Shown: one piece after another, positions 1 through 57,482 of the stretch
How the letters are laid out: every line of letters begins with the position of its first letter
Position numbering within the stretch: the stretch's first letter is position 1
Assembly: GCA_017984315.1 (NCBI GenBank)
Contig: JAGNZR010000006.1
Location: 1 to 57,482, forward strand
Reading direction: 5' to 3'
DNA from: Fusobacteriaceae bacterium
GTDB lineage: Bacteria; Fusobacteriota; Fusobacteriia; Fusobacteriales; Fusobacteriaceae
Length of the DNA: 57,482 bases
Notes under the pieces: model-generated
The model's database searches: none
The model's input: only the letters and a program-made list of their open reading frames with translations
Told to the model about the DNA's origin: nothing
Program-made: the position numbers and the translations under genes

Positions 1-253
1 CAAAATTAAGTTCTTTTAACTCTTCTGAAACATTAATTTCTAGCCCTTTATAGTTTACTATCTCACCAGTTAAATATGCCCTTTTCAACGGACTGGCATA
101 AATTTTATGATACTCATATTTTTGTAGTCTATTTTTGGCTAAGTGACTTTGATAAATCCCTTTTTCATTTAATTCTGGATCCTTCCATCCAAAGAAGAGT
201 CTATTTTTGTTATATTCTGTTTCTCCATGCCTTACAAGAATTAATTTTCCCAT
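1..253 (-). CDS. cobC: Alpha-ribazole phosphatase-like histidine phosphatase, 3' part outside window
   Basis: The first about 84 codons of a minus-strand gene are visible; it starts with ATG at 253 and leaves the window at the left edge. The protein begins MGKLILVRHGETEYNKN, which carries the RHGE signature of the histidine phosphatase (phosphoglycerate mutase-like) superfamily, and later has the typical ASPLKRA segment. Family members in cobalamin clusters remove the 5'-phosphate from alpha-ribazole phosphate or adenosylcobalamin phosphate. The assignment to CobC rests on the gene lying 19 bases downstream of cobS and then cobU on the same strand; other histidine phosphatases share the motif, so context carries the call. 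No defect is seen in the visible part. Confidence 0.75.
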   Translation of the reverse strand, partial: MGKLILVRHGETEYNKNRLFFGWKDPELNEKGIYQSHLAKNRLQKYEYHKIYASPLKRAYLTGEIVNYKGLEINVSEELKELNF

Positions 254-272
254 TTCCCTCTCACTTTATTTA

Positions 273-1031
273 TTAAGCTATAAAATATAATAAAAATAGC
301 ATTACCACTTGTGTAAGTTCTAATACAGCTCCTAAAGTATCTCCCGTTACTCCACCTATCTTTCTAGTCATAAGTCTTGCAAAATAATACCCTAATATAG
401 CCATTATTGGAACAATAGCGATTATTGAAATATCAAGCTTAAAATATGTAAGAACCGCATAAGCATAACCCATTGTTATTAAAAAACTTATTAAAAACCC
501 TTTATAATCAGTCTGTTCTACAAAATCTTTTGCCATTCCACTAGTTCTAGCATAAGGTGCCGTAGCACAGTTTATAACTGTATTCATTCTTCCTATAACT
601 GGATATAATAAAATAAAAGCTCCCATTGGAAGTTCTATTGACTCTAAATCTGCTAAAAATATAATGTTAAGAATAAAATATAAAACTAAAACTATTACTC
701 CATTGGCTCCAACTCTTGAATCCTTCATAATTTCCAGCATTCTCTGCTTACTTCTATAACTAAAAATTCCATCAAATGTATCTGACAATCCATCTAAATG
801 CAGTGCTCCTGTAAGAATAACATAGATAACTACAATTATTGCTGCTATAACTAATGAAGAATTTATATACAGTGATAATAACGTATGGGCTGTATACATT
901 ATTAACCCTAATATTATCCCTACAAGTGGAAAAAATTTCATACTTTTTCCTACTCCGTCTTCGGTAAAATTGCTACTATTTCCAAGAGGTAATCTTGTTG
1001 TAAATTTAAAAAGCGCGATTAATCCTTTCAT
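273..1031 (-). CDS. cobS: Adenosylcobinamide-GDP ribazoletransferase (cobalamin synthase)
   Basis: A 252-residue polytopic membrane protein with the CobS/CobV signature GALHLDGLSDTFDG near residue 80 and a GDTLGAVLEL segment near the C terminus. CobS joins adenosylcobinamide-GDP to alpha-ribazole (or its phosphate) to give cobalamin (phosphate) at the cytoplasmic membrane, the last assembly step of the B12 lower loop. Length is normal for the family. It lies between cobU (65 bases upstream) and cobC, so the three probably form one transcript. The ATG at 1031 fits the family N terminus (MKGL), but the only strong ribosome site (AAGGAGG, 1066-1072) is 34 bases away with a perfect hairpin (1041-1065) between; see findings. 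Confidence 0.92.
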   Translation of the reverse strand: MKGLIALFKFTTRLPLGNSSNFTEDGVGKSMKFFPLVGIILGLIMYTAHTLLSLYINSSLVIAAIIVVIYVILTGALHLDGLSDTFDGIFSYRSKQRMLEIMKDSRVGANGVIVLVLYFILNIIFLADLESIELPMGAFILLYPVIGRMNTVINCATAPYARTSGMAKDFVEQTDYKGFLISFLITMGYAYAVLTYFKLDISIIAIVPIMAILGYYFARLMTRKIGGVTGDTLGAVLELTQVVMLFLLYFIA

Positions 1032-1040
1032 AATGTCTTT

Positions 1041-1065
1041 GTATACTATATTTAAAATAGTATAC
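1041..1065 (-). promoter_or_regulatory. Hairpin between ribosome site and start codon of cobS
   Basis: A perfect 9-bp inverted repeat, GTATACTAT with a 7-base loop, sits directly between the AAGGAGG ribosome site (1066-1072) and the cobS ATG at 1031. When folded it would bring the site to about 10 bases from the ATG. An alternative is that cobS begins at an in-frame ATT at 1058. Confidence 0.5.
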
Positions 1066-1096
1066 CCTCCTTTTCTTTTATATTTACTTAATTCAA

Positions 1097-1666
1097 CTAT
1101 TTAATTTTTATTTTCATACCAGAAACAACTAAATATGCTTCTGATGCTTCTTTACCCATGTATTGATTCATCCTTCCAGCAATATCTCTGTAATATCTCC
1201 CCAGGGGATATTCAGGCACTAAACCCATACCTACTTCATTGGATACTACTACTAAAATATTTTCAGTTTTTGATAAATAATTTATTACTTTTTCAACCTC
1301 ATTTTTTATGTTATCTTCAATTATGTCAACTCTCTCTTGAGTCACATTATCCCAATCGATATCTTTATGATCAAACATTAAATTATTTACCATATAAGTT
1401 AAACAATCTAATAAAATAACGTATTTTCCAGAAGTTCCTAATTTATTTTCCAATACTGAATCTAAATCCCTATATGACTCTATTGTTAACCAATTAGGAC
1501 CTCTTTGATCTTGGTGTTTTTTCACTCTATTTTGCATCTCTAAATCGAAAGGGACTGATGTGGCTAAGTAAACTTTTTCATACTGATCATACTCCCTCAC
1601 TATACTTTCAGCTAAAAAACTTTTACCGCTTCTAGCTCCCCCTGTTACATATATCAATTTTCCCAT
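1097..1666 (-). CDS. cobU: Adenosylcobinamide kinase / adenosylcobinamide-phosphate guanylyltransferase
   Basis: A P-loop protein of about 189 residues with Walker A GGARSGKS near the N terminus and the family segment GRYYRDIAGRMNQ near residue 155. CobU phosphorylates adenosylcobinamide and transfers GMP to it, giving the substrate for CobS. The open frame extends upstream to 1777, but that stretch overlaps the hpf terminator (1761-1793) and the cob promoter. The start at 1666 has CAGGAG (1675-1680) 8 bases upstream, and another ATG at 1672 is too close to that site. It is the first gene of the visible cob operon. Confidence 0.93.
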   Translation of the reverse strand: MGKLIYVTGGARSGKSFLAESIVREYDQYEKVYLATSVPFDLEMQNRVKKHQDQRGPNWLTIESYRDLDSVLENKLGTSGKYVILLDCLTYMVNNLMFDHKDIDWDNVTQERVDIIEDNIKNEVEKVINYLSKTENILVVVSNEVGMGLVPEYPLGRYYRDIAGRMNQYMGKEASEAYLVVSGMKIKIK

Positions 1667-1712
1667 TTTCATATCTCCTGTTGCTATTATTTTCCTTAAA
1701 TAAACTACCTTA

Positions 1713-1741
1713 ATTATAACATAATTTTTTTTACAAAAGAA
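1713..1741 (-). promoter_or_regulatory. Probable promoter of the cob genes
   Basis: On the minus strand a consensus -10 TATAAT (1713-1718) is preceded after 17 bases by a weak -35 TTCTTT (1736-1741). It lies just downstream of the hpf terminator and upstream of the cobU ribosome site. No cobalamin riboswitch features are seen in the short leader. Confidence 0.5.
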
Positions 1742-1756
1742 CATATATTTTCCGCA

Positions 1757-1794
1757 TATAAAAACGGCAGTTTCCATGTAGTGGATACTGCCGT
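1757..1794 (-). terminator. Intrinsic terminator after hpf
   Basis: On the minus strand ACGGCAGT pairs with ACTGCCGT, extended by TCC/GGA past one A-A mismatch, and is followed by a run of five T. It lies just past the hpf stop. Confidence 0.85.
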
Positions 1795-1804
1795 CACTCT
1801 TAAC

Positions 1805-2353
1805 TTATTTTCTCTTAACTGGTTCTATATGTCCATAGTCTCTATTATCTCTCAAATACACAACATTCATGTCCCCTGTTTCAGAGTTTATAAATGGATA
1901 AAACTGTCTTTGTAAGCATTCTAATTGTAAAATAGCCTCTTCTAAACTCATTGGTCTTGTATCTAAAGTAGTATTAACTACAGCTCTCTCAGCTTCTTTT
2001 TCTACCATTTTAGTTTCAGCATTATACTTAAAGCTTTTAAAATGTCCTACATGATTGTCATCTCTTCTTTTTTCTTTAGCTTTCTTTAATTGAGCTTCTA
2101 TAATATCAGCTGCTTCATCAATTGCAGCATATAAATCTGCATCAATAGTACTAGTCTTTAATGTCCCACCACTTATATACACTTTTATATCTACAGTATG
2201 AGAATTTCCTGTTTTTAATTTAGCCGCTGCTAAAGTAACATCTATCTCCATTATTCTATCGAAATATTTGCTTGCTCTTCCAATTTTCTCCTCAACATAA
2301 TTTTTAATTGCAGGTGTTACCACTAAATGTTTCCCGTGAATTATCATTTTCAT
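1805..2353 (-). CDS. hpf: Ribosome hibernation promoting factor, long form
   Basis: About 182 residues. The N-terminal S30AE/HPF domain (about 1-100) binds the 30S subunit, and the C-terminal domain (about 125-180, RPMSLEEAILQLE and a tail ending YGHIEP) is typical of long-form HPF, which dimerises 70S ribosomes into 100S particles during starvation. An ATG at 2368 is also in frame but lies within the ribosome site (GGGAG, 8 bases before the ATG at 2353), so the start MKMIIHGKHL is preferred. It is monocistronic or the last gene of the upstream minus-strand group, and is closed by a strong terminator. Confidence 0.93.
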   Translation of the reverse strand: MKMIIHGKHLVVTPAIKNYVEEKIGRASKYFDRIMEIDVTLAAAKLKTGNSHTVDIKVYISGGTLKTSTIDADLYAAIDEAADIIEAQLKKAKEKRRDDNHVGHFKSFKYNAETKMVEKEAERAVVNTTLDTRPMSLEEAILQLECLQRQFYPFINSETGDMNVVYLRDNRDYGHIEPVKRK

Positions 2354-2409
2354 AAATACCACTCCCATTAACTTTGTGTCACTCTATGTTGCTTCTGTAA
2401 TATTCTATT

Positions 2410-3102
2410 CTAATATAATTCTAATTTTCCTTTTTTTAATATTAAAATTTTTGAAGTTATATTAGCCAACTCTTTAGAATGGGTTACAACTATTATGGTT
2501 TGCTTCAACTCTTTATTTATTTTTATTAATAAATTATGTATCATCTCACTTGTTTCTTCATCTAAATTCCCAGTAGGCTCATCTGCTAAAATTATTTTTG
2601 GGGAATTTATTAAGGCTCTTGCAATAGCAACTCTTTGTTTTTCTCCACCTGACAGTTGTGTGGGTTTATGGTTCTCTCTCTCTTCTAAACCTACAATTTT
2701 TAAAAGCTCTTTTGCTTTTGCTTTAATCTCTTTTTCAGATTTGCTATTGTTGACAAGTGCTGGAAGCATTACATTTTCTAAAGCAGTAAACTCATGTAAT
2801 AGATAGTGAAATTGGAATACAAACCCTAAGTTTTTATTTTTTAAAAAATCTTTATCTACATCTTTAGCATTAGTTATATCTAGACCATTAATTAATAGTT
2901 CACCTGAATCAGGTTTATCTAAAATCCCCATTAAATTAAGCAAAGTGGATTTTCCACTCCCTGATTTTCCTACTATAGATATAAAATCTCCTTTTCTTAC
3001 CTCTAACTCTAAATCTTTTAATATATGTAAATTCTCATTTTTTTGTATATAGTGCTTATTTATTTTGCTCATTTTTAAAACTATTTCATTTTCATTATTC
3101 AT
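2410..3102 (-). CDS. ABC transporter ATP-binding protein, LolD/MacB type
   Basis: A 230-residue ATPase with Walker [10 protein letters not shown] (about residues 44-52), signature LSGGEKQR, Walker [10 protein letters not shown] and an H-loop in VVTHS. It is closest to the LolD/MacB/FtsE family, which powers extraction of lipoproteins or export of molecules by permeases with a large extracytoplasmic domain. It overlaps the 3' end of the permease gene at 3095 by 8 bases, so the two are translated together. The ribosome site AGGAGG is 9 bases upstream of the ATG and inside the permease gene. LolD is a reasonable inference in an outer-membrane organism, but a macrolide- or peptide-type exporter cannot be excluded. 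Confidence 0.88.
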
Positions 3103-4255
3103 ATTTTAATGCCTCCTGAGTTTCTAATTTTGATGCTCTATAGGCAGGAAATATGCTAGATATAAGGATAATTAAAAAATTAGCGCTCACTATTATAAGT
3201 ATCTCTTTTATAGAGATTATTACAGGGATTTTTTCTATATAGTATATAGAGCTAATTCCTGGTATTGAGTAATTTTTTATATACCATAAAATTAATAATG
3301 CGAATATTACTCCTAAAACTATCCCTAGAACTCCTAAAATTAGTCCTTGCAACATAAAGATTTTTGAAATATTTTTCTTAGAATAACCCATAGCCCTTAG
3401 GATCCCTATATCTTTTATTTTTTCTCTAACTAGCATATTAAGTGTAACCCAAACTACAAATCCTGCTATAACTACAATTAATGAAAAAACGATTATCATC
3501 ACTGTTTTCTCTAAAGCTAAAGCAGATAAGAGATTTTTATTTAATTCACCCCAAGTTCTGCAGTATAAACCTAATTTTAATGAAATTTCTTTAGCTATTT
3601 TTTCTGCTGCATAAGGATCATTTAGTAGAATATCAAATTCATCAACTAAATCACCATTATAAGTTATGTATTGTGCAGCTTTAAGATTTATCATCACAAC
3701 ATTTGCATCATAGTCATAATACCCCGTTTGAAATACTCCTGTTACTTCAAATTTTATCTCCTTTCCATCTGGAGAGATTATTCCTATCTTATCGCCAACT
3801 TGAACCCCTGAATTATTAGACATTTCACTGCCTATTATGACACTGTTGTTGCTCTCTTTTATCTCTCCTATTATCATTTTTTCATCGAGTTTCATATATT
3901 TTTTTGCAGATTTCATATCAAAGCCTTGAATTTTAATCCCAGATACATAATCCCCCTGTCTGTTTTTAAACTTCATTATCCCTTGAGTGGGAATATTTGC
4001 AACAACACCTTTTACACCTTTTATACTTTCTATTTTTGCCTTTAATTCTTCATAATTTTCTATTTTTTTAGGTGGCTGATATCTTATATGGCTAGTGATA
4101 GATAGTACACTTTTTATCATATTTGAATCCAATCCATTTGAAATACCAATAGAAACTGTTAAAACTAAAATTCCTATCATTATCCCTATAATAGATACGA
4201 TACTCTGCCTTTTTCTTTCTAATATATATTTTTTTGCAATAAAAAACTCTATCAT
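3095..4255 (-). CDS. ABC transporter permease, LolC/LolE-MacB type
   Basis: A 386-residue FtsX/LolC-type permease: one N-terminal membrane helix (about 18-40), a MacB-like extracytoplasmic domain (about 45-235), then three C-terminal helices (about 255-280, 300-325, 345-375) with the FtsX-family segment [13 protein letters not shown]. It works with the ATPase encoded just downstream. Only one permease gene is present, so if this is a Lol system it would act as a homodimer rather than a LolC-LolE pair. It starts 21 bases after recQ and probably shares that transcript. Substrate is unknown from sequence. Confidence 0.87.
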
Positions 4256-4275
4256 TTTATTTATCCTTTTTAATT

Positions 4276-6156
4276 TTATTTTAGTACATCTTTTAATACT
4301 CTATCAATTTCTAACAGAGAGCTGTTTATATTTAACTGCTCTTTTATTATTTCTAATCTCTCTTTACTGTAATAAAAATTTTCATCTTTGAAATCTCTAT
4401 TTATAATATTTAAAAATCTTTCTCCATAATTTTTAAATTTTTGATTACCTACTCCCCTTATTTTAAGCATCTCCCATCTCGTCTGAGGTTTTTTGTCAGA
4501 GAGTTCCATCAGCGTTAAATCTGAAAATATGTTATATGGAGCTACCCCCTCCTCTTTTGAAATTTTTTCTCTTAGCTCCAAAAATTCTTGGAATAGTTCA
4601 TCGTTATAATAATCAAAAGTTACTTTTTCGCCTTTTTTTCTTTTTAAATTTTTTAAAGATTTTACTACATCATAAGCTTTCTTTGTTAAATTCAAAATAG
4701 GAAAACTTCCTGCACTTTGATAAAGATATTTCTCAGATATTAAAAAATTAACAAACTCCTCTAGCCACACTCTCTCTTTATCTTTCATTATTCCAAATGT
4801 ACTAAGTGTTTGATAACCTTTTTTTTCAAGTTTTGTATCTAGTTTTCCCAGTAATATATTTACAAGAGAACTTACACCAATGCTCTCTTTAGCCCTTCCA
4901 ATACATGAAAAAACCATCTGTGCTTCCTCTGTTAGTTCTTCTATATCTTTTACTCTAGAACAATTATAGCAATTTCCACAATAATTTTTTATTCTTTTTT
5001 CACCAAAATATTTTAAAATATATTCTCTATAACAACTCTCAATATATGCATAATCTACCATTTTATCCAATTTTTTTAATTTTATCTTTTTTATCTCTTG
5101 AGTTAATTCGGAATTATTTTCAATAAAATACTTATGAGTTCCCTCATCCTCTTCATAAAAAAGCAAAACTGCTTCTCCTGGAGCACCATCTCTCCCAACT
5201 CTTCCCATCTCTTGATAATAGCTTTCTATATCTTTTGGAATATTTCTATGAATTACATATCTGACATTTGATTTATCTATCCCCATTCCAAAAGCATTTG
5301 TAGCTATTATAATTTTTATCTCATCTTTTACAAATTTTTCCTGAGATTCTACTCTCTCTTCGTTAGTTAGACCAGCATGATATTTGGCAACATTAAAACC
5401 TTTTAATTTAAGATATGCATATAGACTATCCACCTCTTTTCTTGTAGTAGCATATATTATCCCCGATTTATTTTTATTCTCATTGATATATTTTACTATA
5501 AATGCTTCTGGTTCTTTCCCTCTTTCAACTTTCATATAAATATTGGCCCTATCAAAACTGTCAACATGAACATCATAATTGCTCATCTCCATTTTGGTGA
5601 TGATATCCTCTTTAACTTCAGGAGTTGCTGTGGCAGTTAATGCTAAGACTTGAATCTTTTTTCCTATTTTTTTTGAAAATTCAGGAATAACTAAGTATGT
5701 TTTTCTAAAATCATGTCCCCATTGTGAGATGCAATGGGCTTCATCTATGGCTAATAAAGAGATTTTTATCTCTTTCATCATATTAATGAAACTTTCATTT
5801 TCCAATCTTTCAGGAGATACATATAATATTTTTATCTTATTATTTTTTATTTTTTTTATAATTTCAATGTACTCCTCTTTAGATAGAGAAGAGTTTAAAA
5901 AAGCTGACTGTATCCCTAAAATATCTAAAGCATCAACTTGATCTTTCATAAGGGAGATAAGTGGCGATACAACTATTGTCAACCCTTTAAATATAAGGGA
6001 TGGAATTTGGTAACATACAGATTTCCCTCCCCCTGTGGCAATAATTCCCAAAGTATCTCTCCCTTTAAGAACTGACTCCACTATAGCTGTTTGTCCCTCT
6101 CTAAAATCATCATATCCATATATTGTTTTAAGAAGTTTTCTAGCCTCTTTAATCAT
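4276..6156 (-). CDS. recQ: ATP-dependent DNA helicase RecQ
   Basis: About 626 residues, the usual length. Order: superfamily 2 helicase core with Walker A TGGGKSVCYQIP and the DEAH box in AIDEAHCISQWGHDFR, helicase C-terminal domain with GMGIDKSNVRYVIH, a zinc-binding RQC segment with CGNCYNC near residue 395, and a C-terminal HRDC domain (about 530-600). RecQ unwinds recombination and replication intermediates 3' to 5'. ATG codons exist at 6171 and 6156; the latter is preferred because AAGGAT lies 7 bases upstream. It follows nrdJ after a terminator. Confidence 0.95.
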   Translation of the reverse strand: MIKEARKLLKTIYGYDDFREGQTAIVESVLKGRDTLGIIATGGGKSVCYQIPSLIFKGLTIVVSPLISLMKDQVDALDILGIQSAFLNSSLSKEEYIEIIKKIKNNKIKILYVSPERLENESFINMMKEIKISLLAIDEAHCISQWGHDFRKTYLVIPEFSKKIGKKIQVLALTATATPEVKEDIITKMEMSNYDVHVDSFDRANIYMKVERGKEPEAFIVKYINENKNKSGIIYATTRKEVDSLYAYLKLKGFNVAKYHAGLTNEERVESQEKFVKDEIKIIIATNAFGMGIDKSNVRYVIHRNIPKDIESYYQEMGRVGRDGAPGEAVLLFYEEDEGTHKYFIENNSELTQEIKKIKLKKLDKMVDYAYIESCYREYILKYFGEKRIKNYCGNCYNCSRVKDIEELTEEAQMVFSCIGRAKESIGVSSLVNILLGKLDTKLEKKGYQTLSTFGIMKDKERVWLEEFVNFLISEKYLYQSAGSFPILNLTKKAYDVVKSLKNLKRKKGEKVTFDYYNDELFQEFLELREKISKEEGVAPYNIFSDLTLMELSDKKPQTRWEMLKIRGVGNQKFKNYGERFLNIINRDFKDENFYYSKERLEIIKEQLNINSSLLEIDRVLKDVLK

Positions 6157-6243
6157 AATTTCATCCTTCATAAAATATTTTTTATATTTCAGTATATCAT
6201 ATTTTTCATTAAATATTTCATATTAATTTTTGGATTTTTAAAT

Positions 6244-6275
6244 AAAAAATAGAGGTTATAAAACCCCTATTTTTG
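6244..6275 (-). terminator. Intrinsic terminator after nrdJ
   Basis: On the minus strand AAAAATAGGGG pairs with CCTCTATTTTT (one G-U pair), followed by T-rich sequence. On the plus strand the same position is an A-C mismatch, so the hairpin is best in the nrdJ direction. Confidence 0.8.
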
Positions 6276-6309
6276 CGTTAATATCTGATTATTTTAAAAC
6301 TCAATTATA

Positions 6310-8613
6310 CTATTCGCATTTAGAATATCCACAACTTCTGCAAGAGTAGCATCCACCAGTGATATCTATCTGCTCTCCACACTCAGGACAGTGAGCAACT
6401 TCTAAAGGGTTCACAGTTAATTCTATATTTTTTTGAACCTCTTTAATCTCCTCTTTTAACTCTTCCTCTTTAATTCTTTGAGCAGCTAATTGTGCATCTT
6501 TAAGTCCCATCTCTTGCTCAAATTTCTTAAGAACGTTAAGTATAGCTGTTGGGCATGTATTCCCTTTACCTATCTCTTTGTCTCTTGTTCTTGCTATAGC
6601 AAAAGATGTGCATCCGCTAACACCTTCTACTGCTCTTTCAAGCATAAATAAGTTTCCACCTAATCTTAAAATACCTGACATATAGATAGCTACAGCCTGG
6701 ATATTTTTCTCACATCCACCCTCACCACTTCTAATTACATATAGATCTTGAATAGCTCTTTCTGACGGTGAATAACCTATCATCACTTTAAGTTTTCCAC
6801 ATCCTATTTTTAAAGAGTTTGGATAGTAAATAGTGTCATCTGCTATCTCTTTTAACTCCCCTCTAGGAAGTTCCATAGAACCTGCTATTAATGCATTGCT
6901 CACTGGCAACATAGTTTTTTCTGATTTTTTAGGCTCTACAGTCAGTATCCCCTCTCTTCTACAACCACTTCTATATATAGTTGCACCTTTAAGCCCATTT
7001 CTCCAAGCTTCTAAATATATATTTTCAACCTCTTCCACAGTTGTTTTATTAATTAAGTTTATAGTTGAAGAGATTGAGGCATCTATTCTTTTTTGCCATA
7101 CTCCCTGCATCTTAATTCTATCTAATGGCTCTAAATTCTGAGCTGTAACATAGTAGTCAGGTAACTGTTCATCATCCTCTAACCCATTATCATCTAAATA
7201 TTTTTTTGCTATTGGAGTAAACACTTTATAAAACTTATCCTCTCCGTGTAAGCTCTCTGTCTTTCTAGTATATGAAAATGCAAAGTTAGGTTCTATACCT
7301 GTACTCATCTGTAACATTGTACCAATTGACCCTGTTGGTGCTATTGTTAAAAGCTGTGAATTTCTAAGCCCATATTTTTTTACCAACTCTATTGTTTCAG
7401 GAGTTGCATTTTCATGTAAAAAAGGTGAAGCTAATACTTTATCTAATTTAAAATTAGGGTAAGCTCCCTCCTCTTTTGCCAATAAAGCACTTGCTTTTAT
7501 TGCAGAATCTATCATTGTTTTTGCTACTTTATCACAAAATTCTAAAGACTCTGGAGTTCCATATTTTAATTTTAACTCTATTAGTAAATCTCCTACACCT
7601 AAAATTCCAAGACCGATTTGTCTCCAATCTCTTACTGATTCTCTTTGCTCTTCTAATGGATGCAGTGGTAACCCTTCATCTAAAACCTCATTTAAAGCTT
7701 TAACTCCGTTAGTTACTCCTTCTTTAAACTTTTCGAAATTAAATACACCATTTTCAATAAACGCAGGTAGAATCATAGATCCTAATAGACAGCTTCCACC
7801 TGCTGGTAATGGCTCCTCAGCACAAGGGTTAGTCCCTGCATATTCAAATTCTTCATCTTCACTTAAAAGGTTCCAACTTGAGATTCTATCCCAGAAAAGT
7901 ACTCCTGGCTCTGCAAAATCCCAATTTTGTCTTGCAAACTCTCTAAAAAGCATTCTTGCATCTAACTCTTTCTCTATTACCTCTCCAGTATCTGCAACTT
8001 CATATCTAACAGTATAACTCTTTTTATCTATAACAGCATTCATAAAATTTTCATCTATTCTTACAGAGATGTTAGCTTTTTTTATTTTATCTAAATCAGA
8101 TTTTATTTTAATAAAATCCTCTATATCAGGGTGATTAACATCAATAGAGATCATAAGTGCCCCTCTTCTACCCTTTTGACCTATTATATCTGTTGTAAGA
8201 TTGTATAGGTCCATGAAAGATATAGCACCTGTTGTACTTTTAGCAGCATTATTTACAGAACTCCCTTTCGGTCTAAGTTTAGAGATGTCTACTCCACACC
8301 CTCCACCATATGAGTATGTTCTTGCTAATTTTTTTGCTGTTTCAAATATAGATTCAATGTTATCCTCTGGGGGAGCTATTACATAACAGTTTGAATATGT
8401 TATTTTTCTTCCTAATTTATGTAACCCTCTATTAGATAAGATTCTTCCTGCAAATATAAACTCCTTATTAAAAATCATATCCTTTATATAATCTTTTCCA
8501 CCAGAGATTCTATTTACCCATTGTACAAAACTCTCTTCACCATTTTTATATTTTTTACTCCATATATCTTGTCCTAACTTATTGTTTTCTCCTAACCATT
8601 TTTCTACAGTCAA
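6310..8613 (-). CDS. nrdJ: Adenosylcobalamin-dependent ribonucleotide reductase (class II)
   Basis: A 767-residue class II ribonucleotide reductase: catalytic-barrel motifs NPCAEEPLP and APTGSIGTMLQMSTG, N-terminal SNCYV cysteine segment, and a C-terminal zinc-ribbon-like tail with CPECGE and CRSCGYSKCE that should carry the redox-active cysteines. The family makes deoxyribonucleotides using a B12-generated thiyl radical, needs no oxygen, and is cytoplasmic. The start is TTG at 8613 with AGGGGG five bases upstream; no ATG is available nearby. The need for adenosylcobalamin fits the cob genes 5 kb away. A promoter and possible NrdR-type operator lie upstream. Confidence 0.95.
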   Translation of the reverse strand: MTVEKWLGENNKLGQDIWSKKYKNGEESFVQWVNRISGGKDYIKDMIFNKEFIFAGRILSNRGLHKLGRKITYSNCYVIAPPEDNIESIFETAKKLARTYSYGGGCGVDISKLRPKGSSVNNAAKSTTGAISFMDLYNLTTDIIGQKGRRGALMISIDVNHPDIEDFIKIKSDLDKIKKANISVRIDENFMNAVIDKKSYTVRYEVADTGEVIEKELDARMLFREFARQNWDFAEPGVLFWDRISSWNLLSEDEEFEYAGTNPCAEEPLPAGGSCLLGSMILPAFIENGVFNFEKFKEGVTNGVKALNEVLDEGLPLHPLEEQRESVRDWRQIGLGILGVGDLLIELKLKYGTPESLEFCDKVAKTMIDSAIKASALLAKEEGAYPNFKLDKVLASPFLHENATPETIELVKKYGLRNSQLLTIAPTGSIGTMLQMSTGIEPNFAFSYTRKTESLHGEDKFYKVFTPIAKKYLDDNGLEDDEQLPDYYVTAQNLEPLDRIKMQGVWQKRIDASISSTINLINKTTVEEVENIYLEAWRNGLKGATIYRSGCRREGILTVEPKKSEKTMLPVSNALIAGSMELPRGELKEIADDTIYYPNSLKIGCGKLKVMIGYSPSERAIQDLYVIRSGEGGCEKNIQAVAIYMSGILRLGGNLFMLERAVEGVSGCTSFAIARTRDKEIGKGNTCPTAILNVLKKFEQEMGLKDAQLAAQRIKEEELKEEIKEVQKNIELTVNPLEVAHCPECGEQIDITGGCYSCRSCGYSKCE

Positions 8614-8680
8614 TTTTTCCCCCTTAAAGTTTAGTAACTATTTTTTTTAACTTCACTTCTTTATATCTTATATCGAGGTT

Positions 8681-8710
8681 AGTATAGCACATTTTATTTT
8701 ATTTTGTAAA
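8681..8710 (-). promoter_or_regulatory. nrdJ: Probable nrdJ promoter
   Basis: On the minus strand a TATACT -10 (8681-8686) follows a TTTACA -35 (8705-8710) with an 18-base spacer. The -35 lies within a perfect 11-bp inverted repeat (ATTTTGTAAAA, 8701-8711 and 8717-8727), a possible operator. Confidence 0.55.
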
Positions 8711-8749
8711 AGCATTTTTTACAAAATATTGTGTTCATTTTTTATAACA

Positions 8750-8765
8750 ACACTATATATAGTAT
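8750..8765. promoter_or_regulatory. Candidate NrdR box in the nrdJ-mnmH intergenic region
   Basis: ACACTATATATAGTAT matches the known NrdR operator consensus ACACWATATATWGTGT at nearly every position. It lies about 65 bases upstream of the nrdJ -10. A second, poorer palindrome (ACAAAATATTGTGT) lies at 8721-8734. The rest of the 311-base gap 8614-8924 is AT-rich; I see no RNA gene or cobalamin riboswitch in it. Confidence 0.4.
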
Positions 8766-8924
8766 ATATTTGATTTTTTTATTTTCACAATTTCATTTTT
8801 TTTAATAAATTTTTTATTTTTTTTTAGCAATTTTATAAAAGTATTCTTATTATTTAAAATATATGATAAAATAACTAGATAAATAAATTTAAATTTTTTT
8901 AATGGAGGGTATTTTTAATACTTT

Positions 8925-9983
8925 ATGAAACTAATAAACTACAGTGAACTTTTAAATGAAAAAAATTATATTTTAATAGATGTCCGTTCCCCTCAAGAGT
9001 TTATGCTAGAAGGGATTCCTGGAGCGATAAATATCCCTATTTTACTGGATAATGAAAGAGTAGAAGTGGGGACAGCTTACAAGCAAGTATCTCCAGAAGC
9101 TGCTAAGATTTTAGGAATAAACTTTATCTCTAAAAGGCTTCCTGAAATTTTCCAAGAGATTAATAACCTTTCCAAACAATATAAAAAAATTGTTTTTTAC
9201 TGTGCAAGAGGGGGGATGAGAAGCAGCAGTATAACTTCATTGTTTCTATCTTTGGGTTATAAAGTTTTTAAACTTAATGGTGGTTATAAATCTTACAGGG
9301 ATTTTATAATGGAGGAGCTTCCAAAACTAAACCAAGGGGTTAAATATATTGTTATCCATGGAAGAACCGGTGTAGGTAAAACTAAACTCCTTAACTCTCT
9401 AGAGAACAAAGGCTACAGTGTCTTAGACCTTGAAAGATTTGCCGATCACAAAGGTTCTTTTTTCGGTGGTCTTTGTGAAAAAAGGGTTCAAAGCCAAAAA
9501 AGATTTGATTCTCTTCTTTATGACTTTTTTTCTAAGAATAGACCTACATATGTTCTAGCTGAAAGCGAAAGTAAGCGGATAGGTAATGTATATATCCCAG
9601 AATGTATCCACCAATCTCTTTTACAAGGTATTCACATATTTGCCGACACAACTATTGAACATAGAGTAAAAATTGTTATGGAGGATTACACTAACACTGA
9701 AAAAGAATCAATTAAAGAGTGTATTTTAAAATTGAGTAGATATGCATCTAAAGAATATGTGGATACCCTTCTTAAACTTCTAGATGAGGGTAATCTTTCT
9801 GAAATTTCAAAATTACTTATGACAGATTACTATGATGCGTTATACCAAAAAAGTATTGATAAGTATCATTTTGAAAATAGAGTTTTTTATGAAACTATTG
9901 AAGAGGGAAGCGAAAAAATAATATCATTTTTAGATAAGAACGGTATCTTTCTTTCCACTGAAGAAGAGCCATTAAATGGATGA
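8925..9983 (+). CDS. mnmH: tRNA 2-selenouridine synthase
   Basis: A 352-residue protein with an N-terminal rhodanese domain (about 1-130, start IDVRSPQEFMLEGIPGA, active cysteine in FYCARGGMRSSS) and a C-terminal P-loop domain (Walker A GRTGVGKT, about residue 145). This is the MnmH/SelU architecture, which replaces the sulfur of 2-thiouridine at the tRNA wobble position with selenium through a geranylated intermediate. MnmA, which makes the thiouridine, is encoded at 15.7 kb. The nearest ribosome site GGAGGG (8904-8909) is unusually far (15 bases) from the ATG, and no in-frame start lies closer. No selenophosphate synthetase gene is in the window. Confidence 0.93.
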   Translation: MKLINYSELLNEKNYILIDVRSPQEFMLEGIPGAINIPILLDNERVEVGTAYKQVSPEAAKILGINFISKRLPEIFQEINNLSKQYKKIVFYCARGGMRSSSITSLFLSLGYKVFKLNGGYKSYRDFIMEELPKLNQGVKYIVIHGRTGVGKTKLLNSLENKGYSVLDLERFADHKGSFFGGLCEKRVQSQKRFDSLLYDFFSKNRPTYVLAESESKRIGNVYIPECIHQSLLQGIHIFADTTIEHRVKIVMEDYTNTEKESIKECILKLSRYASKEYVDTLLKLLDEGNLSEISKLLMTDYYDALYQKSIDKYHFENRVFYETIEEGSEKIISFLDKNGIFLSTEEEPLNG

Positions 9984-9985
9984 TC

Positions 9986-10024
9986 TTTTAGTTTAAATAA
10001 AAAAGATTTAATTTAAACTAAAAA
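9986..10024 (+). terminator. Possible AT-rich terminator after mnmH
   Basis: A perfect 13-bp stem (TTTTAGTTTAAAT, 9986-9998, with its complement 10011-10023) begins two bases after the mnmH stop. It lacks a strong T run, so termination is uncertain. Confidence 0.4.
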
Positions 10025-10028
10025 AATG

Positions 10029-10057
10029 TTGACATTAATTTTTTTTTCTGTTAACAT
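10029..10057 (+). promoter_or_regulatory. Promoter of the argG leader transcript
   Basis: Consensus -35 TTGACA (10029-10034), 17-base spacer, -10 TAACAT (10052-10057). The expected transcript start near 10064 gives a leader of about 320 bases before argG. Confidence 0.75.
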
Positions 10058-10091
10058 GATTTCAATAATAAAATATAAGGGAGGTCCTACA

Positions 10092-10127
10092 GTGACTACA
10101 ATAAATTTTTTAAGGAGAAGCAGGTAA
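10092..10127 (+). CDS. Arginine-rich leader peptide of the argGH operon (MTTINFLRRSR)
   Basis: An 11-codon ORF starting with GTG, with GGGAGG (10079-10084) 7 bases upstream. It ends Leu-Arg-Arg-Ser-Arg-stop using AGG, AGA, AGC, AGG. It is too short to have a function as a protein and lies between a consensus promoter and a terminator placed just before argG, the layout of a ribosome-sensed attenuator. A near copy (MTKKFFLRSR) precedes the amino-acid permease gene at 33312-33344, which argues strongly against chance. Role is inferred. Confidence 0.75.
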   Translation: MTTINFLRRSR

Positions 10128-10317
10128 AGATTTTAATATAAATGTTCAAATTGACATTTATATAATTTTTATTTGCAAAATATCTTAATAGATATTTTTT
10201 CTTAAAATATTTGGTTACTGTTAGACCTCTTTTTTTTATATAATTTTATATTCAACTATTAATGATGGAGTACCTCCATTGTTCTTAGGATATTTTATTA
10301 TATTCAGGAAAAGTCTA

Positions 10318-10351
10318 AACACAGTAATACAAATATTACTGTGTTTTTTTT
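10318..10351 (+). terminator. Attenuator terminator upstream of argG
   Basis: A perfect 12-bp stem (AACACAGTAATA, loop CAAA) followed by eight T, ending 36 bases before the argG ATG. It lies within the operon leader rather than after a gene, and its stem sequence recurs at 33037-33064. Confidence 0.9.
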
Positions 10352-10387
10352 ATATAACAAACTAAACAATTAAAAAGGAGTAAAATT

Positions 10388-11605
10388 ATGGAAATTATAA
10401 AAGAAAAAGTTGTTTTAGCATATTCTGGAGGTTTAGATACATCTGTTATTATTCCTTGGCTTAAAGAGAACTATAACGAAATAGAAGTTATAGCTGTGGC
10501 TGTAGACGTTGGGCAAAAAGAGAATTTCAAAGAAGTTGAAGAAAAAGCATATAAAATTGGAGCTTCTAAATTTTACCTTGTAGATAAGAAAAAATCATTT
10601 GTAGAAGATTATATTTTCCCAACATTAAAAGCAGGAGCAAAATATGAAAATAAATATCTACTTGGAACTTCTACAGCAAGACCATCAATAGGGGAAGCAT
10701 TAGTAGAAGTTGCACATAAAGAAAATGCTAAATACATTGCACATGGTGCAACAGGAAAAGGAAACGACCAAGTTAGATTTGAATTAGCTATAAAAGCTCT
10801 AGATCCTTCAATTAAAATTATAGCTCCTTGGAGAATTTGGGATATAAAGTCAAGAGAGGAGGAGATTGCATATTTAGAATCAAAAGGGATTGCACTACCT
10901 TTTGATAAAAAATCACCTTACAGCAGAGATGAAAATCTTTTCCATGTAAGCCATGAGGGGTTTGATTTAGAGAAACCAAGCAACGAACCTAATTTTGAAA
11001 ATGTTCTTCAAATAGTTACACCTTTAGAAAAGACACCTGATCAAGGTGAGTACGTAACAATTGAATTCGAAAAAGGGATTCCTACAAAATTAAATGGAGT
11101 AGCTATGGATGGTGTTACACTTATTAATGAACTTAACTTAATTGGTGGAAAACACGGAGTTGGTATTTTAGACATTGTTGAAAACAGATTAGTAGGTTTA
11201 AAATCTCGTGGAGTATATGAGACACCTGGTGGAACAATACTATACTTTGCACATGAAGAGTTAGAGCACTTATGTCTAGATAAAGAGACTCTTCATTCTA
11301 AGCAAAATCTTTCAAATGAATTTGCTAAATTAGTTTACAATGGACAATGGTTTACAACAATTAGAAAAGCATTATCGGCATACGTAGACGTTACACAAGA
11401 GTATGTAACTGGTGAAGTAAAAATAAAACTATACAAAGGAAATATGGTATTAGCTGGAACAAAATCTGAATATTCTCTATACTCAGAAGAGTATTCTACA
11501 TTCGAAAAAGATTCAGTTTATAATCAACATGACGCTGAAGGATTCATCAATTTATTTAGGCTTTCTATAAAAATAGAATCTCTTCTAAGAAACAGTAAAA
11601 AATAA
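10388..11605 (+). CDS. argG: Argininosuccinate synthase
   Basis: A 405-residue protein with the ATP-binding N-terminal motif [11 protein letters not shown] and the family segments [15 protein letters not shown] and [14 protein letters not shown]. It condenses citrulline and aspartate with ATP cleavage to argininosuccinate in the cytoplasm. The ATG has AAAAGGAG 7 bases upstream. argH follows after 32 bases and a basic-amino-acid binding lipoprotein after that, so the three form an operon controlled by the leader at 10.06-10.35 kb. No earlier arginine genes (argF, carAB) are in the window, so citrulline may come from elsewhere or from uptake. Confidence 0.97.
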
Positions 11606-11637
11606 AATATTTTTATATTAATCAAAGGGGGTGTAAA

Positions 11638-13056
11638 ATGCAATACTTTTCAGGCAGATTCAAAGAAAAAGCTAGTGATCTTATTTTAGACTTTCATTCA
11701 TCTATTAAATTTGACCAAAGGCTTTATAGATATGACATTATGGGGAGCATTGCCCATGTAAGAGGTTTAGGGAAACAAAATATAATAGACAAAAGTGATC
11801 AGGAATTAATCGAGGCAACTTTAAGAGAAATCCTTCAAGATATTGAAGATTCTAAAATAATTTTTTCCTTAGAGTATGAAGATATTCATATGAATATTGA
11901 AAAAATACTTATTGATAGAATAGGTGATATTGGTAAAAAACTTCATACTGGAAGAAGTAGAAATGACCAAGTGGCAGTTGATATGAAACTTTTTACAAAA
12001 GATGAAGTAAAAAAAATTCAATCATACATTTTAGAACTGATTGAAACTCTCCATGAAATCTCAAGCAAAAATATAAAAACATATATGCCTGGATTTACTC
12101 ATTTGCAAAAAGCTCAACCGATCTCTTTTAGTCACTATCTTCTTGCTTATATAGAGATGTTTAAAAGAGATTATGCAAGACTGAACAACGCTTTTGATTT
12201 ATTGAATACCTCACCTCTTGGTGCAGCAGCATTAGCAGGAACAACATATCCATTAGATAGAAAATATGTAAGTGATATTTTAGGTTTTAAAGAACCTACA
12301 TGGAATAGTATCGATAGTGTAAGTGACAGAGACTACCTAATTGAGATAATGAATAGCTTAGCTATTATAATGATGCATCTTTCTAGATTTTCTGAAGAAA
12401 TTATCATATATAGTTCTAACGATTATGGCTATATTGAAATAGGGGATTCATTCACTACAGGAAGCAGTATTATGCCACAGAAAAAAAATCCTGATGCTGC
12501 TGAACTAATAAGAGGGAAAACTGGTAGAGTATATGGTGATTTATTCTCCCTTTTAACTACAATGAAAGGGATCCCCCTTGCATACAATAAAGATATGCAA
12601 GAGGACAAAGAAGCTTTCTTTGATAGTGTAGATACTGTTAAAGGGTGTCTAGAAGTGTTTATCGGTATGCTAAAAACAATAAAAATAAAAGAAAAAAGAG
12701 TTTTAGAGGCATTAAATGACGGCTTTATAAATGCAACTGATGCAGCTGATTACTTAACTTTAAAAGGGATTAGCTTTAGAGATGCTTACAAAATAATTGG
12801 AGGAATTGTAGCATACTCTATTGAATATAACTATACATTAGATACACTACCCCTGGAAAAATATAAGGAGTTTTCTAATAAATTTGAATCAGACATATAC
12901 AGTGTAATCTCAATTGAAAATTGTGTAGAGAAAAGAAATACTCTAGGTGGTCCATCTAGTGAGAGTATCACGCTACATTTAGAATCTTTAAAAAGTTTTA
13001 TTGAAAGTGAAAAAGGTGCTCTTATGAGCTATAAATTAAATGGCATTTTAGAATAA
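11638..13056 (+). CDS. argH: Argininosuccinate lyase
   Basis: A 472-residue member of the fumarase/aspartase superfamily with the signature GSSIMPQKKNPD near residue 280 and HTGRSRNDQVA near residue 105. It splits argininosuccinate to arginine and fumarate, the last step of arginine synthesis. It starts at ATG 11638 behind AAAGGGGGTG, 32 bases after argG, and is followed after 37 bases by the binding-protein gene. The full length suggests a plain ArgH without the N-acetylglutamate synthase fusion known in some bacteria. Confidence 0.97.
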   Translation: MQYFSGRFKEKASDLILDFHSSIKFDQRLYRYDIMGSIAHVRGLGKQNIIDKSDQELIEATLREILQDIEDSKIIFSLEYEDIHMNIEKILIDRIGDIGKKLHTGRSRNDQVAVDMKLFTKDEVKKIQSYILELIETLHEISSKNIKTYMPGFTHLQKAQPISFSHYLLAYIEMFKRDYARLNNAFDLLNTSPLGAAALAGTTYPLDRKYVSDILGFKEPTWNSIDSVSDRDYLIEIMNSLAIIMMHLSRFSEEIIIYSSNDYGYIEIGDSFTTGSSIMPQKKNPDAAELIRGKTGRVYGDLFSLLTTMKGIPLAYNKDMQEDKEAFFDSVDTVKGCLEVFIGMLKTIKIKEKRVLEALNDGFINATDAADYLTLKGISFRDAYKIIGGIVAYSIEYNYTLDTLPLEKYKEFSNKFESDIYSVISIENCVEKRNTLGGPSSESITLHLESLKSFIESEKGALMSYKLNGILE

Positions 13057-13093
13057 TAAAATATGTTTTATAAAAAAAAAGGAGTTGATTGTT

Positions 13094-13822
13094 ATGAAAA
13101 AATTATTATTAGTTATCTGTTTAGTATTATCTACAGTTTTAATCGGTTGCGGGAAAAAAGCTGAGGAGAAAAAAGTTTATCACGTTGGAACAAATGCTGA
13201 GTATGCACCATTTGAGTATCTTGAAAATGGAAAAATCGTAGGATTTGATATTGAACTTTTAGAGACAATTGCAAAGAAAGTTGGTATTGAAATTCAATGG
13301 GATAATATGAGTTTCGACGGATTAATCCCTGCTTTACAAAGTGGTAAAATTGATATGGCAATTGCTGCTATGACTGTTACTGAAGCTAGAATGAAAACTG
13401 TTAATTTCTCTGCACCTTATCAGGAGTCTCCTACAACTTTCTTAACAACTACAGAGAGTACTTTCAATGACATGAAAGATATAAAAGGTAAAAAATATGG
13501 TGTTCAGTTAGGAACTACACAAGAGGTTATTGCCAGTGGAATTGAAAATGCTGAAATTGTTACTTATACATCTGTTGCTGTAGCTATTTTAGATCTAAAA
13601 GCTAATAAACTAGATTCTGTACTTGTTGATAAATCTGTTGCAAATAATTTCATCGGAGCTAATTCTGGTATAAAATCAATTGGAGATTATCAAGGTGAAT
13701 CAAAAGCAATTGCATTTAATAAAAATTTTGATAAAGAGTTATTAGAAAAAATAAATAAAGTTATTGAAGAGATGAAAAAAGATGGTTCTCTTGATGCATT
13801 AGGAAAAAAATATAAAATTTAA
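13094..13822 (+). CDS. Amino-acid ABC transporter substrate-binding lipoprotein, probably arginine-type
   Basis: A family 3 periplasmic binding protein of 242 residues. The signal peptide ends in a lipobox (LIGCG), so the protein is a lipoprotein. The mature part has the classic motifs NAEYAPFEY and GFDIELLETIAKKVGI, and GKIDMAIAAMTVTEAR. An in-frame TTG at 13085 is rejected because AGGAG is 9 bases before the ATG at 13094. Permease and ATPase genes are absent next to it; matching ones are at 31.6-33.0 kb behind a related arginine leader. Cotranscription with argGH suggests arginine (or another basic amino acid) as ligand, an inference from context. Confidence 0.85.
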   Translation: MKKLLLVICLVLSTVLIGCGKKAEEKKVYHVGTNAEYAPFEYLENGKIVGFDIELLETIAKKVGIEIQWDNMSFDGLIPALQSGKIDMAIAAMTVTEARMKTVNFSAPYQESPTTFLTTTESTFNDMKDIKGKKYGVQLGTTQEVIASGIENAEIVTYTSVAVAILDLKANKLDSVLVDKSVANNFIGANSGIKSIGDYQGESKAIAFNKNFDKELLEKINKVIEEMKKDGSLDALGKKYKI

Positions 13823-13842
13823 TCACATAACCCCTTAATTAA

Positions 13843-13874
13843 AAAATGGAGTGCTTTATAGCACTCCATTTTAT
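13843..13874. terminator. Bidirectional terminator between the argGH operon and marR
   Basis: AAAATGGAGTGC pairs perfectly with its complement across a 6-base loop (13843-13872), with A and T runs on both sides. It serves the convergent genes. Confidence 0.88.
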
Positions 13875-14290
13875 TAAATTTTTTTTAAAAGGGATATAAG
13901 CTGTTCATACTCCTTATCAGTCAAATTTTTACCTAAAAGATCATCAAGCTTCTGTAAAATAGAAAATATAACTGGTTTCAACTCTATTGCTTTTTCTGAC
14001 AAATATACATTATATGCTCTTTTGTCCTCAGAATTTCTAACTCTAAAAATAAATCCCTGTTCTTCAAGTTTTTTTATTGATTTTGTAGTATTTCCTTTAT
14101 CAATATTAAATGTCTGACTAAATTCATCCTGCCTTACTCCGTCAGTACTGTATAAAAGCATTAAAAACATGAGTTGCCCTGGGGCTATATCACAATTATG
14201 CTCAGATAGCTCTTTTGTAAGAAAAAGATGTGCTCTTCTAGATATTTTCCCAATATATCTTCCTATTGTATCTCTATGCCTCAAATCCAA
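13874..14290 (-). CDS. MarR family transcriptional regulator
   Basis: A 138-residue winged-helix protein of the MarR type: dimerisation helices at both ends, a recognition region with FNIDKGNTTKSIKKLEEQGFI (helix-turn-helix, about 55-75) and a wing with RNSEDKRAYNVYLSEKA. It starts with TTG at 14290 behind GGAGGA; a second TTG at 14284 is possible. Such regulators usually repress a neighbouring gene on sensing small molecules. The neighbouring candidate is the unknown gene 24 bases upstream on the same strand, with which it may be cotranscribed. Effector unknown. Confidence 0.88.
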   Translation of the reverse strand: MDLRHRDTIGRYIGKISRRAHLFLTKELSEHNCDIAPGQLMFLMLLYSTDGVRQDEFSQTFNIDKGNTTKSIKKLEEQGFIFRVRNSEDKRAYNVYLSEKAIELKPVIFSILQKLDDLLGKNLTDKEYEQLISLLKKI

Positions 14291-14314
14291 TATTCCTCCA
14301 CTTAATTTTTTTAA

Positions 14315-14887
14315 TTAATCGTAATCAATTAAATATCTTATAAGCTCAACTTCCGGTCTAACTTCTGATTTATCATCATCTAAATAGTGAGCCCCCTGCT
14401 CAAAAGCAATATCTACTAGCCCTCTATAATCACCTACATAAGATATTTCAATCTTAGTTTCACCAAAATTTAATCCAATTTTAGATATCTCTTTTGTAAA
14501 TTTTTTTAAATCTTCTACTGAAAATTTTTGTCTGTTCATATAATCTTTAAACAGTACTATTATATTTTGAATCTTTACTAGACTTTTACAATTTTTTCCA
14601 TACAACTCTGTTAACCTTTCTAATAGTTTATCCAAAGATACTTTCATATCATCTGGCAGATCATATTTTTCATAACTCCAAGATATCTGTCTTGGAAATG
14701 TTTCTGAATAATAATATTCTAAAAACTCCTTACCAGAATTAAATGCTCTTACTGTTGATAAGCTGTACCACTCTTTTTCATGTTTTTCATACTCTATATC
14801 TAAAGACAATATTTTATCCAAATCTTTCTCATCTTCAAAAATATATTTCTCACTATTCCAAGTTACATATTCCTGATTTGTTTGCAT
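14315..14887 (-). CDS. Hypothetical protein, 190 residues, acidic
   Basis: I do not recognise this protein. It is soluble, acidic and rich in charged residues, with no signal peptide or membrane helix. The central part (about 75-125) looks alpha-helical, and the C-terminal end (EISYVGDYRGLVDIAFEQGAHYL) looks alpha/beta. The open frame extends to 14926, but GGAGG lies 4 bases before the ATG at 14887 (MQTNQEYVTW). It is immediately upstream of the marR-type gene on the same strand. Reading frame, codon use and ribosome site support a real gene. Confidence 0.7.
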   Translation of the reverse strand: MQTNQEYVTWNSEKYIFEDEKDLDKILSLDIEYEKHEKEWYSLSTVRAFNSGKEFLEYYYSETFPRQISWSYEKYDLPDDMKVSLDKLLERLTELYGKNCKSLVKIQNIIVLFKDYMNRQKFSVEDLKKFTKEISKIGLNFGETKIEISYVGDYRGLVDIAFEQGAHYLDDDKSEVRPEVELIRYLIDYD

Positions 14888-15086
14888 ATATCCTCCATTT
14901 TTTTTAATTATATGACAATTATACATTATAACTGTAAAAATAACTAGTTTTTCTCTACATTATTCACTAACATAAAATTTTGATTTTTTTAATTTTATAG
15001 ACAATTGAAAATTTTTAATGTAAACTAAAAATAGGGTATTTTAATTTGGATAACAGTTTATTTTATATCTAATGGAGGTTTATTTC

Positions 15087-15596
15087 ATGGAAAGAAAAAA
15101 TATCATCACATTTCAAGGTACACCATTAACATTAGTAGGTGAAGAGATTAAAGTTGGAGCAGTTGCACCAGATTTTACAGTAACTAAAAATAACCTTTCA
15201 CAAATGTCATTATCAGAGTTAAAAGGAAAAGTTATTATTATATCAGCTATGCCTTCTGTTGATACGGGTATTTGTGAATTACAAACTATGAGATTCAATG
15301 AAGAAGCAAAAAATCATAAAGATGTTTTTGTTATGACAATATCTATGGATCTGCCATTTGCCTTAAGCAGATTTTGTGCAAATAAAGGGATTGAAAACGC
15401 GATAACTGTTTCAGATTATAAAGATAGAGAGTTTTCTCATAAATATGGTTTCTTTATTAAAGAGTTAGCTCTTACTTCAAGAGGTATTGTTGTTATAGAT
15501 AAAAATGGAGTTGTAAAATATGTACAATATGTTAATGAAATAGCTACTGAACCAAACTATGATAAAGCATTAGAAGTTGCAGTATCTCTTATTTAG
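15087..15596 (+). CDS. tpx: Thiol peroxidase
   Basis: A 169-residue atypical 2-Cys peroxiredoxin of the Tpx family: peroxidatic cysteine in PSVDTGICELQT and resolving cysteine in SRFCANKG. It reduces hydrogen peroxide and organic peroxides at the expense of thioredoxin. The start at 15087 is preferred over 15072 because the upstream ATG overlaps the ribosome site GGAGGT, which is 7 bases before the second ATG. A terminator shared with mnmA follows. Confidence 0.95.
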   Translation: MERKNIITFQGTPLTLVGEEIKVGAVAPDFTVTKNNLSQMSLSELKGKVIIISAMPSVDTGICELQTMRFNEEAKNHKDVFVMTISMDLPFALSRFCANKGIENAITVSDYKDREFSHKYGFFIKELALTSRGIVVIDKNGVVKYVQYVNEIATEPNYDKALEVAVSLI

Positions 15597-15633
15597 CAAT
15601 ATTTGTAACTTAGATTTTTTTATAAATATAGAT

Positions 15634-15672
15634 AAAAATAGGACTGCTTTTATTCTAGCAGTCCTATTTTTT
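15634..15672. terminator. Bidirectional terminator between tpx and mnmA
   Basis: A perfect 14-bp stem (AAAAATAGGACTGC, 15634-15647, and 15658-15671) with a 10-base loop and flanking A/T runs. Confidence 0.9.
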
Positions 15673-15675
15673 AAT

Positions 15676-16746
15676 TTATTTTATGAATCCACTTGCAACT
15701 ACAAATTTCTCTTTATCATAAAGAACTAATCCCTGCCCTGGTGTTACCGCTCTTACTTTTCCATCTAAAATAGTAACTAACGCATTTTTTTCATTTAAAA
15801 TTTCTACTTTACATTTATGCAGTGCATCTCTAGAACGAGTTTTTGCATAAAGCTCTAAATTTTCTAACTCTTTTAAACTATCAACAGCTAATAAGTTCAT
15901 ATTTTTAATTTCAATTTTATCTCTTAATAAATCTTCATTGCTACCTACAACAATTTCATTTCTTTTTTTATCCAATTTTACTACATAATATGGGGTATCA
16001 CTTGAAATCCCTAGCCCTTTTCTCTGACCTATTGTATAAAATGAAAGACCGTTGTGTTTCCCTAATATTTTACCTTCTTGATCCACTATATTTCCAGGAT
16101 TAAGAGCTTCTCCACAGCTTTGCTCAATTAAAAATTCTTTAAGCATTCCATCATCTACAAAACAGATCTCTTGTGAATCTTTTTTTGCATAAACACGTAC
16201 TCCTAACTCTTTTGCCAACTCTCTTACTTGGGTTTTTTCTAATTCACCAATAGGAAAGACAATATATTTTAAATACTCTTTTTTTATCTGTGATAAAAAA
16301 TAAACTTGATCTTTTTTATCGTCATCACCCATTGAGATTTTCCCATCTACTAATCTCGCATAATGCCCTGTGGCCATAAAATCTGCACCTTTAGATCTTG
16401 CAAAATCTATTAAATCACCAAATTTTATATTTCTATTGCAAATCATACATGGATTTGGTGTTTTCCCATCAATATATTCCTTTACAAAATAATCTATAAC
16501 TTTCTCTTTAAAAGATTTTGTTGCATCATATACATAATGTTCTATCCCTAAATCATCGGCTATTTTTTTTGCATCAGCATCCTCATCTTTGCAAGTTCTC
16601 ATAGTTATACCTATAATATTGTACCCTTGCTTTTTTAAAAGATACGCTACAGTTGAAGAATCAACTCCCCCACTCATTGCCACAGCAATTTTTATATTTT
16701 TATTTTCATCTCTATATTGAAATAGATTATTTTTAATATCAAGCAC
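15676..16746 (-). CDS. mnmA: tRNA-specific 2-thiouridylase
   Basis: A 356-residue PP-loop enzyme: AMSGGVDSSTVAYLL binds ATP, and the two catalytic cysteines are seen in NPCMICNRNIKF and SQEICFVDD. MnmA puts sulfur on uridine 34 of Lys, Glu and Gln tRNAs. It begins with GTG at 16746, 8 bases after AGGGAGGA. The N-terminal stretch of about 18 residues before the PP-loop strand is slightly long. Its product is the substrate of MnmH, encoded at 8.9 kb. Confidence 0.95.
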   Translation of the reverse strand: MLDIKNNLFQYRDENKNIKIAVAMSGGVDSSTVAYLLKKQGYNIIGITMRTCKDEDADAKKIADDLGIEHYVYDATKSFKEKVIDYFVKEYIDGKTPNPCMICNRNIKFGDLIDFARSKGADFMATGHYARLVDGKISMGDDDKKDQVYFLSQIKKEYLKYIVFPIGELEKTQVRELAKELGVRVYAKKDSQEICFVDDGMLKEFLIEQSCGEALNPGNIVDQEGKILGKHNGLSFYTIGQRKGLGISSDTPYYVVKLDKKRNEIVVGSNEDLLRDKIEIKNMNLLAVDSLKELENLELYAKTRSRDALHKCKVEILNEKNALVTILDGKVRAVTPGQGLVLYDKEKFVVASGFIK

Positions 16747-16771
16747 TCTATATTTCCTCCCTTGTAGTTAC

Positions 16772-17455
16772 TTATTGTAAAACATTTTTTAAAATTAAAA
16801 AATGTTTCACTGCAGTGAATACAATTGTTGTTCCAAAACCAAAAATAGCCAATCCTGAATATTTTGTAACTTTCATTATCATTTCATGGTTAATAGTTTT
16901 TCTCCAATGGTATAATATGTAAGTCGTTGTAAACCAAAGAGCTGCTCCACCTAAAAATATTCCTGAAGCATATGTAAAAGCTGATTCTACTTTAAAATTA
17001 AAATTTGAAACTATCATCTGGTTAAGTTCTGGAGAAACAGGTAATACTTTATCAGAAATAGAATAAAATGCAATCATTACTAAGATTGATGAAATATTAA
17101 AAATTGCACAGATCATAGTTGTCAAATACCCTTGAATTAATCCGCCTTTTCTCTCTTTTAACTGTGCTGCTTCAGTTTTTTTAAAGAATTTTTTTGTACC
17201 AACACTAATTAAAAATGCTCCCACTACTCCTGCAAGAAGCGGACCATATTTTTCAATGTCATCCCTTAAAATATTTATGAAAAGAAATGCCACCAGTCCA
17301 TATACAAAGTCAATTGTTACCATACCTAACGCTGATGTATACCCTTCTTTTTCCCCTTCAACTAATGTTTTTTCCATACAATATATCCCAATGGGTCCAA
17401 AAGGCAAAGAAAGAATTAAACCTGTCATAATCCCTTTTATAAAAATTACCATCAT
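16772..17455 (-). CDS. LysE-family membrane transporter
   Basis: A 227-residue hydrophobic protein with about six membrane helices. The N-terminal helix SLPFGPIGIYCMEKTLVEG and the following segment match the LysE/RhtB exporter family pattern (PGP-like motif). Family members export amino acids such as lysine, arginine, homoserine or threonine. An in-frame GTG at 17467 overlaps the ribosome site AAAGGTGA, so the ATG at 17455 is chosen. It lies between udk and mnmA on the same strand. Substrate cannot be told from the sequence. Confidence 0.75.
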   Translation of the reverse strand: MMVIFIKGIMTGLILSLPFGPIGIYCMEKTLVEGEKEGYTSALGMVTIDFVYGLVAFLFINILRDDIEKYGPLLAGVVGAFLISVGTKKFFKKTEAAQLKERKGGLIQGYLTTMICAIFNISSILVMIAFYSISDKVLPVSPELNQMIVSNFNFKVESAFTYASGIFLGGAALWFTTTYILYHWRKTINHEMIMKVTKYSGLAIFGFGTTIVFTAVKHFLILKNVLQ

Positions 17456-17494
17456 AAATTTCGTCACCTTTCCTTATTAGTTTTATTTAAAATT

Positions 17495-18115
17495 TTATTT
17501 TTTTAAGTATCTCTTCAATCTAGCTAAAATCATATCTATAGCAACTTTATTTTCTCCACCACGTGGAACTATTATATCTGCATATCTCTTACTCGGTTCA
17601 CAAAACTCTAAATACATAGGTTTTACTGTTGTTAGGTATTGATTTTTTATACACTCAAAACTTCTTCCTCTCTCTGTTATGTCTCTTTCTATCCTTCTAA
17701 GCAGCATCTCATCTGCATCAGTATCTATAAAAATTTTCATATCAAAAAGGTCTCTAATCTCTTTCACAGCAAAAATCAATATCCCCTCTACTATAATTAT
17801 TTTTGAAGGGTGCACCAACTCAGTATTCTTTTTTCTTGAATGAGTTTTAAAATCATAGATAGGTTTTTCTATCTCTTTTCCATTTTTTAAATCTAATATC
17901 TGGTTTTTCATAAGTTCAAATTCTATTGAATCAGGGTGATCAAAATTAGTTAAAGCTCTTTCTTCAAATTTTAAATGAGATATCTCCCTATAATAAGAAT
18001 CTTGTTCTATTAAAACGGCATCTTCTCTAGAAAAAACTTTTACAAGGCTATTTGCTACAGTTGTTTTTCCACTTCCGCTTCCTCCAGCAACTCCGATTAT
18101 AATGCATTCTTTCAT
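17495..18115 (-). CDS. udk: Uridine kinase
   Basis: A 206-residue P-loop kinase with Walker A GVAGGSGSGKTT at the N terminus and the family segments FDHPDSIEFEL and YDFKTHSR. It phosphorylates uridine and cytidine for pyrimidine salvage. The ATG at 18115 has GGAGG four bases upstream. The LysE-type gene follows 39 bases downstream. Confidence 0.95.
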   Translation of the reverse strand: MKECIIIGVAGGSGSGKTTVANSLVKVFSREDAVLIEQDSYYREISHLKFEERALTNFDHPDSIEFELMKNQILDLKNGKEIEKPIYDFKTHSRKKNTELVHPSKIIIVEGILIFAVKEIRDLFDMKIFIDTDADEMLLRRIERDITERGRSFECIKNQYLTTVKPMYLEFCEPSKRYADIIVPRGGENKVAIDMILARLKRYLKK

Positions 18116-18257
18116 TTATCCTCCAAAAACTCATATATTCATCAATTTTATATTTAATTACACATTTATTATATTATATAATATTAACCATTAAATATCA
18201 ATCTATTATAATTATAATTTTTTATTTATGACTACACTTTAATAATACTTATAACTG

Positions 18258-18286
18258 TTGATTTTTTCCACCATTTCTTATATAAT
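18258..18286 (+). promoter_or_regulatory. lepA: lepA promoter
   Basis: TTGATT (18258-18263), 17-base spacer, TATAAT (18281-18286); transcription would begin about 25 bases before the lepA ribosome site. Confidence 0.75.
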
Positions 18287-18318
18287 GTGTAGTAAATTAA
18301 AATTATTAGGAGGGTACA

Positions 18319-20121
18319 ATGGAACAAAAATTTAAAAGAAATTTTTCTATCATTGCTCATATAGATCATGGTAAATCCACAATAGCTGACAGGCTTTTAG
18401 AAATCACAGGAACTGTTACTCAAAGGGATATGAAAGAGCAGCTGCTTGATTCTATGGAGCTTGAAAGAGAAAAAGGGATTACTATTAAAGCACAAGCAGT
18501 TACGCTTTATTATAAAGCTAAAGACGGGAATACTTATGAGCTAAATTTAATAGATACTCCAGGACATGTAGATTTCATTTATGAAGTTTCTAGATCTTTA
18601 TCTGCATGTGAAGGTGCTCTTCTTATTGTTGATGCCGCTCAAGGTGTTGAAGCTCAAACTTTAGCAAATGTTTATCTTGCTATTGAAAATAATCTTGAAG
18701 TTGTTCCAGTTATAAATAAAATAGATCTTCCTGCTGCAGATGTTGAGAAAGTAAGAACTGAAATTGAAGATATTATAGGAATCCCTGCAGATGATGCTGT
18801 TCTTACTTCAGCCAAATCTGGTATAGGTATTGATGAACTTTTAGAAGCCATAGTAAAGAAAATTCCAGCTCCAAATTATGATGAATCGGCGCCTTTAAAA
18901 GCACTTATATTTGACTCTTTATTCAACGATTATAGAGGAGTTATAACTTACGTTAAAGTTTTAGAAGGTTGTATTAAAAAAGGGGACAAAATTAAAATTT
19001 GGTCTACTGGTAAAGAGTTTGACGTACTTGAGTGCGGAATCTTCTCTCCAGTTATGAAGCCTCAAAATGAACTATCTTCTGGTTCAGTTGGATATATAAT
19101 AACAGGTATTAAAACAATTCAAGACACTCAAGTAGGAGATACTGTAACTCTTGCAAACAACCCATGTGAATACCCTTTAGAAGGGTTTAGACCTGCTCAA
19201 TCAATGGTTTTTGCTGGAATTTACCCTATATCTACTGATGATTATGTAGATTTAAGGGAAGCTTTAGAAAAACTTCAACTGAATGATGCATCTCTTACAT
19301 TTTTACCTGAGACATCTCTTGCTTTAGGATTTGGATTTAGATGTGGATTTTTAGGACTTTTACATATGGAGATTATTGTAGAAAGATTAAGAAGAGAGTA
19401 TGATATCGATCTTATCTCTACTATGCCGTCTGTTGAATACAAAATTAATTTTGAAAATGGTGATACTTTAGTTATTGATAACCCTTGTGAATTCCCAGAA
19501 GGGGGAAAAGGAAAAGTAAGAGTTGAAGAGCCTTATATTAAAGGAAATATAATTACACCTAAAGACTATGTTGGAAATGTAATGGAGTTATGCCAAGAAA
19601 AAAGAGGTATCTATATTGATATGAAATTTATAGATGATACTAGAGCTATGGTTACTTATGAATTACCTCTTGGTGAGATTGTTATAGATTTTTACGACAA
19701 ACTGAAATCTAGAACAAGAGGATATGCATCATTTGAATATGAAGTTATTGGTTATAAAGAAGCTGACCTAGTTAAAGTTGATATCTTAGTTAGTGGAAAA
19801 CCTGTAGATGCTTTTTCATTTATTGCTCACACTGATCATGCATATGGTAGAGGTAGACTTATTTGTGAAAAATTAAAAGATATTATTCCAAGACAGCAAT
19901 TTGAAATTCCTATTCAAGCTGCAATGGGAGCAAAAATTATAGCTAGAGAGACTATTAAAGCCTACAGAAAGAATGTTATTGCTAAATGTTATGGTGGAGA
20001 TATCTCTAGAAAGAAAAAACTATTAGATAAACAAAAAGAGGGTAAAAAGAGAATGAAACAGATAGGAAATGTTGAAATCCCTCAAGAAGCATTTGTGTCA
20101 GTATTAAAACTTAATGATTAA
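18319..20121 (+). CDS. lepA: Elongation factor 4 (LepA GTPase)
   Basis: A 600-residue translational GTPase of normal LepA length. G motifs seen: [17 protein letters not shown] and NKIDLP; the C-terminal LepA-specific domain has [27 protein letters not shown]. It acts on ribosomes with stalled or mispositioned tRNAs. The ATG at 18319 follows AGGAGGG and a strong promoter. The gene is monocistronic, closed by a bidirectional terminator. Confidence 0.97.
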
Positions 20122-20141
20122 TTTATTTAAATTGAAATAAT

Positions 20142-20183
20142 AAAAAGGGTTGGAAGTATCTCTTGAGCTTCCAACCCTTTTTT
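20142..20183. terminator. Bidirectional terminator between lepA and the aldolase gene
   Basis: A perfect 15-bp stem, AAAAAGGGTTGGAAG (20142-20156) with its complement 20168-20182, and T runs on both strands. Confidence 0.92.
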
Positions 20184-20185
20184 AC

Positions 20186-21202
20186 TTATATTAGCGATTT
20201 TAATTTATTTATGAATTTATCTATATCCTCTTTAACTGTATCAAATGATGTTACAAATCTAACCTCAGATTTCCCCTCATCCCAAATATAGAAGTAACAG
20301 AACTCCTGCATCTCCTTTAAAATCTCCTTAGGCAGAATTGCAAAAATTGTATTACCTTTTACTTCATTAGTTACTGTAATTTCAATCTCTTCCAGTTTTT
20401 CAGCAAAATATTTTGCCATATCGTTTCCATTTTTAGCGTTTATATACCATAAATTTCCATTTAAATACTCTATATATTGTGCTGATATATATCTCATTTT
20501 TGAATGAAGCTGCATATTTTGTTTTCTTAATCTAGCAAAGTCCTTTGCTAACTCTTTATTAAAAAATACAGTAGCTTCTCCAAACATAAGCCCATTTTTA
20601 GTTCCTCCAAAAGATAAAACATCAACCCCTAAATCACCTGTCATCTCTTTTAAACTACAACCTAGTGCCACTGCAGCATTTGAAATTCTTGCTCCATCCA
20701 TATGAAAATACATATTATTTTCTTTTGCAAACTTTGCCACAGCTTTTAACTCTTCCAATGTATATATTGTTCCAAACTCTGTAGTTTGTGATATTGAAAC
20801 TAAATCTGGGCTTGGTTTATGGTATGTTCCTTTATATGATAAATATTTTTTTGCACCCTCTAAATCTAATTTTCCATCACTGCCTGGAACTATTAAAAGC
20901 TGCATCCCTGTTATTTTTGAAGGGGCTCCAGCTTCATCTGTAAATATATGTGCTGTGTCAGCACAAACTACAGAAGTTGCTTTTCCTTTAGAAGCTTCTA
21001 AAGCCATTACATTAGAACCTGTTCCGTTGTAAACAAAAAATACTTCTACATCACCAAAAATTTTTCTAAAAGCATCTTCTGCTTTTTTAGTATATGAGTC
21101 TTCTCCATAAGCAAAATCATGGCCTACATTTGCATTGTTCAGTGCTTCCATTATTTTTTGATGTACTCCACTATAATTGTCACTTGCAAAATATTTTTTC
21201 AT
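20186..21202 (-). CDS. ltaE: Low-specificity L-threonine aldolase
   Basis: A 338-residue fold-type I PLP enzyme. The lysine that should bind PLP lies in LSFGGTKNGLMFG (near residue 200), and the N-terminal half has the family segments YNGTGSNVMAL and FHMDGARISNAA. It cleaves threonine or allo-threonine to glycine and acetaldehyde. The ATG at 21202 follows GGGGAGA. Monocistronic, convergent with lepA. Confidence 0.9.
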   Translation of the reverse strand: MKKYFASDNYSGVHQKIMEALNNANVGHDFAYGEDSYTKKAEDAFRKIFGDVEVFFVYNGTGSNVMALEASKGKATSVVCADTAHIFTDEAGAPSKITGMQLLIVPGSDGKLDLEGAKKYLSYKGTYHKPSPDLVSISQTTEFGTIYTLEELKAVAKFAKENNMYFHMDGARISNAAVALGCSLKEMTGDLGVDVLSFGGTKNGLMFGEATVFFNKELAKDFARLRKQNMQLHSKMRYISAQYIEYLNGNLWYINAKNGNDMAKYFAEKLEEIEITVTNEVKGNTIFAILPKEILKEMQEFCYFYIWDEGKSEVRFVTSFDTVKEDIDKFINKLKSLI

Positions 21203-21377
21203 CTTCTCCCCCCATATTTTTATTTAATTTCTTATATTACTGTATAAATCTCCCTGTACATTTTTAGTATAAACTATTTTATTTTTTTTATCAATTTTTT
21301 ATTAATTTATTGCCATATATTATATTTTTATTTTTAATTATGCTATAATTAATTAATAAATATGATTTGGAGGAGCT

Positions 21378-21797
21378 ATGAAAAAATTAAATTTATTAAT
21401 TATCCTATTATCTATATTATGCTTAACAACTTTCACTTCGTGTTCTTCTTTAGAAGCTTCAAAAAAAGTCTCTATTGAAAAACAATTAAACAATGAAAAA
21501 TTTCTCTTGATTTCTCCATACTTAAGCAACCGGATTTTTATCGCTTTTGCTGACAATAGAGTTAATGGTTACTCTGGCGTTAATAGGTTCATGGGTGGCT
21601 ATAAAATCAATGGAGATAATATTTCAATGGGTCCTCTTGCCTCTACTATGATGGCTGGTCCTGTTGAAGATATGGTTAGAGAAACTTATATCTTATCTGT
21701 TTTGAACAGCGCTACGAAAGTCTCTTTTAATGAAGATGTAGTAACATTCTCTACTGAGGATAACCAATTTTTGAAATTTAAGAAAACAAAAAAATAG
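21378..21797 (+). CDS. Small META/HslJ-like lipoprotein
   Basis: A 139-residue protein with a signal peptide and lipobox (FTSCSS), so it should be lipid-anchored. The mature part has the META-domain pattern: FADNRVNGYSGVNRFMGGY, then a GPLASTMMAGP segment resembling the SMGPMATTRMACP-type motif of HslJ proteins. Family members sit in the envelope and are linked to stress and drug tolerance, with no known biochemical activity. It ends inside the terminator shared with the convergent barrel-protein gene. Confidence 0.75.
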   Translation: MKKLNLLIILLSILCLTTFTSCSSLEASKKVSIEKQLNNEKFLLISPYLSNRIFIAFADNRVNGYSGVNRFMGGYKINGDNISMGPLASTMMAGPVEDMVRETYILSVLNSATKVSFNEDVVTFSTEDNQFLKFKKTKK

Positions 21798-21818
21798 AGC
21801 TTACGCTCTATTTTTTTT
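21788..21818. terminator. Bidirectional terminator between META lipoprotein and barrel protein genes
   Basis: AAAAAAATAGAGC (21788-21800) pairs perfectly across a TTAC tetraloop with 21805-21817. The stem includes both stop codons. Confidence 0.88.
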
Positions 21819-22752
21819 AAAATATATGTCCTAATCTAAACGATGTGATTAAATCATCAGTGTCATCAGTAATTGCAGTAAATATATCTAAGGCAACATA
21901 TAAATCTTTTTCTATATAATATGCTAAAGTACCTCCAAAAGATACTCCATCCTTATAAGAGTCAAAAGTAGAAATTTCTCTTTTTAACCCATTCTCTTCC
22001 ACTGTGATCTCATTATCATCATTAAGAACATCAGTATACTTTCCAAATAGTTTCAGCTCAATTTTTTCAAATTTAATATCATAATCTAAACCTAAATTAA
22101 ATTTAGTGTAGTTTTCAATAGTTTTATCATAACTAACATTGCTATAAGAATAATTGTCTGAATAGACTCTAGATCCTTCTAAAGAAACATAAGGATATAA
22201 TTTATTTTTTTTACAAATTGTAAAAAACTTTCCACCCTCTATCCCCACTAAAAGATTATCCTTGTCTCCGCTTTTATCATTATCCCCTAAAGCGCCACCT
22301 ATATAAGTAATTAGCATATAATCATTTTTATTATACCCTAAATATGCATTTACGCCTAAAGTCTCTGCATCATCTTTTCCAAAATCTTCATCATAATCTA
22401 TCTCACTACGTAAATAACCAAAAGATACTCCTGTTAACCACATGCTATTTCCAGTTGTATTAAATTCACTGGAAGTCCCTGTTACAAACCCTTGAGTTTT
22501 TGCTGAATAGCCTCTATAATCACTATTTTTATCAAATTCACTAGTCCCGTTGACATACTCTATATTTTGTATACTTCCAGATAATCCAAATTTATTATCC
22601 TCTGAAGAGGCCAAATCTTTTCTCATATACGATTTTCCTTTTTCAGTAATATAATATGAATTTATTTCATTTAAATTATTACTTTTAAAATTATTTGAAT
22701 ACCCTACTGTGTAGCATGCAGCTAGTAGAAAAAGGCATAATATTTTTTTCAT
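21817..22752 (-). CDS. Predicted outer-membrane beta-barrel protein (autotransporter-barrel like)
   Basis: A 311-residue protein with a signal peptide (MKKILCLFLLAACYTVGYSNN) and a body made of alternating hydrophobic/polar segments with many aromatic and glycine residues, e.g. WLTGVSFGYLRSEIDYDED and LGVNAYLGYNKND, ending in phenylalanine (FRLGHIF), as expected for an outer-membrane barrel. It resembles the barrel domain of fusobacterial autotransporters without a long passenger. Specific function unknown. Possibly a free barrel, porin or truncated autotransporter relic. Confidence 0.65.
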   Translation of the reverse strand: MKKILCLFLLAACYTVGYSNNFKSNNLNEINSYYITEKGKSYMRKDLASSEDNKFGLSGSIQNIEYVNGTSEFDKNSDYRGYSAKTQGFVTGTSSEFNTTGNSMWLTGVSFGYLRSEIDYDEDFGKDDAETLGVNAYLGYNKNDYMLITYIGGALGDNDKSGDKDNLLVGIEGGKFFTICKKNKLYPYVSLEGSRVYSDNYSYSNVSYDKTIENYTKFNLGLDYDIKFEKIELKLFGKYTDVLNDDNEITVEENGLKREISTFDSYKDGVSFGGTLAYYIEKDLYVALDIFTAITDDTDDLITSFRLGHIF

Positions 22753-22842
22753 TTTAGATAATCCTCCGCAAATTTAATCATTATATACTCTTTATTCAAA
22801 TTATTATAACACAATTAAAAAAAAATATGAAATTTTATACAA

Positions 22843-22877
22843 AAAAAATCCTAAGAATAAACATTTCTTAGGATTTT
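22843..22877 (-). terminator. Terminator after the peptide-binding protein gene
   Basis: AAAATCCTAAGAA (minus strand from 22877) pairs with its complement at 22845-22857 and is followed by a run of eight T, 16 bases past the gene stop. Confidence 0.88.
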
Positions 22878-22892
22878 AGTGTTTTATATATT

Positions 22893-24431
22893 TTACTCTA
22901 TAGTAACGCCATATAATTTATGGTGTCCTGCAGGGTTTAATTTAAAGTTTTTAACATGATTTTGGTATCCAGCATTTTGCTTAGGATATGCTAATGTGAA
23001 TACAGGTAAATCTTCTTGAATTATGTTTTGGATCTCAGCATAGATTGCTAATCTCTCTTCAGGGTTAGTAGACATTTTCCCTTTTTCAAATAACTCGTCA
23101 ACTTTTGGATTAGAGTAGAATGATCTGTTTCCAGCTCCACCTTGAGTATGAGTATTGAATAAAGCGTTCATTCCATAGTCAGCATCTCCTGTTACAGTTA
23201 CCCATCCCATTATGAAAGCATCTTGCTCTCCTTTAGCTGTTCCATCTAAGAATGCTCCCCATTCAACAGTTTCTATTGTAATTTTGATTCCAACTTGGTT
23301 TAATTGATCTTGCATAATTGTAGCAATATCTCTTCTTTGAGGGTTATCATTTACCCAGATTTTAAACTCTAAACCTTTTTCATATCCAGCTTCTTTAAGT
23401 AAAGCTTTAGCTTTTTCAATATTTTGAGTATATACTGGTGTTGTTTTTTCAGAGTGTCCAAATACTAATGGTCCAATTGGAGCATTAGCTACAGTTGCTG
23501 CACCTTTGAAAACAGTATCAACTATTGGTTGTCTATCTAAAGCATATGCAATTGCTTGTCTTACTCTCTTATCTTGGAACATAGGTTTTTTAAGGTTAAA
23601 CCCTAAATATGTCATTCCTAAAGATGGCTCTTCTACTAAAGCCATAGTTTTTGAATCTTTAATTAATTTTTTATCCATAGGATCTATATCATAAGAAACA
23701 TCAATCTCTTTAGTTTCTAATCCTATAGCTCTATTTGTCCCTTCTGGAACATTTCTGAACACAACTTTATTTAAAGTAGATACACCTTTATAATAATCTG
23801 GGTAAGCTTTTAAAGTGATTGCATCCCCTGAAATCCATTTTTCAAAAGCAAATGCTCCTGTTCCTATTGGATTTTGTCCATAAGCTGCACCAGCTGCTTT
23901 TACAGCCTTTTCATTTAAAATAGATGCTGCTGTATGTGCTAAGTGGTTTAATAATGGCCCGAAAGCTTCCTTTGTTGTAACTTTTACTGTATAATCATCT
24001 ACTACTTCAACTTTATCAATAGCTTCAACTATATGTGATACTTGTGGTGATGCTAACATTCTGTCTAAAGAGAATTTTACATCTGAAGCTTTTAACTCCT
24101 CTCCATTGTGGAATTTAACTCCTTTTCTTAAATGGAATATAGTTGTTTTTGGATCTGGATTTTCCCATTTTTCAGCAAGAGCTGGTTGAGGCATCATTTT
24201 TTCATCTTGGTCAACTAATCTATCATAGATTTGTGCTGATACTCTTGATGATGGCTGATCGTTAGTTCCGTGTGGATCCAAACTTTTAGCATCCGCTCCT
24301 TGAGCTATTACTAAAGCTTCTTTTGTTACTTTTATAGCTCCTTCTTTTGCTTCTTCTTTTTTACCTCCACATGCAACAACAAGTGCTGACATTAGAGTGA
24401 TGCAAAATAAGTTTCTTAAAAATTTTTTCAT
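22893..24431 (-). CDS. Peptide/nickel-type ABC transporter substrate-binding lipoprotein (family 5)
   Basis: A 512-residue solute-binding protein. The signal peptide has a lipobox (LVVACGG); the mature part shows the SBP_bac_5 signatures, e.g. AQGADAKSLDPHGTND at the start, FHLRKGVKFHNGEELKASDV near residue 105 and GTGAFAFEKW near residue 195. Such proteins bind di- or oligopeptides, glutathione or heme and feed a DppBCDF-like complex. No permease or ATPase genes are adjacent, so the transporter partner must be encoded elsewhere. The ATG is at 24431 behind a short AAGGGG site. Confidence 0.9.
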   Translation of the reverse strand: MKKFLRNLFCITLMSALVVACGGKKEEAKEGAIKVTKEALVIAQGADAKSLDPHGTNDQPSSRVSAQIYDRLVDQDEKMMPQPALAEKWENPDPKTTIFHLRKGVKFHNGEELKASDVKFSLDRMLASPQVSHIVEAIDKVEVVDDYTVKVTTKEAFGPLLNHLAHTAASILNEKAVKAAGAAYGQNPIGTGAFAFEKWISGDAITLKAYPDYYKGVSTLNKVVFRNVPEGTNRAIGLETKEIDVSYDIDPMDKKLIKDSKTMALVEEPSLGMTYLGFNLKKPMFQDKRVRQAIAYALDRQPIVDTVFKGAATVANAPIGPLVFGHSEKTTPVYTQNIEKAKALLKEAGYEKGLEFKIWVNDNPQRRDIATIMQDQLNQVGIKITIETVEWGAFLDGTAKGEQDAFIMGWVTVTGDADYGMNALFNTHTQGGAGNRSFYSNPKVDELFEKGKMSTNPEERLAIYAEIQNIIQEDLPVFTLAYPKQNAGYQNHVKNFKLNPAGHHKLYGVTIE

Positions 24432-24583
24432 ATTTCACCCCTTAAAAATATTATAATATGCTTATATCTATTATCTTACTTCTTTTTAATATTTTGTCAA
24501 GGAAATTCATAGTATAAATTATATTTTTATTGTATTATTTCTATACTTTTATACTTATTATATGTAAAATTTTTTTTCATATA

Positions 24584-25291
24584 TTAATTTTTATCATTTT
24601 CTTCACATTTTTTTTCCATATCCATCAGTTCTAGTCTTCTTATATTATCCCCTTTTAATATAAAAATAAGATTTTCAACCAAATGAGTTATATGATCTGA
24701 AACTCTTTCAAATTTTCTATCTAAAAGTAAAAGTAGTGTTCCACTTTCTATTATTGAATAATCACTTTTCATTATCTCTACTAAAAATTTAGTATTTTCT
24801 TTTACATACTGATCAATCTCTTTATCCATTGCCAGTAAAGCATATAAGGAGTTAATATCTTCATTTACAACTGTAGTAATATAGTTTTCATAAATTTTTT
24901 TTATTTTTTTCAACAAAGGTAAAAATTTATCGTACAAGTAAACTGTAATGTTATTTTCAGATTTTTCAAGTTGCTTTAGAATAGCCAATCCACCTTTTAA
25001 AAGATCACCCATTCTTTCAATCAATCTAGCAGAATCTATATACATTATAAGTTTTCTCAAATCTCTAGCAGTTGGTTGAAACCTTGCTATTAGCACTATT
25101 GCTTCCTCTTTTACATCCTGCTCTAAATTATTTATTGCTGTCTCAACCATTAAACTTTCACCAAGCATTGCCTGAGTAACTTTCCCACCCTCAAGTGCCT
25201 CTATACTTATATCTAAAGTTCTATTTAAATTTTTTAAAAGTTCCAAATATGTTTTATCTAAGGCTTCTAACTTCATTCTAAATTTTGTCAT
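24584..25291 (-). CDS. phoU: Phosphate signalling protein PhoU
   Basis: A 235-residue all-helical protein of two PhoU repeats (about 5-110 and 120-215) with segments VETAINNLEQDVKEEAI and the repeat-specific ERMGDLLKGG and ERVSDHITHL pieces. PhoU links the Pst transporter to the PhoR kinase and dampens Pho signalling when phosphate is plentiful. It is the last gene of the pstC-pstA-pstB-phoU series. The start ATG is at 25291 behind GGAGG. Confidence 0.92.
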   Translation of the reverse strand: MTKFRMKLEALDKTYLELLKNLNRTLDISIEALEGGKVTQAMLGESLMVETAINNLEQDVKEEAIVLIARFQPTARDLRKLIMYIDSARLIERMGDLLKGGLAILKQLEKSENNITVYLYDKFLPLLKKIKKIYENYITTVVNEDINSLYALLAMDKEIDQYVKENTKFLVEIMKSDYSIIESGTLLLLLDRKFERVSDHITHLVENLIFILKGDNIRRLELMDMEKKCEENDKN

Positions 25292-25371
25292 GCTGTTCCT
25301 CCACTCATTTTTTTGTATTTATAACCCTAAATTTATATGTTTTCTTACTCTTCATCAAATTATTTTTAATT

Positions 25372-26157
25372 TTATCCGAATTTTCCAGTAATATAATCCT
25401 CTGTTTTTTTATTCTTAGGGTTTGTAAAAATCAATGCTGTTCTATCAAACTCCTCTAATACACCTTTGTAGAAAAATCCTGTATAATCTGAAATTCTCGA
25501 AGCTTGCTGCATATTATGTGTAACTATTACAATAGTATAATCCTTTGCCAGTTCACATATTAACTCCTCAATCTTTGCTGTTGATATAGGATCTAAAGCC
25601 GATGTAGGTTCATCCATTAAAAGTACTTCCGGGTTTACTGATATAGCTCTAGCGATGCAAAGTCTTTGCTGTTGACCTCCAGATAGACTAAGTGCAGATT
25701 TGTGTAAACAATCTTTAACTTCATCCCAAAGTGCAACTGCTTTTAAAGATTTTTCTACTATCTCTTCTAATTTATTCTTATCTTTTTCCCCATGTAATTT
25801 AGGGGCATAAACTAAATTTTCATATATTGATTTTGGAAATGGATTTGGTTTTTGAAATACCATCCCCACTTTTTTTCTAAGCTCAACTAAATCATAGTTA
25901 CTATCAAATATATTTATACCATCTAATTCTATATTTCCTTCATATTTAACATTACTTATAAGATCATTCATTCTATTTAAAGATCTTAAAAATGTCGATT
26001 TCCCACAACCAGATGGTCCTATTAAAGCAGTTACTTTATTTTTAGGAATAGTCATATTTATATCATTTAATGCTTTGAATTGGTCATAATAGAAATTAAA
26101 ATTACTTATTTTTATTCTTGCATCTAAAATTTTTTCTTCACTTATACTTTTTATCAT
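25372..26157 (-). CDS. pstB: Phosphate ABC transporter ATP-binding protein
   Basis: A 261-residue ATPase: Walker [10 protein letters not shown], PstB-typical segment [13 protein letters not shown], signature [14 protein letters not shown] and Walker [13 protein letters not shown]. It energises PstCA. The ATG at 26157 has a GGAGG site. It lies between pstA and phoU on the same strand. Confidence 0.96.
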
Positions 26158-26208
26158 TTTTCCTCCATTTATTTATATATTCTATAATTCTACTATTTAT
26201 ACTAGAAA

Positions 26209-27051
26209 TTAATCTTTACTAAATTTTTTTCTTAAAAGTCCTCCAATTATATTAAATCCTACGCTTATAAATACTAATATGAACAGTGTTCCAAATATTA
26301 TTGTTTCTGGCATATTAGGTACTTGTGTAGAGATTACAAATAGATGATAAGGCAATGCCATAACTTGTTCAAATATAGATTCAGGTAAAAATGGTAGGTA
26401 AAATGCTACTGCCGTAAACATTATTGGAGCCGTCTCCCCAGCTGCCCTAGATACGCTTAATATTACTCCTGTTAATATTCCAGGTAATGCTGCTGGTAAT
26501 ATTACTTTTGCAATAGTTTCCCACTTTGTAGCTCCTAACGCCAATGATGCTTCCCTTAAACTGTTAGGAACATTAAACAATGCCTCTTTTGTTGAAGTTA
26601 TTATCACAGGAAGACACATTAAACCTAAAGTTAAAGAACCTGCTACAATAGAAATAGGCATTTTGAAATATATTATGAACAGTGACATTCCAAATAACCC
26701 ATAAATTATACTAGGTATTCCAGCTAAATTCATTATTGTTAAATTTATAATTCTTGTAAATAGATTATCCTTTGCATACTCTACTAAATATACTCCTGTA
26801 AATACTCCAAAAGGCACCGAGAAAATAATTGTTCCTAGAGTCAGTGATAATGTCCCAACTATTGCTGGAAGTATCCCTCCTGCTCTCATAGCTTTTTTAG
26901 GAACCTCTGATATGAACTCCCAATTTATTGCAGGTATCCCTTTTACAATTATGTACCCTAGTATTATTACTGTTGGAGCTATAGCTAAGTAACTTATAAT
27001 TTTTATTGCTACTTCTATAGCTGTACCACTTTTACCTTTAAGTAAACTCAT
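26209..27051 (-). CDS. pstA: Phosphate ABC transporter permease PstA
   Basis: A 280-residue permease with six predicted helices and the inner-membrane coupling motif EASLALGATKWETIAKVILP (EAA loop, about 165-185). It pairs with PstC to form the phosphate channel. It starts 12 bases after pstC ends. Confidence 0.95.
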   Translation of the reverse strand: MSLLKGKSGTAIEVAIKIISYLAIAPTVIILGYIIVKGIPAINWEFISEVPKKAMRAGGILPAIVGTLSLTLGTIIFSVPFGVFTGVYLVEYAKDNLFTRIINLTIMNLAGIPSIIYGLFGMSLFIIYFKMPISIVAGSLTLGLMCLPVIITSTKEALFNVPNSLREASLALGATKWETIAKVILPAALPGILTGVILSVSRAAGETAPIMFTAVAFYLPFLPESIFEQVMALPYHLFVISTQVPNMPETIIFGTLFILVFISVGFNIIGGLLRKKFSKD

Positions 27052-27063
27052 CTGATCTCCTCC

Positions 27064-27945
27064 TTATTTTCCAGTTAATTTTCTTGATTTTCTAACATAT
27101 ATATCTGCAATAGTATTCGTTGCAAAACTTATTACAAACAGAACAAATCCCAGTGCAAAAAGACTGTAATAATGTGTGCTTCCTTGTACTACCTCTCCCA
27201 TCTCTGCAGCTATTGTTGCAGTTAAAGCTCTTACTGAGGATAGTGGATTAGTCGCTATTATAGGGGCATTTCCTGTTACCATCAGTACTGTCATTGTTTC
27301 CCCTAAAACTCTTCCAAAACCTAACATTACACCTGCAAATATCCCTGGAGCTGCCGCTGGAAGTAAAACTTTAAATATTGTCTCTAATTTATTTGCTCCT
27401 AAAGCTAATGAAGCTTCTTTATATGATTTGTCTAATGCTTTAAATGCATCATCTGTAAATGACACAATAGTAGGTAGTGCCATAAATGCTAAAATTACTC
27501 CACCTGTTAAAGCTGTCAATCCACTGTTTAATCCAAAAATTGATTTTATAGGTCCTGATAAAACATATAATCCTATAAATCCTAAAACTACTGAAGGAAG
27601 TGCTGACATTGTTTCCACTAACATTTTCAGTGCGTTTTGCATCTTCTTAGGAGCATACTCTCTTATATAGAGTGCTAGAAATATTCCTAAAGGGATTGCT
27701 ATAATCAGTGCTATTATTGTTATCCAAAATGTTCCAGTTAAAAGTGGCAATATTCCATATTTTCCTGATAAAGGGATCCAATCTCTCCCTGTAAAAAACT
27801 TTATTATTGAATACTCTTTAAAAAAATTAAAGCTATTAAAAAATATAAACATAAACATTGTAGCTAATATCACAATATTAAAAAATCCAACTGATATTAA
27901 AACATATTTTGCTAGCCAATCTTTAAACTTTCTAATTCCTACCAT
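27064..27945 (-). CDS. pstC: Phosphate ABC transporter permease PstC
   Basis: A 293-residue permease with six helices and the EAA loop EASLALGANKLETIFKVLLP (about 178-197). It is the first gene of the minus-strand pst operon, transcribed away from pstS; the promoter lies in the shared 227-base region with tandem Pho-box-like repeats. Splitting pstS from pstCAB into divergent units is unusual compared with the common pstSCAB order. Confidence 0.95.
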   Translation of the reverse strand: MVGIRKFKDWLAKYVLISVGFFNIVILATMFMFIFFNSFNFFKEYSIIKFFTGRDWIPLSGKYGILPLLTGTFWITIIALIIAIPLGIFLALYIREYAPKKMQNALKMLVETMSALPSVVLGFIGLYVLSGPIKSIFGLNSGLTALTGGVILAFMALPTIVSFTDDAFKALDKSYKEASLALGANKLETIFKVLLPAAAPGIFAGVMLGFGRVLGETMTVLMVTGNAPIIATNPLSSVRALTATIAAEMGEVVQGSTHYYSLFALGFVLFVISFATNTIADIYVRKSRKLTGK

Positions 27946-28020
27946 TTTCTCTCCTTTTAATTTCTTTGATTTTATTATTATCTTTTTTAAGATTTTACTT
28001 TATCTATGCTCTGATTCTAT

Positions 28021-28026
28021 ATTATA
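28021..28026 (-). promoter_or_regulatory. -10 element of the pstC promoter
   Basis: A consensus TATAAT on the minus strand without a recognisable -35 17 bases upstream (AAGGTT). This fits a promoter that needs an activator such as PhoB bound just upstream. Confidence 0.5.
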
Positions 28027-28049
28027 CTTGTGAATTTCATATTAACCTT

Positions 28050-28071
28050 TTGTAAAAAAATTGTAAAAAAA
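28050..28071 (+). promoter_or_regulatory. Tandem Pho-box-like repeats
   Basis: Two perfect copies of TTGTAAAAAAA with an 11-base period, the spacing of PhoB half-sites (CTGTCAT-N4 in Escherichia coli), followed by degenerate TTAAC/TTAAT copies to about 28100. They lie between the divergent pstC and pstS promoters, and phoB/phoR are encoded next to pstS. Confidence 0.5.
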
Positions 28072-28111
28072 TTTTAATTTTAAATTAACATTAAATTTAT
28101 CTATTATTTAC

Positions 28112-28141
28112 TTGAAAATATTAATATAAAAGTGGCATAAT
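28112..28141 (+). promoter_or_regulatory. pstS: Probable pstS promoter
   Basis: TTGAAA (28112-28117), 18-base spacer, CATAAT (28136-28141). The Pho-box-like repeats end about 40 bases upstream. Confidence 0.5.
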
Positions 28142-28172
28142 TAAGTAGATTAATACAACTTAGGAGGATTTT

Positions 28173-28994
28173 ATGAAAAAAATTTATATTACTATTTTAA
28201 CTTTATTAATATCAATTAGTAGTTTCGCTGATAAAATAATTCAAATTAAAGGTTCTGATACAATTTTAAGTGCATCTCAAAGTATAGCTGAAAATTATAT
28301 GGTGTCACATAAAAACGCAAGACTTGCAGTTGTTGGTGGGGGTAGTGGCGTTGGTATAACTTCATTAATTAATGGAAATAATGATATTGCTTTATCATCA
28401 AGGGATATAAAAAAATCTGAAATAGAAGCTGCCGCAAAAAGAGGAATAAAATTAAAAGAGATAACTATCGGTTTTGATGGTATTACTATTGTTACAAATA
28501 AAGAGAATAAAATTGATAATATCTCCTCTTCTGATCTTGGAAAAATATATAGAGGTGAGATAACTAATTGGAAAGAGATTGGTGGAGTGGATGCTGAAAT
28601 TGTAGTTCTATCAAGAGATTCTTCATCTGGAACTCATGAATTTTTTAAAGAGCATATTGTTAGAGGTGGCAATTCAAAAGGTAAACAAGAATACGGTCCT
28701 AAAACTTTATATATGCCGTCAAACGAAGCTATAAAACAAGAGTTGCTTGCTAATAAAAATGCTATAGGTTATATGGGGATGGGGTATGTAGACTCCTCTA
28801 TTAAATCTTTAAATGTAGATGAGGTTAGCCCTACTATGGACAATGTCTTAAGCAAAAAATACTCAATATCTAGAGCTGTTTACTGGATAATAAATGAAGA
28901 TGTTAACCCAAAAATTCAAGAAATTGTTGATTATGCACTATCACTAGAAGGTCAAGAAATAGTAAAAGCTGAAGGGTTTGTTCCTGTTAAATAA
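28173..28994 (+). CDS. pstS: Phosphate-binding protein PstS
   Basis: A 273-residue family protein: signal peptide without a lipobox cysteine (ISSFADK cleavage region), KGSDTILSASQSIAENYM at the mature N terminus, a GGGSGVG loop and SRDSSSGTHEFF, all phosphate-contact motifs of PstS. It captures phosphate in the periplasm and feeds PstCAB, encoded divergently. The ATG follows AGGAGG. A terminator separates it from phoB. Confidence 0.94.
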   Translation: MKKIYITILTLLISISSFADKIIQIKGSDTILSASQSIAENYMVSHKNARLAVVGGGSGVGITSLINGNNDIALSSRDIKKSEIEAAAKRGIKLKEITIGFDGITIVTNKENKIDNISSSDLGKIYRGEITNWKEIGGVDAEIVVLSRDSSSGTHEFFKEHIVRGGNSKGKQEYGPKTLYMPSNEAIKQELLANKNAIGYMGMGYVDSSIKSLNVDEVSPTMDNVLSKKYSISRAVYWIINEDVNPKIQEIVDYALSLEGQEIVKAEGFVPVK

Positions 28995-29029
28995 ATATAG
29001 ACCTCATATAGTTATTTTAACTTTTTAAT

Positions 29030-29060
29030 AAAAAGGCTAATCATATGATAGCCTTTTTAT
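29030..29060 (+). terminator. Terminator after pstS
   Basis: AAAAAGGCTA (29030-29039) pairs with TAGCCTTTTT (29049-29058) followed by T-rich DNA. Confidence 0.85.
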
Positions 29061-29166
29061 TTTTATTTTTATAGTTATTTTAGATTTTACTTTTTCCCCC
29101 TTTTAAAATAGTGTATAATTTTATTGAACAAGACAAAAATTAGATCAAAGGATAAAGGAGCTTTTT

Positions 29167-29865
29167 ATGAAAGTTTTAATAATTGAAGATGATTTAGAAA
29201 TTCAGACTCTTTTAACATATTTCTTTAAAAAAGAGCAATTTGAAGTAGAAAGTTGCTCAAATGGTTTAGACGGATTAAAATTTTTAAAAAAATTTTCTCC
29301 AGATATTATTATTTTAGATTTAATGTTACCTGCCTTAGACGGGAAAAACTTTACTAAAATTGTAAGAGAGATGCCTGAAGAGTATGGAACTCCATATATT
29401 ATTATGCTAACTGCAAAGACGGAGATAGATGATGTTTTAGAAGGGTTAAGTTTAGGTGCTAATGATTACATAAAAAAACCTTTTGACCCTAGGGAGGTTA
29501 TTTTAAGAGCAAAAAAATTATGTTCTACTCATGAAGAAAATTCTCTCAGTTCAAAAAACAGTAGTAATTCTATACATAAATTGGAAGAGTTAGAAGTTGA
29601 TGAAAATAAAAGGCAGGTCATTTTTCAAAATAAAGAGATCGACCTTTCAAAAAAAGAGTATGATCTACTCCTACTTTTTTTAAATAATAAAGGTATAGTT
29701 TTAACTAGAGAAAAGATTTTAGATTATGTTTGGGGGACAGATTATTTTTCCGGTGACAGAAGTGTGGATGTATATATTTCAAAACTTAGGGAAAAAATAC
29801 CTACGCTTTCTCATTACATAAAAACTTTGAAAGGAGTTGGTTATAAATTAGAAGAAAAGAGATAA
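29167..29865 (+). CDS. phoB: Response regulator, PhoB/OmpR type
   Basis: A 232-residue two-domain regulator. The receiver domain (about 1-120) has the acidic pair EDD near the N terminus, the phosphorylation aspartate in IIILDLMLPALDG (about residue 53) and the conserved lysine in IKKPF. The C-terminal winged helix (about 135-230) contains LTREKILDYVWG and RSVDVYISKLREKI. Next to pstS and followed at once by a histidine kinase gene, it is most likely the phosphate-starvation regulator, an inference from position. Confidence 0.88.
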   Translation: MKVLIIEDDLEIQTLLTYFFKKEQFEVESCSNGLDGLKFLKKFSPDIIILDLMLPALDGKNFTKIVREMPEEYGTPYIIMLTAKTEIDDVLEGLSLGANDYIKKPFDPREVILRAKKLCSTHEENSLSSKNSSNSIHKLEELEVDENKRQVIFQNKEIDLSKKEYDLLLLFLNNKGIVLTREKILDYVWGTDYFSGDRSVDVYISKLREKIPTLSHYIKTLKGVGYKLEEKR

Positions 29866-29888
29866 TTGGATTTTTTTTAATTTTAATT

Positions 29889-31547
29889 TTGGAATTTATT
29901 TTCATAAAAACAAGCTATTCTACTTTTTCAAAACTTTATATTGAAGAGATTAAACAAAGTTTACAGCACGAAGCTGTCCTTGCAGTTGAATCTGCTAAAA
30001 ATCATAATCTACAGGAGATGCATATCCCTTTTAACACTATATCCAGCCGATTTACTCTCATTGATGCAAATGGAGTTGTTATTTATGACTCAGATGAGCA
30101 TAAGCAAGAAAATTCTTTGGATAATCACCTGTCTAGAAATGAGATTCAGCAAGCCATTGATGAAGGAGCTGGGTTTTCAATTAGAAAAAGTGGAACTCAA
30201 AATGTAAAAAAAGCTTATTACGCAATCCCTTTTACAGACAACCGCAATCAAAAATATTTTTTCCGTGTATCTGATAATTTTGATAAAATTGATATCAAAC
30301 TTTACAAAATTCTATTTTTGAATATATTCTTCTTTTTAGTTTTAAATTTAAGTATACACCTTTTATATAAAAATTATCTAAAAAAATATCTTATTGTAAA
30401 ATTAAATAGAATAAAAAATTTCCTAGAATCTGGTAGTGACATTGAGGAGAAAAAAAATTTTTTTGAAGATGATGAATGGTTAACACAACTTTGGATAGTA
30501 GCAAAAAAATGGCAGTTAGAAAATTTAAAAAACCTAAAAGCTCTAAATGATGAAAAATTTTTATTGAATACTGTTATCTCTTCTGCAGATATGTCTATCA
30601 CACTGATTGATAAAAATTTTCGAATATTATTAAAAAATTCTGCTTTAAATTACTTGTTTGAGAATAAAATTATTGATATTTTTTCTTCTATTAAAAATAT
30701 AGAGATTCTAAACTTAATAAAAAAATTTAATGCTGAAAATTTAAACGAAATGGCTGAAGAATTTTATTTATACGAGTATAAAAAATTTTTTCTTGTCACT
30801 TTAAAACATTTACCAGAGCAAAATCAGTATTTAATGCTAATTAAAGATATAACACTTGTAAGAGAACTTGTAGAGATACAAAAGAAATTTATAAGTAATG
30901 TGAGTCATGAATTAAAAACGCCTCTTACAAATATAAAAGGTTACTTAATTGCATTAGAAGATGCACCTGAAGAGTTAAAACCTAATTTTTTTGCTACTAT
31001 TTACAGCAATATTGATAAATTGGAAAACAGTATCATAGATTTTCTAACTATTTCAAAATTGGAAAATTCCAACTTATTAAATTTAGAAGATATATTTTGG
31101 AATAAAATAGAGAAGGAGATTAAAGAATCTGTTGCATCTATTTTAAATAAAAAAAATGGTATAATAGAGTTTATCTACAATAATATTAATAGCAATTTTA
31201 TAAAAACTGATTGGGAAAAATTTAAATTAATCTTTAAAAATTTAGTTGAAAATGGTCTAGTTTACAATAATTCTATAATCCCTAAAATAACAATTTCCGT
31301 TAAAGAGGAATCAAATCATTATTTAATTTCAATTTCAGATAATGGAATAGGGATTGAAAATTTGGAACTTGATAAAATTTTTGAAAGATTTTATAGAGTT
31401 GATAAAGCCAGAACTAGAAATCTTGCTGGTACAGGTCTAGGTCTTTCTATTGTTAAGGAGAGTATTGAAAAACTTCACGGAAATTTTTCTGTTAACTCTG
31501 AAATAGGTATTGGAACTACTTTTACCCTTACTCTTCCTAAAAATTAA
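29889..31547 (+). CDS. phoR: Sensor histidine kinase, PhoR-like
   Basis: A 552-residue kinase (TTG start as given): extracytoplasmic sensor (about 10-130), a membrane helix (about 138-160), PAS-like region (about 220-310), phospho-acceptor helix FISNVSHELKTPLTNIKG (histidine about residue 342) and an ATPase domain with N box, SDNGIGIE and TGLGLSIVKESIE. It pairs with the upstream regulator. The open frame continues upstream without a stop to 29847, overlapping phoB, and adds RRKEIIGFFLILI, which completes the first membrane helix. The only initiators there are ATT or ATA; AAGGAG (29831-29836) lies 10 bases before ATT 29847. See findings. Confidence 0.88.
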   Translation: MEFIFIKTSYSTFSKLYIEEIKQSLQHEAVLAVESAKNHNLQEMHIPFNTISSRFTLIDANGVVIYDSDEHKQENSLDNHLSRNEIQQAIDEGAGFSIRKSGTQNVKKAYYAIPFTDNRNQKYFFRVSDNFDKIDIKLYKILFLNIFFFLVLNLSIHLLYKNYLKKYLIVKLNRIKNFLESGSDIEEKKNFFEDDEWLTQLWIVAKKWQLENLKNLKALNDEKFLLNTVISSADMSITLIDKNFRILLKNSALNYLFENKIIDIFSSIKNIEILNLIKKFNAENLNEMAEEFYLYEYKKFFLVTLKHLPEQNQYLMLIKDITLVRELVEIQKKFISNVSHELKTPLTNIKGYLIALEDAPEELKPNFFATIYSNIDKLENSIIDFLTISKLENSNLLNLEDIFWNKIEKEIKESVASILNKKNGIIEFIYNNINSNFIKTDWEKFKLIFKNLVENGLVYNNSIIPKITISVKEESNHYLISISDNGIGIENLELDKIFERFYRVDKARTRNLAGTGLGLSIVKESIEKLHGNFSVNSEIGIGTTFTLTLPKN

Positions 31548-31577
31548 AAAAAGGGGGGAACATCCCCCTTTTTTTTA
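31546..31577. terminator. Bidirectional terminator between phoR and the amino-acid ABC genes
   Basis: AAAAAAAGGGGG pairs with CCCCCTTTTTTTT across a short loop (31546-31576), with T runs for both strands. Confidence 0.9.
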
Positions 31578-32309
31578 GTGATTTAACACTTTATTTAAGA
31601 AATCTTGCGTACGGTAATGTTTAGGATTAGAAAACAGATTTTCTGGTGTATCATCTTCTAATATAAAACCATGATCCATAAATAATACTCTAGTTGCTAC
31701 ATTTCTTGCAAAACTCATTTCATGAGTTACAATAATCATAGTCATTCCATCTTTAGCTAATTTTTTCATAACTTCCAAAACTTCATTTACCATCTCAGGA
31801 TCAAGAGCAGATGTAGGTTCGTCAAATAACATAAAATCAGGTTCCATAGCTAATGCTCTTGCTATTGCCACCCTTTGCTTTTGTCCTCCTGATAATTTGT
31901 TGGGATATACATCAGCTTTACTTTCCAGTCCAACTTTTTTTAAAAGTTCCAATGAGAATTTTTTTATCTCTTCAGGGTTACATTTTTTTGATTTTACAGG
32001 AGAGAGCATTAAATTCTCTAAAACTGTTTTATGTGGAAATAGATTAAAATTTTGGAATACCATCCCTATTTTTTTTCTAACCTCATTGATATCAGTTTCA
32101 GGGGAATTAATATCTTTCCCCATAAAATAGATGCTTCCACTAGTTGCTTCTTCTAATCTATTTATACATCTTAAAAAAGTAGATTTTCCACTTCCTGAAG
32201 GGCCTATTACAGCTACTACTTCCCCTTTTTCAACATTTATATTGATTTTTTTTAGTACTTCTAAATTTCCAAAATTTTTCTTTAAATTCTCTATTTTAAT
32301 CATTTTCAC
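31575..32309 (-). CDS. Polar amino-acid ABC transporter ATP-binding protein
   Basis: A 244-residue HisP/GlnQ-type ATPase: Walker [10 protein letters not shown], the amino-acid-transporter segment [13 protein letters not shown], signature [16 protein letters not shown], Walker [15 protein letters not shown]. It starts with GTG at 32309 (AGGGAG five bases upstream) or ATG at 32303, and overlaps the permease gene by about 14 bases. With the permease it lacks a linked binding protein; the likely partner is the lipoprotein encoded with argGH at 13.1 kb. Confidence 0.93.
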
Positions 32310-33006
32310 TCATTCTCCCTTCTATTTTTCTCATAAATTTAGTGAAAACAGACGTCAGTATTAAATATATTACACCCACAGCTAATAGTGGCTCAAAAGC
32401 TCTATAAGTCTGACTTGTAATTATATTAGCAGAACGCAATAAATCAATCCCACCGATAAATCCTACAATTGATGTTTCTTTTAACAATGTAATAAATTCA
32501 CTAACTAACGCTGGTAATATTTTTTTTACAGCTTGAGGTAAAATAACTTCTTTCATAGTTAAAGGGTAACTCATTCCTAGTGAACGTGCTGCCTCAAACT
32601 GTCCTTTATCCAATCCTTGAATCCCCGCTCTTATTATTTCAGCAACATATGCTGCAGAGTTAAGTCCAAATGCTATACTTGCAATTACTAAAATCGGTGT
32701 ATTTCTTAAAGCTCCTACAAAGACTACATTAGCTAAAATCATAAGTTGCACAATTGCAGGTGTTCCTCTAATTACATCAATATACACTAAAGCAAACCAA
32801 TCCAACGGGTTAAAATTTTTATATTTTTCAATATGCTTCAAAGGATAAAAATGAGATAATCTCATAATTGATAACCCTGTTCCGATTACTACTCCTAATA
32901 AAGTTGATAATAATGTTACATTAACTGAAAAAATTAAACCTTTTACAATATACATGTATCTAGTTCCATCAATAAATACAGTTTTTAAAATTTCTAAATA
33001 TTCCAT
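32296..33006 (-). CDS. Polar amino-acid ABC transporter permease (HisM/ArtQ type)
   Basis: A 236-residue permease with about five helices and the HisMQ-family EAA loop [22 protein letters not shown]; the segment [14 protein letters not shown] is also typical. The open frame reaches a TTG at 33018, but GAGGTG lies just before the ATG at 33006. One permease gene implies a homodimer. A 410-base leader with its own promoter, an Arg-containing leader peptide and a terminator precedes it, mirroring the argG leader, so the substrate is probably arginine (inference). Confidence 0.93.
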
Positions 33007-33028
33007 AATACACCTCAATATAAATTTT

Positions 33029-33064
33029 ATAAAAAAAACACAGTAATATCTAAATTACTGTGTT
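33029..33064 (-). terminator. Attenuator terminator upstream of the amino-acid permease gene
   Basis: On the minus strand AACACAGTAAT pairs perfectly (11 bp) with ATTACTGTGTT, followed by eight T. It lies 23 bases before the permease ATG, inside the leader. The stem sequence is the same as in the argG attenuator (10318-10351); only the loop differs. Confidence 0.9.
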
Positions 33065-33311
33065 AACTTATTTTCATAGCAAACTCAAATTATATTATAA
33101 AAATATCTTTTATTTTATAATTTTAACATTAGCCATTATAAATAGACTAATATTAAATAAAAAAAATAATATTTTTAAAAATATAAAAGAATTAATAGAA
33201 ATAATACAAATTCTGCTATTTTTATAAATAAGATACAGTAACCAGACATTTTCAATAAGGACAAAATAAAAAACAATAAACATCGCTTAAAGTTTTTTAA
33301 AGGCTATTAAA

Positions 33312-33344
33312 TTACCTACTCCTTAAAAAAAATTTTTTAGTCAC
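33312..33344 (-). CDS. Arginine-containing leader peptide of the amino-acid permease operon (MTKKFFLRSR)
   Basis: A 10-codon ORF starting with GTG, with GGAGGG (33350-33355) five bases upstream, ending Leu-Arg-Ser-Arg-stop (AGG, AGT, AGG, TAA). It resembles the argG leader ORF both in peptide (MT....FLR..SR) and in DNA (GTGACTA at the start, TTTTTTAAGGAG and AGGTAA at the end). Confidence 0.75.
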   Translation of the reverse strand: MTKKFFLRSR

Positions 33345-33371
33345 TTGTACCCTCCACTTTGTTTTTTTATT

Positions 33372-33400
33372 ATAATAGCACAGTTAAAAAAAATTGTCAA
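33372..33400 (-). promoter_or_regulatory. Promoter of the amino-acid permease leader
   Basis: On the minus strand TTGACA (33395-33400), 17-base spacer, TATTAT (33372-33377). A consensus promoter 28 bases upstream of the leader-peptide start. Confidence 0.78.
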
Positions 33401-33429
33401 TAATACAATTTTTTAATTTTAACAAATTT

Positions 33430-34485
33430 TTAATTTATATACTCTTTATTAACGTATTCTGATGTCATTAATTTTAAAAGAGCACTATAATTTAATCTAA
33501 ATTTTACTATATCACCTATTTTATAATCAGTTCCTGTCACATTTAAAATGAAATGATCACTACTGCACCCCAGACACTGAATGTTTTCATCTAAAGGGAT
33601 CATTCCAGAAAATTCTGTATCCTGCCTTCCAATAGATAAAATAGCTCTTTTTATTTTACCTAAATCCTCAAAAACAGGTTTATTTCCAAAAGCATCAAAT
33701 CCAATCTCCCCCTCAGGAATGGAGTTTTTTACTTTTGACTCTATTATTTCTGCTTCGACAGTAAATACATCATTATGAGTTCCTTTAATCCTTTCCCCAT
33801 AAGCTGATTCTGTCCCAAATACGATAGTTTCACCCATTCTTAAATTATTAATTCCTATAGGCAGTTTACCATTTTGGACTAAATAATAGCTACTTGAGTT
33901 CCCTCCAGATATCATCTCTAACTCTATGCCTGTTTCCATTTTTATTTTCTCATTTATCTCTATAAGTTTTCCAAGATTTTTTGGAGTAGGAATTACACCA
34001 CCATAGCAAGTAAGGTTTACCCCTATGCCAAAAAGTTTTATATTTTTTAATTTCTGAACTTCTTTTACAACATCTAATATATCCTCTTCTAAAATCCCTT
34101 CTCTCAAATCTCCTAACTCAACCATGAGAACAATTTTGTGTATTTTATTCTCTTCAGCTGCATATTTATTTAGCAGTTTTATAACTTCTAGCTCGCTATT
34201 AAGGCTTATATCAGAATATTTAATAACATCTTTTGCAGCAGATTTACTTGGTATTCTTATTAAAATTTTTTCAATATTAATATGTGAAACTCTTTTTAAA
34301 TTTTCTAACCTAGCATCACCTAAATATTTTACTCCACTTTCAACAAGAGCTTCTGCTATTTCTGGTCTAGCACAAAAAGATTTCATTATTGCCGTCACAG
34401 ATATCCCTTTTTCTTCACATTGATCTACAACTATTTTACAGTTCGCTTTAATCTTATTTAAATCTATCTTAATTTTTGGATACAT
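33430..34485 (-). CDS. orr: Ornithine racemase
   Basis: A 351-residue PLP enzyme of the alanine racemase N-terminal barrel type without the usual alanine racemase pattern; the predicted PLP lysine is Lys35 in VTAIMKSF. It matches the Orr family of clostridial ornithine oxidation, which converts L-ornithine to the D-ornithine used by the aminomutase. It is the last gene of the operon, 10 bases after the mutL-like gene. Substrate is inferred from family and operon. Confidence 0.88.
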   Translation of the reverse strand: MYPKIKIDLNKIKANCKIVVDQCEEKGISVTAIMKSFCARPEIAEALVESGVKYLGDARLENLKRVSHINIEKILIRIPSKSAAKDVIKYSDISLNSELEVIKLLNKYAAEENKIHKIVLMVELGDLREGILEEDILDVVKEVQKLKNIKLFGIGVNLTCYGGVIPTPKNLGKLIEINEKIKMETGIELEMISGGNSSSYYLVQNGKLPIGINNLRMGETIVFGTESAYGERIKGTHNDVFTVEAEIIESKVKNSIPEGEIGFDAFGNKPVFEDLGKIKRAILSIGRQDTEFSGMIPLDENIQCLGCSSDHFILNVTGTDYKIGDIVKFRLNYSALLKLMTSEYVNKEYIN

Positions 34486-34495
34486 TTATACCCTC

Positions 34496-35872
34496 CTATA
34501 AAGCTATGCCATTAAAACTCTCTTCTAAAAGGTTTAGTGCTATCTCTTTATCATTTAAAGATAACACACCGATAGAAGCCATTATATAGTGATTGTCAAT
34601 TAGTATTTTAGCACTATCTGTAGGCAGTAATTTTTCACCATGATTACTTTTTAAAATAGATTCTAAGATCTCTATTCTTTTTGGTAATCTAGTCAATGCT
34701 CCTCCAGTTCCCACTATATATCGAACCATTGTTAAATCTTTCCCCATTGCTATTCTCTTACTTCCACTGGCAAAAGTTATTTTTACATTTCCAGCATGAC
34801 GATATAAAGAAGTTGTTACAGCCTCTTTTGTTATGTATTCAGCTACTCTCAATTGAAGTTCAGTTTTAGGTATAGGTGGTAGCTCCTCCAAAACCCTTGA
34901 CGCCTCCTCAACTGAAATATCTAAAGCTTTTGCCATTTTTTCAATTCCTAATAATTCTATAACATTTTTTTTACTAACATAGCACCCTAAATCCCCTTCA
35001 ACAGTTCTTTTAGAGATTGGTTCAGGTTCTTGCAATATTAAATTAATAGCTTCACTACCTTCTGTTACAGAGCTTACATCTGTTGTAGCTCCCCCAACAT
35101 CAATAGTTACTATATCACCTATTTTTTCATATAATACTTTTGTAGCCTCCATAACTGCACCAGGAGTTGGCATTATATGCCCTTTTACCATTTTTCTTAT
35201 GCTATTCATCCCTGGAGCATGAGTTATATTCTCTTCAAATATTTTTTGAATTTTTTTTCTTACAGGTTCTACATTAAGTTCGTCTATTTTAGGATATACA
35301 TTGTCAGTGACATCTATAAGATGACCTTTTCCAGCTTCCTCAAAAATAAATTTAACCTCATCTTGACATGCAATATTTCCAGCATATAAAACTGGGACTT
35401 CAATTGGCAGTTCTGCTATTTTTTCAGCATTATATAAGGCAGTCTCTTTCTCCCCAAAATCAACTCCTCCAGCAATTAATATAATATTAGGCTTTACATC
35501 TACAATTTTTTTTAAATCAAATCTTGAAATTTTACCAGCAGTTATAAAATGAAGATTAGCACCTGCACCTAAAGCCGCTTCCCTTGCTGCTTTTACTGTC
35601 ATATCATAAACAAGACCATGAACAGTCATTTTCAGTCCTCCAGCAGCAGAGCTTGTTGCAAGCATCTCTTTATAGTTTATCTCATCGCATTTCAATACAC
35701 TTTTTAAGTTTAAAATTGCATTTTCCAACCCTATATTAACATCACCTTCAAGGACAGTTGTAGCTGCCTGTCCTTGACCGATGAATCTTAGTTTTTTTTC
35801 ACTACATTTTACAAATGCATTAACTACTGTTGTTGTACTACCAATTTCTGCAACTAAATATTCTAATTCCAT
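34496..35872 (-). CDS. GlmL/MutL-like ASKHA-fold protein of the ornithine operon
   Basis: A 458-residue protein with the actin/hexokinase-type phosphate loops: AEIGSTTTVVNAF at the N terminus and DVGGATTDVSSV near residue 255. It belongs to the GlmL/MutL family found beside B12-dependent carbon-skeleton mutases and aminomutases. Its start overlaps the end of oraE by 10 bases. A role in keeping the OraSE mutase active (cofactor exchange or repair) is plausible by analogy with reactivating ATPases, but I know of no direct proof. Confidence 0.8.
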   Translation of the reverse strand: MELEYLVAEIGSTTTVVNAFVKCSEKKLRFIGQGQAATTVLEGDVNIGLENAILNLKSVLKCDEINYKEMLATSSAAGGLKMTVHGLVYDMTVKAAREAALGAGANLHFITAGKISRFDLKKIVDVKPNIILIAGGVDFGEKETALYNAEKIAELPIEVPVLYAGNIACQDEVKFIFEEAGKGHLIDVTDNVYPKIDELNVEPVRKKIQKIFEENITHAPGMNSIRKMVKGHIMPTPGAVMEATKVLYEKIGDIVTIDVGGATTDVSSVTEGSEAINLILQEPEPISKRTVEGDLGCYVSKKNVIELLGIEKMAKALDISVEEASRVLEELPPIPKTELQLRVAEYITKEAVTTSLYRHAGNVKITFASGSKRIAMGKDLTMVRYIVGTGGALTRLPKRIEILESILKSNHGEKLLPTDSAKILIDNHYIMASIGVLSLNDKEIALNLLEESFNGIAL

Positions 35873-38088
35873 TTTCCACTTTCTATTAATTCTTTCTTTT
35901 TAGTTACAAAGAAGTTTGCTACATGCACTCCTTTATCATTTTTACCAAACCCTTGATCCATCCCTTGTTTTCTAGCAATTTCAGGAGTAACTTGTGTTCC
36001 ACCAGCGCAGATTATTACTTTATCTCTAATCCCTTTTTCCACTGCAAGTTCATGTAATTTTTTCATATTTTTATAATGAATATCATCATGAGATATAATT
36101 GTAGAAACCAATATTACATCTGCATTCATTTCAATTGCAGAATCTATCATTTTTTCGCATGATACAGATGTTCCTAAATACTCAACTTCCATTCCAAACT
36201 TTTCAATTCCACCGTGCTTAATATCTATAACTTCACGTAGTCCTACTGAGTGCTCATCTTGTCCTATTGTTCCAGCTACAATTTTAAACGGATGCTTATC
36301 TGCAAAATCTCTGATCTCATCATCACTTAAAACTTTAACTTCTTCAGGAATTACTAATTTGCTCTTATCTACAACATGCTTTACTTTACCTTTTATTTGA
36401 ACTCTAGTTCCTTCACTTGGATGCATAACCTCTAAATGAATAACCTCAGGTGATTCTAAATTCATAGATTTTGCAAACTCTATTGCTGCAACTTCCGCAG
36501 TTCTAGAATCTGTAGGTAAGAACATTTCAACAGATACTACTCCGTCTCCAGCCCATTCAACCTCTGGCTTTAACATATTACCTTTTCTAAACTCTGCAGT
36601 TTCAGCCATTCTTACATTTACATTATCATTTTCATCTAATTCATCTATAAATACAATTTTCTCAGGATTTTCAAATGTTGATCCACCAATTAATACCGCT
36701 GGAGTTTCAAGCTCATCTGAAGAGTATTGTTTTATATTATTATTTCCAAAGTGAGCTGTAACTGGTGCAAAATATTTTTCATCTCTTTCAAATACGAAAC
36801 CAGCTCCTACTCCACCATCTTTCTTTCTTCCAATTCCATCTCCATTTCTTTCAGGATAGCATGCAGAGTCAACAAAAAATCCATTCTCTACTGCATCAAA
36901 ATACCCAGTCTCTGCTATCTCTTCTAAAAATAAAACAGCTCTCTCTTTTAACTCTCTAACTTTATCTGTTAGCCAGCCATCTTTTTTGATTTCAAGCATC
37001 TCTAAAAGTCCATCCATTCCAGCCATAGATTGCTTAGCTGTATCACATGCTTCAATGTTATAAACATGCCAAGGAACGTTTCTTCCTTCATCAGGAGTTA
37101 TTGTTGATTGGATATCCGCTCTAGTCAGTTTAGAGATAAGCATGTTCATTACGTGAGTAACTGTAGCTTCTCTTGAAGATGAAGTTATATATTTTGTATT
37201 CATTTGTGCTCTCATTCTGTACTCAGGAAAAAGCTCTCTTAAAGCAATTGCATAAGGAAGATCTAACTTCATGCAAGGAGCTGGAGCTGATGTAGGTGGT
37301 ACTGTAGATAAACAGATTAAATCCTTTGGTATCCCTACTTTATTAGAAAATATAGAGTTCAGTCCATGTTGCACCATAAGCTCAGGCATTACTTTCCAAG
37401 CCTCTCTAGCAGTTGCATTAGCATTGTGTGCTCCATCTATTTGAGCCATTTTTGCCCAAGCCATAACTCTTTTAGATTCAGCAGCATCTACAAACGAACG
37501 AACCATATTTACGTTTCTATATAATACGTTATACTGAGGATCTTGGTGAGCTCCATTTACTCCCTCTTCAGCAAACATTACAGCAACGTCAGGCCCTGCT
37601 ACTCCAGAAACGTACGAGTGATAATTTATCTCTCTTCCTACTTCCTCCTCTATCATGTCACAAGCTTTTCTTTGTGCTCTTACTTGCTTTCTAGTAATAG
37701 GTACTCCTCCACTTCCTTGAGGTGTTCCTTCTATTAACCCATCAAAGTGAGATTGCCCAGCAGTTCTGATAACCATTATGTGGTCTGCACCGTGCCAAGC
37801 AGCCATTCTCATTCTTCTAATATCATCTTCAAATCTTCCAGAAGCAATCTCAGTTGTAATTGTGCTTAAAGGTTGTGGATCTATATTTCCAAAATATTTT
37901 GCAGCAGGCATAGCGATATATTTCTCTAAAGATTCTCCACATTCGCTAAAATTGAAAGCCCCTAACTTTCCACCATTAGCTAATGGTGTTCTCCATGTCC
38001 ATCCTCTTCTTCTTGGTCTATACTTATCTAAATCTTGTAAGATAAAATCTATATCTAATTTTTCATTAGGCTGTATTTTATTATTCAT
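35863..38088 (-). CDS. oraE: D-ornithine 4,5-aminomutase, E subunit
   Basis: About 741 residues. The C-terminal B12-binding domain shows the DxHxxG base-off motif as DEHSVG (about residue 620), and the rest is the PLP-carrying TIM-barrel of OraE. With OraS it moves the terminal amino group of D-ornithine to C4, giving 2,4-diaminopentanoate, using adenosylcobalamin and PLP. The open frame extends to 38115, but the ATG at 38088 overlaps the oraS stop as TAATG behind GGAGAGGTG, so translation is coupled. Confidence 0.95.
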   Translation of the reverse strand: MNNKIQPNEKLDIDFILQDLDKYRPRRRGWTWRTPLANGGKLGAFNFSECGESLEKYIAMPAAKYFGNIDPQPLSTITTEIASGRFEDDIRRMRMAAWHGADHIMVIRTAGQSHFDGLIEGTPQGSGGVPITRKQVRAQRKACDMIEEEVGREINYHSYVSGVAGPDVAVMFAEEGVNGAHQDPQYNVLYRNVNMVRSFVDAAESKRVMAWAKMAQIDGAHNANATAREAWKVMPELMVQHGLNSIFSNKVGIPKDLICLSTVPPTSAPAPCMKLDLPYAIALRELFPEYRMRAQMNTKYITSSSREATVTHVMNMLISKLTRADIQSTITPDEGRNVPWHVYNIEACDTAKQSMAGMDGLLEMLEIKKDGWLTDKVRELKERAVLFLEEIAETGYFDAVENGFFVDSACYPERNGDGIGRKKDGGVGAGFVFERDEKYFAPVTAHFGNNNIKQYSSDELETPAVLIGGSTFENPEKIVFIDELDENDNVNVRMAETAEFRKGNMLKPEVEWAGDGVVSVEMFLPTDSRTAEVAAIEFAKSMNLESPEVIHLEVMHPSEGTRVQIKGKVKHVVDKSKLVIPEEVKVLSDDEIRDFADKHPFKIVAGTIGQDEHSVGLREVIDIKHGGIEKFGMEVEYLGTSVSCEKMIDSAIEMNADVILVSTIISHDDIHYKNMKKLHELAVEKGIRDKVIICAGGTQVTPEIARKQGMDQGFGKNDKGVHVANFFVTKKKELIESGKWN

Positions 38089-38462
38089 TACTTCACCTCT
38101 CCAAAATATTTGCAAGCTTCATCCCAGAAGTTCCCTTTTAAAAGTTCTAATCCACTCTCTCTGATAGAAAGGTTTTTAACTTTAGAAACTGCATAAACTA
38201 CATGACCTGCTCCGTATTTAATAAGTCCTCTGTTTATTGCTTCCTCTACTAAAGGTTTTGCTTCTAATGAAGAGAACCCCATTCTTAGTAATACAGATCT
38301 CTCTATTGAAGGTGTAGTATGTGTTTTTGCTATATCTATCATAGGATCAACAATTTTCTCTGCCAATTCCCAAAATTTATTTTTTAACTCCTCATCTGTT
38401 AAGTTCTTTAAATGACTTCTTCTAGTTTCGAAGTCGTCCCCTCTTTTTAAATACCCTTTCAT
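38088..38462 (-). CDS. oraS: D-ornithine 4,5-aminomutase, S subunit
   Basis: A 124-residue small subunit with the family segments MKGYLKRGDDFETRR at the N terminus and GAGHVVYAVSKVKN. It stabilises OraE and is needed for activity. It starts 2 bases after ortB ends, and its stop overlaps the oraE start codon. Confidence 0.93.
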   Translation of the reverse strand: MKGYLKRGDDFETRRSHLKNLTDEELKNKFWELAEKIVDPMIDIAKTHTTPSIERSVLLRMGFSSLEAKPLVEEAINRGLIKYGAGHVVYAVSKVKNLSIRESGLELLKGNFWDEACKYFGEVK

Positions 38463-38464
38463 AA

Positions 38465-39865
38465 TTACCTCGCTTCTAATATTTTTTTTACGAAATCTTT
38501 AGTACTTTTTGTCTCTATTGCTAAAAACTCAATATCATTATCTGATATAGATTTTTCTGCTTTATCACAATGATTTTTGATCAATGAAGTTTTTTGTCTA
38601 TTAAGATCTAAATCAACAGCATTAATTTCCCCAATATTCATAGGTAAAATTATATTTTTCCCTGGAATCTCTTCAGAAGTTACCCCAAATTTAACTTCTA
38701 CACCGTTTTCTCTTGCAAAAGACAGTTGAGATTGAATATGCTTACCAGCACCAGTGTATTCACTTTCTTGAACTATCAATACTGCATCTTCAGGAAGAGT
38801 TTTTGCTATTGAACATGCTGCTGCTAGTGATGTATTCCCTGCAGGGCCTCTTTCTAACCCTTCAACTTGAGCAAGAAGCTCTGTCATATAGAAAACTTCC
38901 CCTTGATTTACAGTAACATATCTATCTAAATATCTAAGTGGTCTAGCTGCTGATCTTGGTACATCTGATCTGTCAGGCCATGTAGCAAATGGTATCCCAA
39001 ATCCTGTATGCCCTGTTGTGAAAGATTTTCTATTAAAATCTTTATCTGAAGCCATATGAAGTCCTTTTAAATTCACGCTAGCACCAACTATTTGAGTATC
39101 AGTTGCCCCAGCTTTAATAAGTCCTCTTGCTGTTCCAGTTATATTTCCACCACCAGCATTTGTACAAACTACTACATCAGGAAATTTCCCTGTAATATCT
39201 TTTGTTTGCTGTGCTAATTCATAACCTAAAGTTTCCACTCCAGCAATTCCAAATGGTGTGTATAATGAAGCATTGAAGTACCCTGTCTCTTCTAATATTT
39301 TTAAGAAAGTATAGAAAAGTTCAGGTCCTACTGATAATTGTATTACTTCTGCACCATAAGCTTCACAATGTCTTGCTTTTTCTATAATTTCAGGCTGTCC
39401 AACACCTCTGCTGTCATAGCACTCTTGAACTATTATACACTTTAATCCATGCATAGCAGCTTGAGATGCAACTGCAGCTCCGTAGTTTCCACTTGTAGCA
39501 GCTACTACTCCTTTATAACCTAATCTTTTTGCATGATAAACAGCTGTAGCAGCTCTTCTAGCTTTAAAAGATCCTGAAGGATTGCAAGCTTCATCTTTAA
39601 CAAATATTCTTGCCCCTTTTCCTGGTTCACTATATTTTCTAACAAGTTTAGTTATATTTTTTAATTCAATTAAAGGTGTTCTACCTACTGCACCTGCTTT
39701 TTGAATCTCCATTATCTCTTCTAATGTATATCCAACTTCACTCATCATTTTTTCATAATCAAATCCAATACCATCATCTTCAAAATCGGCAAAGTCAATA
39801 CCTAAAGATTTTTTCATTATTTCATTACTTCTCGACATTACTGCTGCATAACTCATATCTTTCAT
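38465..39865 (-). CDS. ortB: 2-amino-4-ketopentanoate thiolase, beta subunit
   Basis: A 466-residue fold-type II PLP enzyme related to threonine synthase and cysteine synthase. The predicted PLP lysine is in NPSGSFKARRA (about residue 123) and a phosphate-binding GGGNITGTA loop lies near residue 240. With OrtA it cleaves 2-amino-4-ketopentanoate with CoA to acetyl-CoA and alanine (D-alanine in the described enzyme). It starts 2 bases after ortA behind GGAGG. Confidence 0.93.
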   Translation of the reverse strand: MKDMSYAAVMSRSNEIMKKSLGIDFADFEDDGIGFDYEKMMSEVGYTLEEIMEIQKAGAVGRTPLIELKNITKLVRKYSEPGKGARIFVKDEACNPSGSFKARRAATAVYHAKRLGYKGVVAATSGNYGAAVASQAAMHGLKCIIVQECYDSRGVGQPEIIEKARHCEAYGAEVIQLSVGPELFYTFLKILEETGYFNASLYTPFGIAGVETLGYELAQQTKDITGKFPDVVVCTNAGGGNITGTARGLIKAGATDTQIVGASVNLKGLHMASDKDFNRKSFTTGHTGFGIPFATWPDRSDVPRSAARPLRYLDRYVTVNQGEVFYMTELLAQVEGLERGPAGNTSLAAACSIAKTLPEDAVLIVQESEYTGAGKHIQSQLSFARENGVEVKFGVTSEEIPGKNIILPMNIGEINAVDLDLNRQKTSLIKNHCDKAEKSISDNDIEFLAIETKSTKDFVKKILEAR

Positions 39866-39867
39866 AA

Positions 39868-40170
39868 TTATTTTACCTCCGAAAGTTCTTTTCTTGCGTT
39901 CATCCCAATCACTGCAAGCTCTGGAACATAACTTCCAAAAGATATTGTATACGTAGGATTAATCTCTTCTAAAATTCCACGCTCAACTCTTCCTGTTTTT
40001 GTAACAACTTCTACAACTTCACCAATTTTGGCATCATTTTGTAAAAAACCTTTTACCCACATTTTTAAATCTGATTTTTTTGTGTCTTCAGGTAAATTTG
40101 TACTTCTTTCTGAAGATTGTAAAACAGTTTCATATATTTTTACCCAGTCACCTTTTTTTGCATTTTTCAT
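39868..40170 (-). CDS. ortA: 2-amino-4-ketopentanoate thiolase, alpha subunit
   Basis: A 100-residue partner of OrtB with the family pattern GDWVKIYETVLQSSERS at the start and the GEVVEVVTKTGRVERG beta segment. Such small subunits are found only with OrtB in ornithine oxidation clusters. It lies 43 bases after ord. Confidence 0.92.
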   Translation of the reverse strand: MKNAKKGDWVKIYETVLQSSERSTNLPEDTKKSDLKMWVKGFLQNDAKIGEVVEVVTKTGRVERGILEEINPTYTISFGSYVPELAVIGMNARKELSEVK

Positions 40171-40213
40171 ATTATAAAAACCTCCAAATTTGTTCCTTAA
40201 ATTACTATTTTTC

Positions 40214-41266
40214 TTAGTCTCTTTCTATTAGTTTTCTCATATCACCCATTATTGCTCTTGGAACTGGAAGATCTAACATTGTTTTTAATCCTGGCTTAGA
40301 ATTTATAATATGAGGGATCATATTTACACTCATAGCAATAGTTCCAATTCCACCGTCAACTTCTGGAGTTATAGCCATACTGATTTCTGGAGACCCTTTA
40401 AGGATGATATAGTCACCTGTAGCTGTTCCTCCTAATTGAGGTTCAACTTGCTGTGGATGGTACATTTCAATTTTTACTTCCCCATTTACAGTTCCAAACC
40501 CTTCCATAGAGCACCCTGCAACATTTCCTGCTGCAACTTCAACATACTTAGTTTTTCTAAATACATCTGATACTATTGGAGCTTGTTGCTGCTTAATTGG
40601 ATTCTCTACTTCCCACCCAATAGCATCAGCTATCATGTTAATTGATTCAGCGAACCCAACATGACCTGCTAACTCTCCAGTTTCAGTTTTATGGATAAAA
40701 TCTTCTTTTGTTAATCCCACTCCCTGCTCTTCCATAACAGCATGTCCAAATGGAGAAAGACTGTTTACTCTTCTTGCTGTTACATGATCAACTCTTTGCA
40801 TAGCACCTGTAAGTGTTACAACTAAAAGATCCATCATTAATCCTGGATTAATTCCTGTACCTAATATAGAAACTCCGTTTTCCTTTGCTATTCTGTCTAA
40901 TTCTGCTGCTAACTCAGGATTTTGAGCTTTTGGATATGACATCTCCTCAGCTGTAGATACCACATTTATCCCCTTTTTTAATACATGAGCTAATCTAGGA
41001 AAAGCCGCTTTTGTAAAAGAGTCTGTTGCGCAAAGGCAAACATCGCATTTTTTACCATTTAAAACATCATCTATCTCATCTTTAATTATAATCTCTTTTC
41101 TTCCATTTTGAGGAATTCCTAATACTTCATACATGCTTTTTCCAACTCTTGATGGAGATTTGTCACAAACACCTATAATTTCCACACCTTGCTTCTCTAA
41201 AAGCATAGCTGCCATTCCACTTCCCATTGCTCCAAATCCCCAAATTGCTACTTTAATATTTTCCAT
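40214..41266 (-). CDS. ord: 2,4-diaminopentanoate dehydrogenase
   Basis: A 350-residue NAD(P)-dependent oxidoreductase with the N-terminal Rossmann fingerprint IWGFGAMGSGMA. It resembles dihydrodipicolinate reductase-like amine dehydrogenases of the Ord family, which oxidatively deaminate 2,4-diaminopentanoate to 2-amino-4-ketopentanoate and yield ammonia and reduced cofactor. It is the second gene of the operon, 71 bases after alr. Confidence 0.93.
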   Translation of the reverse strand: MENIKVAIWGFGAMGSGMAAMLLEKQGVEIIGVCDKSPSRVGKSMYEVLGIPQNGRKEIIIKDEIDDVLNGKKCDVCLCATDSFTKAAFPRLAHVLKKGINVVSTAEEMSYPKAQNPELAAELDRIAKENGVSILGTGINPGLMMDLLVVTLTGAMQRVDHVTARRVNSLSPFGHAVMEEQGVGLTKEDFIHKTETGELAGHVGFAESINMIADAIGWEVENPIKQQQAPIVSDVFRKTKYVEVAAGNVAGCSMEGFGTVNGEVKIEMYHPQQVEPQLGGTATGDYIILKGSPEISMAITPEVDGGIGTIAMSVNMIPHIINSKPGLKTMLDLPVPRAIMGDMRKLIERD

Positions 41267-41337
41267 TTCTTCCCCCTATAATTTTTTTAAATTTTAATTA
41301 TATATACCATTACTTTTACAGTAATTTAATAATGAAT

Positions 41338-42423
41338 TTATATGTACACTCTATCTACTCTACCTGATATTTGAACTAAATATTCATAAGGAGATATCTC
41401 TGCATTTTTTAATTGATTCATTACATGTTTACCTAAAACTTCAACTTCCATTCCTAACTTTACCTTCTCTTTTATACAGTCTGGAATCTCAATCATTGTA
41501 ACATCCATACATACTTTACCTAAAACTTTACATGGCACACCATCTATATGCATTATCCCTTTATTTGTAAATCTTCTCTGGTATCCATCTGCATATCCTA
41601 TTGAAACAGTTGCAACCATTCCACCTTTTTTTACAAACCCTTCTCTTCCATAAGATATATAAGAATCCTCTTCTACAACTTTTAGATGCGCTATTCTAGC
41701 TTTTAGTTTTGTAATAGTTTCCAATCCATTATGAAGATCAGTATACCCATAAAGCATAATTCCAGCTCTTGCTAAATTACCTCCGCAAAGAGAATCGTGG
41801 TCTATTATCCCTGCACTATTTTGAATATGTCTATATTTCAACTCTTTTATATCCTCATACTCTTTAAATTTATTTATCTGTTGGACAGTATATAACTCTT
41901 GTGTGTACTCATCAGAAGATGAAAAATGAGAGTAGATTCCAATTATCTCTGTTTTTTTGAATTTTTCTATCATATCAAGCACATCTTGTCTCTTTATGTT
42001 TGTAAATCCTATCCTTCCCATTCCAGTATCTATTTTTATATGCACTTTTGGATTACAAAAGTTATTTTTTTCAATGTACTCTAAATCTTCATACCTTGTT
42101 ATTGACAGTTGCAGATTATTATTGAATGCTTCCTCATATTCATCATAATTAAGTGCTCCAAAAACTAAAATTTCACCTTGTATTCCATTTTTTCTAAGTT
42201 TCACACCCTCTTTAAGGCATGCAACTCCAAAGATTTTAACGCCTAATTTTGTAAGTTCTTTGGCTATTGCCACATCTCCGCATCCATATCCATCAGCTTT
42301 AACAACGCCTAAAATCTCTTTCCCTTTCACTAACCTTTTTGCTATTTCATAGTTATTTTTTAATTTTGCAAAATCTATTTCTAACCACGCTCTTTTCACA
42401 CTTACACCTCTAATTTCAATCAA
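41338..42423 (-). CDS. alr: Alanine racemase at the head of the ornithine operon
   Basis: A 361-residue two-domain alanine racemase: PLP lysine in GVVKADGYG (about residue 43), the HIKIDTGMGRIGF segment, and the second catalytic tyrosine in IGYADGYQR. It interconverts L- and D-alanine. The frame begins at 42423, and ATG M1 gives a slightly long N terminus (MIEIRGVSVKRAWLEID); a GTG at 42402 (VKRAWLEID) is also possible. Location at the start of an operon whose thiolase releases D-alanine suggests a catabolic racemase, possibly in addition to a cell-wall one. Confidence 0.92.
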   Translation of the reverse strand: MIEIRGVSVKRAWLEIDFAKLKNNYEIAKRLVKGKEILGVVKADGYGCGDVAIAKELTKLGVKIFGVACLKEGVKLRKNGIQGEILVFGALNYDEYEEAFNNNLQLSITRYEDLEYIEKNNFCNPKVHIKIDTGMGRIGFTNIKRQDVLDMIEKFKKTEIIGIYSHFSSSDEYTQELYTVQQINKFKEYEDIKELKYRHIQNSAGIIDHDSLCGGNLARAGIMLYGYTDLHNGLETITKLKARIAHLKVVEEDSYISYGREGFVKKGGMVATVSIGYADGYQRRFTNKGIMHIDGVPCKVLGKVCMDVTMIEIPDCIKEKVKLGMEVEVLGKHVMNQLKNAEISPYEYLVQISGRVDRVYI

Positions 42424-42463
42424 AAATAAAATCTTTCAAATTTTCATTTATCTTGTATATATT

Positions 42464-42490
42464 TTATTACATTTGTATTATATGTAATAA
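42464..42490. repeat. Inverted repeat at the start of the ornithine-operon transcript
   Basis: TTATTACA (42464-42471) and TGTAATAA (42483-42490), perfect 8-bp arms with an 11-base centre, just downstream of the predicted transcription start. It may be an operator or a 5' mRNA hairpin. Confidence 0.4.
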
Positions 42491-42501
42491 TCATTAACAA
42501 C

Positions 42502-42530
42502 AATTTATCTTTTTTCTAAATTTTTGTCAA
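42502..42530 (-). promoter_or_regulatory. Promoter of the ornithine oxidation operon
   Basis: On the minus strand TTGACA (42525-42530), 17-base spacer, TAAATT (42502-42507), about 80 bases upstream of alr. Confidence 0.7.
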
Positions 42531-42629
42531 CACCTTGCCATTAAAAAGTGTTTTTTTTTTATACTATATATTCTATTTTCAAGTTTATTATTCTTTTTTT
42601 GATTTTTTTTACCATTCTTAAACATTTAA

Positions 42630-42672
42630 AATAAAATGGAGTTATCTTTGAAATCTGATAACTCCATTTTAT
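42630..42672 (-). terminator. Terminator after the CtlX-like gene
   Basis: AAAATGGAGTTATC (42633-42646) pairs perfectly with 42657-42670; T-rich DNA follows on the minus strand. It starts 7 bases after the gene stop. Confidence 0.85.
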
Positions 42673-42676
42673 CAAT

Positions 42677-43600
42677 TTAAAATAATTCAGCTACCATACA
42701 CCTGGCCGATCCTCCACCTAATTTTTCAATGGTAGAAATATCAGCATGTATAATTTTAGAATTTTTTTCCATTATCTCCTTTTGCTCAGTTGTAAAAGCA
42801 TTATATGCAGAAGTAGACATTATTGTGAATATATCCTCATTTTTATTAGAGACCTGTATTATATTTCCAGCAAAATTTGCCATCTGCTGTTCAGTTATAT
42901 CTATTATCTCTTTATTGCATTTTTTTAATTCAGAAACAACATTATCTTTTTCGTTTTTATCATCTATGGAATCTAAACAGATAACTGCAAAATCAGTTCC
43001 TATAGCCATCATTACATTTGTGTGGTATATAGGCAACCTTTTCCCTTCAAAAGTTTGAAAAGAATTAAAAGCTACTGGAGAAAATTCATAATTTTTGCAA
43101 AAATCCATAAACAGATCTTTGTCACACCTTTTCGATAGTGATGCAAAGGCCACTTTTTTAACTCTGTCAAATATCAGGCATCCAGTCCCTTCTAAAAATT
43201 TATCCTCATTTTCGTACACGCTGTAATTAGTCATATTAATTTGTTTATCTGAAATATTATCAATTAAAACTCCTAAATGTTTAAATCTCTCAAGCCTTCT
43301 ATTTTCAGCAAACATAGGTGAAAGAAACAACTCTCCCCCTGGTTCAGTGATAAACCAGTTATTGGGAAAAATACTGTCTGGAGTGTGTGGAGTTTTTGTA
43401 TCTTTAACTACCACTACTTCAACTCCATTTTCTCTAATTTTAGATACAAGATCATTAAACTCTTTTAATGCCTTTTCTTGGACAATTTGGGCATCCACTT
43501 TTTCATTGACCTGAAAAAAATTATTAACTGCAGTCTCCTCATTAAATGCAAAACAAGTCGGCTCCACCATTAAAATTTTAGACGTAGTTTGTGTTCTCAC
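42677..43600 (-). CDS. CtlX-like citrulline hydrolase of the arginine deiminase/amidinotransferase superfamily
   Basis: About 307 residues. The pattern matches the guanidine-modifying superfamily: SIFPNNWF near the N-terminal third, the histidine in IYHTNVMMA, NFAGNIIQ, and the C-terminal catalytic cysteine in GGGSARCMVAEL. It is closest to CtlX proteins, which hydrolyse citrulline to ornithine, ammonia and carbon dioxide; arginine deiminase- or dimethylarginine hydrolase-like activity cannot be excluded. The frame opens at 43651, but the GTG at 43600 (VRTQTTSKILM) has AAGGAGATGA 8 bases upstream and fits the family start. The ornithine oxidation operon lies next to it. Confidence 0.8.
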   Translation of the reverse strand: MRTQTTSKILMVEPTCFAFNEETAVNNFFQVNEKVDAQIVQEKALKEFNDLVSKIRENGVEVVVVKDTKTPHTPDSIFPNNWFITEPGGELFLSPMFAENRRLERFKHLGVLIDNISDKQINMTNYSVYENEDKFLEGTGCLIFDRVKKVAFASLSKRCDKDLFMDFCKNYEFSPVAFNSFQTFEGKRLPIYHTNVMMAIGTDFAVICLDSIDDKNEKDNVVSELKKCNKEIIDITEQQMANFAGNIIQVSNKNEDIFTIMSTSAYNAFTTEQKEIMEKNSKIIHADISTIEKLGGGSARCMVAELF

Positions 43601-43654
43601 TTTTAATTTCATCTCCTTTATTTTTGTCTTAACTGATATATGTTTTATCATTCA

Positions 43655-43683
43655 ATGTTACCACACAGTTCAATTTCTTTCAA
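43655..43683 (-). promoter_or_regulatory. Promoter of the CtlX-like gene
   Basis: On the minus strand TTGAAA (43678-43683), 17-base spacer, TAACAT (43655-43660). Confidence 0.6.
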
Positions 43684-43740
43684 CTCCATGCTTTTCGAAC
43701 TTTAAGATTTCAAATAGAATATTCCATTCTTTTTTAATAC

Positions 43741-45285
43741 TTATTTTTTCCTTCTGAAATTAATAGCCTCTAAAATATGTTTTTTTTCTATTTTTTCACG
43801 GTTTTCTAAGTCTGCAATAGTTCTTGCTACTTTTAAAAGTTTATGAAACCCTCTAGCCGTAAGTTCAAAAGTGTTTATAACAGTTTTTACAAAAATTTCT
43901 TCTCTATTATCCAATTTACAGTATTTTTCAATTTCTTTCAAATTCATCTCACTATTTAATTTTGTTTTAGAATGAGCAAACCTATTTTTTTGAATTTTTC
44001 TGACATCCTCTATTCTTTTTTTTATTAGTTTACTGCTCTCCTCGTCAGTTTTATTTAATAGATCCTCTTCACTAATTTTTTTAATTTCAACTACCAAATC
44101 TATCCTATCTAATATAGGACCAGATAATTTTCTTTGATATCTATTAATTTCAGAAGCTGTACACTTACACTTTGAAGCCCCTTCATAAAGCATTCCACAA
44201 TTACATGGATTGCTAGAAGAGATCAACATAAAATTTGCTGGTAATTCTATTTTATATCCCATTCTGCTTATGTATACTTTTTTATCTTCTAAAGGCTGTC
44301 TTAACCCCTCTAATACCTCTTTTGAAAATTCACTCAGTTCATCTAAAAACAAAACACCATTATGGGCTAAAGTTACCTCCCCTGGTTTTATAACTTTTCC
44401 ACCTCCAATAACTGACGCTATAGTTCCTGTATGATGAGGCATTCTAAAAGGGCTTGCTTTTATGAAAGGGTTCTCTTCATTCAACTCTCCAGCTATACTG
44501 TATATTTTAGTGCACTCTATAGTCTCTTCTATTCCAATGTCAGGCATTATACTCTCTACCCTTTTAGCTAACATTGATTTTCCTGATCCTGGGCTCCCTA
44601 TCATCAAAATATTGTGCCCACCAGCTACCGCTATTTCAAGAGCTCTTTTAGCTAATTTTTGACCTTTTACATCAGAAAAATCTATATCCAGCTTTTTTGA
44701 ATAAAAATTCTTCTTTTTATTTAAAAGAATTTCATTCACTTTAATTATACTTTTATTTTTATACTCTGTATAACTTTCAAATAATTCTAAAAGCTCTCCA
44801 ACTGACTCTATTCCTAGAACTTCTATACCTGGAATAAGGGATGCCTCTTCTACATTGTCATAAGGTAATATAACCCCTTTATAACCCAGCTCTTTTGCTA
44901 ATATAGCTGCTCCTATCCCACCTTTAACACCTTTCACCTTACCATTTAAAGACAACTCTCCTAGAAAAATATAATTTTCCAAAATGTTTTCATTATCCCT
45001 TATTTTTTCTAACCCTATTAAAACACCTGCTGCTATAGCTAAATCATAGTGCGACCCCTCTTTCTTTTTAAAAGCTGGAGATAAATTTACTAATATTTTC
45101 TTTTGAGAAAGTGTTATATCTAAATTTTTTAGTGCTATTCTCACTCTTTCTCTGCTTTCTGAAACAGATGTATCCCCTAATCCAATTATATAAAAACTTG
45201 GAATTCCATTTCCTATATCTAATTCTACATCAACTAAATAATTGTCAATTCCGCTATACCCACTACTTTTTACTTTCAAATTCAT
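43741..45285 (-). CDS. YifB/ComM-family Mg-chelatase-like AAA+ ATPase
   Basis: A 514-residue protein: N-terminal YifB domain (about 1-175), AAA+ domain with Walker A GSPGSGKS (about 228) and Walker B VLFLDELSEF (about 310), zinc-like cysteines in NPCNCGM/CKC, and the C-terminal Mg-chelatase domain ending with FRRKK. In naturally competent bacteria ComM is a branch-migration helicase that helps integrate foreign DNA. The start at 45285 gives the family N terminus MNLKVKSSGYSGID, with GAGGTG upstream. It stands alone on the minus strand. Confidence 0.9.
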   Translation of the reverse strand: MNLKVKSSGYSGIDNYLVDVELDIGNGIPSFYIIGLGDTSVSESRERVRIALKNLDITLSQKKILVNLSPAFKKKEGSHYDLAIAAGVLIGLEKIRDNENILENYIFLGELSLNGKVKGVKGGIGAAILAKELGYKGVILPYDNVEEASLIPGIEVLGIESVGELLELFESYTEYKNKSIIKVNEILLNKKKNFYSKKLDIDFSDVKGQKLAKRALEIAVAGGHNILMIGSPGSGKSMLAKRVESIMPDIGIEETIECTKIYSIAGELNEENPFIKASPFRMPHHTGTIASVIGGGKVIKPGEVTLAHNGVLFLDELSEFSKEVLEGLRQPLEDKKVYISRMGYKIELPANFMLISSSNPCNCGMLYEGASKCKCTASEINRYQRKLSGPILDRIDLVVEIKKISEEDLLNKTDEESSKLIKKRIEDVRKIQKNRFAHSKTKLNSEMNLKEIEKYCKLDNREEIFVKTVINTFELTARGFHKLLKVARTIADLENREKIEKKHILEAINFRRKK

Positions 45286-45330
45286 TTTTTCACCTCTTTT
45301 TTTATTTTTTATATTTTTTTATAAAATTAC

Positions 45331-45359
45331 TTGACTTTTTTCCCATAAATTACTATACT
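45331..45359 (+). promoter_or_regulatory. Promoter of the reverse rubrerythrin gene
   Basis: TTGACT (45331-45336), 17-base spacer, TATACT (45354-45359). The roughly 100-base leader carries a hairpin at 45419-45448. Confidence 0.75.
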
Positions 45360-45418
45360 TATATTAACAAAGAATTGTTTTTATAATAATTTTGTAACCA
45401 TTACATTTAATTAAAAAG

Positions 45419-45448
45419 AGTGAATTCCTTAAATAAGGTTACTTCACT
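45419..45448 (+). promoter_or_regulatory. Leader hairpin of the reverse rubrerythrin gene
   Basis: AGTGAA pairs with TTCACT and an inner CCTT with AAGG (loop AAAT), ending about 10 bases before the AGGAGG ribosome site. It has no T run, so it is probably an mRNA stabiliser or translation control element. Confidence 0.4.
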
Positions 45449-45467
45449 TAAAATATAGGAGGTTTTT

Positions 45468-46019
45468 ATGAAGAGATACAGATGTACAGTTTGCGGTGAA
45501 ATAGTTAACGAGGGTGTTGAGGTTTGTCCAGTATGTAAGGCTCCTTTTTCTAAATTTGAATTAGTTCAAGAAGGTGAAGAGAGAGTTTGGGCTACTGAAC
45601 ATAAAATAGGTGAAGGTCTTGCATGTGGTGATGAAGAGATAATTTGTGCTTTAAGAGCAAATTTCCAAGGTGAGTGTACTGAAGTTGGTATGTACCTTGC
45701 TATGTCAAGAGTTGCAGATAGAGAGGGATACCCTGAAGTTGCAGAAGCATATAAAAGAATAGCTTTTGAAGAGGCTGAACACGCTGCTAAATTTGCTGAA
45801 TTATTAGGTGAATGTGTAACTTCTTCAACTGAGAAAAACTTATCTTTAAGAGTTGATGCTGAATATGGAGCTACTGCTGGTAAATTTGATATTGCAAAAA
45901 AAGCTAAAATGTTAGGATTTGATGCTATCCACGATACAGTGCACGAAATGGCAAAAGATGAAGCAAGACATGGAAAAGCTTTCTTAGGTTTATTAGAAAG
46001 ATATTTCCAAAAAAAATAA
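45468..46019 (+). CDS. Reverse rubrerythrin
   Basis: A 183-residue protein with the rubredoxin-type iron site at the N terminus (CTVCGE at about 7-12 and CPVCK at about 21-25) followed by a ferritin-like diiron domain with EAEHAAKF and DEARHGKAF (ExxH motifs). This order is the reverse of classical rubrerythrin and matches the clostridial reverse rubrerythrin, an NADH-driven peroxide and oxygen reductase of anaerobes. The start follows AGGAGG. It is monocistronic with its own promoter and terminator. Confidence 0.93.
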
Positions 46020-46032
46020 AATAGACTCCCTG

Positions 46033-46058
46033 AAAGTGGCTTCTGGCCACTTTTTTTT
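46033..46058 (+). terminator. Terminator after the reverse rubrerythrin gene
   Basis: AAAGTGGC pairs with GCCACTTT across a 5-base loop and is followed by a run of T. Confidence 0.9.
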
Positions 46059-46156
46059 ATTATCTTATAGACTTTTAAGCTATTTGCAACTATAATTTAT
46101 TAATCATATTTTTATTTTTCATCTTTAAAATTTTTTATCTAAGGAGTTTAAATTAT

Positions 46157-48970
46157 ATGTTAAAAATAATTTCAAAAATAAAATTCTTTAATTTTATTTT
46201 CTTAACATTTTTTTTTATTTTACACAGCACAATATTTTCTGAAAATTTAAAAAATTCACCAGAACTAATTACTGGTACTTTAAACAACAATATTAAATAT
46301 TATATTTTAAAAAATCAATACCCTAAAAATAAAGCTTCTTTGAATTTAATTGTAAACAGCGGTTCATTAGAGGAGAGTGATTCTGAAGAGGGAGTTGCAC
46401 ATTTTATAGAGCACATGGCTTTCAACGGAACTGCACTTTACCCTAAAAATGAGTTAATCAGTTTTTTACAATCTATTGGCCTAAAATTTGGTGATGACCT
46501 CAATGCATATACTACATATGACGAAACTGCATACATTTTAGATATCCCTACTAATGATGATAAAACTATCAATATTGCTATGGATGTTCTCAAAGAGTGG
46601 GCTTTCAATATTACTTTAAATGAAAAAGATGTTCAAAGTGAAAAAAACATTATAGTTGAAGAATGGAGGACAAAACAAGGGATTAAAAATAGGATTTCCA
46701 CATTGAAAAGAAACTCTTTATTTTCTGACTCAGTTTTTGCTAAAAGATTACCTATCGGAACATTTAACAGCATAAACAATATAAATTCAGAGATTTTAAA
46801 AAAATACTATGATAAATTCTATACCCCTAACAGGATGTCTATTATTGCCGTAGGTGATTTTGATCCTTTACAACTAGAAGCGATTATTAAAGACAAGTTT
46901 TTTACACAAAAAAAATATCCACAGGCAGAAAAACCTCAATTTAAAATTCCTAACACATCTGAACAAACTATGATTTTCAGTGATAAAGAGATCACTACTT
47001 CAACTCTCTCTATTTCAAAAATTAAAAATTTATCAATTGAAAATACTGAAAAAGGAGTAAAAGAGAATCTAACACAGCTGCTTTATTGTAATGTTCTAAA
47101 CAATAGGTTTAGTATTCTAAAGAAAAAGGAAAATTCCTTTTTCAATGAAGGGCAAATTTTTTCATACCCTCTTAATAAAGATAACGAAGTTATAGAATTA
47201 GCTGTTTCAATTAAAGAGGATAATATATTAGAAGGTTATGAAGAGATTCTTAATCTAATCAGTTCTTTAGCCTTTTATCCTCCACACATTAATGAATTAG
47301 AAAATGAAAAAAATGAGATATTGTCATCATTGAAACTAGAAGTTAATAACAAAGACTCCATTGATAACTCACTTTTTGTTGAAGAGATAAAAGATGTTTT
47401 CCTTTTAGATTCAGTTTTCTTAAATCCTACCGATAAATATATACTTTTAGAAAAATTATTAAAAGAAATTTCTGTTTATGATATTTTGGAGTATTCTAAA
47501 AATTTTGCCAAAAGTAATAAAGTTACCTTGCTTACTCTTCCGCAAAAAGAAAACTTAAATAATATCACTAAAGATAAAATTTTAAGTATTCAAGAAAAAA
47601 TAAAAAACACTACTCCTTTGAATTTTAATTTTTTTAGTAATAAAGAGCTTGAAACAAAAAAATTGCCCCCAGGGAAAATTTTAAAGAGAGTGGTTTTAAA
47701 TCCTGGCACTAAATTTGAAACATTAAACTACAAACTTTCTAATGGAATAAATGTCATTTATAAAAAAACAGATTTTGAAAAAGATAAAATTTATATGAAT
47801 TTCTTTAAAGAGGAAAATAGTTCTAACTACTCTAAATCTAAGTACTACAACTCTATCTTTACCCCTTATATGCTTATAAATTCTGGTGTTGGAAATTTAA
47901 CCCCTGAAGAGTATGAGCAGTTTAAAAAAGGAAAAAATTTTTCTATAACTCCTTATTTAAGGGATTATACACAAGGCTTTGAAATAATCTCAGATTTTGA
48001 AAATCTTGGAACATCATTGACTGTGCTTAATTCTATAATAACAGATAAAAAATTTGATGACATAATTTTAAAAAATTTATTAGATAAAAATAAAGAAAAA
48101 ATAATAAATCAGGATAATTCACCAATTTTTAATTTTAGTAGAACTATTACCAGCAGTTTGTTTAAAGAGCATTATAGACGTCAACCTTTAACTTTAGATA
48201 ACCTTTCTTCAGTTAATAAAAATGAGATTTTAAATTTATACAAAAATAAATTTTCTAATTTTTATGGATACAATCTAATTGTAGTAGGATCTATTCCACA
48301 AGAGAAATTAGAAGAGTTTTTAATAAATAATTTTGCTTCTTTAAATTCTAAAAAAATTGAAAGTAAAGTTACCCCTTTGAATATAATTTTAGAAAATAAC
48401 AAAACTGAAAAAACTGTTGTGCAAGGAGAGGATGAAAAATCTAGAGTAGCTGTTATATACCCTTATAAAGGGGTTTATTCCAATAAAAACAGAGTTCTTT
48501 ATAACTCTCTATCACAGCTATTAGATATTCTATTGATAGATAAGATACGTGAAAATTCTGCTCAAGTATACTCTATTTATTCTGATGCTTCACTAGAATA
48601 TTATAACTATAATGAAAATTATTTAAGTATAAATTTTACAACTAATCATAAAAATGTTAATGAAGTGATAAAAAATTTAAAAACTGTGCTTAAAGAGGTT
48701 TCAGAAGGGGAGTTTGACAAGAAAAAAATAGATGATATTATTACTAATTACACAATTAATTATGAGACTGAACTAAATAAAAATAGTTTTTGGTATTCAT
48801 ACCTTTATAAAAATACCCTTCTTAAAAATAGAGATTATCATTTAGTCCCTCCCCAAGAGTTAAAAGAAATTTTGACGATGGATGCTCTAAAAGATTTCAT
48901 TTCCAACTCTATAGATCAAGACAATTATATCCAAGTTATTTTAAAACCAGAAAAATTTGAGGCTAATTAA
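46157..48970 (+). CDS. Secreted M16-family zinc metalloprotease
   Basis: A 937-residue protein: signal peptide (about 1-28), N-terminal M16 domain with the inverted zinc motif HFIEH (His82, Glu85, His86) and the third zinc ligand in NIIVEEW (about 168), then three further M16-type domains without zinc motif. The length fits the two-lobed, one-chain M16 peptidases (pitrilysin/PqqL type), which degrade peptides inside a closed chamber. Export to the periplasm or outer membrane is predicted from the signal. AAGGAG lies before the ATG at 46157. It has no operon partner. Confidence 0.9.
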   Translation: MLKIISKIKFFNFIFLTFFFILHSTIFSENLKNSPELITGTLNNNIKYYILKNQYPKNKASLNLIVNSGSLEESDSEEGVAHFIEHMAFNGTALYPKNELISFLQSIGLKFGDDLNAYTTYDETAYILDIPTNDDKTINIAMDVLKEWAFNITLNEKDVQSEKNIIVEEWRTKQGIKNRISTLKRNSLFSDSVFAKRLPIGTFNSINNINSEILKKYYDKFYTPNRMSIIAVGDFDPLQLEAIIKDKFFTQKKYPQAEKPQFKIPNTSEQTMIFSDKEITTSTLSISKIKNLSIENTEKGVKENLTQLLYCNVLNNRFSILKKKENSFFNEGQIFSYPLNKDNEVIELAVSIKEDNILEGYEEILNLISSLAFYPPHINELENEKNEILSSLKLEVNNKDSIDNSLFVEEIKDVFLLDSVFLNPTDKYILLEKLLKEISVYDILEYSKNFAKSNKVTLLTLPQKENLNNITKDKILSIQEKIKNTTPLNFNFFSNKELETKKLPPGKILKRVVLNPGTKFETLNYKLSNGINVIYKKTDFEKDKIYMNFFKEENSSNYSKSKYYNSIFTPYMLINSGVGNLTPEEYEQFKKGKNFSITPYLRDYTQGFEIISDFENLGTSLTVLNSIITDKKFDDIILKNLLDKNKEKIINQDNSPIFNFSRTITSSLFKEHYRRQPLTLDNLSSVNKNEILNLYKNKFSNFYGYNLIVVGSIPQEKLEEFLINNFASLNSKKIESKVTPLNIILENNKTEKTVVQGEDEKSRVAVIYPYKGVYSNKNRVLYNSLSQLLDILLIDKIRENSAQVYSIYSDASLEYYNYNENYLSINFTTNHKNVNEVIKNLKTVLKEVSEGEFDKKKIDDIITNYTINYETELNKNSFWYSYLYKNTLLKNRDYHLVPPQELKEILTMDALKDFISNSIDQDNYIQVILKPEKFEAN

Positions 48971-48971
48971 G

Positions 48972-49012
48972 AAAAACAGGATTGCAAACACTTTTGCAAT
49001 CCTGTTTTTTAT
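48972..49012 (+). terminator. Terminator after the M16 protease gene
   Basis: AAAAACAGGATTGCAAA (48972-48988) pairs perfectly with 48993-49009, with a T run. Confidence 0.92.
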
Positions 49013-49082
49013 TTTAAAATTAATTATAAATATTAATTAGACTTAACACCATTGTCTTCCTAGACCAATCAACTTATTAGTT

Positions 49083-49403
49083 TCAACACCCGTCTCCACT
49101 AAGTATTGCTTCTAATCCACCTTCTAAAGAGAATACATTTGTAAACCCTTTTTCCCTCATTAATAATGCAGCTTTAATAGATCTTACTCCGTGAGAGCAG
49201 TAGATAAGTATTTTTGTATCTTTATCTAGCTCTTCCTCTTCTATTATTTCTATAAATTTATTATTGAAAGGGATATTATACACATCATCTGAAATTGGAG
49301 GGTTTTCCTCTAACTCCTCTTCTGTTCTTACATCAATTATAATAGCATCATCATCCATTATAATCTCTAACGCTTTATTTTTATCTAAAGATATATTTTC
49401 CAT
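49083..49403 (-). CDS. Rhodanese-like domain protein
   Basis: A 106-residue single rhodanese domain with the N-terminal IDVRTEEELEENPP strand, active cysteine in IYCSHGVRSIKAA (about residue 70) and the ending GGLEAI. It probably handles persulfide sulfur in the cytoplasm; partner unknown. The C terminus GDGC has a second cysteine. It is a single gene. Confidence 0.85.
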   Translation of the reverse strand: MENISLDKNKALEIIMDDDAIIIDVRTEEELEENPPISDDVYNIPFNNKFIEIIEEEELDKDTKILIYCSHGVRSIKAALLMREKGFTNVFSLEGGLEAILSGDGC

Positions 49404-49449
49404 TTTATCACTCCCTGGTTCCTAAATAATATCTAGGTTAATATATTAA

Positions 49450-49495
49450 AATACAATAACCTCTCTCTATTTTAACATAGAAAGAGGTTATTGAA
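49450..49495 (-). terminator. Terminator after the OmpA-family lipoprotein gene
   Basis: A 17-bp stem with one G-U pair, CAATAACCTCTTTCTAT against ATAGAGAGAGGTTATTG (49454-49493), on the minus strand downstream of the lipoprotein stop. Confidence 0.8.
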
Positions 49496-49533
49496 AACTT
49501 TATATTCAATTTCAAATATAAATATTTATTAGA

Positions 49534-50073
49534 TTAGTATGCTCTAGAAACTATGAACTCAACTCTTCTATTTTGAGATCTTCCTTCTTCTGTAGTGTTA
49601 GAAGCTACTGGCTCGCTTTCTCCGTATCCTTCTACAGTTACATGGTTAGCATCTACATTTCTAGTTATTAAGTACTCTTTTATAGCTTTTGATCTATCTA
49701 ATGATAAAACTAAGTTATGATTTTCAGAACCTAAGTTACAAGTATATCCATCAATTTTTATTCTGATATCAGGATTCTCTTCTAAAGCTTTTGCTAATGT
49801 ATTTAAGTTAGGTTTTACTCTGTTTTTTACTTGAGATTTGTTTAAATCAAATAATACGCTCTCTTCCATACTTAAAATTAAGTTATTTCCTTCTCTTCTG
49901 ATAGTTACACCATCTTGGTTAAATATGATGATATCCTCTAAGTCTCTTCTGTTAGCATTTACATCTTCCATTTTTAAATTATCTTTAGAATTGATGTTTA
50001 ATCCTTTTACATCGCCAGAAGAACACCCTCCTAATACTGCTAAAATACTTGTTAAAACTAATAATTTTTTCAT
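49534..50073 (-). CDS. OmpA-family peptidoglycan-binding lipoprotein
   Basis: A 179-residue protein: signal peptide with lipobox (LGGCSSG) and a C-terminal OmpA domain (about 75-178) with FDLNKSQVK, the peptidoglycan-contact pattern LSLDRSKAIKEYL, and GESEPVASNTTEEGRSQNRRVEF. It is Pal-like and would anchor the outer membrane to peptidoglycan. It lies just downstream of the L,D-transpeptidase gene on the same strand (32 bases), suggesting a joint role in cell-wall to envelope linkage. Confidence 0.92.
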   Translation of the reverse strand: MKKLLVLTSILAVLGGCSSGDVKGLNINSKDNLKMEDVNANRRDLEDIIIFNQDGVTIRREGNNLILSMEESVLFDLNKSQVKNRVKPNLNTLAKALEENPDIRIKIDGYTCNLGSENHNLVLSLDRSKAIKEYLITRNVDANHVTVEGYGESEPVASNTTEEGRSQNRRVEFIVSRAY

Positions 50074-50105
50074 TTTTCCCCCTTGTTACAAAAATATATA
50101 TAATT

Positions 50106-51350
50106 TTAAAAAATTACAAACAACACATTATCTTTTATTACCTGTTCATTTTGTGAATTATTCAACTTATTATTAAGTATCCATCTAAAAACGAAACTTG
50201 CATGATCCTCATTAGTTCTTATACATTTTCTTGTTCCTGATACTGTCCCTAATGTCCACTCTTTTAAGCTCACAAAGTACTCTTTATTTATCTCTTCTTC
50301 ATAATTTAGAGGAGTTCCATGCAGATACCCTCCACCAGAAAATCTAGTTGCATATTTTGCATACCCTTCTTTATTTCCGATCTCTCCATTATAAAGCATC
50401 TCAAATTTTGAAACAGCTGCCATAAAATATCCTCTTGGTGTTTCAAATCCTAATTGGCTCTCTATTCCAGTCTTGCTGTATACATAAGATATTATTGTCC
50501 ATTTTCCATCTATCTTTTCATATATTATCATATTTTGATTTTTTATATCAATTGCTATAGCTTTATTTATAGGAGAGTTATTTAATTTAGGATCAGCTAC
50601 AAAATTGCTGCTATTTGAGTCTAAATAAGGCTCTGGAATTGATAAAGCTTTCACTTTAGATTTATTCCCCTCTTTATAAATAATTTTAACTATTGATCTG
50701 TCTGGAATATATATTGCTTCCCCTTTATATGTTGCAGAAATATTTTGATCTAGAGAAACACCATATTTATCTTTACTTCTTTTAAAATCTACATTGTTGG
50801 GATTAGGGGAATAAGAATTTACTACTGCTAGTGTTTCACCATTCTCTCTCGCTTCTTTAACAAAATTTTCTACTTTTTCTATATGTTCAAGTGTTTTTTG
50901 AAATTGGAACACTCTTTTTTCAGCCATCGGTGCATAAACATAGCCGATATTACCTTTTAAATCCTTAACTTTATACCACTTTGTTCCACCTTTTTGCTCT
51001 ACTACACCTAAAAGTTCTAATCTCTCATAGTATTCACATTTTCTAACAACTGGAACATTTGTTGCCGGTCTTTCCATTATTTTAGCATTCAAAGTTTTTA
51101 TAAAAATATAATTTAATAACTTTGGGTGCCCCCCTTCAAACTTCTCTTGAACTGGTATATAACCTGGGATTGTATTTTCATATTTTTCTTTAAATATCAA
51201 TTTACTCTGCGGATCGTAATTTGGATCTGACATCTCTTTTGTTAATAATGAATCTGCAGGTTTTTTATTATTATTCACACAAGCAAAATTTGTCGCCATA
51301 ATCATCAAAAATCCTAAAATTAGAAATGATTCTTTAATTTTTTTTAGCAT
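50106..51350 (-). CDS. L,D-transpeptidase (YkuD-type) lipoprotein with SH3-like domain
   Basis: About 414 residues. Signal peptide and lipobox (TNFACVNN) at the N terminus, an SH3-like region (about 85-135, TNVPVVRKCEYYERLELLGVVEQKGG), then a C-terminal catalytic domain (about 255-400) with GYLHGTPLN and SGTRKCIRT, matching the HG...S..C(V/I)R signature with the catalytic cysteine. Such enzymes make 3-3 crosslinks or tether lipoproteins to peptidoglycan. The ATG at 51350 has AGGAG 7 bases upstream; the ATG at 51371 lacks a site. Confidence 0.85.
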   Translation of the reverse strand: MLKKIKESFLILGFLMIMATNFACVNNNKKPADSLLTKEMSDPNYDPQSKLIFKEKYENTIPGYIPVQEKFEGGHPKLLNYIFIKTLNAKIMERPATNVPVVRKCEYYERLELLGVVEQKGGTKWYKVKDLKGNIGYVYAPMAEKRVFQFQKTLEHIEKVENFVKEARENGETLAVVNSYSPNPNNVDFKRSKDKYGVSLDQNISATYKGEAIYIPDRSIVKIIYKEGNKSKVKALSIPEPYLDSNSSNFVADPKLNNSPINKAIAIDIKNQNMIIYEKIDGKWTIISYVYSKTGIESQLGFETPRGYFMAAVSKFEMLYNGEIGNKEGYAKYATRFSGGGYLHGTPLNYEEEINKEYFVSLKEWTLGTVSGTRKCIRTNEDHASFVFRWILNNKLNNSQNEQVIKDNVLFVIF

Positions 51351-51458
51351 TATATTACTCCTAGTTTCCAATATATATTTTTTTATTCATAGTACCGTCT
51401 TTCTATTTATTTTCGAATCAAGATGGCACAGTCTTAATTGTATCACAAATAATAAATG

Positions 51459-51518
51459 TTGCAATTATTTTTTATATTCTAATTAATTTTTTTTATGTTC
51501 TGATTAATTTTTTATACT
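51459..51518 (+). repeat. Short tandem direct repeats before the DedA-like gene
   Basis: TTCTAATTAATTTTTTTTATG (51477-51497) and TTCTGATTAATTTTTTATACT (51498-51518) are adjacent 21-base near copies. A third degenerate copy lies at 51459-51476. They end ten bases before the -35 element. Confidence 0.5.
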
Positions 51519-51527
51519 CTACATTAT

Positions 51528-51556
51528 TTGTACATTAATCTAGAATATGATATACT
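51528..51556 (+). promoter_or_regulatory. Promoter of the DedA-like gene
   Basis: TTGTAC (51528-51533), 17-base spacer, TATACT (51551-51556) with an extended TG at 51548-51549. Confidence 0.7.
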
Positions 51557-51596
51557 TTAAACATAACTTTTTTATAATTATTTTTAAGGAGTATTT

Positions 51597-52244
51597 ATGT
51601 CTAATTTTATATCTAATTTTAATGAAAAAGCACTTATCTTTTCACAAAATAATATCTTATCAGGATTTATTATTTTATTTATATGGACATTTGCTGAATC
51701 TTCTTTTTTCCCAATTCCACCTGATTTTGTTATGTGGGGATTAGTTCATGCAAATCCAGATCTTTGGTACATCTATGCTTCCGTTGTTACTTTAGCTTCT
51801 GTTACTGGTGCACTATTTGGTTACTTTATCGGTGATAAAGCTGGAAGACCATTTTTAAAAAAATTTTTAAAAGGTACTCCAGAAGAAAAAGATGAAAAAT
51901 TATCTAAAGTTGAAAATTTATTCAGAGATTATGAAAATATGGCAATACTTATCGCTGCTTTAACTCCTATCCCTTACAAAGTATTTACAATTATGGGGGG
52001 AATTATTGAGATGCCTATTAAAGGTTTTATTTTTTGGTCTATAATAGGTAGAGGTCTCAGATTTTTTTTAGGAGCTTACCTATTCAACGTTATTGCTAAG
52101 AATGACAATTTAGGTGTATACATAAAATCAAATATTGAACTTATTTTCATAGCAATTGGAATTGTTTTCTTAATTGGATTTTGTATTCAGATATACATGA
52201 AAAAGAAGAAAGAAAAAAACAGTAAAGAAAAAAATAAATTTTAA
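51597..52244 (+). CDS. SNARE-associated/DedA-family-like membrane protein
   Basis: A 215-residue membrane protein: a short helix (about 20-40) and the VTT/DedA-type core GALFGYFIGDKAGRPFLKKFLKGTPEEK, LTPIPYKVFTIMGGIIEMPIKGF and WSIIGRGLRFFLGAYL, with a last helix (about 180-203) and a lysine-rich tail. The family is linked to lipid scrambling or envelope stress, and some members are YqaA/YdjX-like. AAGGAG precedes the ATG. It may be cotranscribed with the next two genes (18- and 27-base gaps). Confidence 0.82.
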   Translation: MSNFISNFNEKALIFSQNNILSGFIILFIWTFAESSFFPIPPDFVMWGLVHANPDLWYIYASVVTLASVTGALFGYFIGDKAGRPFLKKFLKGTPEEKDEKLSKVENLFRDYENMAILIAALTPIPYKVFTIMGGIIEMPIKGFIFWSIIGRGLRFFLGAYLFNVIAKNDNLGVYIKSNIELIFIAIGIVFLIGFCIQIYMKKKKEKNSKEKNKF

Positions 52245-52271
52245 ATTTTAATAGATTAAGAGGTGTCTCTT

Positions 52272-52874
52272 TTGTTTGAATATACTATAAAAAGAAAGAA
52301 TATTAAAAATATTATTTTAAAAATAAATCGCAAAGGGGACATAATTGTCAGCGCTCCTTTAAAAATATCTAAAGCATCTCTCGATAAATTTATAATTAGC
52401 AACACTCAGTGGATAAAAGAAAAATTAACCAAAATCACTCTTAATCCCCCTCATTTTTCCCCAGTTAACTCAGAGTTTATCTATTTATTTGGTGAAAAAA
52501 TTGATTTGCCTGAAAATTTTCCAAATAATCTAGAAGAAAAAAAAATATTTTTATCAAATTATTATAAAAATAAATCTATTGAACTAGTTACTCCTATTAT
52601 AGAACATTTTCTAAAAATTACAGGTTTGACTATGGAACATTTAACTTTTAGAGTTATGAGGACTCGATGGGGGAGCTGTAACAGCAGTAAAAAATATATT
52701 AATATTAACTCTATTTTAGTAGCTAGCCCTTTAGAATCGATTGAATACATTGCTTTGCATGAAATAGCACATTTACACTTCCCACACCATAAAAAAGAGT
52801 TTTGGAATTTTATTTCTAAATATATGCCTGATTGGGAAATTAGAAAAAAACAATTAATTTTTTTTGAACTATAA
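52272..52874 (+). CDS. YgjP-like (DUF45/WLM) zinc metallopeptidase-type protein
   Basis: About 200 residues with the C-terminal zinc motif ALHEIAHLHFPHH (HExxH plus downstream His) and the preceding segment TRWGSCNSSKKYININ typical of the YgjP/SprT-like group. Family members are small soluble proteins of uncertain target. The frame opens at a GTG at 52263, but that GTG is within the ribosome site GAGGTG, so TTG at 52272 (6 bases away) is more likely. It lies between the DedA-like and HAD genes. Confidence 0.85.
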   Translation: MFEYTIKRKNIKNIILKINRKGDIIVSAPLKISKASLDKFIISNTQWIKEKLTKITLNPPHFSPVNSEFIYLFGEKIDLPENFPNNLEEKKIFLSNYYKNKSIELVTPIIEHFLKITGLTMEHLTFRVMRTRWGSCNSSKKYININSILVASPLESIEYIALHEIAHLHFPHHKKEFWNFISKYMPDWEIRKKQLIFFEL

Positions 52875-52901
52875 TTTTTTTACTCTAGGAGGTTTTAATT
52901 T

Positions 52902-53621
52902 ATGATTGCAGCATTTTTTGATATCGATGGTACAATTTATAGAAATTCTCTATTGATTGAACATTTTAAAAAATTAATAAAATATGAATTAGTGGACATT
53001 ACAAAATATGAAGAGTGCGTAAAAACTTCATTTAAACTTTGGGATGAGAGAAAAGGGGATTATGATGATTATCTTCTTGATTTGACTGAAACTTATGTCT
53101 CTGTTATTGCAGGTTTATCTGTACAATATAATAACTTTATTGCTGACAGAGTTGTTGACTTGAAAGGTGACAGAGTTTATAGATATACTCGTGACAGAAT
53201 TGATTGGCATCTTAATGAAGGGCATGTTGTTATTTTCATATCTGGAAGCCCTGATTTTTTAGTTGAAAGAATGGCTAAAAAGATGAATGTAACTGATTTT
53301 GCAGGTTCTACATACATTTTTAAAGATGATAAGCTTACAGGAGAAGTTTTACCTATGTGGGACACTCCTAATAAGATAAAAGCTATTAACCACTTTTGTC
53401 AAAAATACAATATTGATTTAGATAAAAGTTATGCTTACGGTGATACTAATGGGGATTTTGGCATGTTTACTCTTGTTGGTAATCCAAAAGCTGTTAACCC
53501 TTCTAAAGAGCTTATTCATAATATAAAAAGTGACAATAATTTAAAAAACCGTTGTGAAATAATAATTGAAAGAAAAGATGTAATCTATCATCTTTCCCCT
53601 TCAGATATTGATGTTGAATAA
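52902..53621 (+). CDS. HAD-IB family hydrolase (SerB-like)
   Basis: A 239-residue HAD protein. Catalytic aspartates are in FFDIDGTIYRNSLL at the N terminus, with an SGSPDFLVERMAKKM (motif II) and a YAYGDTNGDFGMF segment (motif IV). This pattern is typical of the HAD-IB group of phosphoserine phosphatase-like enzymes. The substrate is unknown. The ATG at 52902 follows AGGAGG. Confidence 0.88.
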   Translation: MIAAFFDIDGTIYRNSLLIEHFKKLIKYELVDITKYEECVKTSFKLWDERKGDYDDYLLDLTETYVSVIAGLSVQYNNFIADRVVDLKGDRVYRYTRDRIDWHLNEGHVVIFISGSPDFLVERMAKKMNVTDFAGSTYIFKDDKLTGEVLPMWDTPNKIKAINHFCQKYNIDLDKSYAYGDTNGDFGMFTLVGNPKAVNPSKELIHNIKSDNNLKNRCEIIIERKDVIYHLSPSDIDVE

Positions 53622-53661
53622 AAAAATGGAGTTCTTAATTTTTTAGAACTCCATTTTTTTA
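53621..53661. terminator. Bidirectional terminator between the two HAD genes
   Basis: AAAAAATGGAGTTCT (53621-53635) pairs perfectly with 53645-53659. Confidence 0.9.
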
Positions 53662-53669
53662 TAATTATT

Positions 53670-55046
53670 TTATATTTTTTTTATAATTATTTTTTCTAAA
53701 GGTAATTTAGGTACAAAATGCTCTCCATCTACCCTGTAATAAGCTAATCTTTCCTCTTCTCCTGGGACTATTGTAACTCTCTCTTTCCCCTTTCCTACAG
53801 CTATTAAATAATGTGATTTATACCCATCTTCTAACTGAGTTATTTTGTTTACTTCGTGTTTATTGTAACTTCCTATAACGCACATATCATAACCTAGACT
53901 TTTTATTTTCAATGCTATATTTTGTGCCGCTAAACCTAAATCAAAATTTAACATAGCATCTGAGATATTTAAATTTTCACGTGTACACAACATTATATAT
54001 GCTGATGGTCCTTCTGTTATCTCTGGGTTCCACTCTATTGCACCAGCCCATTTTACAAAAGGGAAAATTTCTTCTAAAATATTTTTTGAGTTTATAATTA
54101 TATACCTTGCACATTGGGAATTTCTGCTAGAACCTGCATACCTTGCTACATTTACAATCTCTTCAAGAATCTCTGTAGGTATAATTTCACTTTCAAATGC
54201 TCTTTTACTTCTACACTCCATCATTAATTTTTCTACACAACCTCTATTAGGATCATCTATTGCTTCTTCTATGAATTTAGCTACCCCATTTTCTCTATTG
54301 CTTAAAGTTCTATGTAATATTTCAGATTTTAATTTCTCATTACTATTTCCCATAGCAACTCCGTATTTTACAGATTTCAGCATCTCGTAATCATTTAATT
54401 CATCCCCAAAAGCTACGCACTTATCAATAGGGACATTCAATATTTCAACAATTTTTTCTACAGCTGCCCCTTTATTTACACCCTTAGCTAAAACCTCTAA
54501 AAAATATGAGCTTGAGTATGTAAAATCAACTAAATCTCCAATCTCTTTTTTTAACTCTGCCTCAATTACTTTTAATTTTTCATAGTCGTCAAAAAATAGT
54601 GCTTTTGTAACTTTAAAATTTTTAAGGTTATTGAAATCTTCCTCCTTAGGTTCAATTTTAGATAAATTAGTATAAAAAATTGATTTCTCTGTTTTTTTAT
54701 CCTCAATATACCAGTTATCGCCAATGTACAAATTTAAATGAGTATTACTCTTTTTATAATATTCTATTAGCTTATTTGTTATCTCCTCTTCAATTGGGTT
54801 GTGATATAAAGTTTCATTGGTTCTTGTATCTATTATTCTAGCACCATTGTATGATATTATAATCCCCTCTATTCCAATTTTATCTAATATTTTCTTTGCT
54901 GAAACATGTGCCCTTCCAGTTGCTAAAACGATTTGTCCACCATTTTCTTTAAAATTATGAAGTGCTTTTTTTGTGTAATCTGTCAGCTCTTTTTTTTCAT
55001 TTAAAAGTGTGCCGTCTATATCTGAAATTAATAATTTTACTTCCAT
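53670..55046 (-). CDS. Fusion of Cof-type HAD phosphatase and nitroreductase-like domain
   Basis: A 458-residue protein in one frame. Residues about 1-270 are a Cof/IIB HAD phosphatase: LLISDIDGTLLNE, VLATGRAHVSAKKIL, GDELNDYEMLKSVKYGVAMGN. From about residue 275 a nitroreductase-type FMN-binding domain follows: ECRSKRAFESEIIP, YAGSSRNSQCARYIII, FDLGLAAQNIALKIKSLGYDMCVIG and the ending VAVGKGKERV. No stop or frameshift separates them, so it appears a true fusion. The HAD part may dephosphorylate a flavin-like or sugar phosphate, an inference not supported by anything else here. Confidence 0.87.
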   Translation of the reverse strand: MEVKLLISDIDGTLLNEKKELTDYTKKALHNFKENGGQIVLATGRAHVSAKKILDKIGIEGIIISYNGARIIDTRTNETLYHNPIEEEITNKLIEYYKKSNTHLNLYIGDNWYIEDKKTEKSIFYTNLSKIEPKEEDFNNLKNFKVTKALFFDDYEKLKVIEAELKKEIGDLVDFTYSSSYFLEVLAKGVNKGAAVEKIVEILNVPIDKCVAFGDELNDYEMLKSVKYGVAMGNSNEKLKSEILHRTLSNRENGVAKFIEEAIDDPNRGCVEKLMMECRSKRAFESEIIPTEILEEIVNVARYAGSSRNSQCARYIIINSKNILEEIFPFVKWAGAIEWNPEITEGPSAYIMLCTRENLNISDAMLNFDLGLAAQNIALKIKSLGYDMCVIGSYNKHEVNKITQLEDGYKSHYLIAVGKGKERVTIVPGEEERLAYYRVDGEHFVPKLPLEKIIIKKI

Positions 55047-55200
55047 CTTTTACCACCTTTATGCCTTTATTTAATTTTAGTATATCAGATTATTAAATTA
55101 ATATACAAATAATAAGTTTACTTTAAATTGATTTTTTGTTAAAATTTATATATTAAATAAATAATTTAATACATAATTTTTTTGAATTGAGAGGTATTTT

Positions 55201-56430
55201 ATGAAATTAATACCAATAATACTTACCTATCTATTATTCAGCATCAGTCTATCAGCACAGGATATAGATATTGATTTTATATTGGAACAAGTAAAAAAGA
55301 ATAATCCAGATATAAGAATGAAGGAGATTGAAGCTGAAATTAGTAAAAAAGAGGTTTCTAAATCTTTTAAAAATCTAATTCTTCCTCCAGTATCCCTTTC
55401 ACAATCAAAAAATTTAGATAATTTAAAAAGTGAAGATGTGAAATTTAGCAAATTAGAAGCAACTGTTCCTATTTTTGAAGGGGGAAAATCTTACTATACT
55501 TATAAGCAATCAAAAGTTAAAGACGAAATTATGAAAAAAGAGGTTTTTCTTACCACATTGGAGTATCAAGAAAAGGCTATTGAACACTATTTTAATGTAC
55601 TAAATTATAGAAAACAGATTGATATAACAAACTCTGTTCTCAACTCATTAAAAAATCAAAGTAGCAGGTTAACTAAACTATTTCAAAGTGAACAACAAAT
55701 CGCATTATCTGAAATCTATAAAATAGATGCTGACATTGAGTTAAATAATGCCATCAATATTGAAAATAAGCAAAATGAACAGACAAATATTGAGTATCTT
55801 TATGCTATTCTCGGTATAAATCTGAATTCAAATAATAACTTTTTAGATTTTTCAATCGATAAATATTTAAAAAATAAAATTAATTATGCTGAGGATGAGA
55901 GTAGGCTTTTAAAAGATAGTTCAATTGTAAAAAAAGAAAAATTAAAAGTTGAATCTGCTGAATATGATCTAAAACTTGCTAAATCTGAACTTTATCCTTC
56001 AGTATATGCTGGATCAAAATATGTGATTTATGATGATGAAGATGATTCTAATGAAGGTTGGATGGTTGAAGCTGGTTTTAAATGGCTTTTTGCTTGGGGT
56101 GGTACTTTAGATTCTATCTCTCAAAAGAAAAAAAGTTTAGAAAAGAGTAAAATAGATTATGAAAATAATTTAAATGATCTTACAGTAAAATTCCGTGAAC
56201 AATACAGAGTTATGCAAAGTTTATACGGGCAGCTTTTAGCACATAAAAAAAGGATTGAACTTTTAAACAATAATCTTGTATTAGATACTTTAAGATATGA
56301 TAATCAACTTATAAGCACTTTTGATTATCTTAACTCTGTAAATGAACTGAAAAAATCTCAAGAGGAGTACTATAAATTACAAAGAAAACTGGTGTTGGCT
56401 ACTATTAAATATGAAAACTTAGCACGTTAA
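55201..56430 (+). CDS. TolC-family outer-membrane efflux protein
   Basis: A 409-residue protein with signal peptide (LLFSISLSAQD) and the two-repeat coiled-coil pattern of outer-membrane efflux proteins; PIFEGGKSYYTYKQSK and GFKWLFAWGGT are the barrel-strand parts with the usual GG turn. It forms a trimeric channel for tripartite export. The gene is followed after 15 bases by the adaptor gene, so the pair is an efflux operon. Confidence 0.9.
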   Translation: MKLIPIILTYLLFSISLSAQDIDIDFILEQVKKNNPDIRMKEIEAEISKKEVSKSFKNLILPPVSLSQSKNLDNLKSEDVKFSKLEATVPIFEGGKSYYTYKQSKVKDEIMKKEVFLTTLEYQEKAIEHYFNVLNYRKQIDITNSVLNSLKNQSSRLTKLFQSEQQIALSEIYKIDADIELNNAINIENKQNEQTNIEYLYAILGINLNSNNNFLDFSIDKYLKNKINYAEDESRLLKDSSIVKKEKLKVESAEYDLKLAKSELYPSVYAGSKYVIYDDEDDSNEGWMVEAGFKWLFAWGGTLDSISQKKKSLEKSKIDYENNLNDLTVKFREQYRVMQSLYGQLLAHKKRIELLNNNLVLDTLRYDNQLISTFDYLNSVNELKKSQEEYYKLQRKLVLATIKYENLAR

Positions 56431-56445
56431 GGGAGATTTTATTTT

Positions 56446-57482
56446 ATGAAAAACAAAACTATATATATCTACTTATCTTTTTTTATAGCTGTAACTCTCT
56501 CTCTTGTACTATATTTTATATATACTCATGGGAGTTTTTCAAAAAAACCCATTTTAGGGAGTGTCAAAAAAATTGATTATGCACCTAAATTTAGTTATAC
56601 AGGTGTTGTAGAAAGCTCTAAAATAACCCCTATTTACATTGAAACCTCTGCAATTGTTGAAGAAGTTTTTGTAAAAACTGGAAGTTCTGTAAAAAAAGGT
56701 GATTCTTTAGCAAAATTTTCAATAAATAGCGTTTTTGCCATTGAAAAAAAAATAAAACTCAATGATATGGAGATAAATAAAACTCTTTTAAAGTTAGATA
56801 CTTTAGAAAATGGTACTTCTAAACTAGAGTTAGATACAAAAAATTTAGAAATAAAAAATATTGAAGAACAGATAAAAGGTTCTAATAGAAAAATTCCAAT
56901 TTTAAGTAGCGAATCCACTGCTCTTAGAAAAAGGGCTACTGCCTTATATTCTCTATTTGAACTAGGTGGTATATCTGCAATGGAAGCTAATAAAGCCTCT
57001 ACTGAAGCTAGTAAAAAAGAAGCTGAATTAGAGGATTTGAAAATGAATTTAGAGCTTTTAAAACAAAAATACAGTTTAACATTTTTAGGTTATGAAAGCT
57101 TAAAAAGGGATATAACTATGCAAAAAATGGAGTTATCATCTGATCTTTCTAAACTTAATATTATAAAATCTGAGTTACTCGGAAGCCTTTCTGAAATAAA
57201 AACTCCTTTAAAATCTCCTATAAGCGGGATTGTTATCAGTGTTGATGTTACTCCTGGAAGTAATATCACACCAGGTAGTCGGCTTTTTTCTATAGCTGAA
57301 CTTGACAGCACTGTAGTAAATATTAAAGTTCCATTATCTGAAATCTCTTATATAAAAAACAATCAAAAAATAGAAATTTTCCACTCTGAAAATTCATCAT
57401 TTCCAATTGTTGGTGCGATTCAAAGGATTTCCAGCATCGCTAATCAAAGTTTGGATAGTTCTGAGAGAGTTGTTGATGTAGA
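56446..57482 (+). CDS. HlyD/MFP-family efflux periplasmic adaptor, 3' end outside window
   Basis: About 346 codons are visible and open to the right edge. An N-terminal membrane anchor (residues 6-26) is followed by a barrel-sandwich half (IVEEVFVKTGSSVKKGDSLAKF), a long coiled-coil region, and the second half IKTPLKSPISGIVISVDVTPG. This order is the HlyD/AcrA adaptor. It links TolC to an inner-membrane pump, which should lie past the right end. The ATG at 56446 has GGGAG 10 bases before it. Confidence 0.9.
   Translation, partial: MKNKTIYIYLSFFIAVTLSLVLYFIYTHGSFSKKPILGSVKKIDYAPKFSYTGVVESSKITPIYIETSAIVEEVFVKTGSSVKKGDSLAKFSINSVFAIEKKIKLNDMEINKTLLKLDTLENGTSKLELDTKNLEIKNIEEQIKGSNRKIPILSSESTALRKRATALYSLFELGGISAMEANKASTEASKKEAELEDLKMNLELLKQKYSLTFLGYESLKRDITMQKMELSSDLSKLNIIKSELLGSLSEIKTPLKSPISGIVISVDVTPGSNITPGSRLFSIAELDSTVVNIKVPLSEISYIKNNQKIEIFHSENSSFPIVGAIQRISSIANQSLDSSERVVDV

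What the first reader, a model, noticed from the sequence alone, without database searches (positions are those of the whole stretch)
33007..33400. Second, related arginine leader before the amino-acid ABC permease/ATPase genes
On the minus strand, a consensus promoter, a 10-codon ORF MTKKFFLRSR, a GGTTACTGT segment and a terminator with the same 11-nt stem as the argG one appear in the same order. Shared blocks are GTGACTA, TTTTTTAAGGAG, AGGTAA, GGTTACTGT and AACACAGTAAT...ATTACTGTGTT, separated by unrelated AT-rich DNA of differing length. Independent copies in front of two arginine-related units are strong evidence that the element is real and functional.
Basis: seen in the sequence. Interest (0 to 1): 0.82.

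Follow-up and report, generated by a model that had tools for sequence, protein, structure and literature searches.

The report
Arginine-sensing leader peptide attenuator
Before the arginine-uptake genes, and again before the last two arginine-synthesis genes, this fusobacterium carries a tiny decoy gene rich in arginine codons; its slow translation when arginine is scarce is predicted to keep RNA polymerase from stopping early, and almost every relative in the family has the same device while lacking the usual arginine repressor.

Summary
On the minus strand at 33400-33007 lie, in order, a TTGACA-17-TATTAT promoter, SD, the GTG leader ORF MTKKFFLRSR*, GGTTACTGT and an 11-bp terminator, before an amino-acid ABC permease/ATPase pair. 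The argG-argH-SBP operon (10029-10352) repeats the series. In this genome the terminator block and the GTGACTA...AAGGAG block occur only at these two places. The parts form a ribosome-mediated attenuator. Region 2 (GGTTACTGT) pairs either with the leader's own SD/start/Arg-codon segment or with the terminator 5' arm. Masking the leader, as a ribosome waiting at the first Arg codon would, drops the computed terminator probability at the permease leader from 0.97 to 0.17; shuffled spacers do not. Relatives confirm it: 45 of 53 permease upstream regions in 12 of 13 Fusobacteriaceae genera hold an SD-preceded mini-ORF with at least 3 Arg codons (shuffles 2, reverse strand 1), and most separate SBP-argG operons have one too. 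Leader Arg codons are 72% AGG against 12% in window genes. No ArgR was found above cut-off in 61 Fusobacteriaceae genomes. The 2:3 antiterminator is clear in this genus but not proven family-wide. The mechanism is known in kind; I found no report of it for arginine operons or Fusobacteriota.

The parts
33372..33400 (-). promoter TTGACA-N17-TATTAT of the permease leader
   Evidence: 11 of 12 consensus matches with TG before the -10
33350..33355 (-). Shine-Dalgarno GGAGGG of the leader ORF
   Evidence: sequence
33312..33344 (-). leader ORF GTG..TAA, MTKKFFLRSR; Arg codons 8 and 10 are AGG
   Evidence: sequence; same-genus G002 has MTKKLLLRSRVFTLIRL
33337..33352 (-). region 1: SD/start segment GGGTACAAGTGACTAA; extended 1:2 helix continues into AAGGA (Arg codon 8), pairing with TCCTTAT 33261-33255
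   Evidence: 1:2 duplex -13.0 kcal/mol in the joint test, p=0.01; -29.6 kcal/mol extended, p=0.015
33235..33243 (-). region 2: GGTTACTGT, pairs with region 1 or region 3
33054..33064 (-). region 3: terminator 5' arm AACACAGTAAT, also antiterminator partner of region 2
33029..33047 (-). region 4: terminator 3' arm ATTACTGTGTT and T tract
   Evidence: P(terminator) 0.97 full, 0.17 with leader masked
32296..33006 (-). amino-acid ABC transporter permease (Art/Gln/cystine-like; arginine assigned by context)
   Evidence: PF00528, TIGR01726
31575..32309 (-). amino-acid ABC transporter ATPase
   Evidence: PF00005, GlnQ/ArtP-like
10029..10057 (+). promoter of the argG leader
   Evidence: 10 of 12 matches
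10092..10127 (+). argG leader ORF GTG..TAA, MTTINFLRRSR (AGG AGA AGC AGG TAA)
10079..10100 (+). region 1 of the argG leader, GGGAGGTCCTACAGTGACTACA
   Evidence: 1:2 -13.2 kcal/mol; -38.4 extended, p=0.005
10213..10229 (+). region 2 of the argG leader, GGTTACTGTTAGACCTC
   Evidence: 2:3 p=0.02
10317..10352 (+). argG leader terminator (regions 3 and 4) and T tract
10388..11605 (+). argG
   Evidence: PF00764/PF20979
11638..13056 (+). argH
   Evidence: TIGR00838
13085..13822 (+). solute-binding protein of the basic amino-acid transporter (SBP)
   Evidence: PF00497, best NCBIfam TIGR01096 below cut-off

Best explanation
A ribosome-mediated transcription attenuator that reads the supply of charged arginine tRNA. 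When arginine is plentiful the leader peptide is finished, its SD/start/Arg-codon segment (region 1) pairs back on to region 2, region 3 is left for region 4, and the terminator stops RNA polymerase before the permease/ATPase (or argG-argH-SBP) genes. When arginine is short a ribosome waits at AGG codon 8, covers the Arg codons and the start-proximal part of region 1, region 2 is freed and pairs with region 3, the terminator cannot form and the genes are transcribed. Shown by computation: the anatomy, the two exclusive foldings in this genus, the arginine-codon enrichment and family-wide conservation. Inferred: tRNA charging as the signal, ribosome position, and readthrough in the cell.
For: Anatomy. 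Exclusive foldings beat dinucleotide-shuffled spacers for all three leaders of the genus where the blocks were recognised (joint 1:2 and 2:3, p=0.01 each); the G002 terminator base has A-T to G-C and A-T to C-G changes with pairing kept, and its 1:2 and 2:3 pairs are kept. Ribosome masking: terminator probability 0.97 to 0.17 (window permease leader), 0.98 to 0.21 (G002), 0.95 to 0.80 (window argG), 0 of 30 shuffles as low. Conservation: Arg-rich SD-preceded mini-ORF in 45 of 53 permease upstream regions against a mean of 2.0 in shuffles, 1 on the reverse strand, 0 further upstream; also before nearly all SBP-argG operons examined in related genera. Peptides share Arg but little else. Arg 15.7% of leader codons against 3.2% in window genes; AGG 148 of 205 leader Arg codons against 57 of 493. 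1:2 helix across 17 genus/operon groups, Fisher p about 1e-9. No ArgR domain above cut-off in 61 family genomes or 96 order genomes.
Against: The 2:3 antiterminator alone is not significant across the family (Fisher p 0.18-0.35), and masking does not change the computed terminator in many relatives. The window argG switch is weak at equilibrium (0.95 to 0.80). G001 of the same genus has no leader before its permease and only one Arg codon in its SBP-argG leader. Leaders were picked as Arg-rich, which inflates the Arg percentage (not the AGG share). No expression data.
Confidence: 0.85

Rival explanations
1. Nascent-peptide arrest: the finished peptide ...LRSR, or free arginine bound in the ribosome tunnel, stalls the ribosome (like SpeFL for ornithine or the fungal arginine attenuator peptide) and switches the RNA.
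For: The two window peptides share F-L-R-(R)-S-R-stop and G002 has LLLRSR.
Against: Across genera only the Arg codons recur; length, C-terminus and other residues do not. Arrest by high arginine would, with this architecture, turn uptake and synthesis on when arginine is abundant, the wrong direction.
Confidence: 0.06
2. The terminator is constitutive or regulated by an RNA ligand (riboswitch) or a protein, and the mini-ORF is incidental.
For: In some relatives folding predicts little effect of ribosome masking; a structured element AAAGATT-stem-ATGAGCATA lies in 15 of 61 leaders.
Against: No Rfam family at gathering threshold or convincingly near it; that element is absent from the window leaders; Arg codon enrichment and SD are family-wide; no ArgR.
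Confidence: 0.06
3. The shared blocks are only ordinary promoter, ribosome-site and terminator sequences, alike by chance in AT-rich DNA.
For: AT-rich DNA gives frequent promoter-like matches (6 found, 4.3 expected).
Against: Terminator and leader-start blocks occur only at these two loci in the genome; orthologous operons in 12 genera carry Arg-rich leaders.
Confidence: 0.02

Closest known systems
Ribosome-mediated attenuators of amino-acid operons (trp, his, leu/ilv type; modelled in PMC1183508; Firmicutes his leader in PMC2965389)
   Same: short leader ORF with clustered control codons for the operon's own amino acid, 1:2 / 2:3 / 3:4 alternative pairing, intrinsic terminator before the first gene
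   Different: arginine as the sensed amino acid, Fusobacteriota as host, and region 1 reaches back over the leader's own SD and start codon so that the terminating fold also hides the leader ribosome site
speF orf34/SpeFL leader of Salmonella (PMC6386406)
   Same: leader ORF with consecutive rare Arg codons (AGG CGG) sensed by ribosome pausing at low arginine
   Different: controls ornithine decarboxylase through Rho, RBS sequestration and RNase G; conserved peptide HIRRT...HIMM (DUF2618), absent here; no intrinsic antitermination switch of this form
uORFC-8-2 cysS motif (PMC8632094)
   Same: computed leader-peptide attenuator found by comparative genomics outside the classical operons
   Different: cysteine codons, alphaproteobacterial cysS
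ArgR/AhrC repression
   Same: the usual way arginine genes respond to arginine
   Different: protein repressor; not found above cut-off in this family

Membership tests
Ribosome-mediated transcription attenuator (trp/his type) | translatable short leader ORF with SD between promoter and first gene | tested here: met
   conserved position in relatives
Ribosome-mediated transcription attenuator (trp/his type) | control codons for the amino acid handled by the operon, enriched over background | tested here: met
   Arg 15.7% vs 3.2%; AGG share 72% vs 12%; 45 of 53 regions vs 2.0 in shuffles
Ribosome-mediated transcription attenuator (trp/his type) | intrinsic terminator between leader ORF and structural gene | tested here: met
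   found for 59 of 61 leaders
Ribosome-mediated transcription attenuator (trp/his type) | leader-ORF segment pairs with a downstream region 2 | tested here: met
   p<=0.05 in 36-41 of 59 leaders, Fisher about 1e-9 to 4e-11 over 17 groups
Ribosome-mediated transcription attenuator (trp/his type) | region 2 can instead pair with the terminator 5' arm (antiterminator) | tested here: inconclusive
   met in this genus and some others (g12, g7 G008, g13 G052); family-wide Fisher p 0.18-0.35
Ribosome-mediated transcription attenuator (trp/his type) | readthrough rises when the amino acid or its charged tRNA falls | not testable with these tools
   needs expression data
T-box riboswitch | specifier loop and T-box antiterminator sequence | tested here: not met
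   no Rfam match in the whole window nor near threshold in the leader
SpeFL (DUF2618) ornithine/arginine leader | conserved HIRRT...HIMM peptide upstream of speF | tested here: not met
   leader peptides lack the motif and precede art/argG operons
ArgR regulon | ArgR protein in the genome | tested here: not met
   PF01316: 0 of 61 family genomes over the cut-off; PF02863: 0 of 96 order genomes; controls positive. Own genome only about 78% complete

The most novel reading that the evidence does not exclude
Fusobacteriaceae control arginine uptake and the last steps of arginine synthesis with a family-wide leader-peptide attenuator regulon in place of ArgR, using a self-sequestering design in which the leader's own ribosome site and start codon form the anti-antiterminator, so that leader translation initiation and stalling at AGG codons jointly set readthrough.
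Probability: 0.5. Interest if true: 0.65.

Novelty: new member of a known kind. Interest (0 to 1): 0.52.

Why it matters
Leader-peptide attenuation was first catalogued in Proteobacteria and Actinobacteria and later in Firmicutes (PMC2965389). This adds arginine as a sensed amino acid for arg operons and Fusobacteriota as a host phylum, and gives a testable answer to how a family without a detectable ArgR controls arginine genes. It also supplies about 60 natural leaders, predicts rare AGG codons as the sensor, and marks many unannotated mini-genes in fusobacterial genomes as regulators.

Tried and rejected
First idea that the argG leader is a recent copy present only in this species: rejected, because other genera have an Arg leader before SBP-argG; what remains is likely exchange between the two loci inside this genus. 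First joint test with 14-nt windows missed long 1:2 helices in other genera; supplemented by full-length duplex and masking tests. Terminator-sequence search in relatives found nothing, since the sequence is not conserved outside the genus even though the design is. Covariation in the g3 group: alignment 94% identical, uninformative. Rfam at low threshold: only a spurious microRNA model on the terminator hairpin. Leptotrichiaceae and other order members: no Arg leader seen directly upstream of argG, where argG mostly sits close behind other genes. Nine literature searches in the open-access library found no earlier description; most subscription journals are not covered.

Full report
OBSERVATION. 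The argG leader on the plus strand (10029-10352) has the same order with MTTINFLRRSR*. The terminator pattern occurs at these two places only in the own genome and nowhere in 99 relatives; the GTGACTA...AAGGAG pattern also occurs only at these two places in the own genome.

ANATOMY AND SWITCH. The shared blocks are the mutually complementary ones. GTGACTA (the leader start codon and next codons) pairs with region 2 GGTTACTGT, and region 2 also pairs with ACAGTAA in the terminator 5' arm. The 1:2 helix extends over the leader SD and the Arg codons (AAGGA with TCCTT in the permease leader). Requiring one segment to pair well with both partners gives p=0.01 against dinucleotide-shuffled spacers for each of the three leaders of the genus in which the blocks are recognisable: window permease, window argG, and the permease leader of G002. 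In G002 the terminator base differs by paired changes and all three helices are kept. If the leader up to 12 nt beyond the first Arg codon is masked, as by a waiting ribosome, the computed probability of the terminator falls from 0.97 to 0.17 (window permease), 0.98 to 0.21 (G002) and 0.95 to 0.80 (window argG), with none of 30 shuffled spacers as low. The argG effect is modest at equilibrium; co-transcriptional folding, where region 2 meets region 3 before region 4 exists, should favour the antiterminator more, but that is inference.

FAMILY-WIDE CONSERVATION. The permease was located in 55 of 61 Fusobacteriaceae genomes and its upstream DNA collected. Of 53 regions long enough, 45 have an SD-preceded mini-ORF with at least three Arg codons within 400 nt, against a mean of 2.0 in shuffles, 1 on the reverse strand and 0 in the stretch further upstream. 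The window's own leader, with two Arg codons, falls below that cut. Examples are MLRRFRVRNN.. in Fusobacterium gastrosuis, MLLRKDRNRV.. in a Cetobacterium MAG, MLFMTRQERNRKF, MKFVVRRRQFNIL and MLKLRRRRIRRSRT... In relatives the operon is leader-permease-ATPase-SBP, in one contig followed by argH, and where SBP-argG forms a separate operon it has its own Arg leader (MTMRRILRTQT.., MLKTTLLRNRK.., MLVTLNLRNRK.., MLLVVNIRSRR..). So both leaders of the window have counterparts elsewhere, and the operon split of the window (permease-ATPase here, argG-argH-SBP there) kept an attenuator on each half. G001 of the same genus is an exception: no permease leader, and one Arg codon in the SBP-argG leader. 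In genus g11 no Arg leader was found at either place.

SENSOR. Sixty-one leaders have 15.7% Arg codons against 3.2% in window ORFs (the first figure is inflated by selection), and AGG makes up 148 of 205 leader Arg codons against 57 of 493 in window genes, which selection on Arg content does not explain. The peptides agree in little but Arg, which favours codon reading over a specific arrest peptide. Elf and Ehrenberg (PMC1183508) show that the choice among synonymous control codons sets attenuator sensitivity; whether AGG is the more sensitive choice here depends on tRNA levels that are unknown.

STRUCTURE ACROSS GENERA. The 1:2 helix is significant in 36-41 of 59 leaders (Fisher about 1e-9 or below over 17 genus/operon groups). 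The 2:3 helix alone is not significant family-wide (Fisher p 0.18-0.35), although single leaders in other genera switch strongly (g12 G024 0.93 to 0.02, g7 G008 0.99 to 0.31, g13 G052 0.93 to 0.27). I therefore claim the switch for this genus, and Arg leader plus terminator plus self-sequestered leader for the family.

REGULATOR CONTEXT. ArgR domains are absent above cut-off from all 61 family genomes and 96 order genomes while control genomes ring. No Rfam family matches. The gene order around the permease leader is arginine/ornithine metabolism: ornithine racemase Orr directly upstream (33430-34485) and citrulline hydrolase CtlX at 42677-43651.

LITERATURE. Nine searches found no arginine-operon attenuator or fusobacterial leader peptide. 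The nearest precedent for Arg codons in a leader is Salmonella speF orf34 (PMC6386406), with a different target and mechanism. Naville and Gautheret (PMC2965389) state that leader-peptide systems had been known only in Proteobacteria and Actinobacteria before their Firmicutes case; they do not mention arginine or Fusobacteria.

VERDICT. A real, functional-looking arginine leader-peptide attenuator; a known kind of device with a specificity and host group not described in the literature I could search. Experiments are listed under next steps.

Noticed in passing
art leaders of genera g7 and g13 (e.g. L195, L181, L183, L185) and the SBP-argG leader in L005 (G001): A recurrent element AAAGATT-[variable stem]-ATGAGCATA lies between the leader ORF and the terminator in 15 of 61 leaders; the flanks are constant, while the stem's closing pairs alternate A-T/G-C with pairing kept. 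Not in the window, not in Rfam; function unknown.
   Followed up: partly
L203, L188, L189 (genus g13): The same element plus an Arg/His-containing mini-ORF (MKLRQRHIIII.., MLLRHERHGISNL) and an AGCCAATAG...CTATTGGCT terminator precede a PF03553 (NhaC-family) transporter that also weakly matches the arginine/ornithine antiporter model ArcD: probably a third attenuated transporter unit.
   Followed up: partly
window 33430-43651, minus strand: Ornithine degradation cluster upstream of the permease leader: ornithine racemase Orr (NF040742, 33430-34485) next to large genes that look like an ornithine aminomutase set, and citrulline hydrolase CtlX (NF046062) at 42677-43651.
   Followed up: partly
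L005 1-780 (G001, same genus): The SBP-argG leader peptide has only one Arg codon (MMTILNLRLHNKII..), and the permease of this genome has no leader and sits behind another gene: apparent decay or rewiring of the device in one species.
   Followed up: partly
all Fusobacteriales genomes sampled: No ArgR N- or C-terminal domain above cut-off in 61 and 96 genomes.
   Followed up: yes
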